Positions 1 through 64,000 of a stretch of 64,000 nucleotides of DNA are shown piece by piece. Made by a program: the position numbers and the translations under genes. The notes below the pieces were generated by a model. That model saw only the letters and a program-made list of their open reading frames with translations. It was not told the DNA's origin and made no database searches. The stretch lies in assembly GCA_016782865.1 (NCBI GenBank), contig JADHXR010000011.1, positions 1 through 64,000 on the forward strand. The letters run 5' to 3'. This stretch comes from Phycisphaerae bacterium. GTDB lineage: Bacteria; Planctomycetota; Phycisphaerae; Sedimentisphaerales; Anaerobacaceae. Each line of letters starts with the position of its first letter. The first letter of the stretch is position 1.

Positions 1-964
1 TGTAAGTATAAGCGCGGTAGCTAAAAGCGTCCTGGATGGTCTGAAAAACGCTTGAACCTTGCAGGCTCTCAAATCTGCCTAACTGGTCCAGTATGATCGG
101 CGGGAACATCATGAAACTCGAAGCGAAGATTATGGGCATCACTCCGCCATGATTTACCTTCAAGGGCAGGTAATGGCGCTGTCCTCCGTATACCCGGCGA
201 CCTCGCATCTGCTTGGCCTGCTGAATCGGTATGCGGCGCTGCCCCTGAGTGATTAGTATGGCGCCCGCAACGACAAACAAGAACGCCGCTACCAGGAACA
301 GTATTTTTGCGGGCCCTATGCTGCCAACCGGAGCATCGATGGACAGGTCAACATTATGCAAGAGCGTTTGAACGGCCCAGGGCATTCTGGAGACAATGCC
401 GGCCATAATGATCAAACTGATACCATTGCCTATGCCGTATTCGTCTATCTGTTCGCCGAGCCACATAAGGAATATGGTCCCGGCGGTCATACCGACGACG
501 CCCATTAGCAAAGCCTGGCGCTCCATGCCAACGTACGTCAGACCCTGGCCCCCAAGCAATTTCATGTACATTATCGACTGAATAAGGCATATCAAAACCG
601 CCAGGTATCGCGTGTATTCCTGTATCTTTTTGTGCCCGGTTTGGCCCTCCTGGCGCAACTTCTTCAGCGCCGGAATAACCTCTCCCAGCAACATCAGGAT
701 AATCGAGGAGGTAATATACGGCATGATCCCGAGCCCGAACAGGCTGCTGCGGCTCAATGTTCCGCCGGTGAACATTTCCATCATCTCGGCAGCTCTGCCC
801 AGCGGAGTCTCCGACTGTGTTGTTCCTTCGACTATCCCCTCATAGTCAAAACCAGGAACGGAGATGAAGAAACCCACCCTGTAGATTACCAGCAGCGCCA
901 CGGTAAAAATGATCTTGTCGCGCAGGTCCTTCACTCTAAATATGTTGACAACTGTTCCAAGCAT
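1..964 (-). CDS. secY: SecY, preprotein translocase channel subunit (3' end beyond left edge)
   Basis: SecY forms the membrane channel of the Sec translocon with SecE and passes unfolded proteins across or into the inner membrane. The frame opens at the ATG at 962-964 with MLGTVVNIFRVKDLRDKI and runs 321 codons to the left edge, so roughly the last quarter of a usual 430-450 residue SecY is missing. The family signature LFGLGIMPYITSSIILML and successive hydrophobic helices are visible. This ATG was chosen because it matches the usual SecY N-terminus. The gene lies last in the spc-type order after rplO, as in most bacteria. An AATACGAGATA motif sits 7 nt upstream of the start. Confidence 0.95.
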   Translation of the reverse strand, partial: MLGTVVNIFRVKDLRDKIIFTVALLVIYRVGFFISVPGFDYEGIVEGTTQSETPLGRAAEMMEMFTGGTLSRSSLFGLGIMPYITSSIILMLLGEVIPALKKLRQEGQTGHKKIQEYTRYLAVLICLIQSIMYMKLLGGQGLTYVGMERQALLMGVVGMTAGTIFLMWLGEQIDEYGIGNGISLIIMAGIVSRMPWAVQTLLHNVDLSIDAPVGSIGPAKILFLVAAFLFVVAGAILITQGQRRIPIQQAKQMRGRRVYGGQRHYLPLKVNHGGVMPIIFASSFMMFPPIILDQLGRFESLQGSSVFQTIQDAFSYRAYTY

Positions 965-971
965 TATTTCA

Positions 972-982
972 TATCTCGTATT
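972..982 (-). promoter_or_regulatory. Recurrent AATACGAGATA leader motif before secY
   Basis: The 11-mer AATACGAGATA ends 7 nt before the secY ATG. The same word, or its 9-mer core ATACGAGAT, lies at the same distance before rpsH, rplX, rpsC and rplA. The position suggests a translation-initiation or post-transcriptional role, since GAGAT could pair weakly with the anti-Shine-Dalgarno. Function is inferred only. Confidence 0.4.
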
Positions 983-1028
983 CTGTCCTTTGCGTTGCTT
1001 CTCACATAATACGGTACCAGAACTACGG

Positions 1029-1472
1029 TCAAATCACTTTCGCCGTGCCGCCCGAGGCGGTAATCTTCTCCTCGGCAGACTTGCTGAACTTGTGGGCCGT
1101 CACCTGCAGCTTTCTTGTCAGGTCCCCCTTGCCGAGAATCTTAACTTTGCTCTTTATACTGTCGATCAGTCCGGCATCGGATAATTGCTCCACGCTGATA
1201 GTGGCGCCATCCTCGAATCTTTCCAACTGACAGATATTGACGATCTCACAGCCTGTTGCGAACTTGGTATTATTAAAACCGCGTTTAGGCAGCCGCCGGA
1301 ACAGCGGCATTTGTCCACCCTCATATACCGAGACCGAAACCGAGCCGGCCCTGCTGCCGGCACCTTTGTGCCCTCGACCACAGGTTTTACCCTGGCCGCT
1401 GCCGGGCCCTCTGCCAACACGACGACGACGCCTATGTCCACCTACTTTGGAAGTTATTTCATGATTCAGCAT
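1029..1472 (-). CDS. rplO: Ribosomal protein L15 (uL15)
   Basis: L15 is an assembly protein of the large subunit that binds 23S rRNA. The start MLNHEITSKVGGHRRR at 1472 is preferred over a possible start 9 codons upstream because the basic glycine-rich N-terminus (GRGPGSGQGKTCGRGHKGAGSR) then begins as in the family. The product is 147 residues, a usual length. It is followed by secY and preceded by rpsE with only 30 nt between. That spacing leaves no room for rpmD (L30), which normally sits between rpsE and rplO. Confidence 0.93.
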   Translation of the reverse strand: MLNHEITSKVGGHRRRRRVGRGPGSGQGKTCGRGHKGAGSRAGSVSVSVYEGGQMPLFRRLPKRGFNNTKFATGCEIVNICQLERFEDGATISVEQLSDAGLIDSIKSKVKILGKGDLTRKLQVTAHKFSKSAEEKITASGGTAKVI

Positions 1473-1502
1473 TAAAATCACCCATTTATCAATCGGCAAT
1501 TA

Positions 1503-2096
1503 TCAGACATTAACCGGCACGCCACGAAGAGACTCGACCATTTCTTTATCTCGTAACTCCAGCAATCCTTGCAGCGTGGCTTTAACAACATTCTTTGCCG
1601 AAGTACTTCCGTAAACTTTCGTAAGGACATCCTTTACACCGGCATACTCGAGCACTGCTCGAGCGCTTGAGCTGGCAATGACCCCCGTACCCGGGCTGGC
1701 CGGGACCAAGGCTATCTTCGTAGCACTGTACTTGCCATTGACCTGGTGCGGAATCGTTCGATCGTCCAAAGCTATCTTATGCAAAGACTTCTTTGCATCC
1801 TTCACACCTTTCTCAACCGCTTTTGGCACCTCGTTTGCCTTGCCGTAACCGACGCCCACCGTACCTGCGCGATCGCCAACAACAACCAAAGCCGCAAAAC
1901 TGAATCGCCGACCACCCTTGACCACTTTGGAGCAGCGATATATCTTCACGACCGTATCTTCCAACGGCCTCTCTTCCTGTTCAAAAGGCTTAACTCCCTC
2001 TGGAGGTCGCCCCGAAGGCGGAGCGGTTTCAACCGGAGCCTCACTCTCAACAGGTTCAACGGATTTAACAGGTTCTACTGCCAATTTATTCTCCAA
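1503..2096 (-). CDS. rpsE: Ribosomal protein S5 (uS5) with acidic, proline-rich N-terminal extension
   Basis: S5 is a small-subunit protein near the decoding centre and the mRNA entry site. The core from about residue 45 shows VVKIYRCSKVVKGGRRFSF, then VGYGKANEVPKAVEKG and the C-terminal domain with PASPGTGVIA. The first 45 or so residues are a low-complexity Pro/Glu/Val-rich segment absent from short S5 proteins. It could in principle include upstream non-coding sequence, but the only later starts lie inside the core. The product is 197 residues against about 165 in E. coli. Confidence 0.93.
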   Translation of the reverse strand: MENKLAVEPVKSVEPVESEAPVETAPPSGRPPEGVKPFEQEERPLEDTVVKIYRCSKVVKGGRRFSFAALVVVGDRAGTVGVGYGKANEVPKAVEKGVKDAKKSLHKIALDDRTIPHQVNGKYSATKIALVPASPGTGVIASSSARAVLEYAGVKDVLTKVYGSTSAKNVVKATLQGLLELRDKEMVESLRGVPVNV

Positions 2097-2114
2097 GCTT
2101 TACAGTTTTTGTTT

Positions 2115-2480
2115 TCAAAAAGCCAACCCGGCCTTCCTAGCCGCTTCGGCAAGAGCCTTGACTCGCCCATGAAATTTGTACCGGTTTCTATCAAAGCAAA
2201 CGCACTTAATACCAACGCCGAGAGCTTGCTTCGCAATAACTTCGCCTACCGTTTCAGCCGCCTTCTTGTCACCGGCATTGGACAGTTGCTCTCGCAACGC
2301 CTTTACTCTGGTGCTTGCCGAGGCAAGCGTCGCTCCGGCGGTATCATCAACAATCTGGGCGTAAATATGTCTATTCGAGCGAAACACCGACAGCCGGGGC
2401 CTGTCCGGTGTCCCAAAGACCTTCTTGCGAACGTGATACTTGCGCCTGACTGCTGCTTTTTTTTGCTTTGCGATCTTCAC
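2115..2480 (-). CDS. rplR: Ribosomal protein L18 (uL18), GTG start
   Basis: L18 binds 5S rRNA and attaches it to the large subunit with L5. The GTG at 2478-2480 is chosen as the start because the product then begins with a short basic N-terminus leading into [20 protein letters not shown], the family opening. The longer open frame would overlap rplF. The motif [16 protein letters not shown] and the C-terminal [20 protein letters not shown] are diagnostic. Length is 121 residues. The rplF stop lies 25 nt upstream. Confidence 0.9.
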
Positions 2481-2505
2481 TTCTTCAATTCCCAAATCGA
2501 AATTC

Positions 2506-3087
2506 TTATGCTGCGCCCGAGGCAAACGCCTTGCCGGCTTTGCGCCGCACGCGCTCATCGGCGTAACGGATGCCCTTGCCTTTATACGGCTCCGGCGGCC
2601 TTATATTTCGTATATCCGCGGCGAACTGTCCCAACAGTCTCTTGTCTATCGACGAGAGGGTGAATCTTGCGGGAACGTCATTACCTCGCGTCGCGGCGGC
2701 GTCGATCTTTATCTTCATGCCCTTGGGTATTGCCAACTCCACAGGATGACAGAATCCAATCTGAAAAACCAGCTTTGTGCCCTGCTCCTTGACGTTATAG
2801 CCGGTACCGTATATTTCCATCTTCTTCTCGAAACCTTTGCTGACGCCGGCAACCATATTGGCAAGCAAGGCCCGCATTGTGCCGTGCAACTGCTTGTTCT
2901 GGCGTTCCGCAGGGCGATCATTTTCCACCAACACTTTCGCACCGGCCTCTTCGATTCTTACTTGTATGCGCGGATGACAGTCCATTTCGAGCTGCCCAAG
3001 CGGCCCAGCAACCTTGACGCGCAGCCCCTTGATTTCGACCTTGACGCCTCCGGGTATATCAATCGGTTTTTTTCCTATACGACTCAT
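2506..3087 (-). CDS. rplF: Ribosomal protein L6 (uL6)
   Basis: L6 is a two-domain large-subunit protein close to the factor-binding site. The start [15 protein letters not shown] at 3085-3087 shares one base with the rpsH stop (TAATG overlap), which suggests translational coupling. The C-terminal signature [15 protein letters not shown] is visible. Product length is 193 residues, slightly longer than the 177 of E. coli. The tail after the signature is rich in Arg, Lys and Ala. Confidence 0.94.
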
Positions 3088-3485
3088 TAGCTTACCGTAC
3101 AAAGTATCTCGCCGCCGATGTTTAATTGCCGACAGCTTTTGTCACTCATTACACCTTTACTTGTCGAAACGATTACTATGCCCATGCCGGCTAAAACGCG
3201 CGGCATTTTATCAACAGCCGAATAGATCCTGCAGCCGGGCTTGCTCGTCCTTGTTATTTTGTCAATAATGGACCGGCCCTCTTGGTCATACTTGAGTGTA
3301 ATCCGCAATATGCCTTGCTTGCTGTCGTCAACTCGGTCAAAGTCCTTTATATAACCTTCCTGCTTCAAAACGGTAGCAATGCCTTCACAGATATTCGAGG
3401 CCCTGATATTGACTTGGCCTCTGTTTACTCGCACAGCATTGCGAATTCTTGTCAGCATGTCAGCTATTGGATCAGTTAAACTCAT
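3087..3485 (-). CDS. rpsH: Ribosomal protein S8 (uS8)
   Basis: S8 is a primary 16S rRNA-binding protein and, in E. coli, the translational repressor of the spc operon. The start MSLTDPIADMLTRIRNA is the canonical N-terminus, and the C-terminal STSKGVMSDKSCRQLNIGGE is the family signature (usually STSxGxMTxxxA). The product is 132 residues. The stop codon overlaps the rplF start by one base. A motif ATACGAGAT lies 8 nt before the start. Confidence 0.95.
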   Translation of the reverse strand: MSLTDPIADMLTRIRNAVRVNRGQVNIRASNICEGIATVLKQEGYIKDFDRVDDSKQGILRITLKYDQEGRSIIDKITRTSKPGCRIYSAVDKMPRVLAGMGIVIVSTSKGVMSDKSCRQLNIGGEILCTVS

Positions 3486-3493
3486 AATTTCGC

Positions 3494-3502
3494 ATCTCGT
3501 AT
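3494..3502 (-). promoter_or_regulatory. Recurrent ATACGAGAT leader motif before rpsH
   Basis: The 9-mer ATACGAGAT is 8 nt upstream of the rpsH ATG and is followed by GCGAAATT, which resembles the rplC leader (GAGCTGCGAAATT before its ATG). It belongs to the set described at secY, rplX, rpsC and rplA. No classical AGGAGG is present in this spacer. Confidence 0.4.
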
Positions 3503-3562
3503 ATACTTTGTCGTAAACCGTTGTCCTATAATTACAGTTTACTCACCTTTGCATCCGGCCCT

Positions 3563-3748
3563 TTACCAACTGGCCTTCCTTACACCAGGGATTTTTCCCT
3601 CGTTGGCTAATGTTCTAAAACAAATCCGGCAGATCTTAAACTTGCGATAGACCGCTCTCGATCTGCCACATAACTGACAGCGCGTGTACTGCCTGACACG
3701 AAATCTTTGTTTCTGCTTTGCCTTGTTTTCCAATGCTTTAGTTGACAT
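3563..3748 (-). CDS. rpsN: Ribosomal protein S14, zinc-binding short type (uS14)
   Basis: S14 assembles late in the 30S head. This is the 61-residue type-Z form. CQLC and, 12 residues later, CRIC form a four-cysteine zinc ribbon, followed by [18 protein letters not shown], the family C-terminus. The N-terminus [16 protein letters not shown] is basic. It lies between rplE and rpsH as in the standard spc order. The spacers on either side (25 and 77 nt) are a little longer than elsewhere in the operon. Confidence 0.95.
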
Positions 3749-3773
3749 TCACGCACTCCAATTTCTTATCTGC

Positions 3774-4331
3774 TCAGACACCCTGAGATTCGCTCTTCTT
3801 AAATGGCATGCCAAACAGTTCAAGCATTTTCCTCGCTTCGGCGTCGGTCCTTGCCGTCGTCACAAACGTAATATTCATGCCCTGCCGGGACTCCATTTTA
3901 GCAGTGTTGATTTCCGGAAAGACGCTCTGTTCGCTCAGCCCCATTGAGTAATTGCCCCGGCCATCAAAACTGTTGCTGTTGAGGCCCCTAAAGTCTCGGA
4001 CCTGCGGGATAGCCAGGTTAATGAGCCTGTCCATGAATTCGTACATTCTCACGCCGCGAAGGTTAACTTTAAGGCCGGTTTCCTGGCCTTCCCTGACCTT
4101 GAAATTCGAGACGCTCTTTTTGGCTTTGCACACCGCGGGCATCTGCCCGGCAATCATCGTCAATTCCTTCTTAGCCGACTCCAGATACTTCTTGTCCTGA
4201 ACAGCTTTGCCGACGCCCATGGAGATGACAACCTTTTCCATCCGCGGGATCGCCATAGGATTCGTATACCCAAATTCCTCTTTCAGGCCCGGGGCTACTT
4301 TCGATTTATATAGGTCTTTTAAGCGTACCAT
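3774..4331 (-). CDS. rplE: Ribosomal protein L5 (uL5)
   Basis: L5 binds 5S rRNA and contacts the P-site tRNA in the central protuberance. The start MVRLKDLYKSKVAPGLKEEF is family-like, followed by NPMAIPRMEKVVISMGVG. The conserved LRGVRMYEFMDRLINLAIPQ and DFRGLNSNSFDGRGNY segments are present. Length is 185 residues, typical of L5. It stands between rplX (48 nt upstream) and rpsN. Confidence 0.95.
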   Translation of the reverse strand: MVRLKDLYKSKVAPGLKEEFGYTNPMAIPRMEKVVISMGVGKAVQDKKYLESAKKELTMIAGQMPAVCKAKKSVSNFKVREGQETGLKVNLRGVRMYEFMDRLINLAIPQVRDFRGLNSNSFDGRGNYSMGLSEQSVFPEINTAKMESRQGMNITFVTTARTDAEARKMLELFGMPFKKSESQGV

Positions 4332-4379
4332 TTTTCTTTCTCAACCGATCAAATGCTCAAACAGCGGCCTATAACCGGC

Positions 4380-4712
4380 TTACTTTGCCTTTCTAACAAT
4401 GCCGATTTCGGTGCCGTCAACGGCGAGACGTTTCTTACTGCCATCGGCGCTTAACTGATAATGAACTCTGCTGCCGTGCGAACTCTTCGGATTCACCGGT
4501 AAGACGTTGCTTATGTGAATCGGACGTTCAACATTTATCCGCCCCCCCTGCGGATTCCTCCGCGAAGGCCGGACGTGCTTCTTAGCCAGGTTGTGGCCCT
4601 GAACCACCACGCAGTTCTTATCCGATATCACACGCAACACCCTGCCGGAAGCACCTTTGTGGTCGCCGGCTATAATCTCAACTATATCACCTTTTTTCAC
4701 ATGCAAAGCCAT
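4380..4712 (-). CDS. rplX: Ribosomal protein L24 (uL24)
   Basis: L24 is one of the two assembly-initiating proteins of the 50S subunit and sits at the exit tunnel. It opens with MALHVKKGDIVEIIAGDHKG, a KOW motif, followed by VVVQGHNLAKKHVRPSRRNP and a C-terminal NVLPVNPKSS region. The product is 110 residues. It follows rplN by 28 nt and carries the AATACGAGATA leader motif 7 nt before its ATG. Confidence 0.95.
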   Translation of the reverse strand: MALHVKKGDIVEIIAGDHKGASGRVLRVISDKNCVVVQGHNLAKKHVRPSRRNPQGGRINVERPIHISNVLPVNPKSSHGSRVHYQLSADGSKKRLAVDGTEIGIVRKAK

Positions 4713-4719
4713 AAGATCG

Positions 4720-4730
4720 TATCTCGTATT
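4720..4730 (-). promoter_or_regulatory. Recurrent AATACGAGATA leader motif before rplX
   Basis: The exact 11-mer AATACGAGATA ends 7 nt before the rplX ATG, identical in word and spacing to the sites before secY and rpsC. It lies in the 28-nt rplN-rplX spacer, where no independent promoter is apparent. A role in translation rather than transcription is therefore more likely. Confidence 0.4.
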
Positions 4731-4740
4731 TCACACATCC

Positions 4741-5127
4741 TTAGACTACCTCGCTCGCCAGCGAGATGATTTTCATATGGTTCTTCTCACGAAGCTCGCG
4801 AGCAACCGCACCGAAGATTCTCGTTCCGATCGGATTGCCGTCGGGGTCGATCATCACCGCCGCGTTGCTGTCGAACCTGACATAGCTGCCGTCTGAGCGT
4901 TTAACAGGGCTCTTCGTACGGATTATAATGCACTTGTGCACCTTTTTGTCATCCAACTGGCAATTGGGAAGCGATTTCTTTATGGCAACGCATACAATAT
5001 CGCCTACCCCGGCGACCGGCCGGGTCTTCTTGCCGCGGGAGCCGCCTCTTCCGAGAACCTTTATACATAATGCCGACTTGACACCGGAATTGTCGGCTAT
5101 GTCCAACATTGTTTCCTGTTGAATCAT
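4741..5127 (-). CDS. rplN: Ribosomal protein L14 (uL14)
   Basis: L14 lies at the subunit interface of the 50S particle. The start [17 protein letters not shown] at 5127 is the canonical N-terminus. A longer open frame begins 29 codons upstream but would overlap rpsQ. The conserved [20 protein letters not shown] and the C-terminal [20 protein letters not shown] are present. The product is 128 residues. The spacer to rpsQ is 17 nt. Confidence 0.94.
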
Positions 5128-5134
5128 TATCTCA

Positions 5135-5145
5135 TATCTCAATAT
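5135..5145 (-). promoter_or_regulatory. Degenerate copy of the leader motif before rplN
   Basis: ATATTGAGATA lies 7 nt before the rplN ATG and resembles AATACGAGATA with three mismatches. It overlaps the rpsQ stop codon, so the leader of rplN has almost no room of its own. It is listed as a weaker member of the same set. Confidence 0.25.
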
Positions 5146-5405
5146 CAAGCTTGTTCTACTTTTTGTACGATCTTCAAGAGGCGCCAACTCTTTCTCTTGC
5201 TGCAAGGTCTGCACTGAGCAATCTCGACGACGTCGCCAACGCCGCTTTGATTGTGCTCATCGTGTACGGCGAGTTTTGTCCTGCGGCTGATATACTTGCC
5301 ATACTTAGGATGTTTGACCTTGTAATCGATGGCAACTGTGACGCTCTTATCACCGCTCTTGCTCACCACCGCGGCAGTTAAGGTTTTTACTTTACTATCG
5401 GGCAT
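5145..5405 (-). CDS. rpsQ: Ribosomal protein S17 (uS17)
   Basis: S17 is a primary binder of 16S rRNA in the lower body of the small subunit. The product of 86 residues begins [20 protein letters not shown], giving the usual GxVxSxKxDKTVxVxV pattern. It contains [19 protein letters not shown], the family signature. It lies between rpmC (40 nt upstream) and rplN. Confidence 0.93.
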
Positions 5406-5445
5406 CTTCGATTTTCCGTCTCAACAAGCACCTGCAAGCAAGCGA

Positions 5446-5631
5446 TCATTTGCTCTGGTGCATTATGGTCTTAATCCTGGCAATATCACGCCTTACGTTA
5501 ATAACAGCCTTCGAATTTTCAAGTTTTTCCGTCACCGCCTGGGAACGCAAATCGAACAAGTGCCTCTCGAGTTCCTCGAGTTTACCCTCAAGCTCGTCCA
5601 GACTCATTTCTCGGTAATGCTGCGCCTTCAT
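5446..5631 (-). CDS. rpmC: Ribosomal protein L29 (uL29)
   Basis: L29 is a small coiled-coil protein near the exit tunnel and a docking site for SRP and trigger factor. The start MKAQHYREMSLDELEGKL at 5631 leaves a 13-nt gap to rplP, whereas the longer open frame overlaps rplP. The helix pair ends with INVRRDIARIKTIMHQ, the usual RRxIARxxTxL pattern. Length is 61 residues, normal for L29. Confidence 0.92.
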   Translation of the reverse strand: MKAQHYREMSLDELEGKLEELERHLFDLRSQAVTEKLENSKAVINVRRDIARIKTIMHQSK

Positions 5632-5644
5632 CAAACGTTTCCTA

Positions 5645-6064
5645 TTACAATGAATGCCTTCGCTTAACAAACCGGCACTTTATCGGCATCTTATGAGCAA
5701 CCCTTACAAGCGCCTCCTTGGCTACATCTTCGGCCACTCCGCCGATCTCAAAGCAAACCTGCCCGGGCCTCACCCTTGCCACCCAAAAATCAGTCTCGCC
5801 CTTTCCTTTGCCCATTCGGGTTTCCAACGGCTTGGAACTGACAGGCTTATGCGGAAAGATCCTGATATAGACTTTGCCTTCACGATGTAGAAAATGAGTC
5901 GCCGCAACTCGGCCGGCCTCAATGTTCCGCCCGGTTATCCAACTGGTTTCCAGGGCCTGCAAGCCGTATTCACCAAACGCAACGAAGTTGCATCGCGACG
6001 CATTGCCTCTCATCTTGCCGCGCTGGCTCTTACGGTGCTTACCTCTTTTCGGCATCATCGCCAT
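5645..6064 (-). CDS. rplP: Ribosomal protein L16 (uL16)
   Basis: L16 contacts the tRNA elbow at the A site and helps organise the peptidyl transferase centre. It begins [20 protein letters not shown], close to the canonical [30 protein letters not shown], near residue 90, is the family signature. A Shine-Dalgarno AAAGGTG lies 8 nt before the ATG at 6064; an internal ATG two codons later is also possible. Length is 139 residues. Confidence 0.95.
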
Positions 6065-6126
6065 TTTTCACACACCTTTGTAAAACTGTACTTACGAAGC
6101 ACTGTTCTTAGCCAAGACGTCTGTCT

Positions 6127-6951
6127 TCAACTCGCCTCGGTTGTATTCGATTCACTCTTGTCCGGCTCAACAGGTGGCGACGCTGGCGGCGACGCAGCAG
6201 GAGCTTGTCTGCCCCGACTCGCCCCGCGTTTCGCACCCCCCCGGTCCCGGTCTCTCCCCGCCGGACTGATGCGTCTCGGCGGGCGACGACGCTGGGGCCT
6301 CTCGGCGATCTCTTCGCCGAACTTGCCTTTGTAAATCCAAACTTTTACGCCAATGGCTCCATACGTCGTTCTCGCTGTTGCTGTAGCATAATCCACATTA
6401 GCATCCAACGTATGCAGCGGAATGCTGCCAAGCATCTGTGTTTCCTTCCTGGACATTTCAGAGCCGGCCAGCCGGCCGGAGCAGATAATCTTGACTCCTT
6501 TGGCACCGGCGTTCATCGCCGCTTCGCAGAACTGCTTCATCGCGCGCCTGAACGACGCTCTCTTGCCCAACTGTTCGGCGATCGCTTCGCCTACCAGGCA
6601 CGCATTGAGGTCCGGTTCTTTTATTTCGATAACATTGACGTTTAACTTGCGGCCTGTAAGGTCCTCGAGTTCCTCTCGCAACTTGTCGACTTCGCCACCT
6701 CTGGGACCGATGACCACGCCGGGCCGGGCGCTATGCAATGTAACTTTAACTTCATTTCGCGTCCGGACAATCTCGGTCTTAGCCACCGCGCCTTTGGGCA
6801 GACGGCGGTTAAACCTGTTGTCGACGTACCGACGAATCTTCTGGTCTTCGACAAGGAAATTGCCATAATCGGCTTTGGTGGCGAACCAGGTACTCTGCCA
6901 CCCAAGCGTTATTCCCGTTCTAAAACCTATTGGCGATACTTTCTGGCCCAT
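6127..6951 (-). CDS. rpsC: Ribosomal protein S3 (uS3) with long basic C-terminal tail
   Basis: S3 lines the mRNA entry pore and has helicase-assisting basic residues. The N-terminus MGQKVSPIGFRTGITLGWQS, the KH domain with GPRGGEVDKLREELEDLTG and the C-terminal domain with GVKIICSGRLAGSEMSR are intact up to about residue 212 (GVKVWIYKGKFGEE). About 60 further residues follow, rich in Arg, Pro, Ala and Ser. This tail is longer than in E. coli S3 (233 residues in all) and is probably disordered. Its function is unknown. Confidence 0.95.
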   Translation of the reverse strand: MGQKVSPIGFRTGITLGWQSTWFATKADYGNFLVEDQKIRRYVDNRFNRRLPKGAVAKTEIVRTRNEVKVTLHSARPGVVIGPRGGEVDKLREELEDLTGRKLNVNVIEIKEPDLNACLVGEAIAEQLGKRASFRRAMKQFCEAAMNAGAKGVKIICSGRLAGSEMSRKETQMLGSIPLHTLDANVDYATATARTTYGAIGVKVWIYKGKFGEEIAERPQRRRPPRRISPAGRDRDRGGAKRGASRGRQAPAASPPASPPVEPDKSESNTTEAS

Positions 6952-6958
6952 AATCTCG

Positions 6959-6969
6959 TATCTCGTATT
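6959..6969 (-). promoter_or_regulatory. Recurrent AATACGAGATA leader motif before rpsC
   Basis: The exact 11-mer AATACGAGATA lies 7 nt before the rpsC ATG, and a second overlapping TACGAGAT follows directly. The leader is therefore a tandem of the motif. The 42-nt rplV-rpsC spacer has no better Shine-Dalgarno. Confidence 0.4.
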
Positions 6970-6993
6970 GCGCTGTTGATTTATACCAGTTTC

Positions 6994-7542
6994 TTATGCT
7001 TGCGTTACTGTTACATGTATGTGGCAGGCTTTCTTGTGAATCGGGTGCGCCCTGCCTCTATCTTTTTCGATAAACCTTTTCGTACCGATCCGGATTCCTG
7101 CGTCGTCGACACGGGCACAACTCACATATAGCTTGTCAGTGTCAGCCTGCTGCTCGTCGGCGTCGGCAACCGCGCTCTTCAAGACCTTAACGATCATACT
7201 GGCGGCACGTTTACTCGTGAACTTCAGAATATCCAGCGCATCCTGGACACTGCGGCCGACTATCAACTGGGTGACCAATCGAGCCTTCCGTGCCGACATT
7301 GGAGCGTACCGATAAGAGGACCGCCAGTCTCTCAGGTCATTCGCCTCGACGGACATAGCACTTGCCAGCCGCCTGATATCCTCGGCACCTGGTTCGGGCT
7401 TGAAAAGGCCCTTCTGCCAGTTCTTTATAGCCGCCGTTGCCTTTTGCCTGTCGAACGCCCCCCTGGCAAGATGACCGGCCAAACTGTCCGCACTTACCTT
7501 ACGCCCCTGGCAAAGCTCTTTGAATTTTTCAGCACTTAACAT
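6994..7542 (-). CDS. rplV: Ribosomal protein L22 (uL22) with Xre-like N-terminal extension
   Basis: L22 lines the peptide exit tunnel with a long beta hairpin. The L22 core begins near residue 74 (YRYAPMSARKARLVTQLIVG) and ends with the signature GRAHPIHKKACHIHVTVTQ. The first 70 or so residues, from MLSAEKFKELCQG, are an added helical domain. Its pattern (VSADSLAGHLARG, then IKNWQKGLFKPEPG and IRRLASAMSVEANDL) resembles a Cro/C1-type helix-turn-helix. The start at 7542 is preferred because it clears rpsS by 10 nt; the longer open frame overlaps rpsS. Total length is 182 residues against about 110 in most bacteria. That the extension is a real HTH fold is inferred. Confidence 0.9.
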   Translation of the reverse strand: MLSAEKFKELCQGRKVSADSLAGHLARGAFDRQKATAAIKNWQKGLFKPEPGAEDIRRLASAMSVEANDLRDWRSSYRYAPMSARKARLVTQLIVGRSVQDALDILKFTSKRAASMIVKVLKSAVADADEQQADTDKLYVSCARVDDAGIRIGTKRFIEKDRGRAHPIHKKACHIHVTVTQA

Positions 7543-7552
7543 ATTGCCTATC

Positions 7553-7816
7553 TTATCTCTTGCTTGAATGACCTTTGAACATCCGTGTGGGTGAAAACTC
7601 ACCCAACTTATGTCCCACCATATCTTCGGAGACAAAAACCTTGTGAAACATCTTGCCATTGTGGACCATAAATGTGAAGCCAACGAACTCGGGGACTATC
7701 GTACACCTTCGTGCCCAGGTTTTGATCGGCTCACGAGAGCCCGAAGCGGTCTGCCTGTTGACCTTGATGAACAACTTCTCGTCAACGTATGGTCCTTTTT
7801 TACTTGATCTTCCCAT
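7553..7816 (-). CDS. rpsS: Ribosomal protein S19 (uS19)
   Basis: S19 forms a complex with S13 in the 30S head. The start [20 protein letters not shown] is canonical (MxRSxKKGPfvd). The C-terminal [18 protein letters not shown] matches the signature [17 protein letters not shown]. Length is 87 residues. It lies between rplB and rplV in the normal S10 order. Confidence 0.95.
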
Positions 7817-7872
7817 TCGGATTTACTCAACCTTCAAACTACAATAGTTACGCGCCCATCTCTCTTTGCCTG

Positions 7873-8721
7873 CTACACTCTAATTTGGAACCGTCCACTC
7901 TTGCGTCTTCGAATAATCCTGTTGTTGCTCGGACTGCGTGGATTCCTTGTCTTGCCCCCTTTTGCCAATACGCCGGTAGGCGAACAGGGATGCCTGCCAC
8001 CGTTAGATCTTCCTTCTCCACCGCCCATCGGATGAGCAACCGGGTTCATCGCCTTGCCTCTTACGTGGGGCCTTCGACCCATATGGCGCTTTCGCCCGGC
8101 CTTGCCGATCCTCACATTCTGATGGTCGGGGTTGCTCAAGCGACCAATTGTCGCCCGGCATTCCTTGCGAACCATTCGCATTTCGCCGCTCGGCAAAACA
8201 ACGGTGACCCAGTTGCCTTCCTTGGCCATAATGCTTGCGGCGCTGCCGGCACCTCTGACCAGTTTTCCGCCCTGGCCGGCCCTCATTTCGATATTGTGTA
8301 TCTCCATGCCGGCAGGAATCGCTGAAAGAGGCATCGCGTTGCCAATCTTGGGCTCACAGGAAGGGCCACTCTCCACGCGGTCCCCGGCCTGAATGCCCAG
8401 CGGCGCCAGTATATATTTCTTTTCACCGTCAGTGTAGTGAAGCAGCGAGATAAAGCAATTCCTGTTGGGGTCGTATTCGATCGTCGCGACCTTAGCGGGG
8501 ACTCCATCTTTCGTACGCTTAAAGTCAATAATGCGATATATCTTCCTCGCGCCGCCGCCCCGGAACCGGGTCGTGGTAACGCCGCGATGGTTTCTACCGC
8601 CGGTTTTCTTTATCCGCTTGCAAAGCGATTTCTCGCGCCTTGACGTGGTCAACTCGGCGTAATCGTTAACCGAGCTGTTTCTTCGTCCGGCACTTGTTGG
8701 TTTGTAAACTCGAATACCCAT
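7873..8721 (-). CDS. rplB: Ribosomal protein L2 (uL2)
   Basis: L2 is needed for subunit association and for peptidyl transferase activity. The ATG at 8721 (MGIRVYKPTSAGRRNSSVND) is preceded by GAGAG, 10 nt away. The catalytic-loop segment reads AMNPVAHPMGGGEGRSNGGR, where most bacteria have NPVDHPHGGGEG. The key His after the Ala is kept, while the Asp is Ala and the second His is Met. Length is 282 residues. The gene sits between rplW and rpsS. Confidence 0.95.
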   Translation of the reverse strand: MGIRVYKPTSAGRRNSSVNDYAELTTSRREKSLCKRIKKTGGRNHRGVTTTRFRGGGARKIYRIIDFKRTKDGVPAKVATIEYDPNRNCFISLLHYTDGEKKYILAPLGIQAGDRVESGPSCEPKIGNAMPLSAIPAGMEIHNIEMRAGQGGKLVRGAGSAASIMAKEGNWVTVVLPSGEMRMVRKECRATIGRLSNPDHQNVRIGKAGRKRHMGRRPHVRGKAMNPVAHPMGGGEGRSNGGRHPCSPTGVLAKGGKTRNPRSPSNNRIIRRRKSGRFQIRV

Positions 8722-8801
8722 AATAGCAACTCTCAATTAATAGCCCACAGTCATAGTATTTCTCATCCGCGGACCACCGAATCGAATAAGACGTAAACCT
8801 C

Positions 8802-9095
8802 TCAGAACAAATCTATGTGGAAATCAGGATCGAGAAATACGACCGCCTTCTTCCAGCTCGGTGTCATGCCATACGTCCTGCCTTTTCGACGGTACTTCCC
8901 TTTACGGTTGGCAGTCCTTACTTTCTGGACTTTGACGCTGTATATTCTTTCGACAGCGTTTTTTATCTGAGTCTTGTTGGCCCTTTTGTTTACTTCGAAG
9001 GAGTACGCACCTTTGACATTCGCAAAATGCATCCCCTGCTCGGTAACTAGAGGCCGAATTATGATATTATAGTCATCCACATCAATACCCGTCAA
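8802..9095 (-). CDS. rplW: Ribosomal protein L23 (uL23), probable TTG start coupled to rplD
   Basis: L23 lies at the exit tunnel and docks trigger factor and SRP. Family features are IIRPLVTEQGMHF, VNKRANKTQIKNAVERIYSV and the C-terminal YRRKGRTYGMTPSWKKAVVF. No ATG fits the N-terminus. A TTG at 9093-9095 overlaps the rplD stop as TTGA, with AGGCGAG upstream in rplD, so translational coupling is likely. A GTG at 9078-9080 is the alternative. Length is 97 residues from the TTG. Confidence 0.9.
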   Translation of the reverse strand: MTGIDVDDYNIIIRPLVTEQGMHFANVKGAYSFEVNKRANKTQIKNAVERIYSVKVQKVRTANRKGKYRRKGRTYGMTPSWKKAVVFLDPDFHIDLF

Positions 9096-9727
9096 TTTTC
9101 ACTCGCCTGGTCTTTGCCCAGGACAGACAGAAGAGCTTCTTTGGTAAATAGCATCTTGCGGTAGTTACAAATATCGCCTGCGTTCAACTGACTCACAAGC
9201 AGAACCGCCACCTTCGGAATATTATTAGCCGACTTGCAGAGATTAGCATCTTCGGCCCCGATCGTAACAAGACAACTGCGTTCGATCTTCAAGTTGCTCA
9301 GAATATTGACAAAATCCTTAGTCCTGGGCTTATCGAATTTCAATCCATCGACCACGACGACATTATTGCCTAAGAGTTTGGCCAGTATCGCAGAATCACG
9401 GGCCAGTTTTCTCTGCTTCTTGGGCATGCGCTGGCGGAAGTCTCTCGTAGTCTTGGCAAAAGTAACGCCGCCGCCGACACGCTTACCCGTTCGGATGTTA
9501 CCGACGCGTGCATTACCGGTACCCTTTTGTCTGAACAGTTTCTTGCCTGCGCCGGCTACCATACCTCTGCTCTTGGTTGCCGCCGTTCCCACACGCTTGT
9601 TGGCATGGTACATCACGATGGCCTGCTTGAGCAGCGGGTGCCTGATCGACCCGCCGAAAGCAGCTTCATCAACCTTCAAGCTGTCGACTTTTTGCCCATC
9701 TATATTGTAAACAGCCAAATCAATCAT
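9092..9727 (-). CDS. rplD: Ribosomal protein L4 (uL4)
   Basis: L4 lines the exit tunnel and, in E. coli, represses its own S10 operon. The start MIDLAVYNIDGQKVDSLKV at 9727 is family-like; the longer frame reaches the rplC stop. The tunnel-loop signature KKLFRQKGTGNARVGNIRT is present (commonly RQKGTGRAR). Length is 211 residues. The stop overlaps the rplW start by 4 nt. Confidence 0.95.
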   Translation of the reverse strand: MIDLAVYNIDGQKVDSLKVDEAAFGGSIRHPLLKQAIVMYHANKRVGTAATKSRGMVAGAGKKLFRQKGTGNARVGNIRTGKRVGGGVTFAKTTRDFRQRMPKKQRKLARDSAILAKLLGNNVVVVDGLKFDKPRTKDFVNILSNLKIERSCLVTIGAEDANLCKSANNIPKVAVLLVSQLNAGDICNYRKMLFTKEALLSVLGKDQASEN

Positions 9728-9754
9728 TTTCGCGGTTTCCGTTTTCCTAATCAC

Positions 9755-10402
9755 TTATGCCTTTTGGGCAGTGCGAATAATGCAATAGCCGCCGGCTGCG
9801 CCGGGTATAGAACCCTTAACAACCAGCAGATTCTTCTCTTCGTCTATATTTACCAGCTCGTGGTTTTTCACCGTGACCCGCACGTTGCCCATATGGCCCG
9901 CCATCCTCTTGCCCCTCTTTGGACCCCCGCCATGGCCGCGATTACTGGCAAAACTCGCGATCGAACCGGGCGCTCTGTGCTTTCGTTCCGTTCCGTGCGA
10001 AGCTGGGAAACCGCCAAAGCCGTGGCGTTTCATTACGCCTGCGAAACCTTTGCCTTTGCTGGTGCCTACAACGTCGACGAACTTGTCCTCGGAAAAAACC
10101 GACACTGTCAGGGAATCTCCCGCCTGATATTGCTGCTCGGCGCCGGCCGCCAACCGCATCTCTCTGACGAATCGCTTAGGCGTCGTATTGGCTTTCTCGG
10201 CATGCTTGATTGCCGGCTTCTTCCTGCGAACCGGTTTGACTTCATCCAAACCAAGCTGGACAGCATTGTAACCATCGGTCTCGACCGTCTTTGTCTGCGT
10301 CACAACACAGGGGCCGGCCAGTATGACCGTAACGGGCACCAACTCGCCGGCTTCGTTATAAACCTGTGTCATTCCAACTTTTTTTCCCAGTAGCATCGCC
10401 AT
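9755..10402 (-). CDS. rplC: Ribosomal protein L3 (uL3)
   Basis: L3 is an assembly initiator whose central loop reaches the peptidyl transferase centre. The start MAMLLGKKVGMTQVYNEAG at 10402 is close to the canonical MxGLIGKKxGMT. The loop region GTSKGKGFAGVMKRHGFGG followed by HRAPGSIASFA is present. Length is 215 residues. The leader GAGCTGCGAAATT resembles the rpsH leader. The gene is second in the S10 cluster, 56 nt after rpsJ. Confidence 0.95.
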   Translation of the reverse strand: MAMLLGKKVGMTQVYNEAGELVPVTVILAGPCVVTQTKTVETDGYNAVQLGLDEVKPVRRKKPAIKHAEKANTTPKRFVREMRLAAGAEQQYQAGDSLTVSVFSEDKFVDVVGTSKGKGFAGVMKRHGFGGFPASHGTERKHRAPGSIASFASNRGHGGGPKRGKRMAGHMGNVRVTVKNHELVNIDEEKNLLVVKGSIPGAAGGYCIIRTAQKA

Positions 10403-10458
10403 AATTTCGCAGCTCTTATCCGGTGATTCGTTTGGCACCTTCTCAGACGTTTGACGAA

Positions 10459-10773
10459 TCAGGCCTTGATTCTTACAAAGACTCCAGCCGGAACGACCAA
10501 ACGGTTAAGCACCTCAACCGTTCGTGCGTTGGCCTCGTGAATATCAATTAGACGTTTATGAGTCCTCAATTCAAACTGCTCACGCGATTTCTTGTCGATG
10601 TGAGGACTTCTCAGAACAGTATATCTTTCAATTCGCGTGGGCAAGGGCACCGGACCACTAACGCGGGCATTTGTCTTTCGAGCATGCTCTACAATTTCTT
10701 TGGCAGATGCATCAAGTGCCCCGTGGTCATAAGATTCCATCTTGATTCTTATTCTTTCGGTATCAGCAGCCAT
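10459..10773 (-). CDS. rpsJ: Ribosomal protein S10 (uS10)
   Basis: S10 belongs to the 30S head and, as NusE, pairs with NusB in transcription antitermination. [20 protein letters not shown] opens the protein, and [20 protein letters not shown] is the family signature. The product is 104 residues. A good Shine-Dalgarno AAAGGA precedes the ATG at 10773. It is the first gene of the S10-spc run, with a promoter candidate about 400 nt upstream. Confidence 0.96.
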
Positions 10774-11169
10774 AATTTTCCTTTACGCTACTTCGCAGCC
10801 TTACCTCAACTTTGACAACACACAGATTCAATTCTCAGTCTACAGCATTCCTGCAAAACATTAAACCTGTCTTACTTGATTCTGGCAGGAGAGGCCTGTC
10901 CTTGGTCAATGATTACTGAATAATCGACTTTCCCCTCTGGTTTAGACGATTATTTCCACATTCTCAGCAATCAATTGTCAAATTTGCCTTCCTTACAAAC
11001 TTGGATTCAGATCAGTTGCGGCTCATCCAAAACCTTCTACGGGCCGTTTCAACACAACCCTTCACAAACTCAAATAAACCGTCCCTGACCACAAAATCTT
11101 TGACATGCCACAGCCCCACTAAGTCGCAAAGTCGTCCCTGACAATGCTCGCCACGGCTGAAAACCACGT
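10774..11169 (-). other. Long untranslated leader of the S10 cluster (no gene seen)
   Basis: This stretch of about 400 nt between the promoter candidate and rpsJ has stop codons in all frames and no convincing gene. In E. coli the S10 leader is the target of L4-mediated autoregulation. The length here allows such a structure, but no L4 hairpin could be recognised by eye. Confidence 0.4.
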
Positions 11170-11198
11170 AAAATATCACACAAATCAGACACTGTCAA
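11170..11198 (-). promoter_or_regulatory. Sigma70-type promoter for the S10-spc cluster
   Basis: On the minus strand TTGACA (11193-11198) is followed after exactly 17 nt by TATTTT (11170-11175). This is a perfect -35 with one mismatch in the -10 and optimal spacing. It lies in the fusA-rpsJ gap and points at rpsJ. It implies transcription of the S10 cluster independent of fusA. Confidence 0.6.
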
Positions 11199-11246
11199 CA
11201 TAATGTCCAAAAACTTTTCAATAAAATGCACAAAAATGTGACTTTT

Positions 11247-13322
11247 TCAAAAGATAATCTGCTTGGCGATCTGATCGGGAACTTTCTCATAATTCAATGG
11301 CTCCATAGTGAAGGTTCCCCTGCCCGCCGTCACACTTCTGATTTCACTCGAATACCCGAACGTTTCGATCAAGGGCGCCTTGGCATCGAATACCTGCATG
11401 TTCCCATGCGCGCGACAACTCGTAATCACCCCTCTTTTTGCAAGGAGGTTACCCTGAACCGCCCCGAAATTGGCCAGCGGAACCACTACCTGGAGGCGCA
11501 TGACTGGCTCGAGCAGAACTGGTTCGGCCTCTGCGACTGCTTTTTCCAAGGCCCTCGAGCCGGCCTGCTCAAAAGCCAGGCCCGATGAATCGACAGAATG
11601 AAATGACCCGTCAATTAACGTAACTTTAACTCCAACAACAGGATAACCCGCCAATGCGCCACTGCCTAAGGCGTCTCTGCATCCTCTTTCCACGTCAGGG
11701 ACGTACTCCCTGGGAACCGCATCGGCCCCAGCGGTATTCTCGAATTCCACCCCCGTGGTCCAATGGCCGTCCTCGGTCAACAGCGGCTCGATACGTAGAA
11801 CAACGTGACCGTACTGACCGTGACCACCTGTCTGCCGCACGAATTTGCCCTCGGCTTGAACTGTCTTCGTGATGGCTTCCCTGTAAGCGACCCGTGGCTT
11901 GCCAACCCTGACGTTCACCCCTTTTTCTCGTATCAGCTTGTGCTGCAGCACCTCCAGGTGCAATTCGCCCATTCCGCTGATGATAGTCTGGCCCGTTTCG
12001 GGGTCCGTTCTGCATTCAAAGGTCGGATCCTCACGTCTCAAGTCGGCCAGTGCATCACCCAGCTTTGCCTTTTCGGCGCTGGTTCTCGGCTCGATGGACA
12101 TATTCATGACCGTCTGGGGAAATGTAATACTTGGCAGACAGACTGGCTTCTTCGGATCGCAGATCGTATCGCCCGTAAGTGTCTGTTTGAGGCCAACGAC
12201 TGCGACAATATCGCCGGCGCCGGCAGCGTCCAGGACCTTTCGCTCGTTGGCATGCATCTCGAATATCCTGGTGATGTTCTCGCGTCGGTTGCGATTGACA
12301 TTCAAGACTCTGCTGCCTGATTTCAGGCTGCCCTGATAGATTCTCAGAAAACTCAAATCGCCGTGCACATCGCTGGTGATCTTAAATGCAAGCGCCACCA
12401 TGCTGCCGTTATGGTCACACTCAATGGATATTGTCTTGTTTGGGTCCCCAGGCTTGTGCCCGGTCAGGACATTTCTGTCCAATGGCGAGGGCAAATACGC
12501 AACGACGCCATCCAGCAGCCTCTGTACGCCGATGTATTTCAGGGCCGAGCCAACAAACAACGGATGGAGCTTGCCGCTCAAAGTCCCCTTTCTAATCGCC
12601 CCGGTAATCATCTCAACATCGACCGGCTTGTCGTGGACATAGTTGTCCATTAGCTCGGCATCGTGCTCGGCGGCAAGCTCGATCATCTCGTTTCTGTGCT
12701 GGCGGGCGATTTCCTGCATTTCCGCGGGGATTTCAGTTTCTTCAAATGTGGCCCCCATTTTCTCGGTCTTATAGAAAACCGCCTGCATCTTTATCAGGTC
12801 GATCACCCCGGCGAAAGAATCCCCGGCGCCGATGGGCAGCTGCAGCAAAATAGGATTGGCCAGGAGTTTGCCGCGGATGCTATCGACGGTCATCTCAAAA
12901 TCGGCACCGGTCTTGTCCATCTTGTTGACAAAGCATAGACAGGGCAGATCGTACTTTTGCCCCTGTCGCCAGACGGTTTCACTCTGCGCCTGCACGCCCT
13001 CGCTGCCGTCAAACACCGCCACCGCGCCGTCGAGGACCCGCAACGATCTTTCGACCTCGGCGGTAAAGTCGATATGTCCGGGCGTATCGATCAGATTGAT
13101 CCCAAAACCTTTCCACGGGCATTTGGTCGCCGCTGAAGTGATAGTAATACCTCTCTTCTGCTCCTCCTCCATGAAGTCCATTACCGCGGTGCCGTTGTGA
13201 ACCTCCCCCATCTTGTAGGTTTTACCCGTGTAGTAGAGTACGCGCTCTGTGACCGTTGTCTTGCCGGCATCGATGTGAGCCATGATTCCGATATTGCGCA
13301 GTTTTTCCAAATCGCTTGACAT
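11247..13322 (-). CDS. fusA: Elongation factor G
   Basis: EF-G is the GTPase that drives translocation and, with RRF, ribosome recycling. The G motifs are clear: AHIDAGKTT (G1), RGITI (G2), DTPGH (G3) and NKMD (G4), followed by the tRNA-mimic domains. The ATG at 13322 ([18 protein letters not shown]) is chosen over a TTG eight codons upstream and is preceded by GAGAG. Length is 691 residues, as expected. It lies between rpsG and rpsJ, but an intrinsic terminator follows rpsG, so it probably has its own promoter. Confidence 0.96.
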
Positions 13323-13369
13323 TGTTAGTCTCTCACATAAGGGCAAACCGATATCATTGCCCCAGGCAG

Positions 13370-13398
13370 ACTTTACAGGCCTGCCCCCTGCACGGCAA
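13370..13398 (-). promoter_or_regulatory. Weak promoter candidate for fusA
   Basis: TTGCCG (13393-13398), a 17-nt spacer and TAAAGT (13370-13375) point toward fusA from just beyond the rpsG terminator. Both boxes match the sigma70 consensus only partly. The location is the main argument, because something must restart transcription after the terminator. Confidence 0.25.
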
Positions 13399-13406
13399 CA
13401 CTACAT

Positions 13407-13448
13407 AAAAAAACTGCCACGGTCAGTTTCATAAACGCACCGTGGCAG
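13407..13448 (-). terminator. Intrinsic terminator after rpsG
   Basis: On the minus strand CTGCCACGGT (13439-13448) pairs perfectly with ACCGTGGCAG (13414-13423) across a 15-nt loop. Seven T follow directly (13407-13413). This is a textbook rho-independent terminator, 17 nt past the rpsG stop. It splits the usual rpsL-rpsG-fusA transcript or attenuates it. Confidence 0.78.
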
Positions 13449-13464
13449 ATTAAAGAAACAACGT

Positions 13465-13938
13465 TTACCAGGCGAAGTGGGCAAACGCCTTATTCGCCTC
13501 AGCCATCCTGTGGATATTTTCCCGCGTGGTCATTGCGCCGCCGCGTTCGTTGTAGGCGTCCATCAACTCGGAGGCAAGACGCTCGCACATCGGTTTGCCC
13601 TTCTTGGATCTGGCCGAGGTCAGTATCCACCTGAAGGCAAGTGACTGTTGGCGCTTGGCGCTGACCTGCATCGGAACCTGATAACTGGCTCCGCCGACAC
13701 GCTTGCTCCGAACCTCAATCATCGGTTTTGCGTTGTTAATCGCCTTCTCGAACACTTCAAGAGGCCCAGCGTCCTTTAGGTTCTTCTCCATGATGTCCAT
13801 CGCATCGTTGAAGACCCGCTGTGCAGTGCTCTTCTTGCCGTCCCACATCAGGCAGTTGATGAATTTCGAAACCAGCCTGCTGTTGTACTTCGGGTCCGGC
13901 TTTAACTGTTGACTTGAAGCGGTGAACTTTTTTGCCAT
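13465..13938 (-). CDS. rpsG: Ribosomal protein S7 (uS7)
   Basis: S7 starts assembly of the 30S head and contacts the E-site tRNA. The start [20 protein letters not shown] at 13938 has GAGG 7 nt upstream; the longer frame lacks this. [23 protein letters not shown] is the family signature and [16 protein letters not shown] follows. Length is 157 residues. It lies 70 nt after rpsL and is followed by a strong terminator. Confidence 0.95.
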
Positions 13939-14008
13939 TGTTTTCCTCAATCTGGCAGTCGGCAACTGGCGAGCAATCACCCATTTAGCCGGCTACCCTA
14001 TAACCGAT

Positions 14009-14380
14009 TCACTTTGCTTTCTTCGCACCGTATTTGCTTCTGCCCTGCTTTCGATTGGCCACTCCGGCACAGTCGAGAACACCACGGACAATATGATACC
14101 GCACACCAGGAAGGTCTCTGACTCGACCTCCCCGGATGATGACCGTGCTGTGTTCCTGGAGATTATGGTCAATCCCGGGTATGTAAGCTGTAACTTCTTT
14201 ACCGTTGGTCAGTCTGACACGGGCGATTTTCCGCAAGGCTGAATTCGGCTTCTTCGGCGTCTGAGTTCTTACAATAAGACAAACACCTCGCTTTTGCGGC
14301 GAACCGCTGATGTCCGATACGCGTTTGCGACCCTTCGACTTCGCCCGCGGGCGCCTTACCAACTGGTTTATTGTGGGCAT
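14009..14380 (-). CDS. rpsL: Ribosomal protein S12 (uS12) with Arg88
   Basis: S12 sits at the decoding centre and governs accuracy. The ATG at 14380 ([20 protein letters not shown]) is canonical. The product is 123 residues and keeps [11 protein letters not shown] with Lys43. The loop at 84-96 reads [13 protein letters not shown], so position 88 is Arg where E. coli has Lys. In E. coli and mycobacteria K88R is a known streptomycin-resistance change. Here it is the native sequence, so low streptomycin sensitivity is inferred only. Confidence 0.96.
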
Positions 14381-14447
14381 AATGCTCGTAATCCCTGATT
14401 CTAACATATTGACACGTCCTGTTCGACCATCGACAGGATAACCCATT

Positions 14448-14475
14448 ATTATACTAGCAGTCACACAGATTCCAA
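14448..14475 (-). promoter_or_regulatory. Promoter for rpsL-rpsG
   Basis: TTGGAA (14470-14475), a 16-nt spacer and a perfect TATAAT (14448-14453) lie on the minus strand about 68 nt before the rpsL ATG. They fall within the 259-nt gap after rpoC. The -10 is consensus and the -35 has two mismatches. Confidence 0.5.
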
Positions 14476-14639
14476 GAGATTTTACACTCCGGCTGCAAAA
14501 TTTTTTGCGAGAACCTGAAAAATAGGTTTTTTGGCCTGCAAATCCACAAAATGCACGCGATAAACTGGTCTTTCAACTGCTATCTTGGCCTGTAGCCGGC
14601 CACAAACCACACGAGGGGAGAATCCGTCCAGACTTCGAA

Positions 14640-17600
14640 CTAACTGATTCCCAAGGCTTCCCTGACAGCGGCGTCGGCCTTTGCCTCGGCCTCTTTGGCT
14701 TCCTTGATTTCCTCGATCTCTTCGAACTCCTTCGGTAGCGGAGCTTCGACCAAGTGCTTGACCTTGATGTTCAGATACGGTTTGAAAGCCGTTCCGGCCG
14801 GTATCAGGTGGCCGAGTATCACGTTTTCCTTCAAACCGTACAACTCATCAATTTTACCGGCCAAGGACGCTTCGGTCAGGACCTTGGTCGTTTCCTGGAA
14901 GCTGGCCGCCGCGATGAAGCTCTCCGACCATAACGAAGCCTTGGTTATTCCCAAGAGCAGTGTAATAGCGGTTGCCGGCCGTGGTTTCTTGCCCGTGGCG
15001 CCATGACCGCCTACGCTTTCGACCTTCTCGTTAATAGCGGCCAACTCTTTCTTGTCGATGATTTGGCCTTCCTTCAAATCCACCGCGTCTCCGGGATCCG
15101 AAATCTTAAGGCTGTTTGTCAGCTTCTCATTCTCTTTCTGGAACACGAATCTATCGCTGACCTCGCCCGGCAAAAATGAACTGTCGCCGACGGATTCAAT
15201 CTCAACTTTTCGCATCATCTGCGAGCAGATTATCTCAATGTGTTTGTCGTTGATGCTGACGTTCTGCGAACGGTAGACGTTTTGAATCTCAATCGTCAAA
15301 TATCTTTGCAGGGCTTCTTCGCCCTTGATCCTCAGAATATCATGCGGCACCAAGGGGCCATCGGTCAGTGCGTCACCAGCCTCGGCAAAGTCACCCGTGT
15401 GAACGTTAAGATGTCTATCGCGTGGGACGTGGTGCTCCTTTTCCATCCCGGATTCACTTTTGATCGTAATCGTCATTTTGCCCTTGCGCTTGTCGCTCCG
15501 CAGCTCGACGCGCCCGCTGATTTCAGCCATCGCAGCGGGGTCTTTCGGTTTGCGCGCTTCAAAGACTTCCGTAACCCTTGGCAGACCACCGGTAATGTCC
15601 TGCGTCCCGCCGGTAGCTCTGGGCTGATGGGCAAGCAACTGTCCCGCCAGGACCTGCTGGCCCTCAACCACCTCAATTCTGGCCCCGGCAGGCAGGTAGT
15701 GAACGTCAAGTATCTTGCCGTCGGCGTCTTCTATGATGATCTGAGGGTGTTTATCGCCCTTGTGCTCAATCACCACCGGCTTGCCAGCCTGACCCTTGCG
15801 CTCTTCTTCGATCCCAATGGTCTCGCCCTCGATTACATCGACAAACTGTATAATACCGCCAACCTCCGCCAGAATCGGCGTGCGGTGCGGATCCCATTTG
15901 AACAGCGAAGCCCCGACCTTGGCTTTCTTGCCGTCCTTGACCACTACAATGGCTCCATAGGGAACCTTAAATCTGTCGAGTTCTCTGTCCTTGGCATCGA
16001 GAATAGCTATTTCGCCATTGCGCTTCAGTGCCACCGTCACTGTTTTGCCGTCTTCCCGCTCGAACTCGACGGCGTTTATGTCACGGTACTGAATCTTTCC
16101 CGCGTGCGTAGCTTTTTGTTCTCTCTCAAGAATTGCTCTTTCAGCAACTCCTCCGGTATGGAACGTCCTTAATGTCAATTGTGTTCCCGGTTCGCCGATC
16201 GATTGGGCCGCAACGATGCCGACGGCCGAGCCCTCTTCGACCAACTGACCGGTGCTCATGTCCCAGCCGTAACACTTGGCACAAACGCCGAACGGACTGT
16301 CGCAAGTCAACGCGCTTCTGACCCTAATGGCGTCGAGGCCCAAAGCTTCGATCTTTGCCGCCGCTTCGGTGGTTATGACCTCATTTTCGCGCACGATCAT
16401 TTTATTCGCGATCGGATTGCGAATATTGTCCCTGGCGGTTCTGCCGATAATCAACTCAGAAAGGGGCATATCAACCTGTTCACCTCTGCTGACCGCTCCT
16501 TTGGTTATCCCCTGCAGGGTCTGGCAGTCACGCTCGATGATGATGACATTCTGCGCCACGTCAATGAGCTTACGGGTAAGGTAACCGGAGTTGGCTGTTT
16601 TCAATGCCGTATCGGCCAGGCCCTTTCGGGCCCCGTGGGTTGAACTGAAATACTCAAGAACGGTCAATCCCTCGCGGAAGTTCGATTTAATGGGTGTTTC
16701 GATGATCTCGCCGCTGGGCTTGGCCATCAGCGCTCTCATCCCCGCGAGCTGCTGAATTTGGTCAACGCTTCCTCGTGCCCCGGAATCGCTCATAAGGAAA
16801 ATCGGGTTCAGGTACGGTGTGCCGTCGGCCTTGGTATCTTCTCTGAGGCCTTTCATCATCTCGCCGGTTACGGCCACTCTTGCATTTGTCCATGCGTCAA
16901 TAACCTGATTGTACCTCTCGCCCTCAGTTAGGACTCCGTCGTTATAGTTCTTGCGTATCTTGCTGACCCTGTCTTCGGTCTCATCGATGATCTGGGCTTT
17001 TCTCCCGGGAATCTTCAAATCGGTAACGCCAAAACTCAATCCCGCCAGCGTGGCATACTTGAAGCCCAAATCCTTTATTCTATCCAGCAGATCCACAGTT
17101 TCGGCCGAGCCCGTCAGTTCGAAACAGTCGTGGATTACTCGGCTAAGTCTCCTCTGAGACATCGTCACGTTGTAGAACGGCATTCCGTCCGGAAGCATAT
17201 CGTTGAATATGCACCGGCCCGCCGTTGTTTCGGCAATTTTCGGATTATGAATCTCTTCTGACTCGGTAACAACTCTGACATTGCCGAGTCGGACCTTAAT
17301 CATCGTATGCAAACCGATCTTGCCCGTATCGAGGGCCATTATTGCTTCGAAAATATCTCGGAACGCCCTCAGATCTTTACTTGCCGGGGCGCCGTAAGTG
17401 TCCATGTGGGTCAAATAATAGTTGCCCATCACCATGTCCTGGCTGGGCCCAACCATCGGTGAACCATTGGCAGGCGAAAAAATATTGGAGGTGGTCATCA
17501 TCAAAATATGAGTTTCCGCCTGCGCCTCGACGCTTAACGGCAAATGGACCGCCATCTGGTCGCCGTCAAAGTCGGCATTGAAGCCTCTGCAAGCAAGCGG

Positions 17601-18935
17601 GTGCAGCATAATGGCGTTACCCTCAACGAGGACAGGCTCAAAGGCCTGAACACCCATTCGATGGAGAGTGGGAGCACGGTTGAGAAGGACGGGGTGCTGG
17701 TGAATGACCTCTTCAAGGATGTCCCAGACCTGATCGTCGCGTCGTTCGATTATTCTCTTGGCACTCTTGATCGTATCGGCCAATCCGTGCTGCTTGAGCT
17801 TGCGAATGATGAAGGGCTGATACAATTCCAAAGCTATTTTCTTGGGCAGGCCACATTGATAGAGTTTCAGATTCGGACCCACAACGATTACCGAACGGGC
17901 AGAGTAATCTACACGCTTGCCGAGCAGGTTCTCTCTGAATCGGCCCTGCTTGCCCTTGATCATGTCCGTCAGCGATTTCAGGGGCCGGTTGTTGCTGCCC
18001 AGGACGGACCTGCGACAGCGGCCGTTGTCCATCAGCGAATCCACCCCTTGCTGAAGCATCCGTTTCTCGTTGCGAATAATCACCTCGGGTGCATTGAGAT
18101 CCATGAGCTTCTTCAAGCGGTTGTTTCGATTGATGATTCTCCGGTAGAGGTCGTTCAGATCGCTGGTGGCAAAATTGTCCCTTTCGAGAAGCACCAACGG
18201 TCTCAGATCCGGCGGGATCACAGGTACGACCTCCATGACCATCCACTGAGGCTTATTATTGCTGTTCTGGATTTGGGTAATGATCTTGAGCCGTTTTGTC
18301 AGGTCTTTGATCTTTTGCTTGCTGTTTGTCTTGGTGATAGCCCGCCTGAGCTGGGTACCGATCTGCTCCAGATCAAGATTCTCCAGCAAAGCTCTTATGG
18401 CTTCGGCTCCCATTGAAGCCTTGAATCCCTTTCCGTACTTGTCAACCGCACCTCTGTGCTCTTCTTCGGTGAGCAGCTGGCCGGTTTTTAAGGGGCTGTC
18501 GCCCGGATCGGTAACGACATATTCCTGGAAATATATGACCTTCTCGAGGTCGGCGCTCTTCATGGCCAGAAGGTTTCCGAGCCGATTAGGTATGGCCTTG
18601 AAGAACCAAATGTGCACGATCGGAGCCGCCAGATTGATGTGCCCCATCCGTTTTCTTCGCACTCGACTATGAGTGACTTTGACGCCGCACCGGTCGCAGA
18701 TGATTCCCTTGAACTTCGTTCCCTTGTACTTTCCACACGCGCATTCCCAGTCGCGTTCGGGCCCGAAGATTCGCTCGCAGAACAAGCCGTCTTTTTCCGG
18801 TCGATATGTGCGATAATTGATCGTCTCAGGCTTTCGCACTTCACCGAAAGACCAGCTACGAATATCATTTGGGCCGGCCAACGAAATCTTGACCGAACCG
18901 TAATCATTTATGCGATCGTAAATACTTCCCAGCAT
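14640..18935 (-). CDS. rpoC: RNA polymerase beta' subunit
   Basis: RpoC forms half of the polymerase active-site cleft. The catalytic Mg-binding motif NADFDGDQM lies at residues 453-461. The N-terminal zinc ribbon is CACGKYKG with ICDRCG at about 65-84, and the second zinc site includes [11 protein letters not shown]. The start [20 protein letters not shown] is preceded by a 54-nt gap from rpoB. Length is 1431 residues, normal for beta' without large lineage insertions. The C-terminus is rich in Glu, Ala and Lys. Confidence 0.97.
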
Positions 18936-18989
18936 TTAAGGCCCCTTGCAATCGATACTCGCTAAATGCGATAATCAATGATCATCTTT

Positions 18990-21900
18990 TTAAAAAGCGC
19001 TGCTTCCAAGCCGTTTCTTCTCAAGTTGAATATTCAGCCCCAAGCCTCTTATTTCGTTGCACAACACGTCGAATGACAGCGGTGTCCCGGCTTCGAGAGT
19101 GTTTTGTCCTTTGACCATGGACTCGTAGATTTTAGTTCGTCCCTCAACGTCATCGCTCTTGACAGTGAGCATTTCCTGCAGCGCGAAGGCGGCGCCGTAC
19201 CCCTCGAGCGCCCAGACTTCCATTTCCCCGAATCTCTGCCCGCCCGTTCTGGCCTTGCCGCCCAACGGCTGCTGTGTAATCAGGCTGTATGGTCCGGTCG
19301 CCCTTGCATGGATCTTGTCGTCGACAAGATGATGCAGCTTCATCATGTATATATATCCAATGGTTGCCCGTTGATCGAACGGCTCACCTGTTCTGCCGTC
19401 ATACAATTGAGTCTTCAACGTCTCTGGAATAAGCACGAAGAACTCATCAGATGGCGGCGCCTGCTTCTTCTCTTGGAGCTCGGCCTTTCGTTTGGCCATC
19501 ACTTCGTTCGCTTCGGCGGTCAATTCCTGGATGTCGTCTTCCTTGGCCCCGTCAAAGACCGGTGTAATAGCATTAAAGCCCAGCACCTTTGCGACCCAAC
19601 CGAGATGTGTTTCGAGGATCTGGCCCACGTTCATTCGACTCGGGACACCGAGAGGATTCAGAAGTATGTCAAGAGGCGTCCCGTCTTCGAGGAACGGCAT
19701 GTCCTCTTCGGGCATTATCTTGGCGATAACGCCCTTGTTACCGTGGCGCCCGGCCATCTTGTCGCCGATTGACAACGCCCTCTTGATAGCAACGTAGACT
19801 TTTACCATCTCCAGTACGCCGCTGGGCAGCTCATCGCCGTGTTTGAGACCTCCAATCCTGCGTTTTCTCTCCTCCTGCACCTCACCTATCTTAGCCCAGA
19901 ACTTATCGACGATTTTCTGCGCATCGTCCCGCAGCGCAGCGGGTTTGAGCCACGTGATACTGAAGTTCTCTATCTGTTCGTAAACGACTTCATCATCGGT
20001 GCTGGCCCCGACCTTCTGCCGTGTGGACGGATCGATAATGTTGACCTCGAATTTCTCGTGGATGGTCTCGATCATCTGCCTGAAAACGGCGCACTCCCTG
20101 GCCCTGGTTTCCGCCTCCAATTCTCTTATCTCATCTGCAATCACTTTCTTCTGCTCATCCGTGCCGGCTCCACGCCTGGTGAATCGCTCGGTTTTTATTA
20201 CGACCCCCTCATATCCACGGGGCAGCTCAAGAGAGTCATTCTTCACATCTTCGCCGGCTTTGCCGAATATCGCGTGCAGAAGCTTTTCTTCAGGTGTCAA
20301 CTCCGTCTTACTCTTGGGCACAACCTTACCGACCAGAATGTCGTCGGGGCAGACCCTTGTTCCTTCGCGGACCACTCCATGCTCGTCGAGGTTGCGCAAG
20401 GCCCTTTCACTGACATTGGGAATGTCGCAGGTAAACTCTTCCTTGCCGAGACGCGTCTCGCGGACTTCGGCCGTGAATTCATCGATGTGGATGCTCGTGA
20501 AGCTGTCATTCTTGCAGAGTCTTTCGCTGACGATGATCGCATCCTCGAAGTTGAAACCATCGAAAGAAACAAATCCCACGAGGATGTTCTTGCCTAGCGC
20601 GAGTATGCCATTGGAAGTGCCCCCGCCGTCGGCGATGATCTGACCTGTCTTGACCTTTTGGCCAAGTGCGACAGCGGGAGCCTGATTAAGACAGGTTCTC
20701 TCGTTCAAGCCGATGTATTTGGACAGCTTGTATTCATCGGTACGGTTGATGACAATCCTGGTCGCATCCACATCGGTGACGACGCCGCCGCTCTCGGCGC
20801 GGACAACCATACTTGAATTTTGGCCGACTATTTCTTCCATTCCCGTGCCAACCAGCGGCGGCTCTGGTTTCAGAAGCGGTACGGCCTGCCGCTGCATGTT
20901 CGAGCCCATCAAGGCCCGGTTTGCGTCGTCGTGCTCCAGAAACGGAATCAGCGAAGCTGAAACCCCAACAATTTGTTTGGGTGAAATATCGACGTAATCA
21001 ACATCGTCGCTGGAGACTTCCGCCAGCTCGCCCTTTTGTCTTGCGAGGACAAAGCCTTCTCTGATCTTTCCGCTTGCGGGCTCGACCGCGCTGGGCGGCG
21101 CAAATATGGCTTTCATCTCATCGTCGGCACGTAGGTACTCTATTTCGTCCGTCACCTTGCCGTTCTTGACTTTCTGATACGGGGTAAGCAAAAAACCGTA
21201 CTCGTCAATCTCTGCGAATATTGCCAAAGAGGCGATCAGGCCGATGTTTGTTCCTTCCGGCGTCTCAATAGGGCAAATCCTGCCGTAGTGGCTGATGTGC
21301 ACGTCACGAACTTCGAAGCCCGCCCGCCTTCTGTTGAGCCCGCCCGGTCCAAGGGCCGACAGTCGCCTTTCATGGGTCAACTGGCTCAAGGCATTGGTCT
21401 GGTCGACAACCTGGCTCAGTTCGCCCCGGCCAAAGAAATAGTTGATGCTGCTCGATACGCTCTTGGAGTTGACCAGGTCCGCAATGCGCAGGGACTGCTC
21501 TGGCTCTCTCTTCATGCTCATGCGTTCCTGGACGGTCCTTCGCAGCTTGAGCAGGCCCTTTCTGATTTCGTCGGCGGCCAGTTCCTCTATTGTGCGCAAC
21601 CTTCTGTTGCCCAGATGATCAATATCGTCCACCTGACCTTCATTGTTGCGCAGAGCCATTATGTACTTCATCGTCTTGAGAAAATCTTCGGGCCGAAGTG
21701 TCGTCTCATTCTCGTCGACCGACTGATCGAAGGTCCGATTTATTCTGAACCTGCCAACCTTGCCCAGACGATAGCGGTTCGAATCAAAAAATTTCTCTGC
21801 GAAGAAGGTCTTTGCCTTGTCCTTGTTGGGCGGGTTGCCCGGCCTCAATCTCATATAAAACTTCAACAGGGCGTGTTCGTGACTCTCGCAATCGTCTTGG

Positions 21901-22808
21901 GCAAGAGTATTCAAAATCAGGACGTCTCGAACATCGTCTACGACTTCAATCGACGCCTTCGGCTTCCTGGCCTTCGCCTGCTTGTCGCCCTTGCCCGCCG
22001 GCTTGGTATACGCAGCTTGAACGATGGAGACCTTATCGCTTATTTGCGAGCCTGCATCGACAATGATCTCGCCGGAATCTTCGTCCACGATCGGATCGAC
22101 GGCCCACATTGTCGGCGTCAGCTTAGCCACCGATACCTTTTTCGTGGGATAAAACAGGCGCATGATGTCTTGCGTGGTGCTGTAATCGGCCGACATTGCC
22201 CGCAGAAAGACGGTTGCCGGGATTTTGCTGGACTGGTCAATTCTGACGACCATGGTGTCTTTGTTGGTGACCGCTATTTCGATCCAACTGCCTCTTTCCG
22301 GTATGACTCTGCCGCCGTGCAGCACTCGGTCGCCTTCTTTACTCTCGATAAGGAAATCAACGCCCGGGCTTCGGTGCAACTGACTCACGATCACTCGCAC
22401 GGCACCGTTGACGATGAACTCGCCGCCGCCTATCATAACCGGCATTTCGCCGAGATACATCGCCTGCTCGGCCAGATCTTCGCCTTCCTTGCTGCGCAGT
22501 CTGCACCAGATCTTCAGCGGATAACCATAAGTCAGCCGCAACTGCCGACACTGCGTGGGCGTGTAATGCGGGCTTTCCAGCTCGTAATAGAGATACTCCA
22601 GCACCATCTTCTTGTCATAGCTTTCGACAGGAAACGTTTCCCGAAAAATAGCTTCGAGCCCGATGCACTTTCTCTTGGTCGGTGCAATATCTCTCTGCAA
22701 GAAGTGCCCGTAGCCTTTTCTTTGTACCGCCACCAGATCCGGAATTTCAACGGCGTCGCGTACTCTGCCAAAATTGCGAATAACTCGGCTTGCACCATTC
22801 TCACGCAT
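18990..22808 (-). CDS. rpoB: RNA polymerase beta subunit
   Basis: RpoB is the other large catalytic subunit of RNA polymerase. The rifampicin-pocket segment reads [20 protein letters not shown] then LSALGPGG. The Asp, His and Ser equivalent to E. coli 516, 526 and 531 are kept, while Asn518 is Thr and Gln510 is Glu. Later motifs include [14 protein letters not shown] and [19 protein letters not shown]. The start [20 protein letters not shown] at 22808 follows a 108-nt gap with a hairpin after rplL. Length is 1272 residues. Confidence 0.97.
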
Positions 22809-22847
22809 TACTTGTCTCCAGCATTAAATGCCCCAATAGCCCAACAA

Positions 22848-22869
22848 GAGCAACCGCACCCGGTTGCTC
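22848..22869 (-). promoter_or_regulatory. Perfect hairpin in the rplL-rpoB spacer
   Basis: GAGCAACCG (22848-22856) and CGGTTGCTC (22861-22869) form a 9-bp perfect stem with a 4-nt loop. No T-run follows on the minus strand. In E. coli this spacer holds an attenuator and an RNase III site, so a similar processing or partial termination role is plausible. A 12-nt palindrome ACAGGCGCCTGT lies beside it at 22891-22902. Confidence 0.45.
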
Positions 22870-22916
22870 CTGTCTCGGCATCCCAATAGGACAGGCGCCT
22901 GTGCCGCCGTCCTACC

Positions 22917-23363
22917 TTATGCTATTTCCACAACCGCCCCAACCGCTTCGAGCTGATCGCGGGCGGCTTCGGCGTCTTGCTTGCTCAAACCTTCCTTGAC
23001 CGGCTTGGGGGCGTTGTCGACAAGATCCTTGGCCTCTTTCAACCCCAACCCTGTCAAAGCTCTGACTTCCTTGATGACCTGAATCTTCTTTTCGCCGAAC
23101 TCTTTGAGGATCACGTCAAAACTGGTCTTTTCCTCCGCTTGCTCGGCCTCTCCGCCAGCGGGACCTGCCACCATGACGGCGGCGCCGGCCGCCGGCTCGA
23201 TGCCATGCTCTTGCTTGAGATAGTCGCCCAACTCTTTGGCTTGCAACAGCGTCAGGCCTACTATTTTATCGCCAAGCTTCTTGATGTCGGCGCCCCATTG
23301 CTTGGCCGGCGCGTCTTTCGCTTGCTCGGTTGCTTCTGCGTCTTTCTTTTCTTCGTCTGCCAT
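22917..23363 (-). CDS. rplL: Ribosomal protein L7/L12 (bL12)
   Basis: L7/L12 forms the flexible stalk that recruits translational GTPases. The N-terminal dimerisation helix, an Ala/Gly/Glu hinge and the C-terminal domain ([20 protein letters not shown] then [18 protein letters not shown]) are in order. The product is 148 residues. It carries about 25 extra charged residues at the N-terminus compared with the 121-residue E. coli protein. It follows rplJ by 111 nt. Confidence 0.95.
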
Positions 23364-23474
23364 TTCAAATAACTCCTATTTTCCAGCGCCCCGTGGTAGC
23401 CGAAACTCCACCGTCTCGTTTAACCCCGTTACGAAGAACAGGGACAGCCACGCAGGCAGTTTAAGTATTTCGTT

Positions 23475-24008
23475 TTATGCGGCCTGTTTCTCGTCCTCTT
23501 CGGCGATAGTCTCTATGCAACCGGCGATAATTCCCGCCGGAGCGGCGATGGCTGCCGCCAATCTTGCCCCCGGCGACTGTGCCAGAGTAACGATCATACC
23601 CAGCAATTCGGCGCGTGTCGGCATCTTCGCGAGTTTCTCCGCCGCGGCGGCATCCAGGGCTTCGCCGTCAAGGAAGGCGCCCTTGAATTCTATAACCGGG
23701 ACTTTCTTGGCCCACTCGAGAAGTTCCTTGGCAACGTCCACGATGCTGTCACCACCATAGGCAAGCGTGCAGGGGCCGCTAAACAACGATCCCGCCAGTT
23801 CCATGTCCTGACTTGCGAGCGCCTTTTTGAACAGCGAGTTCTTGACCACCGACAATCCGATGCCTTTTTCCTTAAGCTCGCCGCGCATCACATTGTTGTT
23901 GACTCCATCGATGCCCTTTGTGCTGACAACCAGGAACTCTTTGATGTTCTCGTCTACGATTCTCTTTTCTAATTCAGCTTGCAGTAACCCTTTTACGTAC
24001 TTGCTCAT
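23475..24008 (-). CDS. rplJ: Ribosomal protein L10 (uL10)
   Basis: L10 anchors L7/L12 dimers to the ribosome and, in E. coli, represses rplJL translation. The start is [20 protein letters not shown]. The RNA-binding domain shows [20 protein letters not shown], and the C-terminal helix for L12 binding reads [20 protein letters not shown]. Length is 177 residues. It lies 39 nt after rplA. Confidence 0.94.
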
Positions 24009-24047
24009 ATTTCTTGTCCCGCGTTGCTTACCTGTGTTATCGCCAAT

Positions 24048-24725
24048 TTAAAGATCAACTGTGATGCCGGGGCTCATGGTTGCGGATATGCACATCTTCT
24101 TGATATACGTCCCTTTTGCCGCGGCGGGTTTGATCTTCTTAATATGGGCGACAAACGCTTCGATGTTCTCGATTAGTTTGCCGGTCTCGAAGCTTTGTTT
24201 TCCAACCACGGCATGGACATTGCCCCCGGAATCGTTTCTATACTCGACTTTTCCGGCGGCAAACTCCGCGACAGCCCCCGTAACATCGGCGGTAACCGTG
24301 CCGTTCTTGGGCGAGGGCATCTTTCCCTGCGGTCCGAGCACGCGGCCGAGCTTGCCCACTTTGCCCATCACCTTCGGTGAGGCAATGGCAACGTCGAAGT
24401 CGGCCCAGCCATCCGAGATCTTCTTCACCAACTCATCACACCCGGCCTCGACAGCGCCGGCCTCCTTCGCCGCCTCGATGTCCGAATCCTCGCAAAAAGC
24501 GATGACTCGTTTCTGCTTGCCTATCCCGTTGGGCAGGGATATTGAACCCCGAACCAACTGGTCGGCCTGCTTCGGATCTATGCCCAACTGCATAACGCAT
24601 TCCACCGTCTGGTCGAACTTCACGGACTTGAACGATTTGACCTTCTCGACCGCCGCGGCCAAACTCAGAGTTTCCTTGCCCGTCTGCTCCGATTCTTTCT
24701 TGTATCTTTTGCTTCTAACTCGCAT
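24048..24725 (-). CDS. rplA: Ribosomal protein L1 (uL1)
   Basis: L1 forms the mobile L1 stalk that moves deacylated tRNA and in E. coli represses rplKA. MRVRSKRYKKESEQTGKE opens the protein. LGIDPKQADQLVRGSISLPN and GKVGKLGRVLGPQGKMPSPK are family signatures. Length is 225 residues. The AATACGAGATA motif is 6 nt before the ATG. Confidence 0.95.
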   Translation of the reverse strand: MRVRSKRYKKESEQTGKETLSLAAAVEKVKSFKSVKFDQTVECVMQLGIDPKQADQLVRGSISLPNGIGKQKRVIAFCEDSDIEAAKEAGAVEAGCDELVKKISDGWADFDVAIASPKVMGKVGKLGRVLGPQGKMPSPKNGTVTADVTGAVAEFAAGKVEYRNDSGGNVHAVVGKQSFETGKLIENIEAFVAHIKKIKPAAAKGTYIKKMCISATMSPGITVDL

Positions 24726-24731
24726 TTATCC

Positions 24732-24742
24732 TATCTCGTATT
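24732..24742 (-). promoter_or_regulatory. Recurrent AATACGAGATA leader motif before rplA
   Basis: The exact 11-mer AATACGAGATA occurs 6 nt before the rplA ATG, about 18 kb away from the copies in the S10-spc cluster. Its presence in a separate ribosomal operon argues against simple local duplication. Confidence 0.4.
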
Positions 24743-24759
24743 GTATGTAAGGTTTCTTG

Positions 24760-25185
24760 CTAATCAATCACGTCCACGCCCATGCTTCGGGCCGTGCCTC
24801 TGATAATCTTCTCGGCCTGATCCAAATCGTACGCATTCAGGTCGTTGAACTTGGTCTGAGCAATCTTGCGCACCTGTTCGGCGGTGACCGTTCCGACCTT
24901 TTCCTTATTTGGGACGCCACTGCCCTTTGCGACTTCCGCAGCCTGCTTAAGCAGGACCGCCGCCGGGGGGCTTTTCACTTCGAACGTGAAACTCTTATCC
25001 GCAAAGACACTTATGACCACCGGCACGGTTGTCCCGTTGAGATCTTTTGTTCGCTCGTTGAACTGCGAGACGAACTGACCGATGTTAACGCCGTTCTGGC
25101 CCAGGGCCGGTCCTATCGGCGGAGCCGGCGTCGCCTGTCCGCCCGGCGCCTGCAACTTAATCTTTACTGCTATCTCTTTGGCCAT
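24760..25185 (-). CDS. rplK: Ribosomal protein L11 (uL11)
   Basis: L11 binds the GTPase-associated centre of 23S rRNA with L10. [20 protein letters not shown] and [20 protein letters not shown] are canonical. The C-terminal domain ends with [12 protein letters not shown] (usually GTARSMGIxV). Length is 141 residues. It heads the rplKAJL run and lies 63 nt after nusG. Confidence 0.96.
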
Positions 25186-25248
25186 TGCTCACCCTTTGCT
25201 TATTGACTGGTGATCTTCTCGTTTTAGAATTCTCAAGTGCCAATCCAC

Positions 25249-25791
25249 TCACAATTTTTCGATTTGCCAATACTCTATATCCAGCGGTGTGCTCCGGCCG
25301 AATAGCGTAACGATCACCTTGACGATACCGCGTTCGGAATCTATCGAATCGACAACTCCCTCGAAGTTTTCAAAGGCCCCTTCCCGAATCTTGATCATAT
25401 CACCCTTTTCAAATTCGACTTTAATGCTCGGTGCCTCGTCAGGCTTTTCGGCATCCAGAAGCATCTTGGCCACATCCGTATCACGCATCGGCGTCGGCTG
25501 TCCCTCGGTTCCAATGAAATCTCCGACCCCGGAGGTCCCCTTGATCATAAACCAGGCCTTTTCCGGGACCCGCCCGTCCTCAGTCGAATCCATCTCCATA
25601 AAGACATAGCCCGGATATAGCTTTCGCTTATGGACCGTTTGTTTGTTGCCGCGGATGCGTTTGATTCGCTCGATGGGGACCTCGATCCTGCCGATGATGC
25701 CGGTGAGTTCTTCCCGCTCAACCTTCTGAGCGAGAGCGTCCCTGACCTGCACCTCTTTGTTTGCCGCCACTCGTAAAACGTACCACTGCAT
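25249..25791 (-). CDS. nusG: Transcription termination/antitermination factor NusG
   Basis: NusG binds RNA polymerase and couples it to the ribosome through S10 or to Rho. The ATG at 25791 (MQWYVLRVAANKEVQVRDAL) gives the canonical NGN opening; a longer open frame would reach secE. VHKRKLYPGYVFMEM is the NGN core. FEKGDMIKIREGAFENFEG starts the KOW domain. Length is 180 residues. Confidence 0.95.
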   Translation of the reverse strand: MQWYVLRVAANKEVQVRDALAQKVEREELTGIIGRIEVPIERIKRIRGNKQTVHKRKLYPGYVFMEMDSTEDGRVPEKAWFMIKGTSGVGDFIGTEGQPTPMRDTDVAKMLLDAEKPDEAPSIKVEFEKGDMIKIREGAFENFEGVVDSIDSERGIVKVIVTLFGRSTPLDIEYWQIEKL

Positions 25792-25851
25792 ATTGCTACC
25801 CGCAATCCCTATGCTCCGGCCGTCAGCCGACGGCCATATCCGATTGTCCAC

Positions 25852-26250
25852 CTATATAAGCCAATCAAAGAACACTTTGAAGGCGATATCCGTGGTTCCG
25901 AGAAGTACCGCCATAATAATAATGACAACAACAACGACAATCGTCGAGACAGTTATTTCCTGTTTGCTCGACCAGCTAACCTTCTTCATCTCACCTTCGG
26001 CGGCGATCATGAAGTCAGCGATTGAGGACTTGTTGACCAACCAGAAAATCAACAGAGCCAACAACACGAACAGACCTGCGGGCACCATAGCCGCTATCCA
26101 CAAAGTCGCTTTATTGCTCAAACCCCAGGATGTGGCTTCCAGCTTGCTATAAAGCCTCAAACAGCCTAATCCCATGATCAACGCACCGGCAAATGCACTG
26201 CAAAGCCTCGTGTACTTGCCCTGCCCGCGTTTGTAAATGTCAAAAACCAT
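25852..26250 (-). CDS. secE: SecE, preprotein translocase subunit with three predicted TM helices
   Basis: SecE clamps the SecY channel. The conserved amphipathic helix and hinge GEMKKVSWSSKQEITVSTI (usually VxWPxxxE) precede the last TM segment, rich in Val and Ile. Two further hydrophobic segments (about residues 18-38 and 50-71) lie upstream, as in the three-TM E. coli SecE and unlike the single-TM form of many bacteria. Length is 132 residues. It lies between tRNA-Trp and nusG. Confidence 0.92.
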   Translation of the reverse strand: MVFDIYKRGQGKYTRLCSAFAGALIMGLGCLRLYSKLEATSWGLSNKATLWIAAMVPAGLFVLLALLIFWLVNKSSIADFMIAAEGEMKKVSWSSKQEITVSTIVVVVVIIIMAVLLGTTDIAFKVFFDWLI

Positions 26251-26319
26251 ACTGACCTCACATACATTCAGACAAAAAACGAATCCGCCAGCTTCATATC
26301 CGGCTTGCCGCTTTCAAAA

Positions 26320-26393
26320 CAGGCCAGGAGGGAATCGAACCCCCAACCTTCGGTTTTGGAGACCGACGCTCTGCCAAATTGAGCTACTGGCCT
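26320..26393 (-). tRNA. tRNA-Trp (CCA anticodon)
   Basis: The minus strand folds as a complete cloverleaf: acceptor AGGCCAG/CTGGCCT, D arm GCTC/GAGC, anticodon stem TCGGT/ACCGA around a loop with anticodon CCA, and T arm with GGTTCGATT. The discriminator is G, and no CCA tail is encoded. It lies between rpmG and secE, a common position for tRNA-Trp. Confidence 0.95.
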
Positions 26394-26467
26394 ACTAAAC
26401 TGCATATTGTCTGTCAGATTACTTGCGATTGTTTGGGACACCAATATTCGCACTCTTGCAGAATCGT

Positions 26468-26638
26468 TTACTTGCGTCTTATCTTGTGAGCAGTATGTTT
26501 GCGCTCATTCTTGCAGAACTTCTTGAGTTCCAGTTTCGGCGTACCCTCTGCCACACTGACATTCGTGCGATAATTTCTACCGCTGCACTCGCGACACTCA
26601 AGCCAGACATATTCCCTTTTGCTTTTCTTTTTAGCCAT
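26468..26638 (-). CDS. rpmG: Ribosomal protein L33 (bL33)
   Basis: L33 is a small zinc-ribbon-like protein near the E site. The start MAKKKSKREYVWLECRECSG at 26638 is preferred to one 12 codons upstream. The first pair CREC is present. The second pair is reduced to one Cys (KFCKNERKHT), so zinc binding may be lost, which is known for L33 variants. Length is 56 residues. It lies between tuf and tRNA-Trp. Confidence 0.92.
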   Translation of the reverse strand: MAKKKSKREYVWLECRECSGRNYRTNVSVAEGTPKLELKKFCKNERKHTAHKIRRK

Positions 26639-26779
26639 AAGATTCGTCCCAACTAAGCACGGCCGCCAAGTCAACGCATATCAGCCTGCCATGCAAATAG
26701 CCACCTTCGATACGTTTGGCCGGTGTGAACACTCTTGTTTTGACGCTCGCAGATTCCGGAGAAGTTATCCAGAGATATT

Positions 26780-27994
26780 TCAAGCAATTACCTTGGTCAC
26801 CACGCCGGCCCCCACGGTCCTGCCACCCTCGCGAATGGCAAAGCGAAGCCCTTCTTCCATGGCGATCGGTGCGATAATCTCGACTTCCATCGCAATATTG
26901 TCACCAGGCATGCACATCTCGGCGCTCTTTCCTTCACGAGTCATCAACCCAAGTACCGAGCCGGTGACGTCGGTCGTTCTGAAGTAAAACTGCGGCTTGT
27001 AGTTCGCAAAGAACGGTGTGTGCCGGCCGCCTTCCTGCTTGCTAAGAACATAAACCTCAGAATGAAACCTAGTGTGCGGTGTAATGCTGCCGGGCGCGGC
27101 GACAACCTGCCCCCGTTCAAGTTCTTTCTTTTCCACTCCACGCAGGAGCAAGCCAACGTTATCGCCGGCCTGACCATCATCGAGCGTCTTGTTAAACATT
27201 TCCACCCCGGTTACAACGGTCTTGCGTGTTTCTTCTGCAAGCCCGACGACTTCGACCGTGTCGCCGGTATGGACTTTGCCGCGTTCGATCCGGCCCGTGC
27301 CGACTGTGCCGCGGCCCTTGATGCTGAATACGTCCTCGACCGGCATGAGAAACGGCTTGTCGACTTCACGCTCAGGGACCGGAAAATAATCGTCGACTGC
27401 GGCCATCAACTCGTCGATGCACGCGCAGGCGTCATCATCTTTGCCTTCGGACTCCATCGCAGCCAGAGCCGACCCCCTGATGATGGGAATATCGTCGCCG
27501 GGGAACTCGTACTTGTTCAGCAAGTCTCTTGTCTCCAACTCCACCAGATCGATCAACTCGGGATCGTCCACCTGGTCGACCTTGTTCAGGAAAACGACGA
27601 TCCTGGGCACATTGACCTGGCGTGCAAGAAGGATGTGCTCGCGAGTCTGAGGCATGGGACCGTCGCCGGCAGCCACCAGCAGAATGGCGCCGTCCATCTG
27701 GGCCGCTCCGGTAATCATGTTCTTGATATAGTCGGCGTGGCCCGGACAGTCCACATGGGCGTAATGGCGGTTTTCCGTCTCATACTCCACATGTGCGGTA
27801 TTAATAGTAACGCCGCGCTCCCTTTCTTCCGGGGCGTTGTCAATGTCTTCGAATCTCTTGATATTGCCGCGACCCGACTTGTGCACCAATCGCATGGTGA
27901 TTGCAGCCGTTAGCGTCGTCTTACCGTGATCAATATGGCCGATGGTCCCAATATTGATATGTGGTTTTGTCCGCTCAAATACCGCCTTAGCCAT
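26780..27994 (-). CDS. tuf: Elongation factor Tu
   Basis: EF-Tu delivers aminoacyl-tRNA to the ribosome. G motifs are GHIDHGKTT (residues 19-27), RGVTI, DCPGH, NKVD and GSAL. The ATG at 27994 ([20 protein letters not shown]) is the canonical start. Length is 404 residues; an insert near residue 200 ([14 protein letters not shown]) carries two Cys. No tuf lies between fusA and rpsJ, so this is the only copy in view. It follows tRNA-Thr and heads the tuf-rpmG-trnW-secE-nusG run. Confidence 0.96.
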
Positions 27995-28180
27995 CTTAGT
28001 ATAAACCTCCAATGTGCTGCGTTAGCATTCAATTGTTTCTTGTCCTGGATTCCAAATCGTAAATCGCAATTATAATTAACTCACAACCGAGATCGCCAAC
28101 ATCCGGCACACCGGATGGCTCAAACACACAGCCACCCCGGCAGCCGTTTGCCGCCATCTTGGCTTGATCCGCTTACATTT

Positions 28181-28252
<72 letters not shown>

Positions 28253-28657
28253 AATAGCCCATCCACAGGCCGCCCCGGCTCGCCGGGACTTACCGTGAAT
28301 CGAGCCCAAAACCCCATCTACTGCCAGCCAAAAAACCGGAACGCAAAGACAATGGCCCTTACTTCCGTGCCCATTCGAAATGCAAACAGAGCACAGGAAC
28401 ATGCCATTTTGCCAGTAGCTTCTTAATATAAACCCACTAATCTATCCAGCCAAATGAAAAAGTGCAAACATAAAAAGAAAAAAATGAAAAAAAATGAAAA
28501 TTTCCCAATTCCTTCTGCCTGCGGCTAGAACGAACCTTTCGCGCATTGTTACTCACAACTCGGACTCACGGTTCAATTGCCAAGTCTCAATGTGTCCCCG
28601 CCAGTGCTAAGGAACTGCACAAGCATACAGAAACGGCGATTGGCAACCTGATTTGTT
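28253..28657. other. Gene-free spacer upstream of the tRNA-Thr/tuf run
   Basis: No convincing gene lies here. An A-rich tract (28451-28510) sits upstream of the promoter candidate at 28425-28453 and may act as an UP-like element on the minus strand. The spacer separates the translation block from the accessory region. Confidence 0.4.
28425..28453 (-). promoter_or_regulatory. Promoter candidate for tRNA-Thr/tuf
   Basis: TTGGCT (28448-28453), a 17-nt spacer and TATATT (28425-28430) read toward tRNA-Thr. T-rich sequence lies directly upstream on this strand. It is the best match in the spacer and fits a strongly expressed tRNA/tuf transcript. Confidence 0.42.
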
Positions 28658-30031
28658 TCATTTTCGGCCCCGCAGGGCAAAATGTTTGTCGGCAAAATCC
28701 ATGAAATTCTGCCAGTCGTATTCGGTCAGGCCGTGGCCTCCGGAACGGACGTGGTAGCCAATCGTCCCTTTCTTGATGGGTTTATCGAGCGCGGGCATCC
28801 GGCCGGTCCCGAGCCCGTCGATGCCCAGCAAGCGATAGACCGGGCCTGCATGTTTGCAGGCGAGAAACTCACCTCGTGGATCGGCCCATAAGTCCTTGTC
28901 GGCGCTGGTCACATACACCGGGCGAGGCGCCATCAGCGAGATAAGCATGTGCTGATCCACAGGCAGATCGTCCTCGTTGTCGTTGAATTTCTTGAAGTTC
29001 TCGCAGAACCAGTGGGGGAAGCTCGTGTTGATGCGCCCTACAGTCTCGCCGAACCGTCGCCTGCTGAGAGCCGCTCCGCCGCAGCCTGAGTTGTTCGAGA
29101 TCACAAAGGCAAATCGCTCATCCTGAGCCCCAGCCCAAAGAGCCGTCTTGCCCAAACGCGAGTGCCCGAGTACGGAAATGCGGGCTTGATCGATGTCAGC
29201 ATCGGTCTCGAAATAGTCCATGGCCCGGCTCAAGCCCCAGGCCCAGGCGCCGATGGAACCCCAAGCATCGCCTTGCCGCTCGCCGTTGCGGAGTTTGTCA
29301 AACAACGGGTGCACGCCATTCTTGAAACCATCATGAAAGTCGGGATCGATATCGCCGTAATAAATCGTTGCCAGGCCGTAGCCCCGCTTGAGAATGCTCG
29401 CGAGAGGGTAACTCGAAGAACTTGAGCCCCTGGACTGCTCGGTTGCGAGGTTGTTCACCGATCCGCCGCGCCCCGGGCGCATCCAGCTTGTCGAGAGCTT
29501 GATAGCCGGATCGGCGTTTATCGTGTGGTTGCCGCCAAAATTCAGAAGAACAAAAGTCGCAACGGGCTTGCTACCGGTGTTGGGTAGATAAATAAGGATG
29601 TCCATTGCCGGGGCGTCTTTCTTGCCTGTGAAGCTCACGGACACTTGCTTGCGAATGGCTGAACCTCCGAGCACGTTTCGTTCGAAGTCGAATTGTTCGA
29701 AGGTCATGTTCTTCGGCCGGCCGACGGGCGCGCGACCATAGAGATGGGTCCGGAACAAATCCAGCACTTGCGCTCGACGTTCGGCTTGCCAGGCCGCGGC
29801 GTCGGTGACCTTCTTGCCGTCGGAGGCCACCAACGGGTCGGGCAGCGCGTACTTCGGGACTTTCTGCTCACGATAGTTGGTCTCGGCACTTTGTTTGGAG
29901 AGTGAGTCAACCAGCTCAGACGAGGCTTTCCAACCCACCTCGCTTGTGCGGGCAAAGCCGGAACTTTCGGCACCGAAAAAAGCGGCGCACAGGACGATCA
30001 ACGATGACGTCAGTAATTTGCTGTCGCTCAT
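28658..30031 (-). CDS. Secreted glucuronoyl esterase-like hydrolase (CE15 type)
   Basis: CE15 enzymes cleave ester bonds between 4-O-methyl-glucuronate of xylan and lignin alcohols. The start MSDSKLLTSSLIVLCAAFFG at 30031 has a perfect GGAGG 7 nt upstream and opens a signal peptide. An alpha/beta-hydrolase fold follows: LLNFGGNHTI, then RISVLGHSRLGKTALWAGAQ (nucleophile Ser in GHSRLGK; classical CE15 has GCSRxGK), then NNSGCGGAALSRR, and a C-terminal His in VRSGGHGLTEYDW. Length is 457 residues. Substrate is inferred from family; related acetyl-xylan or other sugar esterases share this fold. It stands alone, with GH genes a few kb away. Confidence 0.8.
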   Translation of the reverse strand: MSDSKLLTSSLIVLCAAFFGAESSGFARTSEVGWKASSELVDSLSKQSAETNYREQKVPKYALPDPLVASDGKKVTDAAAWQAERRAQVLDLFRTHLYGRAPVGRPKNMTFEQFDFERNVLGGSAIRKQVSVSFTGKKDAPAMDILIYLPNTGSKPVATFVLLNFGGNHTINADPAIKLSTSWMRPGRGGSVNNLATEQSRGSSSSSYPLASILKRGYGLATIYYGDIDPDFHDGFKNGVHPLFDKLRNGERQGDAWGSIGAWAWGLSRAMDYFETDADIDQARISVLGHSRLGKTALWAGAQDERFAFVISNNSGCGGAALSRRRFGETVGRINTSFPHWFCENFKKFNDNEDDLPVDQHMLISLMAPRPVYVTSADKDLWADPRGEFLACKHAGPVYRLLGIDGLGTGRMPALDKPIKKGTIGYHVRSGGHGLTEYDWQNFMDFADKHFALRGRK

Positions 30032-30249
30032 GGAAATACCTCCAGAACTCACAAGTTGGGCAATTATAACCGGCAATATTTCGAATAGTCAAATGCTAAA
30101 GTCAGCGAATTTCCTCGTGCGGGCGGCGGGATCGGGGCGAAGTGGAGCCTTGTTCACGGCACGAAATGCCGGGCTCCGAGGGTCGCGGAAGCTTCTCGAA
30201 CCGAGCTTTCGAGCGGCAATCGTCAGCCCCACAGTGCTCACCGTACTGC

Positions 30250-32508
30250 CTATTTGTCCGGTGTTTTCGGCTTTTCCGCCGGTGGCTCGCTCTTGCTCAG
30301 CCGGGCCTGCCAGCCCTTGAGCCATGTCCCCCATTTTTCTCTATTTTGCGGCGTCTTGATCGCCGCCAACTGGGCGACGACCACTTTCGGATCGACTCCC
30401 TTGGTCGGTTCTGTCAAATGCTCGTCCAGCGTTTTGAGCAGAACTCCGTCGGCGTCCAGGTCTTCCTTCTCCAGCACCACGGCGAGCAGCTTTGCGGCAA
30501 GGTCCGTTTTCGGCCAAGCGAAATAGAGACCAAGCAGATCGGCAACGGCCTCGGTCTCCTGCTCCGGCGTCGTTGCCATCGACCGCAGCTTGTCCAAACA
30601 TTCCTCTGCCTTGTCGTATTGATCCGCCTTGCGATAAAGAGCGGCGAGCCTGGCTCTGACATCCTTGAGCATTTGAGGTTTGTTCTCGCTGTCGGCTTTT
30701 TCCGCTGCCGCGATGAGGAAACCTATCTTCTGCTGATCAGTCAACTTACGGTTGCTCTCGGCAGTGAGCTTCTCGACCCAAGCGGCGGCGGTATCGGCAT
30801 CGGAACCCTTGAATATGTTGCTCATGGCCTGCCATGCCGGCTTGCTCTCGGAGTTGACACCGATCTTTTCAGAAAGCCATTTCAAATCTCTCTTATCGCC
30901 GGCCACGTCAGCCAGGGCGATGATCTTCTTTCTCAGATTAACACTGGGATCGTTGACGAAACGGCCCCGCAGTATGTCCAAGGCTCTCGTCTTGTCGATG
31001 TTGGCAAGTCCGTCAACCGCGGTTTCCCTGACGAAAGCCGGTTCGTCGAGCAAAGCTTTGTCGAACAAGGGCCAATAAAGCTTGGCCGCCTTTTCACTGC
31101 AGGAGCTGTTCTGCGTGCACAAGCCCGCCATCGCGCTGAGCAATTCTCCGGTCAGAGTCCCGCCGGACTTGCTCTTTTGCTGCTCATATCTTGCAAGAAG
31201 CAGATCGAGGTGCTTCTGCACCTCTTTGTCCTCCAACCCACCCCGTTTGAGCAGTTTTTCTATCACTTCGGCCCCGTTGCGTGCCTTTTCGGCATCTTCC
31301 TTTTCAGACAGGAATTTCTCCGCCCATTTCAGCGTATCCGCCCGTATTGCCTCTATCTCCGGGGAGACATTGGCCGGTGCGCCCGATGAAATGGCAGACG
31401 AGCACGCCCAACCCAGGGCCACGAACAACTTGGTCTTGACCTGGCCGTCCTGCTCGGCCTCAAGCTGAGACAAAAGCGGCCGGGCAAAAATCAACTCCCC
31501 CATCATAGCCAACAAGTCAGCAGTTCTGAGCCTGACATCCTTATCCGAGTCGGCAATCAAACCAATCAGAATCGGCTGAAGTTGTTCGCGGGGGAAGGTA
31601 GAGTTATTAGTGCCCTTGCGCCATTGATCGGTCTCTTCCAGCGCCCATAGCTTGACCGGCGCCTTCGAGCTGCCCAAATGCTCAAACAGGAACTTGCCTT
31701 TCTTTGCATCATCACTCATCTCCTTGTATGCCCTGGCCAACAACGCCAGATAAGACTTCTTCAGGTCTTCCAACTCGGCTGCGACCTGACTTTTCTGCGA
31801 TTGAACTTGCATGAGACGATTCTGCAGGAACAACTCCGGTTCTTGCTCGGCGATTCGTTTCCGGATCTCCTTGCGAGCTTCGGCGTTCTCGCCCACTTCT
31901 ATGCCCAGAGAACGAAGGGCTTGTTCGGCTTCCGCGGCCACTCGCCGGTCGGGATCGTCAACCAGCGTTATGAGCTTGACGGTAGCCTCCTTGTCGCGCA
32001 GTCGCAATTCTAGTGCATGTACGGCGTTCACCCTGAGCCTGACCGGCTTTGACGCGTCCGCCAGGAGTCCTTCAAAAGATTGCTCTATTTGTCCGTACTC
32101 GAAAATCAAAGTTGCCCGAGCAGCCCACCGGGCCTCATCGGCATTTTCAGAACCCAGGACGACAAGTAACGGGGCGAGGAATTCCTGAACGTTCTTTACA
32201 ACCTTCTTGTCCGCTCGCGCATTACTTAACGCTCTGCAGACTGCGATGCGCGCCGGACTGTTTTCGCTTTGCCCTAAGACATCAAGCAGGATTTGCCTTG
32301 CGTTGGGGTCCTCATGGATCAACATGACGCCAGCAGCTTGCAGAGATCCGCCGAACAGAGCCTCCTTGAAAATATTCAACTTGGGGTCAAGTTCCGCTTT
32401 CTCAGCCTTGCCATTGGCTGGAACCGGCGGCTGGTTCTGGCCAAAACAAATCTGCTGGCAACCTATCGCCAGTATCAGAATAACCAGATATAACCGCTTA
32501 GAGTCCAT
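30250..32508 (-). CDS. Secreted HEAT-repeat protein, function unknown
   Basis: The protein starts with MDSKRLYLVILILAIGCQQI, a signal peptide with a Cys that could be a poor lipobox. It continues as about 700 residues of helical repeats rich in Ala, Leu, Lys and Glu. Recurring segments such as DPDRRVAAEAEQALRSLGIE and DSDKDVRLRTADLLAMMGEL are HEAT/PBS-lyase-like repeats. The C-terminal part (DVRARLAALYRKADQYDKAE) looks more TPR-like. No catalytic motif is seen. Such proteins usually serve as periplasmic scaffolds. Length is 752 residues. It is divergently unrelated to its neighbours, with 217 nt to the esterase start and 141 nt to xer. Confidence 0.7.
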   Translation of the reverse strand: MDSKRLYLVILILAIGCQQICFGQNQPPVPANGKAEKAELDPKLNIFKEALFGGSLQAAGVMLIHEDPNARQILLDVLGQSENSPARIAVCRALSNARADKKVVKNVQEFLAPLLVVLGSENADEARWAARATLIFEYGQIEQSFEGLLADASKPVRLRVNAVHALELRLRDKEATVKLITLVDDPDRRVAAEAEQALRSLGIEVGENAEARKEIRKRIAEQEPELFLQNRLMQVQSQKSQVAAELEDLKKSYLALLARAYKEMSDDAKKGKFLFEHLGSSKAPVKLWALEETDQWRKGTNNSTFPREQLQPILIGLIADSDKDVRLRTADLLAMMGELIFARPLLSQLEAEQDGQVKTKLFVALGWACSSAISSGAPANVSPEIEAIRADTLKWAEKFLSEKEDAEKARNGAEVIEKLLKRGGLEDKEVQKHLDLLLARYEQQKSKSGGTLTGELLSAMAGLCTQNSSCSEKAAKLYWPLFDKALLDEPAFVRETAVDGLANIDKTRALDILRGRFVNDPSVNLRKKIIALADVAGDKRDLKWLSEKIGVNSESKPAWQAMSNIFKGSDADTAAAWVEKLTAESNRKLTDQQKIGFLIAAAEKADSENKPQMLKDVRARLAALYRKADQYDKAEECLDKLRSMATTPEQETEAVADLLGLYFAWPKTDLAAKLLAVVLEKEDLDADGVLLKTLDEHLTEPTKGVDPKVVVAQLAAIKTPQNREKWGTWLKGWQARLSKSEPPAEKPKTPDK

Positions 32509-32649
32509 TACAGATGACCTAAAAGAAACTGCCTGTTTCCGTGCTTGCGGCATCCCTGCCCATTAGTTCCACACCATATTAGTACTGAAAATCACGATTG
32601 TCAACTATTTTTGCGATTCAATCCCGAAAATCGAGAATTTACAGTCAAC

Positions 32650-33588
32650 TTATGGTCTTGGATGGAACTTCCTGTGAATTTCTCTGAGCCTTTCCTGATC
32701 AACATGCGTATAAATCTGCGTGGTCGCTATATCCACATGACCGAGCATCTCCTGGACACTTCGCAGATCTGCCCCCCCCCTGAGCAGGTGCGTTGCGAAA
32801 CAATGCCTCAGCGTGTGCGCGGTTAAGTTGCGAGGCATCCCTGCCCGAGCAGCATATTTCTTGACTAATCGCCATATTTCAATACGACTCATGGGCCGAC
32901 CTGTTCGGGAAAGAAGCAAAAAACCGCCGCTAAAGGGCTTGTCCAGTCTGACCCGCAGGTTCGTCAGGTACTCAACCGTCGCCGCGATAGCAACTTTCCC
33001 GATCGGGATCACTCGCTCTCGGCTGCCCTTGCCGAGGCACCGCAGGTAGCCAATATCAAGGTTCAAGTCCGAACTCCTTAGACCTGCCAGCTCCCCGGCA
33101 CGTATTCCCGTGGCGTAAAGCAGTTCGAGCATTGCCTTGTCGCGAAGATAGAACGGCTCGCCCGGATCCGGAGCGTTGAGCAGGTCGATGACCTGCTGCT
33201 TGCTGCATACGATGGGCAGTCTTTGCCAGATTTTCGGGCTCTCGATGATTCCGGCAAAATCGTCCTCGACAAGACCGGTGAGCTTGGCGAACCTCAGGAG
33301 CATCCTGATCGCGACCAGCGAACGCTTGATCGAACCCTCGCCCATTTGGCTTTGAGTAAGAATCCGCATGTAGCGACGGATAAGCGTCGGCTCGATTTGT
33401 TGTAAGTGCTTGATCTCGTTGGATTTGCAGAACGTCAGAAAGCTCTTCAGATCGCGACCGTAGGCCAGAATGGTATTATCGGACAGACCGGCCTCGACGG
33501 TGAGATAATCGAGAAAGCTTTTGGCCTCCCGGCCCAAGGGCAAAGCCAGCAGTTTTTTGCCAACAGATTGTGTTTGCGTCGAGGGCAT
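32650..33588 (-). CDS. Tyrosine recombinase of the XerC/XerD type
   Basis: Xer recombinases resolve chromosome dimers at dif. The N-terminal SAM-like domain (AKSFLDYLTVEAGLSDNTIL) is followed by the catalytic domain: Arg in ATGIRAGEL, Lys in GKGSRERVIPIG, HTLRHCFATHLL with His and Arg, His in MLGHVDIATTQIY and the nucleophilic Tyr in the same segment. Length is 312 residues, typical of XerC/D rather than of phage integrases. No tRNA, att repeat or excisionase gene adjoins it, so a housekeeping role is more likely than integration. Whether it is XerC or XerD cannot be decided by eye; the YTHV ending favours XerD. Confidence 0.88.
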   Translation of the reverse strand: MPSTQTQSVGKKLLALPLGREAKSFLDYLTVEAGLSDNTILAYGRDLKSFLTFCKSNEIKHLQQIEPTLIRRYMRILTQSQMGEGSIKRSLVAIRMLLRFAKLTGLVEDDFAGIIESPKIWQRLPIVCSKQQVIDLLNAPDPGEPFYLRDKAMLELLYATGIRAGELAGLRSSDLNLDIGYLRCLGKGSRERVIPIGKVAIAATVEYLTNLRVRLDKPFSGGFLLLSRTGRPMSRIEIWRLVKKYAARAGMPRNLTAHTLRHCFATHLLRGGADLRSVQEMLGHVDIATTQIYTHVDQERLREIHRKFHPRP

Positions 33589-33696
33589 TTCTTACTGCTC
33601 GCAACTCGGCACCGGCGGCGCGAGCGATGACGTACTATTCGCCGAACACTATCGGCAGTACCATCATCGGCATTAAGACGACCCCTCCTTTAGCAG

Positions 33697-33926
33697 TCAA
33701 ATCATTAGTTCGCGACGAGCACGAAGACAGCCAGCCAATGCGTTTTTCCTTGAATCCGGGTGGATCCTGCGGCAAAATGGGCGCCATAGGCAGGGATTGC
33801 CAGCTTTCTTAATGGCATCAACCATCTCCTGTGATCTTTCCCGCGGCACAGTATTATCCTTTGCGCCGTGGAAGACCCAGATCGGGAGCCCTTCTAAGTC
33901 TGCGCCTTGCGAGCGACCTGTCACCT
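33697..33926 (-). pseudogene. Remnant of an alpha/beta hydrolase (C-terminal part)
   Basis: Just after the stop of the FG-GAP gene, in another frame, the translation reads LEGLPIWVFHGAKDNTVPRE followed by RSQEMVDAIKKAGNP. This is the typical catalytic-Asp segment of secreted esterases and peptidases of the prolyl oligopeptidase/PHB depolymerase kind (PIWVFHGAKD). The expected His motif is not found and the sequence degenerates after AGNP. No start or N-terminal domain remains. The neighbouring high-GC gene may have replaced the 5' part. Confidence 0.6.
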
Positions 33927-35105
33927 CTACCTGGCCAGGTTCTCCAGGAAGTCGAAATGGTTGCGGCCTCCGTTGGCGTTGGACTTGATCGGCCGCCACA
34001 GCTTCGAGCAGACGTCCAGATCGCCGTCGGCGTCGACGTCGCCGCAGACCGCCTCGTGGGCACCGAGGTTGGCATCGAGCACGACGTGCTCGCGGAAGTT
34101 GCCCTTGCCGTCGACGTTCTCCCAGACGAACCATCGCGGCGGGCGGTCGCCGCAAAACGCCTCCATCTCGGCCGAAAACACGTCCGGTCGGCCGTCGCCG
34201 TTAAAGTCGCCCACGTGCAGACAGTGATACGCCCCCCGGGCGGCCGTGTCCGCCTTGGGCAGCAGATGGGTGATCCAACGGCCCTTCTTCGGATCAGAAG
34301 GCGCCTGAAGCCAGCCGATGTGGGCGTTGCGGTTCTCGCCGTCGGCGATCACCACGTCGAGCCGGCCGTCGCCGTTGAGGTCGCCGGTGCGGGTCTGCGT
34401 CGCGTTGTCCTGCCAGCTTATGGCCGTATCACCCCACGGTTCGGTCATGCGGTGCGAGACCCACTTTCGGCCCGCCTGGAGGTTCTCGAACCACACGTTG
34501 CTGCGGACCACGTCCGTGTCGCCGTCGCCGTCGACGTCGCCGGTGCAGATTCCCGAGTGGACCGGCGGGCCGATCGTGATGGCCTTCCATGCGGCGGTCG
34601 GATCGGCCGCGACCTTGTACCACCGCACGTCGTTGCGGTCCGACATGGTCACCACGTCGGGTATCGCGTCGCCGTCGAGATCGGCAATCCGCACATCGTG
34701 GACCTTGGTCAGGGCGGCGTCGAAGACGTATCGCTTGAAGGTCATCTTTCTCGGATCGCCGGGGTTCTCATACCAGACCCCGCCGGTGACAAAGTCGGGC
34801 CGTCCGTCGCGGTTGACGTCCAGCACGCCCCCACCGACCTCCGACGGCGAATTGCGGCCCAGAAGGTGTCGCGTCCAACGGTCCGCCGCTTGATACTCGT
34901 ACCAGATGACGTCGGCGCTGCTTCGGCCGGTGATGAAGTCCAGGTCGCCGTCGCCGTCGAGGTCGGCCAATGCCGTCTGACCCCAGGTGCTACCCGACAG
35001 ATTGCGATCGCCGAAGTGATGCTTGAATGGCATCTCGGTCGCCGCGGACGCCGGCAGACACAAGACAAGGGGCAAAAACGCTACGCATGCGGATCGGTAG
35101 TTCAT
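33927..35105 (-). CDS. Secreted FG-GAP/VCBS repeat protein
   Basis: The product starts MNYRSACVAFLPLVLCLPAS, a signal peptide, at 35105. It contains at least seven calcium-loop motifs of the DxDGDGxxD type: DLDGDGDLD, DVNRDGRPD, DLDGDAIPD, DVDGDGDTD, DLNGDGRLD, DFNGDGRPD and DVDADGDLD. They are spaced about 45-60 residues apart, which suggests a seven-bladed integrin-like propeller. Length is 392 residues. It is probably extracellular and may bind sugars or surfaces. Base composition is clearly richer in G and C than the neighbours (many CGTCGCCGTCG runs), suggesting recent transfer. The end abuts a hydrolase remnant. Confidence 0.8.
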   Translation of the reverse strand: MNYRSACVAFLPLVLCLPASAATEMPFKHHFGDRNLSGSTWGQTALADLDGDGDLDFITGRSSADVIWYEYQAADRWTRHLLGRNSPSEVGGGVLDVNRDGRPDFVTGGVWYENPGDPRKMTFKRYVFDAALTKVHDVRIADLDGDAIPDVVTMSDRNDVRWYKVAADPTAAWKAITIGPPVHSGICTGDVDGDGDTDVVRSNVWFENLQAGRKWVSHRMTEPWGDTAISWQDNATQTRTGDLNGDGRLDVVIADGENRNAHIGWLQAPSDPKKGRWITHLLPKADTAARGAYHCLHVGDFNGDGRPDVFSAEMEAFCGDRPPRWFVWENVDGKGNFREHVVLDANLGAHEAVCGDVDADGDLDVCSKLWRPIKSNANGGRNHFDFLENLAR

Positions 35106-35476
35106 GGTCGGCCTTTCGTAGTGCAGGCGAGACGCCTGCATAATTCGACATTTCCCATTTGACCTGTGCCCGGCTACAGCGCCGGGCTGTTCGGGTACCA
35201 GTACTCATTTGGATATCTTAACTACAATGCACGACATTGACGAGCAAAAATGAGCCGCTCGAAGCCAGCTCGAGTTTTCCGACAGAGCCTAATATAACAA
35301 TACCCTAAGAACTTGCTACTTCAAACCATTCCATTTCAGTTCTATTGCGGCCTCCAAATCTATGCTACCATACCGCAGCGATATGACCCTATCTGCTGGT
35401 CTGAGAATTCGACAGAGCCTATAGTTCTGGCATGCACACTGTTGCCGGACCATCTGGAACAAAAGGAATGACAATC
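35106..35476. other. Gene-free spacer with repeat ends
   Basis: No gene is seen. A 7-bp perfect hairpin (35168-35174 with 35181-35187) lies just upstream of the FG-GAP gene. A 38-nt sequence at 35253-35290 matches 59045-59082 in inverted orientation at 36 of 38 positions. A further AGGCTCTGTC word is at 35411-35420 on the minus strand. The spacer looks like a site of past insertions. Confidence 0.5.
35253..35290 (-). repeat. Solo end of the MITE-like repeat found at 59 kb
   Basis: Read on the minus strand, the segment starts AGGCTCTGTCGGAAAACTC and matches the left end of the element at 59,045 over 38 nt with two mismatches. Beyond 38 nt the similarity stops, and no second terminal repeat was found within the spacer. 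It is therefore probably a truncated copy or an insertion scar. Confidence 0.6.
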
Positions 35477-38305
35477 ATGCAATATACACTGCGACATCTG
35501 ATACGTACGGCAACGGTAGCATGTCTTTTGACTCTCGTGATTGCGGCGGGTGAGCAAAGTGACGGGCAGCAAGTCACGACCCAATCGCTGTTTGAGAACT
35601 TCAGCAAGCCACCGGCGGGTTACGGCAACGTGCCTTTCTATTGGTGGGTTGGGGAGCCGCTGACCAAGGAAAAGCTGCTTTGGCAACTGGAAGAACTGGC
35701 AGATGCGTCGACCAGCGGTTTTGCCGTCAGCTATCCCCATACACATCGGGACGCCGACGTTGAACTGAACCGGCAAGGCAGCGGGGGTTTTGGGGCACCG
35801 GTTCCCAGTTCGCCGGCCTTTCGCTCCAAGGAGTGGTGGGAGCTTTGGGCCTGGTTTACCCAGGAGTGTGCCAAACGAAATATCGGTGTCGGGCTGGACG
35901 ACTACGTATTCAACTGGCAAGGCAACAAACAGTGGCCCGATGAAATCGCGGCATTGCCACAGCTAAAGCAATACAAGGGCTCGATAAAGGTTGGCATTCA
36001 CGAGACACTTGCCGCCGGAGACACCATCACCTTTGACATTGATAGCGATCTAGTCGGCCTTGCCGCTTATCCCGTTAAAGACGGCGGGCGTATGGACGGA
36101 TCGGCGATGATAAACCTCCTGCCGTTGGCCAGGACGGGCAGGGTCGAGTGGACAGCCCCCGCAGGCGATTGTGACTGGCGGATTACCCGCTCGCAACGCG
36201 GCGCCGGACACCTCCTGCATCCCGACTATGGTCGGCTGGTGACGGAACGTTACTTTCAACATTGTGCAGATCACATTCCCAAAGAAGCGCGCGCAGGGAT
36301 GAACTACTTCTTTCAGGACGAACTCCATTATCCCCTTAAGAGAGACGTTTGGGCGGAGGATTTCTCCGAGCAGTTTCAGAAGCGTAAGGGGTATGATCTG
36401 AGACCATGGCTCATTGCACTCGACAATGACATTGGCTCGCGCACCGCGAAAATTCGCCTTGACTACTGGGACGTTGTGATGGATTTGGCCGAGGAGCGCT
36501 ATTTCAAACCTATTGGCGAATGGCACTTGTCCCGTGGCTTCATTTATGGGTGTGACAACAACGGGCGTGGAAGAGATCCTGTTGCGTATGGCGACTATTT
36601 CCGGGCCACCAGTTGGTTTGGAGCGCCTGGTAACGATGCGCCAGGTCATGGTTTGGCATTGATCCAGACAAAGGTTTCGAGTTCCATTGCGCACCTGTAC
36701 CGGAGGCCCCGAGTGTGGCTGGAGGCCTACCACAGCATGGGGTGGGGCGCTTCGCCGTCGTTTATGCACGAATCGCTTCAGCGGCATTATGTTCTGGGCG
36801 CCAACCTCCTCTGTCTGCACGGATTGTATTATTCCACATTCGGCGGTTGGTTTGAATGGGCGCCGCCGGATTTCCACTTTCGGATGCCTTACTGGCCGCA
36901 CATGAAGCTCTGGCTGCGCGGTGCCGAGCGGATGAGCTATCTGATGAGTCAGGGCGTTCATCGGTGTGATGTGGCATTGCTCTATCCCACTGAACCGTTG
37001 CAAACAGGTCAGGGCAACACGCTCGCATTCGCAGTCGCCGAGTCTCTGTTCCACGCCGGTTTGGATTTTGACTTTGTGGACAGTCGGTCCGTTTCTCGAA
37101 TGGACATCGAGGACGGCCAGTTGCAGGTAGCCGGTGAATGTTATCGTGCGTTGATTTTAGCGGGCATGTCCTCGGTCCATTTCAGTACCTTGCAGAAGGC
37201 GCTTTCCTTTTTCAGAGCCGGCGGCACGGTTGTGGTTGTCGGAGATATTCCCCATTGCTCCGATCGTGTCGGTTCCGATGATCCGCAACTGTCTGCGCTT
37301 CTGGAAGAGATACTTGGAAAGGATGCTCGGCCGGGATCGGTGAACCGAAACGCCGCTGGTGGTGTCGGCCTGGTGCTGAAGTCGTCGGCAAAGGCGCCCG
37401 ACGTCGTCAGCAAATACATTGAACGTGACTTTATTGCCAAGCCAGTGAGGGGCAAAACAGTTAGCTTGCGATCGGGAAAGAATGACTTCATGGTCCTTTA
37501 CGAAAACGTGAAACAACTTGCCGCTGCGCGAGGCGCACATCCTATTGACAAACGGACCCGCTCGGCAATTGTTTTTGTGAAGACTAGTGCGAACTCAATC
37601 GCGCCATTCTATCCTTTAGCCATGAAGTGGTTTACTCAGCCGGGACGTCTGGAATACGAACCACAGAACACAGCCAAGGCTGGTTGTTACCGTTTCGTTG
37701 CTCCACCTGGATTGCATCGCATGCGCTTCTGGGCCTACGGAGAGGTCGACTGCTGGGTCGATGGAAAACCGGTCACCGTGACTTTCAAGGGGATCGGGGC
37801 AGATGGTTTGACGTCCTTTGAAATCGCCCTCGAATCTCCCGTGCAACACCAGAGCGTGGTTGCCATGCGGATTGCATTCCAGGCTGGTCGAATCGCAGGC
37901 GCTGTTTTTGAGGATCCAATTGCCATCGATTGCGGTCGCGGCCGGACGCAGCTTGGTGACTGGGGCAAAATCGGTGTTCTTGAACATTACTCAGGAGCGA
38001 TGCGCTACCGCCGAACCTTTGCGCTGAGCAAAGCACAATGCCAGGGTAAAGTCAAATTAGATATGGGCAGGGTTAACGCTACCTGTGAAGTCCACGTAAA
38101 CGGGCGTCAGGCCGGCATCTGTCTCGTGCCCCCTTATAAGCTGGATATCAGCAAGTTTGTTCGTGCAGGTGTCAACAAGCTGGAGATTCTGGTCTACGGC
38201 ACCTTGGCCAACCACTACCAGACCATACCGACGCCTGCCCATTATCGTCGGCCGACGCCTGCAGGGCTGATCGGACCGGCACAGCTTGTTGTTGAGAGGC
38301 CTTGA
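35477..38305 (+). CDS. Secreted GH106-like glycosidase (alpha-L-rhamnosidase family)
   Basis: GH106 enzymes remove alpha-L-rhamnose from rhamnogalacturonan and glycosides. The ATG at 35477 (MQYTLRHLIRTATVACLLTL) has AAGGA 9 nt upstream and opens a signal peptide. An upstream in-frame ATG overlaps that ribosome site. The N-terminal part shows NVPFYWWVGEPLTKEKLLWQ and ISYPHTHR-like residues, typical of the family. It continues with FFQDELHYPL, then YGCDNNGRGRDPVAYGDYF, a likely barrel with acidic catalytic residues. The C-terminus (from about 730) is a jelly-roll, galactose-binding-like domain (MRYRRTFALS, VHVNGRQAGICLVPPYKLDI). Length is 942 residues. It is convergent with a GH51-like gene. 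Exact linkage specificity is unknown. Confidence 0.78.
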   Translation: MQYTLRHLIRTATVACLLTLVIAAGEQSDGQQVTTQSLFENFSKPPAGYGNVPFYWWVGEPLTKEKLLWQLEELADASTSGFAVSYPHTHRDADVELNRQGSGGFGAPVPSSPAFRSKEWWELWAWFTQECAKRNIGVGLDDYVFNWQGNKQWPDEIAALPQLKQYKGSIKVGIHETLAAGDTITFDIDSDLVGLAAYPVKDGGRMDGSAMINLLPLARTGRVEWTAPAGDCDWRITRSQRGAGHLLHPDYGRLVTERYFQHCADHIPKEARAGMNYFFQDELHYPLKRDVWAEDFSEQFQKRKGYDLRPWLIALDNDIGSRTAKIRLDYWDVVMDLAEERYFKPIGEWHLSRGFIYGCDNNGRGRDPVAYGDYFRATSWFGAPGNDAPGHGLALIQTKVSSSIAHLYRRPRVWLEAYHSMGWGASPSFMHESLQRHYVLGANLLCLHGLYYSTFGGWFEWAPPDFHFRMPYWPHMKLWLRGAERMSYLMSQGVHRCDVALLYPTEPLQTGQGNTLAFAVAESLFHAGLDFDFVDSRSVSRMDIEDGQLQVAGECYRALILAGMSSVHFSTLQKALSFFRAGGTVVVVGDIPHCSDRVGSDDPQLSALLEEILGKDARPGSVNRNAAGGVGLVLKSSAKAPDVVSKYIERDFIAKPVRGKTVSLRSGKNDFMVLYENVKQLAAARGAHPIDKRTRSAIVFVKTSANSIAPFYPLAMKWFTQPGRLEYEPQNTAKAGCYRFVAPPGLHRMRFWAYGEVDCWVDGKPVTVTFKGIGADGLTSFEIALESPVQHQSVVAMRIAFQAGRIAGAVFEDPIAIDCGRGRTQLGDWGKIGVLEHYSGAMRYRRTFALSKAQCQGKVKLDMGRVNATCEVHVNGRQAGICLVPPYKLDISKFVRAGVNKLEILVYGTLANHYQTIPTPAHYRRPTPAGLIGPAQLVVERP

Positions 38306-38307
38306 AG

Positions 38308-38342
38308 GGGCTGTTTGTGGATACCCTAATCACCAACAGCCC
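38308..38342. terminator. Hairpin between convergent glycosidase genes
   Basis: GGGCTGTT (38308-38315) pairs with AACAGCCC (38335-38342) across 19 nt, immediately after the GH106 stop and 27 nt past the GH51 stop. No T-run is present on either side. It could act as a weak bidirectional terminator; this is inferred from position. Confidence 0.35.
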
Positions 38343-38368
38343 GACGTACCCGCCCATGGGCTGTTCGT

Positions 38369-39898
38369 TCATGCAACCACAAGCTCCACTGCCGAAACAG
38401 AAGCAGCAAGAAATGTCCAGTTGCTGCCATCCAGTTGTTTGACCTTGGGAACAAGGGGATCTGGAACAGCCGCGATGACCTCAAACTCCGGATCTGCGGC
38501 CATTTCATAGATTCTTCCGGATTGGATCTTGTGGCCCTCCACACCAAGATCAACTGTAATAGACCTTTGCCTCTTGGTGTTGATCACGTGCAGGGTGATC
38601 ACGTTATCTCGCCGACTGGCGGTCACATCCAACCCATCCGGTACGTGCCTGACCTGGAGGAAGCTGCTACCCATGTGCTCGCGGTAGAACTTCATGACCT
38701 TGGCAACGGGCATCAAGAATGCATCGCCCCCCGGGACCGGGATCATCACCGCGTTAACCTGCCATCGTGTACCGCAGAAATCTGCGAGAGTGCCGATCTT
38801 GAGGAGTTGACCGTAGCGGAGGTGTACATTCATGAACCTGGCGTAGGCCACGCCCGCCGCCCACGAGGAAAGCACTTCGCACCTGTTCCTGCCGGGCAGA
38901 GCAAAATGACACTCGGTCAGGGCCAGGGGAATGCCCAGGCCTTTGACTTGCTCGCACGCATTCTTGATCTTCTGCTCGTGGACCTTGTATGCTTTCATAA
39001 GGTGCGCCCATGTGCGAGCCGGGTCCTTGCGGTATTCCGTACCCTGAAGTGGCGAGTCCTTTTGTCCCCTGTCCGGGTTGAACATATGATGTATGGCGAT
39101 GTATTGCAGCTGTTCTCCTGCCACCTCTATCATGCGTTTAGCCCACCCACTGTCGCCCCATCCGATGATCTTGATGGACGGATCTGCCTTTCTCATGGAT
39201 TTGGCAAACTCCGAAGTCTTGGCCGCAGCAGTTTCGCAATCGAAGCCCCTCCTACTGTAGGAAGTCTCGTTTCCTATCTGCCAGAAGGGAATCCGCAATG
39301 GATCTTTGCGGCCATGTGACAACCGCAGTGAGTTTGTAGGATTGTTGCAGTAATCTACCCACTCGCCAGCTTCTCTGGCATCACCGCACCGTACGCTGCC
39401 GAAAGGGTCTTTCATCCAACCCTCGCGTCCATCGGATTCGAAGTTTACGCTCATCAGCGGATCCGCCTTGACCTGGCGGCAGAAATCTACGAACTCGGCG
39501 GTCCCAACCTGGTTGGCTTCAATTCCACCCCAGAGAAGGTTGATCATCGGCGTTCGTTGATCGCGCGGCCCAACCGCTTCTTTCCATCTGTAGTATGAAC
39601 TGAAACAGCCGCCCCAGCGAATCATTGTGGGAGCCAGCTCTTGAGTGACCTGAACAACGTCTGGACGCCAGCGATTCGTCTTGAAATCCCAGGCTGCGGC
39701 CACAGACCCATCCGTTGTGCCAAGAGGTTCCATGAACTGCATGAACAGGTACGGTGACAAATCGAACCTGGGGCTAGGATCTACGCTGAGCACAGATTCT
39801 GGTGTGCCACTAAGCAGAGGCTTTACACCAGTCAAAGCGGCTGCAATTCCTGCCCCGGCGGCTTTTACGAGTTGACGACGATTTATTGCGGAGGTCAT
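38369..39898 (-). CDS. Tat-exported GH51-like alpha-L-arabinofuranosidase
   Basis: GH51 enzymes release arabinofuranose from arabinan and arabinoxylan. The N-terminus NRRQLVKAAGAGIAAALTG is a twin-arginine signal, so the enzyme folds before export. The barrel shows MIRWGGCFSSYYRWKEAVGP (usual LRxPGGxxxxxYxWxDxIGP), then GIEANQVGTAEFVDFCRQVK. The probable acid/base Glu211 is in WQIGNETSY and the probable nucleophile Glu329 is in LALTECHF. A C-terminal beta domain follows (DVTASRRDNVITLHVINTK). Length is 509 residues. It is convergent with the GH106-like gene, suggesting joint attack on pectic side chains. Confidence 0.8.
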   Translation of the reverse strand: MTSAINRRQLVKAAGAGIAAALTGVKPLLSGTPESVLSVDPSPRFDLSPYLFMQFMEPLGTTDGSVAAAWDFKTNRWRPDVVQVTQELAPTMIRWGGCFSSYYRWKEAVGPRDQRTPMINLLWGGIEANQVGTAEFVDFCRQVKADPLMSVNFESDGREGWMKDPFGSVRCGDAREAGEWVDYCNNPTNSLRLSHGRKDPLRIPFWQIGNETSYSRRGFDCETAAAKTSEFAKSMRKADPSIKIIGWGDSGWAKRMIEVAGEQLQYIAIHHMFNPDRGQKDSPLQGTEYRKDPARTWAHLMKAYKVHEQKIKNACEQVKGLGIPLALTECHFALPGRNRCEVLSSWAAGVAYARFMNVHLRYGQLLKIGTLADFCGTRWQVNAVMIPVPGGDAFLMPVAKVMKFYREHMGSSFLQVRHVPDGLDVTASRRDNVITLHVINTKRQRSITVDLGVEGHKIQSGRIYEMAADPEFEVIAAVPDPLVPKVKQLDGSNWTFLAASVSAVELVVA

Positions 39899-40327
39899 AG
39901 GATCTACTCCTTTGTGTTGGCTGGGTCTCTGACGTTCACTAGCTTGTGTACAAGCGGGTTACAAGGGCTGTTCTCAGGACCCAAATATGCATTCTGATCT
40001 CCTAGTACGTTAGCAACTGATGGATAAGCTGATTTCCACCGGCAGAAATGATCATATCTGATCAGCCGGTACTGTTCAATTCAAATAAACGCTCGGAGGA
40101 ACTACGATGAGATTCTGTCCTGTCCCGAAGCTTCCTTGGACACACAATTAGCACGCTCAAAATGTAGGATTCCGAAGAGACTAAATTGTGCAGATCAGTT
40201 CTCAGGAATCAGCTCCCACCAGAGTCTGGGACAGCCCTTCCCTTCGAGAATCCACCAGATGTCCTCTGTGTCGTTAGTCATCCCGGCGAGACCTTTTTCC
40301 TTTGCGAGAATTGGGCGAATATTTCTA
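39899..40327. other. Gene-free spacer upstream of kinase 1
   Basis: No gene of normal size is seen. A ribosome site GGAGG at 40096-40100 precedes an ATG at 40107 that opens only 14 codons, which may be a decayed gene start. On the minus strand a 28-codon frame (40195-40281) carries two Trp-Trp pairs but has no good ribosome site. Neither is called as a gene. Confidence 0.35.
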
Positions 40328-40356
40328 TTGCGGCCGCCTGGAGCAGAGCATATAAT
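40328..40356 (+). promoter_or_regulatory. Promoter candidate for kinase 1
   Basis: TTGCGG (40328-40333), a 17-nt spacer and a perfect TATAAT (40351-40356) lie 95 nt before the kinase start. The -10 is consensus and the -35 has two mismatches, with optimal spacing. Confidence 0.5.
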
Positions 40357-40450
40357 CGTTTTAACGCGTCGTTTATGTTCTCATGCGTTCGTTGCTTCCG
40401 TCGTTCTTTGCGGGTGTTGTACGTGAGGAAATTTGTAGCGGGAAATGCCG

Positions 40451-42994
40451 ATGAGCGAAGCCGAGGAACAAAACAACAAGCGTTCTAATGGTAAAGGAAC
40501 GGGGTCGACCGGGTCTTTTGACAGCTCAGCGTTGGGACCGGGCGGCCAGATTGGTCCGTTCCGGATTGAGCAGGAGCTTGGCCGGGGGGCTATGGGTGTA
40601 GTCTATTTAGCCCATGACTCAAAGCTCGACCGGTCGGTCGCGATCAAGAGCCTGCCGGCGGAGTTGCTGGAGAATACCACAGCCCGGACGCGGTTCGGGC
40701 GCGAGGGACGCGTTCTGGCATCTTTGAATCATCCGAACATAGCTACAATCTATGAGGAGCTTCTAGAGGCCGAGGGCGTTGGCTATCTTGTCCTCGAATA
40801 CGTTCCCGGCCAGACCTTAGCCGAGCGGATCGCGGGCAAAAGGCTCAAACCGCAAGAGGCATTGTTAATTGCTCAGCAGATAGCAGAAGCGGTTTCCGCA
40901 GCGCACGAGCACGATGTAGTCCACCGCGACCTCAAGCCCGGCAATATCAAGATCACACCAGAAGGCAGAATAAAGGTGCTTGACTTCGGCTTGGCCAAGG
41001 CTCTTGGCCACAGGGCGCCGGATCAGCAGCAGAGCACTGTCACGCTACCTGGCCGCATCGTGGGCACTCCGGCTTATATGAGTCCGGAACAGGCCCGCGG
41101 TCTGGAGACCGATGAGCGCTGCGACATCTGGTCCTTCGGCTGCGTACTGTACGAGATGCTAACCGGCAAAGTCCCCTTCGAGGGCAAGACGGTTTCAGAC
41201 ACACTGGCCGGCATTCTGGATCGCGAGCCGGACTGGCACGCCCTGCCCCAGGCCACGCCGGCAAACATTCACGTCCTGCTGCGACGCTGTCTGGAAAAGG
41301 ACACGCGCCGGCGGCTTCACGACATTGCAGACGCCGTGATTGAAATCAGTGAAACGCTGTCCGGCGCCTTGGAACAGTTTGCCCTGTCGGGCGAAGTTGC
41401 TCCAGTCCCTCGATTTTTGCGACGTGACGTCATTCTTGTCGCTTTGGCGGGTTTGATTGCTGGGTTACTTATTGCCGGTGTTATTTGCTGGTTTCTTCCT
41501 CCGCCCAGTCCTCCGAGTGTCTTGCGGCTGCCGTTAAAGGTGCCGGCAGAACTTTACTCAGGAGCTGCCCCGAACTATTTTGTGGCTATCTCGCCTGACA
41601 GCACCCGCATCGTCTGCGTTGGAGAATTGGATGACGGAGACCCTCAGCTCTATATCTGGTCGCAGGATGACCCTCGATACAAGCCAATTCCCGGTACCAG
41701 AAACGCCCACAATCCGTTCTTCTCACCCAATAGCCAGTGGATAGGATTCTTCGCGGACAAGCAATTGAAGAAAGTTTCCGTTGACGGAAGGGAGCCTCAG
41801 ACACTGCACAAAGACATTGTAGGGGATAGTTTTGCGTTCGGGAGCTGGGCCGACGACGGGACCATAGTCTTCAGCGACAAGGACGGTAGCCGCGGTCTCT
41901 GGCAAATATCAGTGGATACGGGTCAAGCCAAATCGCTGGTAGTACCGAATTCTGAAAACGCCGAAGCCTACTATTGCTACCCGCAGGTCTTGCCTGGAGA
42001 CAAGGCAATCCTTTATTCCCGCGTCGATCCCAACGGCTCGTGCATTTGGGTATATCTGCCGAAGACCCGCAAGTCGCAGCTTGTACTCGAAGATGCTTCT
42101 TACGCCAGGTACGTCAGCTCGGGTCACCTGATCTTCGTCCGAGACAAGGTTCTGATGGTGGCACCATTCGATCTTGGGCAACTCAAGCCCGGCCGCGGGG
42201 TCCGTCTTGTCAATGACAAGGTGGAATTCGACCATACCGAAGAGACTCCACAGATCGCAATTTCTGATAATGGAACCACCGTATATGTCTCAGACTGTGA
42301 GCTTGACAAAAGAGAATTGGTCTGGGTAGATCGTCAGGGTGGCACACCCGAGCCCTTAGGCGCCCCTGCTGACGTTTATGAGGCACCTTGCTTGTCACCT
42401 AATGGGCGCCAAATAGCCGTAGGGATCAGGTCGCAAACAGAAACAGATCGCAATATCCGAGTTCACGTCTATGATATTCCGCTTGGTACGCGTATGCCTC
42501 TTACGACGGAGGGTAGCGGTTACCCACAGTGGTCGCCGAATGAAACACAGATTGCCTTTTGGGGTTGGGAACCCGGGAGCCAGGGAAAGGGTGTGTTTCG
42601 CAAGAGCTTGGGCGATGCCGATCCAAACCAACTGGCCAGTGAGCCTCCCTCTGGAGTTTACCTGCACCCTTATTCGTGGTCGCAGAATCTCCTAGCCTGT
42701 ACAGCGAAGGATCCCAACACCCAGGAGGATATTTGGGTCGTCTACACCGATGTCAAACAGGAACCGAAGCGTATCCTCTACACAGAGCACAGGGAATACA
42801 ATCCGGCTTTCTCGCCTGACGGTCGCTTGCTTGCTTACGTTTTGGAGAAGGAGTCGGGTCAACCGCAGATATATCTTCGGGAATATCCCGGTGCTGGTCC
42901 AGGGCGGCCGGTCCCAACCCGTGGGGCTGGGGCAACAAACCCGGTTTGGTCGCGTAATGGCAAGAACTGTATTACATCAGTGGCAACAGTATGA
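40451..42994 (+). CDS. Ser/Thr protein kinase with PD40 propeller, frameshifted near the end
   Basis: This is a Hanks-type kinase anchored in the membrane with an extracytoplasmic sensor. The kinase domain (about residues 35-300) shows GAMGVVYLAHD, Lys in VAIKSL, HRDLKPGNIKI and DFGLAK, followed by GTPAYMSPEQARG. A TM segment lies near 325-345 (VILVALAGLIAGLLIAGVIC). The C-terminal part carries PD40/TolB-like repeats (FSPNSQWIGFFADKQLKKVS, FSPDGRLLAYVLE). The ATG at 40451 with GGGA upstream is preferred over 40445. A single G seems missing after 42964. Restoring it gives NGKELYYISG and joins the frame to the segment ending at 43230. It is a close paralog of the kinase at 51436 but lacks that protein's N-terminal domain. 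Confidence 0.88.
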   Translation: MSEAEEQNNKRSNGKGTGSTGSFDSSALGPGGQIGPFRIEQELGRGAMGVVYLAHDSKLDRSVAIKSLPAELLENTTARTRFGREGRVLASLNHPNIATIYEELLEAEGVGYLVLEYVPGQTLAERIAGKRLKPQEALLIAQQIAEAVSAAHEHDVVHRDLKPGNIKITPEGRIKVLDFGLAKALGHRAPDQQQSTVTLPGRIVGTPAYMSPEQARGLETDERCDIWSFGCVLYEMLTGKVPFEGKTVSDTLAGILDREPDWHALPQATPANIHVLLRRCLEKDTRRRLHDIADAVIEISETLSGALEQFALSGEVAPVPRFLRRDVILVALAGLIAGLLIAGVICWFLPPPSPPSVLRLPLKVPAELYSGAAPNYFVAISPDSTRIVCVGELDDGDPQLYIWSQDDPRYKPIPGTRNAHNPFFSPNSQWIGFFADKQLKKVSVDGREPQTLHKDIVGDSFAFGSWADDGTIVFSDKDGSRGLWQISVDTGQAKSLVVPNSENAEAYYCYPQVLPGDKAILYSRVDPNGSCIWVYLPKTRKSQLVLEDASYARYVSSGHLIFVRDKVLMVAPFDLGQLKPGRGVRLVNDKVEFDHTEETPQIAISDNGTTVYVSDCELDKRELVWVDRQGGTPEPLGAPADVYEAPCLSPNGRQIAVGIRSQTETDRNIRVHVYDIPLGTRMPLTTEGSGYPQWSPNETQIAFWGWEPGSQGKGVFRKSLGDADPNQLASEPPSGVYLHPYSWSQNLLACTAKDPNTQEDIWVVYTDVKQEPKRILYTEHREYNPAFSPDGRLLAYVLEKESGQPQIYLREYPGAGPGRPVPTRGAGATNPVWSRNGKNCITSVATV

Positions 42995-43230
42995 TGGCCG
43001 TGAAGCTTACTCCGGAGTCGGATTTTCCCGTAGGAGCGCCTGTACGACTATTCAAATTGCCTGACGAGATAGATTCACGTAGCACGCGACTCGTGAGAAC
43101 CTACGATGTTTCCGATGATGGGCGATTTCTGATGTTGAAACGGAGCGAAGGCAAAGAGGATCTGTTGATTTTCGTGCAGAACTGGTTTGAGGAGTTGAAG
43201 GAGCTCGCGCCATTAGGAAAAGATAAATGA
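42965..43230 (+). pseudogene. Out-of-frame C-terminal end of kinase 1
   Basis: After a one-base deletion near 42964 the last 88 or so codons of the propeller continue in another frame: ELYYISGNSMMAVKLTPESD to the end FEELKELAPLGKDK. The final residues match the end of the paralog (WSEELKRLAPPRKE), which proves that this is the lost C-terminus and not a new gene. An ATG at 42991 could only start a 79-residue fragment. A sequencing error is the main alternative. Confidence 0.8.
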
Positions 43231-43368
43231 CGCTTTGGTCCCGCGTACTTGCTGTGTATTTGTTTTGCCCGGAAGGCCGGCAGCCTGAGACGTATCAACA
43301 TGAGAATATTAGTTTGAAGACCACATTCATGCTCGAAGCAAAGGAAGCTTGATTAAGAAGGAGATACC

Positions 43369-43464
43369 ATGAAATCGCAAACCAAGGGGGCCAGGAACAG
43401 GATCAGAGGGCCAGATGACGTGCGGATGTCCGTTAGCACAAGCAGATGTTTCTTCTCAAATTGA
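43369..43464 (+). CDS. 31-residue small protein with strong ribosome site
   Basis: AAGGAGATACC precedes the ATG at 43369 with ideal spacing, one of the best ribosome sites in the window. The frame encodes 31 residues: MKSQTKGARNRIRG, then PDDVRMSVSTSRCFFSN. It is basic, has one Cys near the end and no hydrophobic segment. It lies 34 nt before the 110-residue gene that precedes a radical SAM enzyme, so it may be a leader peptide or a second modified peptide of that locus. No family was recognised. Confidence 0.4.
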   Translation: MKSQTKGARNRIRGPDDVRMSVSTSRCFFSN

Positions 43465-43494
43465 TTCCTTAACAATTACTACCAGAGGTGAACA

Positions 43495-43827
43495 ATGGGA
43501 AAAAAGCGAGCAAAAAAAAAGAAACCAAATCCAGTGCATGAAAAATTCGCGAAAGAACTAGATAAGTGGGCAGGGAAGGACAAGGAGCGGGAGACCCTCG
43601 TGAAGTGGCTCTTGACCCGCACCGTGTCGCACCACTTCGAAGGTACCGGGGGCAAATTTATAATTAAGAGAACAGATATCAACGATTTCGACATAAAGAA
43701 GGCTGTGATGCATGCAATGGCAGACTGCAAGTCTAACCCTGGGATGTCCACGACCGGCTCGACACGAGGTGGTCCTACGTGGCCGAAGGCGTACGCACCC
43801 GGCTGGATGAAAGCGTACGGTTGTTAG
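43495..43827 (+). CDS. Putative RiPP precursor, 110 residues, with Trp-X-Lys-Ala-Tyr repeats
   Basis: AGAGGTG precedes the ATG. The protein starts with a very basic MGKKRAKKKKPNPVHEKFAK, has a helical middle, and ends in a glycine- and aromatic-rich tail: Cys78, then STTGSTRGGPTWPKAYAPGW and MKAYGC. The tail repeats WPKAY and WMKAY, 8 residues apart, and ends with Cys110. It lies 44 nt before a radical SAM/SPASM-glycosyltransferase gene on the same strand. Small size, a conserved-looking leader and a patterned tail next to a peptide-modifying enzyme are the grounds for calling a precursor. Trp-X-Lys is a known kind of site for radical SAM aromatic crosslinking. No homolog was recognised and the role is inferred. 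Confidence 0.6.
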   Translation: MGKKRAKKKKPNPVHEKFAKELDKWAGKDKERETLVKWLLTRTVSHHFEGTGGKFIIKRTDINDFDIKKAVMHAMADCKSNPGMSTTGSTRGGPTWPKAYAPGWMKAYGC

Positions 43828-43871
43828 CAGCGGACGTGACCTACGGAAGATTGTAGCAAACTGGTGTTGAC

Positions 43872-46544
43872 GTGTGTAGCAAGTTACGAGCGAGAAGTTG
43901 CCATAGTGAGCAGGACATGCGCCGCCTCGCAGAGAGTCTGAGCGAGTATGCACTCACACTGCCAGAACGCAAGAAACACGCTCTCTGCGAAATGCTGCTG
44001 CGGGCAATGGAGCCGTTGGATCGCTTTCTTTGCCTCAGGACATCGGATTTTCTAAGCGGCGATGAAGAAGCGGTCCTCCATTCGCTGGAGAAGAGATCGA
44101 AAAGAGGCCAGCATCCTGCGCTGGCCGATTTATCGCTGATAGTCAAAGCAACGCGGCAGTGCACGCTGCGATGCGCATACTGCAATGACTGGCGCAGCAG
44201 CCGCAAGGAGGTCATGAGCTTTGGCGTGATGGCACGCATGATTGCCAGCGCATTGGCTGAGCATGAGCACGTACGCTTCATCTGGCACGGGGGAGAGCCC
44301 ACACTGCTGCCGATCTCCTTTTATGAGAAGGCCCTGCTAGTGCAAGCGCGCCTGCGGCGAGAGGGACAGAAGGTTGGAAACACCTTTCAGACCAACGCTA
44401 CAACACTGACACCGGCGTGGGCGCGCTTCTTCCGGGCGAATAACATCCAGGTGGGGATAAGTATTGACGGACCTGCACATCTGCACAACAGCCACCGCAG
44501 CTACCGCTCTGGCAAAGGCAGTTACGACCATGTGATTCAGGGATTGAACCTCCTGAAGGAGTACGAAGTCCAATTCTCAGGCCTGGTTGTCGTGGATGAA
44601 GGGACGCTCAAGTTCGGAGCCCGGAGACTCCTCGATTTTCTGGTAGGACAAGGCATTCGCAGTTTCGGGGTACTTCCCGCCAAGCCGAAGAACGAACCAG
44701 CGGCTGAAGCCGGAACCATAACTGAGCACTACATCGAGCCTGCAAGGGTAAATGCGTTCCTGATAAAGCTTTACGATGCGTGGCTCAGTCGCGGCGACCG
44801 GAACGTGAAGATTCGAGAACTGGAGGCGTTAAAGGCGCAGATTAAAGGTGTATCAGCCCGCTCCTGTACGCTAAGCGGAAAATGTTGGGGCCACTATTAC
44901 GCGATCGAGGCGGACGGCAGCGTGGCGGTATGTGATGTGTTCTCGGGCGACAGCCGATACACCCTTGGCAACATCATGAACACCAGTTTCGCAAAGATTG
45001 CCAACAGCTCAGCACTGCTCCAGTTGAAAAAGGAGCACCGCAACACCACCGAAGCAATGAGGGGGTGTCCAGAGTTTCCCGTATGCAAAGGCTGGTGCCC
45101 CCACGAGCGGTATGTCTCGATCCGGCACAACAAATCGCACCGCGACGGTTGCTGCGGACTGCGGGACCTGATCGCTCATATCCGCAATCGGATGGCCGAT
45201 GAGCCCAGGATGTCTTCACAGCAAAAGCTCATCCGCAGGAAGAGTCGGCGGAGATCGGAGGTAGAAGCAACTCACCGGGTCTTGCTCGGGCCAAAGATCG
45301 ATTTGCACGTCGGCGTGCATAATGCATTTGCCAAGCTACTTGACCCGTCCTTCCAGTACAGCAAGAGAGATTCTGTGCACACATTCGTAATGGCCGATGA
45401 GCAGCACGAGTCGCCATTCCGTTTCTTCCACTGGGGTGAGTTTGCTGACTTCGGGCCTGGCCGGGCAATTGTCCACGCGGCGCGGTGGCCGGTTTTGAAT
45501 CGCAAAGCGTGGGTGACAGACACGGATGATTTCGTCTATCCTGTTGTGTGCGGGCGCCACTTTCTGAGTCCTGACTTTAGAAGCGCATTTCGTGGAGAAT
45601 GGTCGACGGAATTTCACGAGAACATGCTCAAGAGAGCAACGAACATGCTGACAGCATACGCCCATCCGAGCTGCAAAGCGATTTTCTGCCGCAGCGAGTC
45701 CACAGTCCGCGATGCCCGCGTATGGTTGGACAAACTTGACGTCGGAGAGCTTGGGCAAAAGTACCTGTCGAAGATCCAGGTACTCTATCCCGCGCAAGAA
45801 AGCTGTTCGTCAGATGTGATGGAGGCAAAGTGGAGCAAGAGCGGACCGCTTACAGTAGTGTTCTGCGGAAGAGACTATGAGAGCAAGAATGGAAGAATGG
45901 CCCTGGAGATATTTGACCGCTTATCACGTGAGTTCGCAACAGACCGATTCGTGTATATAGGAAATGTTCCGCAAGAGGAACTGCGGAGGCGCCGCAGACT
46001 ACCAACCTCTGTGGTGCATCACCAGTCACTTTCACACAAGCAGACCCTGTCGATTCTGAGGGCGGGGCATATCCTCTTTCATCCTTCAAAGTTCGAGGGA
46101 CTGGGCATCGTCTTTTTGGAGGCGGCGGCTTCCGGAATGGCCGTGATCACGGCGACCGGTGGTCCCATGCGGCACGTCGAGGAGCTGTTTGGCACAGGTG
46201 GCGCAATGCTGGTCGACCGGGGCAATATTAAGCAGTCCCAGGAGGCTTGTGCCTTCGAGACTCACCTGCGGTACATCCTGAGCAATCCAGGCGCGGCGAA
46301 AAGCATGGCCTACCACAACTTCAACCTGGCGACCGTCGGAAAGCTCTCGCCCGAACGAAGCCGCAGAATCCTGCTGAAGGTGTACGAAGATGCGCTGGAA
46401 AGACCAGCGGAAGCCCCGCTGACCCTCGGGCAAATTCCGTGCAGTGACGGGGCACTGTTACGGTTAAGCAGCCCTCAACTGGAGCAGGAGCGACTAGACT
46501 ACCGCCGAGCGGCTCATATTACCCAGGTGAACTTCCTTCTCTGA
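43872..46544 (+). CDS. Radical SAM/SPASM peptide maturase fused to a GT4 glycosyltransferase
   Basis: The N-terminal half is a radical SAM enzyme: Cys97-x3-Cys101-x2-Cys104 (CTLRCAYC) for the SAM cluster and WHGGEPTLL at 138-146, the motif of anSME-like maturases. A SPASM region for auxiliary clusters holds Cys332, 338, 354, 399, 405, 409, 427 and 428, including YYAIEADGSVAVCDVFSG and FPVCKGWCPHERY. From about residue 465 a GT-B, family 4-like glycosyltransferase follows, with LTVVFCGRDYESKNG and the donor-binding motif FEGLGIVFLEAAASG (Glu742-x7-Glu750). The basic linker QKLIRRKSRRRSE joins the halves. The start is GTG at 43872 or ATG at 43917. The architecture suggests that one protein both crosslinks or oxidises and glycosylates a peptide, most likely the 110-residue product upstream. 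Length is 890 residues. Confidence 0.85.
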   Translation: MCSKLRARSCHSEQDMRRLAESLSEYALTLPERKKHALCEMLLRAMEPLDRFLCLRTSDFLSGDEEAVLHSLEKRSKRGQHPALADLSLIVKATRQCTLRCAYCNDWRSSRKEVMSFGVMARMIASALAEHEHVRFIWHGGEPTLLPISFYEKALLVQARLRREGQKVGNTFQTNATTLTPAWARFFRANNIQVGISIDGPAHLHNSHRSYRSGKGSYDHVIQGLNLLKEYEVQFSGLVVVDEGTLKFGARRLLDFLVGQGIRSFGVLPAKPKNEPAAEAGTITEHYIEPARVNAFLIKLYDAWLSRGDRNVKIRELEALKAQIKGVSARSCTLSGKCWGHYYAIEADGSVAVCDVFSGDSRYTLGNIMNTSFAKIANSSALLQLKKEHRNTTEAMRGCPEFPVCKGWCPHERYVSIRHNKSHRDGCCGLRDLIAHIRNRMADEPRMSSQQKLIRRKSRRRSEVEATHRVLLGPKIDLHVGVHNAFAKLLDPSFQYSKRDSVHTFVMADEQHESPFRFFHWGEFADFGPGRAIVHAARWPVLNRKAWVTDTDDFVYPVVCGRHFLSPDFRSAFRGEWSTEFHENMLKRATNMLTAYAHPSCKAIFCRSESTVRDARVWLDKLDVGELGQKYLSKIQVLYPAQESCSSDVMEAKWSKSGPLTVVFCGRDYESKNGRMALEIFDRLSREFATDRFVYIGNVPQEELRRRRRLPTSVVHHQSLSHKQTLSILRAGHILFHPSKFEGLGIVFLEAAASGMAVITATGGPMRHVEELFGTGGAMLVDRGNIKQSQEACAFETHLRYILSNPGAAKSMAYHNFNLATVGKLSPERSRRILLKVYEDALERPAEAPLTLGQIPCSDGALLRLSSPQLEQERLDYRRAAHITQVNFLL

Positions 46545-46723
46545 GAGTACTCCTGGTCGGCTTGAGAGCCAAGCTCCGCTGCGATACTACCAGACACATT
46601 CGCTCCCTGACGATGCAATCTGACACTGTCTTGTACGTTCACAAATCATTTGGGATGAGGTCGTCATATGCTTCCGGGGCTTCCGGGCGCAGCTAATATC
46701 TAAGTTGTAAGTGAAGCTCAGAT

Positions 46724-47458
46724 TCATGAATATGCACGTGCGAGAATCTTACTTCTATGCTCTTTCAGCGCTTTGTTCTTGCTGGCAAATCCGTTGGCTA
46801 TGGCATGCGCGCATAGACTGTCTTGTCCCCAGGCGTAGGGTAGCGCTTTCGGCCCGCTGAAATCCTCTTTGTGTTTCTCTTTACTATAGGGAATAACACT
46901 GATGCTGACGTTGTCTTTGAGTTTGGCCGATATCCAGATGTCCTCGCTGTATGTAAAGTCTCTCTTCGGAAATGGAAAGACGTCAGGCTCAAAATAGTCC
47001 CGTCTGAAGATTGCCGTATCGACACCGTTATAAATGTGGCATAAGACGGGTTCTGAGATTTCCCCCGCGAATACAGTCTCACTATTTGGATAATGTAAAA
47101 CGGCTGCGGGCTTCCAAATTCGACCTCTGCCGCATACCACGTGTCCGGGCAATCTGTCACTCCAGAACAGCAAATTTTCAAACCAACCTCTCGGGAATAC
47201 CGTGTCATCATCCGCCACGATATACCGGTTGATTCCTAGATCCATGTAAAGTGGACCGTGCTTCTTGAATGCACCATAGTCCTTTGACCTGACGATCCGT
47301 ATACCGCTATTCTCAATGAATGTTGGTAATTCAAGCTCGTAGGCTACAACAAGCAAGACTCGATCGGCGGGCCATTGGTCCAGCAATGATTGGAGCATTG
47401 GTGCGATCTTATTCACTCTTGGTTCGTGAGTTGTGAATGAAACGTATGTATCCTGCAT
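46724..47458 (-). CDS. GT-A type glycosyltransferase
   Basis: The protein shows a metal-binding DxD motif, Asp83-Asp84-Asp85 in RYIVADDDTVFPRGWFENL, and a probable catalytic-loop acidic pair in FTYSEDIWISAKLKDN, both usual in GT-A folds. The N-terminus MQDTYVSFTTHEPRVNKIAP begins the nucleotide-binding fold. Length is 244 residues, with no TM segment. It is convergent with the radical SAM-GT fusion, 179 nt away, and may add a further sugar to the same product or serve surface glycan synthesis. Donor and acceptor are unknown. Confidence 0.7.
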   Translation of the reverse strand: MQDTYVSFTTHEPRVNKIAPMLQSLLDQWPADRVLLVVAYELELPTFIENSGIRIVRSKDYGAFKKHGPLYMDLGINRYIVADDDTVFPRGWFENLLFWSDRLPGHVVCGRGRIWKPAAVLHYPNSETVFAGEISEPVLCHIYNGVDTAIFRRDYFEPDVFPFPKRDFTYSEDIWISAKLKDNVSISVIPYSKEKHKEDFSGPKALPYAWGQDSLCAHAIANGFASKNKALKEHRSKILARAYS

Positions 47459-47922
47459 GAGACTGTTCAGCCGGTACTTCCCATATATACTCGTAAACGA
47501 CCATCCTTTCCGCTACGACTTCAATAATACCACAGCATCTGGTTCCATTTCAACTCCTCTGACTATTGGACAGGCCCAGCGTGGCTCTCAATCTGGTAGC
47601 TCGCCAGCAAGAATGAGCCAAGAAGGTCTCTGAGTTAGGAGACGATTTCAACTCCGGGTGTCATTGTCCAATCCAAATCACTCAGAATGCACAATTTGTC
47701 TGTACGACATTATAGAGCCTGGCCGTCAAATCAACGAGACAAAGAACCCGGTACCTGTCCGGACATTTCAAATGGTCAAAACGACCAGGTGCATAATCGT
47801 GTATCTTTGGTTATAATTGAGTCGACGAATGCATGGGAATTCGATAATCCGCAGGAGAGTTGACTCATGCCATAACCGGCACGATGAAAACGGGAAACGG
47901 AAAGTAGGGAATTTTGGGCTCA
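47459..47922. other. Gene-free spacer between glycosyltransferase and thioesterase
   Basis: No gene is seen. A TATAAT at 47812-47817 lies about 105 nt before the thioesterase but has no good -35 partner at 16-18 nt. The rest is without apparent structure. Confidence 0.35.
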
Positions 47923-48390
47923 ATGATACGACAACCAACATCCAGAACATGTTTCATGTGTGGTCGTGAAAATACTTCTGGCCTGAAAATGGTATGGTAT
48001 AACAATCTTGAATCGAACCGGGTTGAGGCAGTGGTCACCATAGGCGAACAGTTCAACGGATATCCGGGGATTGCACACGGTGGAATTGTCGCCGCGATTT
48101 TGGATGAGACCTCGGGTAGAGCTGCCATGCTGGATGGCAATTTTGACAATCTGTTTGTCACCTTAAGGCTGAACTTGACCTACAGAAAGCCAACGCCAAC
48201 CAATACCTCGCTGAAGGCAGTTGGCTGGCTGGAGCACAAAGGGAGCAGGGGCATGAAAGTAGCCGCAGAATTATTATTGCCCGATGGGACAATTACCACG
48301 CAGTGCAAAGCGGTTGTTGTAAGGCCAACCGGTGAAATAGCAAAGAGTTGGGAACCTGAAAAGAAGTTCTGGCGGGTGGAAGAGGATTAG
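47923..48390 (+). CDS. Hotdog-fold thioesterase, PaaI type
   Basis: The product starts MIRQPTSRTCFMCGRENTSG at the ATG at 47923 and has the PaaI-type active segment GIAHGGIVAAILDETSGRAA. The N-terminal CFMCG is common in this subgroup. Such enzymes hydrolyse acyl-CoA thioesters. Length is 155 residues, normal for a single hotdog domain. The stop codon lies inside an AGGCTCTGTCTGA word shared with the repeat element at 59 kb. It is followed by a small DUF2007-like gene. Substrate is unknown. Confidence 0.8.
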   Translation: MIRQPTSRTCFMCGRENTSGLKMVWYNNLESNRVEAVVTIGEQFNGYPGIAHGGIVAAILDETSGRAAMLDGNFDNLFVTLRLNLTYRKPTPTNTSLKAVGWLEHKGSRGMKVAAELLLPDGTITTQCKAVVVRPTGEIAKSWEPEKKFWRVEED

Positions 48391-48425
48391 GCTCTGTCTG
48401 ACGGCACAGCAAAAGAGGTGGTCAC

Positions 48426-48668
48426 ATGGATAAGTATGTAGAGGTCTTTGCAGCAAACGATATTACGTTTGCCTATCTAATGAAGGCGAATCTTGAGAGT
48501 GCCGGAATCCCCGTTCAGATTGCCAACGAGAATCTGCAGGGGGCCTATTGTCTTGATGGCATGGTCCCACTTGTGCTCGTTCCCGAGAGCCGTCTCGAAC
48601 AAGCCAGACAAATCATCGGAGAGATTCAGCAGTCTTCTGATAATGACCAGGGTGACGAGGGGCAATGA
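48426..48668 (+). CDS. DUF2007-like small protein
   Basis: The 80-residue product (MDKYVEVFAANDITFAYLMK, then LESAGIPVQIANENLQG and VPLVLVPESRLEQARQIIGE) follows the pattern of DUF2007 proteins: a short ferredoxin-like fold found alone or fused to signalling and zinc-ribbon domains. AAAGAGGTG lies just upstream. The acidic tail SSDNDQGDEGQ is probably disordered. It is probably co-transcribed with the thioesterase, 35 nt away. Function is not known. Confidence 0.7.
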   Translation: MDKYVEVFAANDITFAYLMKANLESAGIPVQIANENLQGAYCLDGMVPLVLVPESRLEQARQIIGEIQQSSDNDQGDEGQ

Positions 48669-48740
48669 GTCATCTAACCATTTCATGCTACACTAACTTT
48701 TCTGCCCCTTCGGACTAGAATAGGATAGCGCCGCGATTTG

Positions 48741-50996
48741 TTATGGGCTCACGGCCCGGTTGTAGATGCGGATGTCGTCGATCAGGCCGGCCCAGAGGGT
48801 GCTATGGGCTAGAGTGCTGCCGGCACCAAAATACAGACCGCCGAGTGCGCCTTTCAGGCCTGACAAAGGTGTAGCGTCCTTGGCAACCTCAGTTCCGTCA
48901 ACGTATAAGTGCCTGTACGAGCCATCCCACGCAAGACCTATACGGTGCCATTCGCCGTCGGTGATGTTTGCTTGTGAGAGCATCGGGCCAACGGAGGACC
49001 GACCAGGGTTCGTAAGCTCCGTCATCAGGCAGCCTTCTACTGAATCCGTACACAGCCAACTCGCGCCATCGGACTGTGACAAAACGGCTTGGCCTGGGGC
49101 GTCACTTGTGATCCAGGTAAGAACACTGAACGGCCCATCCGCCGGATTTAAGACAAGCTCGGTACTGACATGATCATCTATACCGTCGAATTGAAGCGCT
49201 CCGGCCACCATACCGCCGTCAGGTTGCCAAAGCGGTTCGCCAAAGAGCACACCATCGTTATCCCCGATGCTATCCTTAGCAATGCTGCCTTCTGTCTCAT
49301 CCAGTGCCCAGTGAGCCACCAGCGTAGGGTCGTCCACCTCTACTACGTGTCCCAAAACAGCACAGTCAATGATTGTTGGTGGCTCATAGTCTTGCCAAAA
49401 CTCAATCGCGTTGGGTCCATTGCTTCCAACAGTGCAGTTCCTGATTGTCGCCGATACGTTACAGCAGGAGATACTTACTTGCCCACCGGTTATGGTAAGC
49501 CCGGCAAGTACACAGCCTCCATCTCTGATGCCGGACAGAGTTATCACCGAGCCTTGATAGGGACCCTCAATATCAATAACAGTAGATGCCACAACGGCCG
49601 GGTCATTGGGGTCTGTTGATCTGAGCGTCAGATTCTTATCTACGAAAGAGATATTTTCATGATACACTCCGGGGTTGACTACTATCTCATCACCATCATT
49701 TGCGTCGTTTATGGCAAACTGAATATTACTGTAGGTCTTACCCGTAGTCAGATTCTTAATTCCATAATCGGCAGCAGCAAATGATATGAGGTACAAAGCC
49801 GCCGGCAAATTCTCCATACAGGTAGGTGTTATTTGGCTCTCCGGAAGTACGAATCCGCCCTGGCCAAAAGTCATAGGTCGAAGTTCAATGCCGAACGAAT
49901 AAATACCGAACTCTCCATAGCTCCAGTCCGCTGTTTCACCACTGAGCAAATATGTTTCAGACCAGTCTTTCCAGTTCACATAAGTTGTTCCGCTGGTATG
50001 GTAGATTAATTCTATCATACTGTAAGTCATATCGCTAAACATAGGTTCGTCAAGTGAAGGTTCAAGAGTATACGCCCACGGATAACCTACCGTTTGTCCA
50101 AAGCTGTGATAGGTCATTAAAACTCGAAAATCATAGGCCGAAACCAGGTCTCTTACAGCCTGTATCTCGGGTTCAGAAAAAGCACTTGGACCTCGGTAGT
50201 TTTCTGCTGATGTATTTCTGGCTGCGTCCGCACCGCCCCACATATAGCCATAGTTTCTGTTCAAATCGACACCAAATGTTCCATCTCCGTTGTCTCTTCT
50301 GTTTTTTCTCCACATCCGGTCTACAGTGCGGCTGTACTCATAACCGTCGGGATTAACTACCGGCACTATCCATATTTCACTGTTATCAACCAGATGTTTG
50401 ACTTCTGCATCAGTCTCATAGTTATCAGCAAGGAACTGTGCAATGTAGAGCGGGACTTCAATCGCTATCCATTCACGAGCATGTTGGCAGCCCATAAACA
50501 ACGCCCCGGGCTCATCCTCAGCATCGGAAGGATTATCGCTTATTTTTACCGCCCAGATGTCCCGGCCTTCATGGGTGTTGCCAATGATATAAGTCTGAGC
50601 AACTCCGGAATCCTCAAGTGCTATAAGGCCGGCAATGACTTCATCATGGGAATGATATTTAGCTGGTGTAGGCTCTGCAAAGAGAGAATTCTGCTCCTTA
50701 CTGATTGTCTCCAGATACTCGTAAACATCCTCGGTAATTATCTCAATGATAAAACCGCTTTCTTGAATCTGTTCTCTTTCATTATCCGTTACCCGGACAA
50801 TAACACCATCCTGCTGAAACTCCCATATATCGAGGCCCATATTGACGAGTGCTTCGGCATCATCCTTGTTTGTGACCTGAGCCTTTATCAATATGCATCT
50901 GTCGCTCGGAGGCGTGGCGTACAATGCCGAGGCCAAAACTCCAACAATGACCCATATTACGACGAGATTGAATCTAATTCTTTCAGACCGTTCCAT
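48741..50996 (-). CDS. Secreted M14 zinc carboxypeptidase with parallel-beta and LamG domains
   Basis: The enzyme has a signal-anchor-like N-terminus (NLVVIWVIVGVLASALYATP) and a propeptide-like region. The M14 catalytic domain follows: zinc ligands in GCQHAREWIAIEV and later TYHSFGQTVGYPW, substrate Arg in DLNRNYGYMWGG, and catalytic Glu in FGIELRPMTFG. After about residue 410 comes a short pectate-lyase-like repeat region (GKTYSNIQFAINDANDGDEI) and then a LamG/concanavalin-like domain (VAHWALDETEGSIAKDSIGD to WAGLIDDIRIYNRAVSP). Length is 751 residues. AAAGGA lies 10 nt before the ATG. It is divergent from the sigma/kinase operon and probably degrades peptides or proteins bound to polymer surfaces. 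Confidence 0.85.
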   Translation of the reverse strand: MERSERIRFNLVVIWVIVGVLASALYATPPSDRCILIKAQVTNKDDAEALVNMGLDIWEFQQDGVIVRVTDNEREQIQESGFIIEIITEDVYEYLETISKEQNSLFAEPTPAKYHSHDEVIAGLIALEDSGVAQTYIIGNTHEGRDIWAVKISDNPSDAEDEPGALFMGCQHAREWIAIEVPLYIAQFLADNYETDAEVKHLVDNSEIWIVPVVNPDGYEYSRTVDRMWRKNRRDNGDGTFGVDLNRNYGYMWGGADAARNTSAENYRGPSAFSEPEIQAVRDLVSAYDFRVLMTYHSFGQTVGYPWAYTLEPSLDEPMFSDMTYSMIELIYHTSGTTYVNWKDWSETYLLSGETADWSYGEFGIYSFGIELRPMTFGQGGFVLPESQITPTCMENLPAALYLISFAAADYGIKNLTTGKTYSNIQFAINDANDGDEIVVNPGVYHENISFVDKNLTLRSTDPNDPAVVASTVIDIEGPYQGSVITLSGIRDGGCVLAGLTITGGQVSISCCNVSATIRNCTVGSNGPNAIEFWQDYEPPTIIDCAVLGHVVEVDDPTLVAHWALDETEGSIAKDSIGDNDGVLFGEPLWQPDGGMVAGALQFDGIDDHVSTELVLNPADGPFSVLTWITSDAPGQAVLSQSDGASWLCTDSVEGCLMTELTNPGRSSVGPMLSQANITDGEWHRIGLAWDGSYRHLYVDGTEVAKDATPLSGLKGALGGLYFGAGSTLAHSTLWAGLIDDIRIYNRAVSP

Positions 50997-51130
50997 GTTA
51001 CACCGTCCTTTCTGCCCTTAGGGCAAGACAAATTGAAGTTTGATTTTGACTCACAACTGAAAAGGCCCTTTCACGGATTCATACTATCCACTCTTAAGAG
51101 AGAAAAAAAGGAGGCGATCTAACGGTGTAT

Positions 51131-51159
51131 TTGAAATTCTTCTGAAAATTGATATAATT
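51131..51159 (+). promoter_or_regulatory. Promoter for the sigma-remnant/kinase 2 operon
   Basis: TTGAAA (51131-51136), a 17-nt spacer and a perfect TATAAT (51154-51159) lie 33 nt before the sigma remnant. Two mismatches in the -35 and ideal spacing make this one of the best plus-strand promoters in the window. Confidence 0.58.
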
Positions 51160-51191
51160 TCTTAATGCCTTTGATTGGAGGTTAGTGAAAG

Positions 51192-51413
51192 TTGAGCGAA
51201 CATAGCAGCTGCAAAACCACACAGAGTTTGGTTACTCTGGCCAAGGAGGGTGATAGAGCTGCTCTGGAACAGTTGTGCCAAGTCTATGGAGAGCGGGTGC
51301 ATTGGATAGTGCGGCTTCGTATGGGTAGGGAGATTCGTTCGAAACTGGATTCGATGGATTTGGTCCAGGATGCTTTTGTCTTGGCCCTGGAGGATTTGGG
51401 AGACTTTACCTAA
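51192..51413 (+). pseudogene. Truncated ECF sigma factor (region 2 only)
   Basis: A TTG start follows GGAGG by 10 nt and opens 73 codons. The sequence SLVTLAKEGDRAALEQLCQV to LDSMDLVQDAFVLALEDLGD is the sigma2 region of the planctomycete ECF group, with the DLVQDAF core helix. The frame then stops after DFT, where intact members continue with about 100 more residues including region 4 for -35 recognition. No such region was found downstream. Without sigma4 it is unlikely to work as a sigma factor. It ends 22 nt before kinase 2, the usual partner gene. Confidence 0.65.
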
Positions 51414-51435
51414 TTAGCGCTTTTGAGAGAATCTA

Positions 51436-54384
51436 ATGGCCGACTCAAACGGCAAGAATCGAGAGAATGATTTCGAAGAAGCCTTGCGGCAATTTGTCGA
51501 TGCTCACATGCGAGGCAAAAAGCCTAACATAGACGAATTTGTGGACAGGTACCCCGAGTTCGAAGACCAAATCAGATACAAAGTACAGAGCTTCAAGAGA
51601 ATCGATGCCTTGTTTGACACCGTTATGCAGTCCGACGAGAGCGAGTTTGCCGATACAGCAACTGGAGATGATCTTGTTGGCCAAAAGGTAAGAAGCTTTG
51701 AAATAGTCGAGATAATCGGCAGAGGTGGTATGGGAGTAGTCTACCTGGCCCACGACACCAAGCTCGACCGTTCTGTTGCCGTCAAGAGCATACCGGCTCA
51801 GTTGCAGGCAAGCTCGACTGCCCAAGCGCGTTTCCAGCGTGAGGCCAAACTTCTGGCCTCTTTGAATCACCCGAATATCGCCGTGATACATGAAATCATT
51901 GAACAGACTGAGGGCAGCTCCTATTTGATTCTCGAATACGTTCCGGGCCAGACACTGGCTGAGCAAATAGCGAAGGGCCCACTCAAGCTTCAAGAGGCAT
52001 TAACGATAGCTTTGCAGATAGCTGAGGCAATGGCGGCAGCTCACGAGCATGATGTAATCCACCGCGATCTCAAGCCCGGCAACATCAAGATCACACCTGA
52101 TGGCAGAGTCAAGGTGCTGGACTTCGGCTTGGCCAAGACTGTCGGCGGTGAAGCTGTGGCCCAGCAAAGCACTGTCACGCAGCCGGGCCGCGTGATGGGC
52201 ACGCCGGCTTACATGAGCCCGGAACAGGCCCGTGGCAAACCGACCGATAAACGCAGTGACATCTGGTCGTTCGGCTGTGTGTTATATGAGATGCTAACCG
52301 GCAGGGTTCCCTTCGAAGGCGAGACGGTTTCCGACACGCTGGCCAACATTCTTCAGACGGATCCCGACTGGCAGGCGCTACCCGAGAACACGCCGGCCAA
52401 TATTTTGGTTTTGCTGCGCCGCTGCTTAGAGAAAGACCCTCACCGGCGGCTTCAGCACATCGGGGACGCAGTTATCGAAGTCCGCGAAACACTAAACCCA
52501 CCATCCACCGCACCACCTACGGTTACTGTGACCAGATTAGAGGCTGCTCTGCGGCCAAAGCTACAGACACTGGCGATAATCTTTGCTGCCGCCCTCGTTT
52601 GTATTCTGGGTGCCATTGTGGCACTCTGGAATCCTTGGCGTATTACTTCTCCCCCAAAGTCACAACTTAGCCGATTTGTCATTAACCTGTCGCAAGGTGA
52701 ATCCATAGCGAGCACAGCTTACGGATCTGCGGCAGCCGCCGGATCTCTGGTGGCACTGTCGCCCGACGGAACACGACTGGCCTATGTTGTTCACCGTGGC
52801 AATACCAACCACATATGGCATCGCTCTTTGGAAAAGTTTGAGGCAGAAATGATCCCAGGCACGGAGGATGCCTACGCACCATTCTTTTCGCCAGACAGTA
52901 ACTGGATTGGTTTTTGTGCTGAGGGCAAGTTGAAGAAAGTCTCGCTGTTGGGTGGAGCCCCTCAAACGATTTGCGAGGCGCAACTCGCAGGAGATGGGTG
53001 CTGGCTTGAAGACGATACTGTTGTATTCGCAGATGGGCAGAAATATGGGCTTTGGCAAGTGACGGCAAGCGGAGGAGAACCAAAGCAACTGACAACAACT
53101 GCATTGAGTTTCCAAAAGGAAAAACGGGAACATTCGCATTTGTATCCTCATATCCTACCCGAGGGCAAGGGAGTGCTGTTTACCATCTTTAATCCAGGAC
53201 AGAACCTTATAGCCATGTTTTCTTTCGAAACGGGTCAGTCCAGGACGCTCATCGAGCGAGGCAGTTGCGCACACTATGTGCAAACTGGACATCTAATCTA
53301 TTCCTTGGAAAGAGACTTAATCGCGGTACCATTTGATCTCAAAACGATGAAGAAGAGTGGCCCGCCGCTTCCCGTCGTCGAAGGCGTGATGTTGGGATGG
53401 TATGGAACTGCCCACTTCAGTGTGTCCCCAAATGGCTCTCTGGCCTATATTCCTGGAAACGCTGCGCCGGCGGCGAACGATAGACTCGTTCGGAGAGACC
53501 GGACAGGCAAAGTTGAAGCGTTACCTTTCCCGCTGGGAGGCTATCAGTCGCCACGTATTTCACCTGATGGAGAAAGTCTGCTGGTCGTTGAGACTCAGAC
53601 TGAGCCAAAACCACACCTGTGGGTATTTGACTTGGCGAGGGGCTCAAAGCGCCGCTTTACGGATGAACGAGGAGACACCTATTGGGGGATTTGGAGCCCC
53701 GACGGAAAGCAAATCGTGTTCAACTCGAGCCTGGGAGGAGCGACCATGGACTTATACTCAAAACCAGCGGACGGCAGCGCCCAGGAGAAACGTCTGACTG
53801 AAGGCACACTTACTCTGGTGCCCAAGTCGTGGGCCGATGACGGCAAAACACTGATTATCACACAGGCTGTTGGTCCAAACACAGGTTTTGACATCGAGAT
53901 ACTGCCATACGAAGCGGCCGGTACCCCGCAGCCACTCATCAACACTCGTTTCAATGAATTCCACCCTACGATCTCGCCGAGCGGCCGATGGCTCGCATAT
54001 TCATCGGACGAATCGGGTAGAGCAGAGATCTACATCAAGCCCTACCCCGGACCGGCAGGAGCAATCCCGGTAACGACCGACGGAGGCAGGGAGCCTGTAT
54101 GGGATCCTTCCGAGAAAGAGTTGTACTATCGAGATGACAATGGGGATAAGCTCTTTAAGGTCTCGGTCCTCACCGAGCCGGCGGTTCAAGTCGGCAGCCC
54201 GGAACTGCTGTTTGAGGGAAGGTTCTTTGGGAGTTTGAATTGGGGGCGGAACTATGACATTAGTCCGAAGGGCGACTTCTTTGTATTGATCGAAGAGGGA
54301 GAAACGCAACCTGCTACTCAAATCAACGTTGTGCTCAACTGGTCTGAAGAGCTGAAACGGCTCGCACCGCCGCGGAAAGAGTAG
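51436..54384 (+). CDS. Ser/Thr protein kinase with N-terminal linker domain and PD40 propeller
   Basis: The first 80 or so residues (FEEALRQFVDAHMRGKKPNI then DEFVDRYPEFEDQIRYKVQS) form the small domain that often precedes planctomycete kinases. The Hanks kinase follows: GRGGMGVVYLAHD, VAVKSIPA, HRDLKPGNIKI, DFGLAK and GTPAYMSPEQARG. The TM helix is near residue 385 (TLAIIFAAALVCILGAIVAL). The rest is a PD40/TolB-like beta propeller outside the membrane (FSPDSNWIGFCAEGKLKKVS, ISPDGESLLVVET, ISPSGRWLAYSSDESGRAEI). Length is 982 residues. It lies directly behind a sigma remnant, suggesting an original sigma-kinase signalling pair. It is paralogous to the kinase at 40451. Confidence 0.92.
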   Translation: MADSNGKNRENDFEEALRQFVDAHMRGKKPNIDEFVDRYPEFEDQIRYKVQSFKRIDALFDTVMQSDESEFADTATGDDLVGQKVRSFEIVEIIGRGGMGVVYLAHDTKLDRSVAVKSIPAQLQASSTAQARFQREAKLLASLNHPNIAVIHEIIEQTEGSSYLILEYVPGQTLAEQIAKGPLKLQEALTIALQIAEAMAAAHEHDVIHRDLKPGNIKITPDGRVKVLDFGLAKTVGGEAVAQQSTVTQPGRVMGTPAYMSPEQARGKPTDKRSDIWSFGCVLYEMLTGRVPFEGETVSDTLANILQTDPDWQALPENTPANILVLLRRCLEKDPHRRLQHIGDAVIEVRETLNPPSTAPPTVTVTRLEAALRPKLQTLAIIFAAALVCILGAIVALWNPWRITSPPKSQLSRFVINLSQGESIASTAYGSAAAAGSLVALSPDGTRLAYVVHRGNTNHIWHRSLEKFEAEMIPGTEDAYAPFFSPDSNWIGFCAEGKLKKVSLLGGAPQTICEAQLAGDGCWLEDDTVVFADGQKYGLWQVTASGGEPKQLTTTALSFQKEKREHSHLYPHILPEGKGVLFTIFNPGQNLIAMFSFETGQSRTLIERGSCAHYVQTGHLIYSLERDLIAVPFDLKTMKKSGPPLPVVEGVMLGWYGTAHFSVSPNGSLAYIPGNAAPAANDRLVRRDRTGKVEALPFPLGGYQSPRISPDGESLLVVETQTEPKPHLWVFDLARGSKRRFTDERGDTYWGIWSPDGKQIVFNSSLGGATMDLYSKPADGSAQEKRLTEGTLTLVPKSWADDGKTLIITQAVGPNTGFDIEILPYEAAGTPQPLINTRFNEFHPTISPSGRWLAYSSDESGRAEIYIKPYPGPAGAIPVTTDGGREPVWDPSEKELYYRDDNGDKLFKVSVLTEPAVQVGSPELLFEGRFFGSLNWGRNYDISPKGDFFVLIEEGETQPATQINVVLNWSEELKRLAPPRKE

Positions 54385-54606
54385 CGATATCATACCTCAT
54401 ACAAACTGAGCAATGGCGCACGAAGCTACTTAGAAAGCAATACGCTGAGGAGCACGTCTGGTTGAAGACTAAAGGTGCGGTCGTAGACAGATCTATTTGT
54501 AACCACCTTATTGATAAAGGGTTGCGAATTCTGCAAAAGGCACTTGTTGACACAGAAGTAGGTGATCTGGTACAAATAGACTTGTAGAGACCTGGAGGTT
54601 TCAATC

Positions 54607-54717
54607 ATGTCAGACCAGGGCAGAGTCACATTGGTTAGCCTTCTTCGAAAGAGGACTGTTCTGCACAAGAAATGGAAAGGAAACAGCGGTATTTCCATAG
54701 AAAGGGCAGGGGGCTAA
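54607..54717 (+). CDS. 36-residue small protein coupled to the prepilin gene
   Basis: GGAGG at 54595-54599 precedes the ATG at 54607 by 7 nt. The frame encodes MSDQGRVTLVSLLRKRTVLH, then KKWKGNSGISIERAGG, and stops at 54717, two bases before the GTG start of the prepilin gene. This arrangement (TAATTGTG) is typical of translational coupling, so it may be a leader peptide. It is basic with no signal. No family was recognised. Confidence 0.35.
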   Translation: MSDQGRVTLVSLLRKRTVLHKKWKGNSGISIERAGG

Positions 54718-54719
54718 TT

Positions 54720-55541
54720 GTGGATAAACCAAAAGGATTCACACTGATAGAACTCTTAGTAGTGATCGCCATTATTGCGCTGTTGCTGGCGTTACTGATG
54801 CCTGCGCTGCGGCGGGTAAAGAACCAGGCAAAGGAGGTGACCTGTCAGGCTAAGCTGAAACAATGGGGCCTAGCCTTTCGGATGTACGCAAATGATAACG
54901 ACGGTTATTTCCCCACTGGCCCCTATGGAAGCGCTCGCGCGGGCAATCTTATGTGGATGTCCGCGACGCGCCCGTATGTCGGCGACGGCAATGACCTCTA
55001 CTTGTGCCCGGTAGCCACTACACCCGCTATTGACTGGTCCGGTGTTTCGACGGGAGCACAGCATCCCAATATGGCTTGGGGCGTCTATCAGAACTCTACC
55101 GGATGGGGGGCAAAAAGAGGCGATGTGGGCAGCTATGGGATAAGTGAGTATACTGGTGGTCAAGGACTCTCTGGAGGGCGATGGGAGCAATACTGGAAGA
55201 GTCCCGACGTTAAGACTGCAGGCAGGATACCGATGTTTGCAGACTGCACCTACGTTGACGGCACACCACTACAGACCGATTCACCTCCGCTGTACGATGG
55301 TCAACCGCGAGCAAGCGGAGGTACCAATCCCCGCGATGAGATGAATCATTTCTGCACCAATCGCCACAACGGTTCAATAAACATGCTTTTTCTGGACTGG
55401 GCTGTCCGAAAGGTTGGACTCAAAGAATTGTGGACGTTGAGGTGGCATCGCCAGTTCAACACGGCCGGCTTCTACACCAAATCCGGGGGCATGCGGCCGG
55501 AGGACTGGCCGGAATGGATGAGACATTTTAAGGACTACTAG
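54720..55541 (+). CDS. Prepilin-like protein, H-X9-DG type (type II secretion pseudopilin)
   Basis: The N-terminus KPKGFTLIELLVVIAIIALL is a type IV prepilin signal with cleavage after Gly and an N-methylated Phe. The hydrophobic helix continues to LALLMPALRRVKNQAKE. The C-terminal segment RHNGSINMLFLDWAVRKVGL corresponds to the H-X9-DG motif of planctomycete/verrucomicrobial pseudopilin-like proteins, with Trp replacing Gly. GTG at 54720 with a G-rich site 7 nt upstream is chosen; an ATG at 54672 would add 16 basic residues. Length is 273 residues. These proteins occur in many copies per genome, and their role (secretion or surface structures) is unsettled. It sits before a large secreted LamG protein. 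Confidence 0.85.
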   Translation: MDKPKGFTLIELLVVIAIIALLLALLMPALRRVKNQAKEVTCQAKLKQWGLAFRMYANDNDGYFPTGPYGSARAGNLMWMSATRPYVGDGNDLYLCPVATTPAIDWSGVSTGAQHPNMAWGVYQNSTGWGAKRGDVGSYGISEYTGGQGLSGGRWEQYWKSPDVKTAGRIPMFADCTYVDGTPLQTDSPPLYDGQPRASGGTNPRDEMNHFCTNRHNGSINMLFLDWAVRKVGLKELWTLRWHRQFNTAGFYTKSGGMRPEDWPEWMRHFKDY

Positions 55542-55637
55542 AAGGGGAGGTGATTCGAATTGCAGGCAGCAGATGATTTGGCGTGTGGCCAAAGAACAGA
55601 AACTGTTTCTTCAACCTTATTTGGAAGGAGGAGTATC

Positions 55638-58600
55638 ATGTGTAATAAGCTGGTCTATTCAATCTCTTCTGTTTTGGTGCTGGTGCTGGTTCTGACAGAA
55701 GCAGCCGATGCAAATCTCGTCGGCTATTGGACCTTTGACGAGGGGTCGGGAATGATTGCCCGCGACTACAGCGGCCAGGGCAACGACGGGACCATCGAAG
55801 GTGACCCCCAGTGGGTGTCTGGCAGGATCGGCGGCGCGCTGCAGTTTGATGGCGACGATGATCAGATCCAACTGAAATCTGTGTTTACGACATTGGGATC
55901 CTCCTCCAACACAGTCGCCGTGTGGATCAAGGTTCCCCTGCCTGGCACTGAGGGCCTGGACGCCACCGAACGGGTGGGGCTTGTTCTGGGCAACTATAAC
56001 GACAGCCCAAACTCCAATTGGGAGCTTCACGGGGCGGGTCAAACGCGCGTGTGGTGGAATGGAGGCGAGGTTGACCACCGCGGAACGACCGATCTGAGAG
56101 ACAACACGTGGCACCATCTCGCCTGGGTCCGGGACAAGGCAACAAATGCCATTTACCACTATATTGACGGCCAGTTGGAAGCTACCACTGCGAATCTGGG
56201 GACGGACATCACGTTTAACACGACCCACAGGATAGGCGGCGACAATCGGGGGGCCCCGCCCAACTGGCACGGCCTTCTGGATGATCTTCAGGTCTACAGC
56301 CGGGCGCTGTCACAGGCCGAGATTAGCGACATTATGAAAGGCCTCTTCCGCCAACCGGCGTCTTCGCCTATCCCCGCTGACAAGACGATCGATGTGCCGC
56401 GAGATGTGACACTTAGCTGGGAGCCGGGAGTGAATGCCGATAAGCACGATGTATATCTCGGCACCAATCCTGACGATGTCAACGATGCCAGTAGGACTAA
56501 TCCACTGGGCGTACTGATCCGTCAAGGCCAGAACGTTAACACATACGACCCTGCTGGCCTTCTCGACTTTGGGCAGACCTATTACTGGCGGGTCGACGAG
56601 GTCAATGAGTCACCCGACTTGTCTATCTATAAAGGCGAGGTTTGGAGCTTTGCAGTCGAGCCGGTCGCTTATCCCATCCAGAACGTAACCACTGTCGCTT
56701 CCAGCTCCAACAGCCCAGGTGAAGGGCCTGAAAATACCGTCAACGGTTCTGGACTGGATGCTAATGACCTGCACTCGGCAGTAATTACAGATATGTGGAT
56801 CAGCAGTATAACTGGGCCGCAGCCGACCTGGATACAGTATGAGTTCGACAGGGTTCATAAACTGGATCAGATGTGGGTATGGAACCATAATAGCCTGCTT
56901 GAGCTATCCTTTGGTTTAGGTGTCAACAATGCTACGATTGAGTATTCGGTCGATGGTGCCAACTGGACTACACTGGGTACCACCCACGAGTTTGCCCAGG
57001 CGCCTGGTGCGGCTGGTTACGCAGCCAATACCACTATTGATCTCAATAACGTGATAGCCGAGTACGGTAAGATCACTGCTAACGGCAACTGGGGCGGCTT
57101 CCTTCCGCAGTATGGTCTTAGTGAAGTTCGCTTTTTCTACGTACCGGTCCTTGCAAGAGAGCCTGATCCAGCCTCCGGGGCAACAGATGTAAACGTGGAT
57201 GCGGTCCTTAGCTGGCGAGCGGGAAGAGAGACGGCCTCGCACGATGTGTACCTTAGCACCGATGAGCAGGCTGTGATAGATGAGACTGTCAGTCCTGTTG
57301 TTAGTGTTCCTGCCGGCAGCAGCTACGCCAGCTATGATGCTGGAGAGCTTGGTCTGGGCCAGACGTATTACTGGAAGATTAACGAGGTTAACGAGGCCGA
57401 GATTCCCGCTACCTGGCAAGGCGATGTCTGGAACTTTAACACCGAGGAGTATCTGGTGGTAGATGGCTTTGAAGACTACAACGACTATCCACCCGACGAG
57501 ATCTACTCGACGTGGCTGGATGGATACGAGACCCCGACCAACGGCTCCCAGGTGGGTCACCTCAATCCTCCTTTTGCAGAGCCACGGATAGTTCACAGTG
57601 GCGGTCAGTCTATGCCGTTTTATTACGACAACAACACTGCCAGTTATTCGGAGGCCACTGCGAATGTGGCTGATCTGGTGATTGGCGAGGACTGGACCAA
57701 ACATGGCATCAAGACCTTATCGCTATGGTTCCGTGGCGATCCGAACAACTCTGCAGAGTTGATGTATGTGAAATTCAATGGCACAAAGGTTGTATACGAC
57801 GGTGAAGCCGATGACATAACGCAAAAACTGTGGCAGCCGTGGAATATTGAGCTGGCAGATTTTGGCGCAGACCTTGTCAACGTTAGGCAGTTGAGTATTG
57901 GCCTTGAGCGTAGCGGAGCGGTTGGTGGTCAGGGAGTGGTTTACTTTGACGATATTCGGCTGTATGCATATGGCCGTCAGTTGCTCACGCCGGTAGAGCC
58001 CGGGCAGGCTGGTCTGGCTGGGCACTGGAAGTTCGATGAGGGATCGGGAACAATTGCGCACGACCAGAGCGGTCAGGGCAATGATGGGACTTTTCAGGGT
58101 AACCCAAAGTGGGTGCCCGGCATGATAAATGGCGCACTGCAGTTCGATGGCGACGACGATCAGATCACGCTGACAGACGTATTGCCCATAGGTTCTTCCT
58201 CCAACACAGTCGCCTTGTGGGTCAAGGTTCCCATAGCTGGCACAGCCAGCCTGGCTGCTGCTGAAAGGGTGGGGACGGTTCTGGGCAGCTATCCCGACAG
58301 CCCAAACACCAACTGGGAGATCGCCTCGCTGGGTCAAACGCGCCTCTATTGGAACGGAGGTCAGTTCAACTCGTATGGAACGACCGATCTGAGAGACAAC
58401 ATTTGGCACCATGTCGCCTGGGTCCGGGACAAGGCTACCAATGCCTGCTACACGTATATCGATGGCCGGTTGGAGGCTACCCATCCGGCTGCGGGAGCGG
58501 ACATCACATTCGTGACTACCCACTGTATCGGCGGCGACAATCGGTCGGACCCACCCAATTTCCACGGTCTGATGGACGATTTTCAGATCTACAGCCGGGC

Positions 58601-58664
58601 GCTGTCACACGCCGAGATTGCGTGGCTGGCCGGCCGGACTAAACCATTTGACAAACCGTTTTAA
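55638..58664 (+). CDS. Large secreted LamG/fibronectin-like/discoidin multidomain protein
   Basis: AAGGAGGAG 6 nt before the ATG at 55638 fixes the start. A signal peptide (MCNKLVYSISSVLVLVLVLT) is followed by LamG domain 1 (about 25-235). Next come a fibronectin-like repeat (DVTLSWEPGVNADKHDVYLG to YYWRVDEVNE), a discoidin-like domain (350-510) and a second fibronectin-like repeat (VLSWRAGRETASHDVYLST). A CBM-like beta sandwich follows (605-775, VDGFEDYNDYPPDEIYSTWL), then LamG domain 2 (about 790-1000). The two LamG domains are nearly the same in DNA and protein, a recent internal duplication. Length is 1008 residues. No catalytic domain is seen; binding of polysaccharide or cell surfaces is inferred. 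The layout is common in Phycisphaerae. Confidence 0.85.
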   Translation: MCNKLVYSISSVLVLVLVLTEAADANLVGYWTFDEGSGMIARDYSGQGNDGTIEGDPQWVSGRIGGALQFDGDDDQIQLKSVFTTLGSSSNTVAVWIKVPLPGTEGLDATERVGLVLGNYNDSPNSNWELHGAGQTRVWWNGGEVDHRGTTDLRDNTWHHLAWVRDKATNAIYHYIDGQLEATTANLGTDITFNTTHRIGGDNRGAPPNWHGLLDDLQVYSRALSQAEISDIMKGLFRQPASSPIPADKTIDVPRDVTLSWEPGVNADKHDVYLGTNPDDVNDASRTNPLGVLIRQGQNVNTYDPAGLLDFGQTYYWRVDEVNESPDLSIYKGEVWSFAVEPVAYPIQNVTTVASSSNSPGEGPENTVNGSGLDANDLHSAVITDMWISSITGPQPTWIQYEFDRVHKLDQMWVWNHNSLLELSFGLGVNNATIEYSVDGANWTTLGTTHEFAQAPGAAGYAANTTIDLNNVIAEYGKITANGNWGGFLPQYGLSEVRFFYVPVLAREPDPASGATDVNVDAVLSWRAGRETASHDVYLSTDEQAVIDETVSPVVSVPAGSSYASYDAGELGLGQTYYWKINEVNEAEIPATWQGDVWNFNTEEYLVVDGFEDYNDYPPDEIYSTWLDGYETPTNGSQVGHLNPPFAEPRIVHSGGQSMPFYYDNNTASYSEATANVADLVIGEDWTKHGIKTLSLWFRGDPNNSAELMYVKFNGTKVVYDGEADDITQKLWQPWNIELADFGADLVNVRQLSIGLERSGAVGGQGVVYFDDIRLYAYGRQLLTPVEPGQAGLAGHWKFDEGSGTIAHDQSGQGNDGTFQGNPKWVPGMINGALQFDGDDDQITLTDVLPIGSSSNTVALWVKVPIAGTASLAAAERVGTVLGSYPDSPNTNWEIASLGQTRLYWNGGQFNSYGTTDLRDNIWHHVAWVRDKATNACYTYIDGRLEATHPAAGADITFVTTHCIGGDNRSDPPNFHGLMDDFQIYSRALSHAEIAWLAGRTKPFDKPF
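55713..56310 (+). repeat. LamG-coding duplication, copy 1
   Basis: This coding segment is repeated at 58008-58620 in the same gene. Shared landmarks are FDEGSG, SGQGNDGT, GALQFDGDDDQI, SSNTVA, ERVG, TTDLRDN, AWVRDKATNA, IGGDNR and YSRALS. Similarity at DNA level is high over long runs, which points to a recent duplication or gene conversion. Confidence 0.7.
58008..58620 (+). repeat. LamG-coding duplication, copy 2
   Basis: This is the C-terminal copy of the LamG segment at 55713-56310. Differences cluster at the sugar-facing loops (for example GWVSG-like against KWVPGM), while framework strands are almost unchanged. Confidence 0.7.
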
Positions 58665-59044
58665 TTTGACATAGAGACGTGGTCGCCTATGCCGGAGCGA
58701 GGATTCACGGCTTGATGAGCAACTCCGGCCGGAGCCATAGTCGACATTGATACGGCAGTGATTGGATTGCGGATGGCGCGACAATGACGTGGGGATTCGC
58801 ATTACTTCGGGGCCTATACTGATTGAGTTCGGTATGAGCCCCGATTGCTTTGATCTGGTGTGTTTGCTCTTGGTGCTTTCTGCACGCGGTCTCCGGACAG
58901 AGGGGCTAACTGATCATACGAATTGACCTTGCTTCTTGCAGATTTCGGCGTGGTTCTTCGCAAGATGCCGCTTATTCTAACAGAAACGAGGGTGGAGCGG
59001 GCAAGAATACGTAGATAGGCGGGTAACGGTCTGGTATAATTCAG
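58665..59044. other. Gene-free spacer after the LamG protein
   Basis: No gene or clear terminator was seen in this stretch, and frames are closed by stops. The MITE-like element follows immediately. Confidence 0.35.
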
Positions 59045-59214
59045 AGGCTCTGTCTGAAAACTCGATCTGGCTTCGAGCGGCTTGTTGTCCGCCTGACTGC
59101 ATCTCCGCCGAAGGCGGACATCGACGATAAAACCAATATCGCCTGCTTCGCCGTCTTTGCCAGGCGAAAAAACGCTCGCTCTCGGGCCGACGACGGAGTT
59201 TTCAGAAAGAGCCT
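59045..59214 (+). mobile_element. MITE-like element with 19-bp terminal inverted repeats
   Basis: AGGCTCTGTCTGAAAACTC (59045-59063) and the inverse of AGGCTCTTTCTGAAAACTC (59196-59214) match at 18 of 19 positions and bound 170 bp. The interior has two smaller hairpins (GTCCGCC with GGCGGAC; GCCTG with CAGGC) and no transposase. A minus-strand frame across it has no recognisable family. No clear target duplication is visible. The left 38 nt recurs inverted near 35.27 kb, so the element has been mobile. The mobilising transposase is not in this window. Confidence 0.65.
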
Positions 59215-59441
59215 TGCGTTCTGGCGTTGGGAATAATCCGGATATGAAGAAGAATGCAAAGAAGTGACTTTTGTCAAATTCTGTTGTCTATATTTGCCCC
59301 CTGAGAAACGCTATAATATAGAGGACGTAGGTAGTCTTGTGATGCTCTTGCCAAGTTAATGGAATAAGAACGCGAAAGACCTTGTCTTTCGCCGGAAACG
59401 CAAGATTCTGAAACACAATGGTTGCACGGGATAAAAAGACT

Positions 59442-59469
59442 TTGATTGTCTGTCTTTGACGTCTATAAT
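59442..59469 (+). promoter_or_regulatory. Promoter candidate for the liv/radical SAM operon
   Basis: TTGATT (59442-59447), a 16-nt spacer and a perfect TATAAT (59464-59469) lie 160 nt before the binding-protein start. The leader contains a GAGGT/ACCTC hairpin at 59513-59527, which could be regulatory. Both points are inferred from sequence pattern alone. Confidence 0.45.
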
Positions 59470-59629
59470 TACTGCTGTATGTGAGGTATTGAAGGTTTGT
59501 GGTTTTTCCCGGCGAGGTGTCGTACCTCCCCGGCGAGATGGTATTTATGATGGTACAATCACACGCGAGCACGCAAGATCTGTTCTTAGCGCACTCGGAT
59601 TGTGCGCACAAGAACAAAGGAGGCACAAA

Positions 59630-60772
59630 ATGAGGCCATCCAGAAAGACCTTTGATCTGTTGACAGTCCTCTACGCTACTTTGATGTTAACGGCATTCTT
59701 GCCTCTCGGTTGCTCAAAGAAACAACCAGAGAAAACTGAAATTAGATTTGGCGCATCTTTTCCACTGACCGGCGATGTAGCCTCCTATGGGCAAAAAGCA
59801 AAGCGTGGAATTGAACTTGCCGTAGAGAAGGTCAATTCGGCAGGAGGATTGTTGGGCAAGACTGTGGCTATAGATTTTCAAGATGATCGGAATGATAAGA
59901 AGGAGGCCGTAAGCATTGTCAGAAAGTTTGCCACGGTGGATCAAGTACCGGTAGTGTTTGGTTCAGCGGGCAGCACCGTCACGCTTGCCATTGCACCAAT
60001 TGCCAATCGCAACAGAGTAGTTCTCATATCACCTATATCGTCGTCGGTTCAGTTGTCTAAAGAAGGTGGCGATTACTTTTTCAGGACCTGTCCCGGTGAT
60101 GACCTTCAAGCCGAAATACTCGCCAATTGGGTAGCTGCATCGGGGGCGACGAATGCAGCGGTGGTATATACAAACAACTCTTGGGGCAAACCCCTTGCCG
60201 AAGGTTTTGAAGAGAACTTCCAGAAATTGGGAGGCAAGGTTCTTATTACTGAGGGTGTCGACGAAAGTTCCAGTGATTTTCGCACAATCGTTGCAAAAAT
60301 CAAATCCGACCGAAACGTGGATGTTGTTATTTCGCCCACCTATCCGAAGGAAGGCGGTATTTTTGTACGACAAATGCAAGAGGCTGGAGCAAACATCCCA
60401 CTGTATGGCGGTGACAATTGGGGCTCGCCTGAGTTCTTGACGACTGCCGGCGATGCTGCCGAGGGTGTCTATTATACCGCTCCCACGGAAGGTGTTTCCT
60501 CTACATATGCCCAGTTTGCCCAAGAGTATCAGAAGAAATACAGTGAAGATCCTGATGTATTCAGTGCGTATGCTTACGATGCAGCAATGGCAATATTCGA
60601 GGCTGTCAGGAAATGCCAGTCTATAGAGGCGGAGAGAATCAAAGAAACGATGCTTTCGATTTCGTTTGAAGGTGTATCGGGAAAGATTGCTTTCAAAGCC
60701 AACGGCGATCTTAAATCTGAAGCATTTGCAAAGAAGACCATCAAAAGCGGGAAAGCTGTTAATGTCGAATAA
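59630..60772 (+). CDS. Branched-chain amino acid type ABC transporter binding lipoprotein
   Basis: AAAGGAGG 7 nt upstream fixes the ATG at 59630. The signal LLTVLYATLMLTAFLPLGCS ends in a lipobox-like LPLGC, so a lipoprotein is likely. The mature part is a type I periplasmic binding protein of the Leu/Ile/Val family: IRFGASFPLTGDVASYGQKA, GIELAVEKVNSAGGLLGKTV, VFGSAGSTVTLAIAPIANRN and GVYYTAPTEGV. Length is 380 residues. The ligand may be an amino acid, an amide or a short peptide. LivH starts 2.6 kb downstream in the same direction, with a radical SAM gene set between. Confidence 0.88.
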   Translation: MRPSRKTFDLLTVLYATLMLTAFLPLGCSKKQPEKTEIRFGASFPLTGDVASYGQKAKRGIELAVEKVNSAGGLLGKTVAIDFQDDRNDKKEAVSIVRKFATVDQVPVVFGSAGSTVTLAIAPIANRNRVVLISPISSSVQLSKEGGDYFFRTCPGDDLQAEILANWVAASGATNAAVVYTNNSWGKPLAEGFEENFQKLGGKVLITEGVDESSSDFRTIVAKIKSDRNVDVVISPTYPKEGGIFVRQMQEAGANIPLYGGDNWGSPEFLTTAGDAAEGVYYTAPTEGVSSTYAQFAQEYQKKYSEDPDVFSAYAYDAAMAIFEAVRKCQSIEAERIKETMLSISFEGVSGKIAFKANGDLKSEAFAKKTIKSGKAVNVE

Positions 60773-60787
60773 GTAGAAAGGATCCTT

Positions 60788-60985
60788 ATGCACGCGAAAT
60801 ATACTCCTGATAGTCAAATGTCCGTTTCTAACTGTAGTACAACCTCTGTCTCAAAAACAGAGGTGGAGAAATTCAGAAGACGGATGCTCGAATGGCCCAA
60901 TCCCGTAGAGTTCGTGAATAACATGTATGGTTGTCATCCAGATGATGGCGGCCGCAAATACTTTGAGAAGGTCTTTTCTGAATGA
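60788..60985 (+). CDS. 65-residue protein coupled to a radical SAM gene, possible peptide precursor
   Basis: AAAGGAT lies 5 nt before the ATG, and the stop overlaps the next start as ATGA, so translation is coupled to the radical SAM enzyme. The sequence MHAKYTPDSQMSVSNCSTTS is polar. The second half (KFRRRMLEWPNPVEFVNNMY then GCHPDDGGRKYFEKVFSE) is charged with Cys49. There is no TM segment. Small size and coupling suggest a RiPP precursor or a small partner subunit of the enzyme. No family was recognised, so both remain inference. Confidence 0.6.
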   Translation: MHAKYTPDSQMSVSNCSTTSVSKTEVEKFRRRMLEWPNPVEFVNNMYGCHPDDGGRKYFEKVFSE

Positions 60986-62103
60986 AGACAGACACTGATT
61001 TAGATTTGCTTTTTGACCGATGGAAAGAGCGTATCGAAAGGCTTATACGAGAACATCCGCTGCAAATAATCAGTTGGGAGGCGACACGCCGGTGTAATAT
61101 GAATTGTGTTCACTGCGGCTCACCTTCTGAAAATGTAAATCTTGATGAAGAGCTAACTACTGACGAAGTTGTAAGTGCGTTCGATCAGATAGCAACCGAT
61201 TTCGATATGAGCCGGTTTAGACACATAAATATTACCGGTGGTGAACCCTTTGTTAGAAAAGACCTGCTAGAAATCCTTTCGCGAATTAGCCGCTCTCCAT
61301 TCTATCGCAATATAGACATACAGACGAATGGTCTTATTCTTTACGATAATCCCGAACTTTTTGACTGCCTGAAACGATATGGTGTCACTGGTCTTGGAAT
61401 CAGTATAGACGGGTTGGAAACAACCCACGATTCGTTTAGGCGAATACGAGGAAGTTTTTCGAAAGCATTCGAGGCAGCCAAGATTGCTGTGGAGAATGGT
61501 TACATTACAACAATCTCCACAGTGGCACATTCCAATAATGTAGTTGAGCTTCCGGAACTTTTCAATCTTGTCAGAGCTAAGATCCAACCCAGAGTTTTCA
61601 GGGTAATGACTATCGATCCTATTGGCAGAGCAGAATTTGACTCAGAGTATCTGCTTTCTGCTGAGGATGTGAGAAGTGTCATTGAGTTTTTGAGGGCAGA
61701 ATATCAAGACTCGTGTGGCAATTATGCTGACCCCTCGACTACAATGGTTGAGCTTGGTTGTGGTGGATGGCTGGGCAGAGAACTCGAAGGTATCTGCAGG
61801 CCGTTGATTTTTCATTGCATAGCAGGCATTACAAACCTTGGTATCCTATTTGACGGTAAGATTGCCTCATGCAGCAATGTACCGAGGGACTTCATCGAGG
61901 GTGACTTACGAATAGACCGAATTAGGACTGTTTGGGAAGCCCGATACCATAGGTATAGAAATTTTGAGTGGAGGAGAGTAGGTCCTTGTGCAGTTTGTGA
62001 CGAGTGGGATTATTGTCATGGTGGACCCATGCATAACAGACGAGCTGACGACAGAATCAGCCACTGCCTTTTTCATGGTGCGCTCGCACGAAGGGATCCG
62101 TGA
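60982..62103 (+). CDS. Radical SAM/SPASM-like enzyme
   Basis: The SAM cluster motif is Cys38-x3-Cys42-x2-Cys45 (ATRRCNMNCVHCGSP), followed by NITGGEPFVRKDLLEILSRI and DIQTNGLILYDN, typical of PqqE/AhbD-type enzymes. The C-terminal half carries further cysteines for auxiliary clusters: ELGCGGWLGRELEGICRP, FHCIAGITNLGILFDGKIAS then CSNVPRDF, and GPCAVCDEWDYCHGGPMHN. Length is 373 residues. It overlaps the stop of a 65-residue gene by 4 nt and lies inside a Liv-type transporter operon. Likely roles are peptide modification or cofactor synthesis. The substrate is unknown. Confidence 0.88.
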   Translation: MKTDTDLDLLFDRWKERIERLIREHPLQIISWEATRRCNMNCVHCGSPSENVNLDEELTTDEVVSAFDQIATDFDMSRFRHINITGGEPFVRKDLLEILSRISRSPFYRNIDIQTNGLILYDNPELFDCLKRYGVTGLGISIDGLETTHDSFRRIRGSFSKAFEAAKIAVENGYITTISTVAHSNNVVELPELFNLVRAKIQPRVFRVMTIDPIGRAEFDSEYLLSAEDVRSVIEFLRAEYQDSCGNYADPSTTMVELGCGGWLGRELEGICRPLIFHCIAGITNLGILFDGKIASCSNVPRDFIEGDLRIDRIRTVWEARYHRYRNFEWRRVGPCAVCDEWDYCHGGPMHNRRADDRISHCLFHGALARRDP

Positions 62104-62133
62104 CATCTTGAGAACTGGTTAAGGAGGAAATAT

Positions 62134-63348
62134 ATGTTAGACTGGTTTGAACAATCTCAGCGATATCACAAGATGATGCAGGAGATTACGAACAATGAGT
62201 TTCAGCTACTTAAGAAGAACAACATTTGGAAGACTGTTCTTATAACCCTCTCAGTGGGAATAGCGGTCAATTTCCTGTATGGGATGTTGTCGAGTGATCC
62301 ATCTAAGGCTCAGAGAGGGTTCATCCTGGCAATTGGCAGTGCTGCTGGTGCTGCTGGTATCAGCATGTTCGTTGCGGATTTTTCCCTGATAAAGATGATA
62401 GGGAAATGCAATGAGGCAAATAGGTTCGGTACAGAATTGCAGTTTCCCATGCGTGTTGAAAGCACTCTAGGCCCACTTCTCTTTTATGTGAAGAACGGTA
62501 ATTTCGAGAAAACACTTTCGTGGTTTGGAGATATCCAATCACTCTCAATCAAGATCTTGTTGTCAAAGATCATCTATTTTCAGCTACAACAGTCTTTTGG
62601 AGAAGAAGTTATCCGTATTCACGTCGGTAATTACGCCGATCATTCAAATGTGCTCAAGGACCTCCTAACTGGTATATCCAATGCCTGTTTTACGTGTATC
62701 ACGAGCCCTCGACGTTGGTTCAAGGATCTTGATGGCAGAAATGTACAGCATGAAATGCTACCAGAATCTTTTGGCGAGGTTGAATACAAAGCAGATCAGC
62801 TACACGGGATCTCAGCGATTAACAAAGAAAAATTCCCGAGTCATTATGTTCGTTTTCTTGAGAAGTCATCGGATACGGCTGAGCGTCGGCGCGCTTTCTT
62901 TCTAGATCAAACAGAATGGGTAGAGCTTACCGATGAGGTTAATCTGGAGTTCTATAAAAAATTCATGGGACCCTGTAAAACTGTAGGGATTAAAACGCGA
63001 TTTGTCAACCTTGTTGAATTGGAGGCTGCCTACGCTACGCTTCCAAATCCAGAACGTACAAGAGTAGCCAAAGCGATCCAGGGTAACATAACACAGCGAG
63101 ATTATGACATTTTCGACAAAGCCGCGGTTATGGTGTTCAAAGACATCGGAGCAATTACTGATGAGGAATCCAGCCTTTACGGAAGTGGGCCGTACTTGGA
63201 GTTTTCTTTGGGAAGGAGAGTCGCCGAATATACTGATTTCTTGGATGAAGTCTTTTCCGGAAAACTAGATAGTTCATTTGGAGTTTATACGCCAGAAGAG
63301 ATCGAGGCGGACTATCTGAAAATGTCGTCTACTTCGAACTGCGAATAG
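62134..63348 (+). CDS. Unrecognised membrane protein with two N-terminal TM helices
   Basis: AAGGAGG precedes the ATG. Two hydrophobic helices lie near residues 33-52 (WKTVLITLSVGIAVNFLYGM) and 63-83 (FILAIGSAAGAAGISMFVAD). They are followed by about 310 soluble residues with mixed alpha/beta content (IHVGNYADHSNVLKDLLTGI, ITSPRRWFKDLDGRN, YGSGPYLEFSLGRRVAEYTD). No known motif was recognised. Length is 404 residues. It lies 30 nt after the radical SAM gene and 3 nt before livH, so it belongs to the operon and may act with the enzyme or the transporter. A signalling or regulatory domain facing the cytoplasm is possible. Confidence 0.65.
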   Translation: MLDWFEQSQRYHKMMQEITNNEFQLLKKNNIWKTVLITLSVGIAVNFLYGMLSSDPSKAQRGFILAIGSAAGAAGISMFVADFSLIKMIGKCNEANRFGTELQFPMRVESTLGPLLFYVKNGNFEKTLSWFGDIQSLSIKILLSKIIYFQLQQSFGEEVIRIHVGNYADHSNVLKDLLTGISNACFTCITSPRRWFKDLDGRNVQHEMLPESFGEVEYKADQLHGISAINKEKFPSHYVRFLEKSSDTAERRRAFFLDQTEWVELTDEVNLEFYKKFMGPCKTVGIKTRFVNLVELEAAYATLPNPERTRVAKAIQGNITQRDYDIFDKAAVMVFKDIGAITDEESSLYGSGPYLEFSLGRRVAEYTDFLDEVFSGKLDSSFGVYTPEEIEADYLKMSSTSNCE

Positions 63349-63351
63349 AAG

Positions 63352-64000
63352 ATGTACAAGCAATTACTTCTGAATGGTATTATCACAGGTAGTATTTACG
63401 CATTGATTGCTCTCGGCTTTGCGCTCATTTATCAAACAGTGAAGTTTTTTCATTTTGCACACGGGGTGGTATATGCAGTTGGAGCTTATTTAGCGTATAG
63501 CGTGTTGCGTATAGCGCATAGTCCTTCGACGAGTTCAGGGCAGGCCGGTGTGTTTGGGTGGGGAATAGCTGTTGTGGTTGGTGTCGTCGGGACAGCAGTG
63601 CTGGGAGTATTGATTGACCTGTTGGTCTATCGGCCGTTGCGGAAACGTAAGGCACCGAATCTGGTGTTTCTGATTGCATCTTTCGGGGTGTTCATTCTCA
63701 TTCAGAATCTGCTGCAATTGATTTACGGGGCGCAGATACTGACCATGAGGATGGGGCCGGTCAAGGAGGGACATCATTTCTTGGGAGCGGTGATTACTAA
63801 CGTACAGATTTTGATTCTGGCTGTCTCTATGTGCCTCTGTGTGTCTTTGTGGCTGTTTGTTAAGAAGACGAGGCTGGGCAAAGCGATGCGGGCGGTGGCG
63901 GACGACCCGTTAGCGGCGAGCGTGGTGGGGATCAATCCTGAGAGGATTATCTTGGCTGCGTTTGCCATCGGCTCGGCTTTAGCCGGGACAGCGGGGATAC
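63352..64000 (+). CDS. LivH-like ABC transporter permease (3' end beyond right edge)
   Basis: This permease of the branched-chain amino acid transporter family opens with MYKQLLLNGIITGSIYALIA and shows FFHFAHGVVYAVGAYLAY, LLVYRPLRKRKAPNLVFLIA and RLGKAMRAVADDPLAASVVG, all family signatures. It runs 216 codons to the window edge; a full LivH has about 290-300. After GAYLAYSVLRIAH comes SPSTSSGQAG, encoded by CCTTCGACGAGTTCAGGGCA and preceded by two GCGTATAGCG words. This looks like an in-frame repeat insertion in a loop. Confidence 0.9.
   Translation, partial: MYKQLLLNGIITGSIYALIALGFALIYQTVKFFHFAHGVVYAVGAYLAYSVLRIAHSPSTSSGQAGVFGWGIAVVVGVVGTAVLGVLIDLLVYRPLRKRKAPNLVFLIASFGVFILIQNLLQLIYGAQILTMRMGPVKEGHHFLGAVITNVQILILAVSMCLCVSLWLFVKKTRLGKAMRAVADDPLAASVVGINPERIILAAFAIGSALAGTAGI

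Follow-up and report, generated by a model that had tools for sequence, protein, structure and literature searches.

The window analysed here comprises 64,000 nucleotides of an uncultured Phycisphaerae bacterium (positions 1 to 64,000 of contig JADHXR010000011.1, assembly GCA_016782865.1). It contains an open reading frame (ORF) for a 110-aa protein (43495-43827, +) that is followed, after a gap of 44 nt, by an ORF for an 890-aa protein (43872-46544, +). The initial annotation had described this pair as a small protein next to a radical SAM/SPASM-GT4 fusion, and both ORFs, the gap, and the domains were found as claimed. The start coordinate that it gave for the region, 43369, is the start of a separate 31-aa ORF (43369-43464, +; MKSQTKGARNRIRGPDDVRMSVSTSRCFFSN), which lies upstream of the precursor gene and has a strong ribosome-binding site (AAGAAGGAGATACC). 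The features of the locus are as follows.

43484-43491, +, ribosome-binding-site-like sequence AGAGGTGA, preceding the ATG of the precursor gene
43495-43827, +, putative precursor protein, 110 aa; homologous proteins of 110 and 111 aa occupy the equivalent position in loci L033 and L032
43531-43629, +, leader segment, residues 13-45, including FAKELDKWAGKDKERETLVKWLLTRT, with the conserved pattern F-A-x-[KE]-x3-W
43768-43824, +, candidate core at the C-terminus (residues 92-110, GGPTWPKAYAPGWMKAYGC), containing the two W-x-K motifs listed next
43780-43788 and 43804-43812, +, W-x-K motifs of the core candidate, W96-P-K98 and W104-M-K106
43872-46544, +, fused maturase (N-domain, radical SAM/SPASM, and GT4), 890 aa, GTG start, start codon uncertain
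43905-44099, +, N-terminal helical domain, residues ~12-76, a separate 78-aa ORF in Cupriavidus
44127-44846, +, radical SAM core, residues 86-325, with CTLRCAYC at 44160-44183
44847-45206, +, SPASM region, residues 326-445, with eight Cys
45207-45272, +, linker, residues 446-467, dN/dS 0.61
45273-46541, +, GT4 (GT-B type) domain, with E-x7-E at 46095-46121 and a G-R-x4-K-x-G motif
46724-47458, -, GT-A-like ORF, 244 aa, with no family match above threshold and without counterpart at the related loci

In the 890-aa protein, the Pfam models Radical_SAM (residues 93-241, 60 bits), SPASM (residues 340-400, 34 bits), and Glycos_transf_1 (residues 656-813, 52.2 bits) all scored above their cut-offs of 29.5, 21.5, and 26.4 bits (gathering cut-off), respectively. 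The radical SAM motifs CTLRCAYC and HGGEP are both present, the E-x7-E of the GT4 domain spans residues 742-750, and the SPASM region, for which at least eight cysteines had been noted, has eight (residues 332, 338, 354, 399, 405, 409, 427, and 428). The earlier description as a two-domain fusion holds for the radical SAM and GT4 parts in one chain but overlooked a third, N-terminal helical domain. Predicted structures, based on two-sequence alignments, were too poor for use (mean pLDDT 40 for the GT4 domain, 38 for the N-domain plus radical SAM).

A GT-A enzyme with a DDD motif had been reported to converge on the fusion. The 244-aa ORF does carry this motif and lies on the minus strand, but it matches GT2 only below threshold (Pfam, E 0.094) and has no relatives at the related loci; we therefore rejected it as a cassette partner, and the gene is probably a bystander. 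In another genome (G041), the GT4 part likewise faces a convergent ORF (L029:6801-7751, +), which is weakly GT-like (Glyco_trans_1_2, below cut-off); the two converging ORFs encode different proteins, and the parallel is perhaps a coincidence.

The neighbours scanned encode a kinase with a TolB-like propeller, a thioesterase, a DUF2007 protein, and an M14 carboxypeptidase. No DarBCD-type or other exporter was found among them, none of the genes beside the cassette could be recognised as encoding a transporter, a leader protease, or an immunity protein, and no link of the M14 carboxypeptidase to the cassette was found. The Ser/Thr kinase gene (40445-43230, +) looks frameshifted, as its end seems to continue in another frame (42991-43230); a DNA match to its C-terminal part adjoins the related fusion in CP070806.1 in inverted orientation (L028 12270-12707). 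Elsewhere in the window, a second radical SAM/SPASM gene (60982-62103, +; closest model TIGR04133, 230 bits against a cut-off of 425) is followed by a 404-aa ORF without family match (62134-63348).

Related cassettes in other genomes

A full-length copy of the fusion, 83% identical over residues 3-890, is encoded in the independent MAG CP070806.1 (Phycisphaerales bacterium; G019, L007, L031), which establishes that the fusion is real and no assembly artefact. In a third genome, G041, the GT4 part is 75% identical and interrupted by an assembly gap. Between the window and CP070806.1, dN/dS is 0.18 for the radical SAM core, 0.16 for SPASM, 0.61 for the linker, and 0.13 and 0.23 for the N- and C-half of the GT; both halves of the fusion are thus under purifying selection, as two constrained domains with a loose tether between them. 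The homologous stretch that the window shares with each of the two other Phycisphaerae loci begins at assembly gaps and stops no more than 11 nt past the stop codon, hence the surroundings of the cassette differ between genomes. The gap in CP070806.1, immediately ahead of its position 1523518, covers the region upstream of the fusion, where the precursor would lie, and a precursor-profile search in G019 and G041 gave only chance-level matches (E 0.5-0.7).

The same parts occur as separate genes on plasmid p1 of the soil bacterium Cupriavidus sp. KK10 (NZ_CP073678.1), detected by tblastn against plasmids with 36.7% identity over 86% of the query. Four consecutive ORFs (locus L033) follow the order of the window cassette:

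11401-11733, 110-aa small protein, start assigned in this analysis
11775-12011, 78-aa protein matching the N-terminal domain of the fusion (residues ~12-76)
12016-13143, radical SAM/SPASM protein, from ORF reading
13153-14412, GT4 protein, from ORF reading

In shuffle tests, window and Cupriavidus proteins matched with z values of 202 for the radical SAM part and 57 for the GT4 part. The Cupriavidus radical SAM/SPASM and GT4 ORFs share one frame with a stop codon and 9 nt between them, so that little separates the fused from the adjacent arrangement. A chance pairing of the parts is hard to uphold given this arrangement, and the GT4, with a specific homologue following the radical SAM gene in Cupriavidus, is by its sequence a part of the system. 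Two ORFs of 104 and 80 aa directly 5' of the Cupriavidus precursor gene (L033:10698-11264, +) have no above-cut-off family match and could belong to that cassette.

A third arrangement was found in a groundwater planctomycete (JACQVV010000541.1; G197, L027, L032), which encodes a small protein of 111 aa, the N-domain as an ORF of its own (72-77 aa), and a radical SAM protein that is ~45% identical to that of the window; no GT4 was found on this 3.4-kb contig. Next to this system without a GT, the other strand carries an ORF truncated where the contig ends (L027:2-1435, +), which looks like a further radical SAM protein with a CHCTFC-type motif and is possibly a second peptide maturase.

Among 161 genomes from the order, the cassette is present in three, that of the window included. 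A sample of 397 genomes of the class yielded no further GT4 relatives at E<=1e-25, and the phylum sample contributed the groundwater planctomycete only. A scan of genome contigs with the fusion alone gave no match, and one with alignment A1 recovered only CP070806.1 and JACQVV010000541.1. The search of viral contigs yielded no match, and tblastn against phages yielded sulfatase-maturase-like matches only. In these searches the fusion as such turned up in a few Phycisphaerae only, and its parts are separate in Cupriavidus. The cassette is rare, real, cross-phylum, and RiPP-like, with all enzyme parts fused in this lineage.

The small protein as a probable precursor and the kinship of the radical SAM enzyme

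The small proteins of the window, Cupriavidus, and the groundwater planctomycete have 110, 110, and 111 aa. In shuffle tests, the Cupriavidus and groundwater proteins matched with z 14.6 (0 of 1000 shuffles as good) and the window and groundwater proteins with z 5.9 (1 of 1000), while the window and Cupriavidus proteins gave z 2.7 (21 of 1000), a weak match taken alone. Judged by these alignments, the three proteins form one family. They have in common a leader with the pattern F-A-x-[KE]-x3-W, a second helix-like segment behind it, and a Trp-containing tail. At all three loci the maturase gene is accompanied by an ORF for a small protein of this family with a leader and a core, the arrangement by which a RiPP precursor is recognised. 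In plasmids, tblastn with the window precursor gave no match, and with the Cupriavidus precursor it returned the query itself and two chance-level Rhodococcus matches only.

All four tail Trp residues of the two GT-bearing loci stand in a W-x-K/R context (WPK and WMK in the window, WVR and WEK in Cupriavidus), whereas none of their leader Trp residues does. The tail Trp residues of the groundwater protein do not share this context and stand in W-Y-Q and W-H-A. The role of the small protein as a substrate had initially been deduced from position, size, and tail pattern; homologous small proteins upstream of related radical SAM genes in Cupriavidus and the groundwater planctomycete now lend it the weight of homology, and the small protein is quite probably the substrate of the radical SAM enzyme.

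The leader profile resembles that of the enzyme N-domain: hhalign gave a score of 25.2 with a probability of 48%, against 18.4 for the best of 200 column shuffles and 8.3 for the reversed control, although amphipathic helices may inflate such scores. Pairing of the N-domain with the leader would be a simple explanation. No RRE was reported by the Pfam and NCBIfam searches. The similarity of leader and N-domain hints that the leader is recognised in a way that differs from the usual RRE. Heterodimer-like pairing would also suit an accessory or chaperone that partners the N-domain and is itself no substrate. Such a role is improbable in our judgement, because tail Trp residues occur in all three small proteins, the leader-core layout is typical, and pairing of leader and N-domain would serve leader recognition equally well.

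The highest-scoring NCBIfam models for the window radical SAM part were DarW (NF041300, 301 bits), DarE (NF038005, 248 bits), and anSME (237.6 bits), all below their cut-offs (650 bits for DarW and DarE, 349.45 bits for anSME), and the Cupriavidus enzyme ranked them in the same order. In a maximum-likelihood tree, the four radical SAM proteins of the cassette and Vibrio DarE form a clade (support 99/95) apart from 12 sulfatase-maturase-type sequences. DarE is a single row on a long branch in this tree, and 'DarE-like' is accordingly a safer label than 'DarE'. The radical SAM part does stay below the DarE and DarW cut-offs but is a relative of the daropeptide maturases and not a free-standing new kind. 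Among distant rows of the tree, radical SAM genes on Rhizobium and Rhodococcus plasmids (L045, L049) adjoin a gene whose annotation is HEXXH-motif peptide-modification protein.

The closest solved structure is the anaerobic sulfatase maturase 4k37 (E 4e-39), which together with the anSME match of 238 bits could point to a formylglycine-forming enzyme beside an incidental small ORF. The window enzyme shares the fold family of these maturases but belongs to a separate clade with DarE, scores higher with DarW and DarE and below the anSME cut-off of 349, has no sulfatase gene among the adjacent genes scanned, and is accompanied by a precursor-like gene whose family is homologous across three loci. 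We therefore rejected this identity as barely credible.

Daropeptides offer the closest comparison: their maturases are the best-scoring families, Vibrio DarE falls into the same clade, and the W-x-K/R motif is shared. Daropeptide precursors have a W-x-W/F site for the ether in a core of the form WNWx(K/R)xF or WT(F/Y)RF. The window tail (TWPKAYAPGWMKAYGC) lacks W-x-W and W-x-F, and the radical SAM part stays far below the 650-bit cut-offs; a canonical daropeptide cluster was rejected on these grounds. Further differences are the 110-aa precursor with its own leader family, the lack of a recognised DarBCD-type exporter beside the window cassette, the extra N-domain, and the fused or adjacent GT4. 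The cyclophane-forming maturases GrrM, AmcB, FxsB, YhhB, and XyeB are likewise SPASM-type peptide maturases and match at lower scores, well under their cut-offs, and these models have no glycosyltransferase.

A proposed route to a crosslinked and glycosylated peptide

We lean towards a RiPP cassette in which the 110-aa precursor would receive DarE-like Trp-Lys cyclophanes at WPK and WMK and the tethered GT4 would glycosylate the same core. The N-terminal helical leader of the precursor would recruit the maturase, and the C-terminal tail would be the core. At W-P-K and W-M-K, the radical SAM/SPASM part would take a hydrogen atom off the side chain of Lys and link that carbon to the indole ring of the nearby Trp. 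Because the tail has no W-x-W, two separate three-residue Trp-Lys cyclophanes are the natural prediction, with an expected change of -4 Da in all. The GT4 would use a nucleotide sugar as donor and a residue of the core as acceptor, for which Thr, Tyr, and Cys are candidates.

DarE forms a C-C bond from Trp to Lys or Arg at W-x-K/R as well as the W-x-W ether (PMC9055067). The relationship with DarE and the conserved W-x-K motif together argue for crosslinks at W-x-K, and Trp-Lys crosslinks in the tail are fairly likely, even if scores of 301 and 248 bits against a cut-off of 650 do not allow this chemistry to be transferred with certainty. The same RiPP system, GT4 glycosylation included, could instead rely on a different radical SAM step, such as an ether, a thioether, epimerisation, or oxidation at Tyr or Cys. 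Scores below the DarE and DarW cut-offs, the groundwater tail without W-x-K, and the finding that DarE itself can yield ethers or mere hydroxylation depending on the substrate (PMC9055067) would fit such a step, but W-x-K/R at all four tail Trp residues of the two GT-bearing systems and the position of DarE in the tree make it unlikely. Our search of the literature found no paper on DarW.

The E-x7-E motif is kept in the GT4 of the window, CP070806.1, and Cupriavidus, and G-R-x4-K-x-G in those of the window and Cupriavidus. A PDB search with the GT half returned no significant relative, and the closest NCBIfam matches are weak and mixed, all below 32 bits. Lipids and polysaccharides are common acceptors of GT4 enzymes, and the GT4 might thus serve a cell-surface polysaccharide, a lipid, or a small carrier, with the radical SAM part modifying the small protein and the fusion reflecting co-regulation only. 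The mixed matches and the groundwater locus, at which a radical SAM gene and precursor gene were detected and a GT4 was not, would agree with this. It is nevertheless distinctly unlikely, since the same specific GT4 follows the radical SAM in two phyla, as an in-frame neighbour in one and as a fusion in the other, and has no free-standing relative at E<=1e-25 in the 397 class genomes. From fusion, adjacency, and rarity we infer that the GT4 likely glycosylates the peptide that the radical SAM part modifies. The case is weaker than that for the W-x-K crosslinks where it concerns the action of the GT4 on the peptide, the sequence of the steps, and the removal of the leader and export, and our grading of the substrate, the Trp-Lys crosslinks, and the GT4 acceptor is a judgement and not a computed value.

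No literature was found that joins GT4, radical SAM, and a precursor peptide in a relevant way, and glycosylation is rare among RiPPs (PMC10373908). Like the glycocin enzymes SunS, ThuS, PalS, and similar ones, the window GT4 would, if the inference holds, be a glycosyltransferase dedicated to a ribosomal peptide. SunS and ThuS have a GT-A fold (PMC10373908), whereas the window enzyme is a GT-B-type GT4 that shares its chain with a radical SAM enzyme, for which reason a glycocin system was rejected.

The best reading is that of a rare relative of daropeptide and cyclophane systems with a dedicated GT4 and, in this lineage, a fusion of all enzyme parts. DarE-type enzymes make darobactin, an antibiotic active on Gram-negative bacteria. 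More tentatively, and with less confidence than in the proposed route, it is a fair possibility that one polypeptide crosslinks and glycosylates one ribosomal peptide and thereby defines a class of glycosylated cyclophane RiPPs in which a leader-related hairpin of the enzyme recognises the leader. The system is minimal and testable, with two genes here and four in Cupriavidus sp. KK10, for which a complete plasmid sequence is available. If the proposed reading is true, peptide glycosylation by the GT4 would rely on a fold distinct from that of SunS and ThuS, and one natural chain would show how a single enzyme makes glycosylated, stapled peptides.
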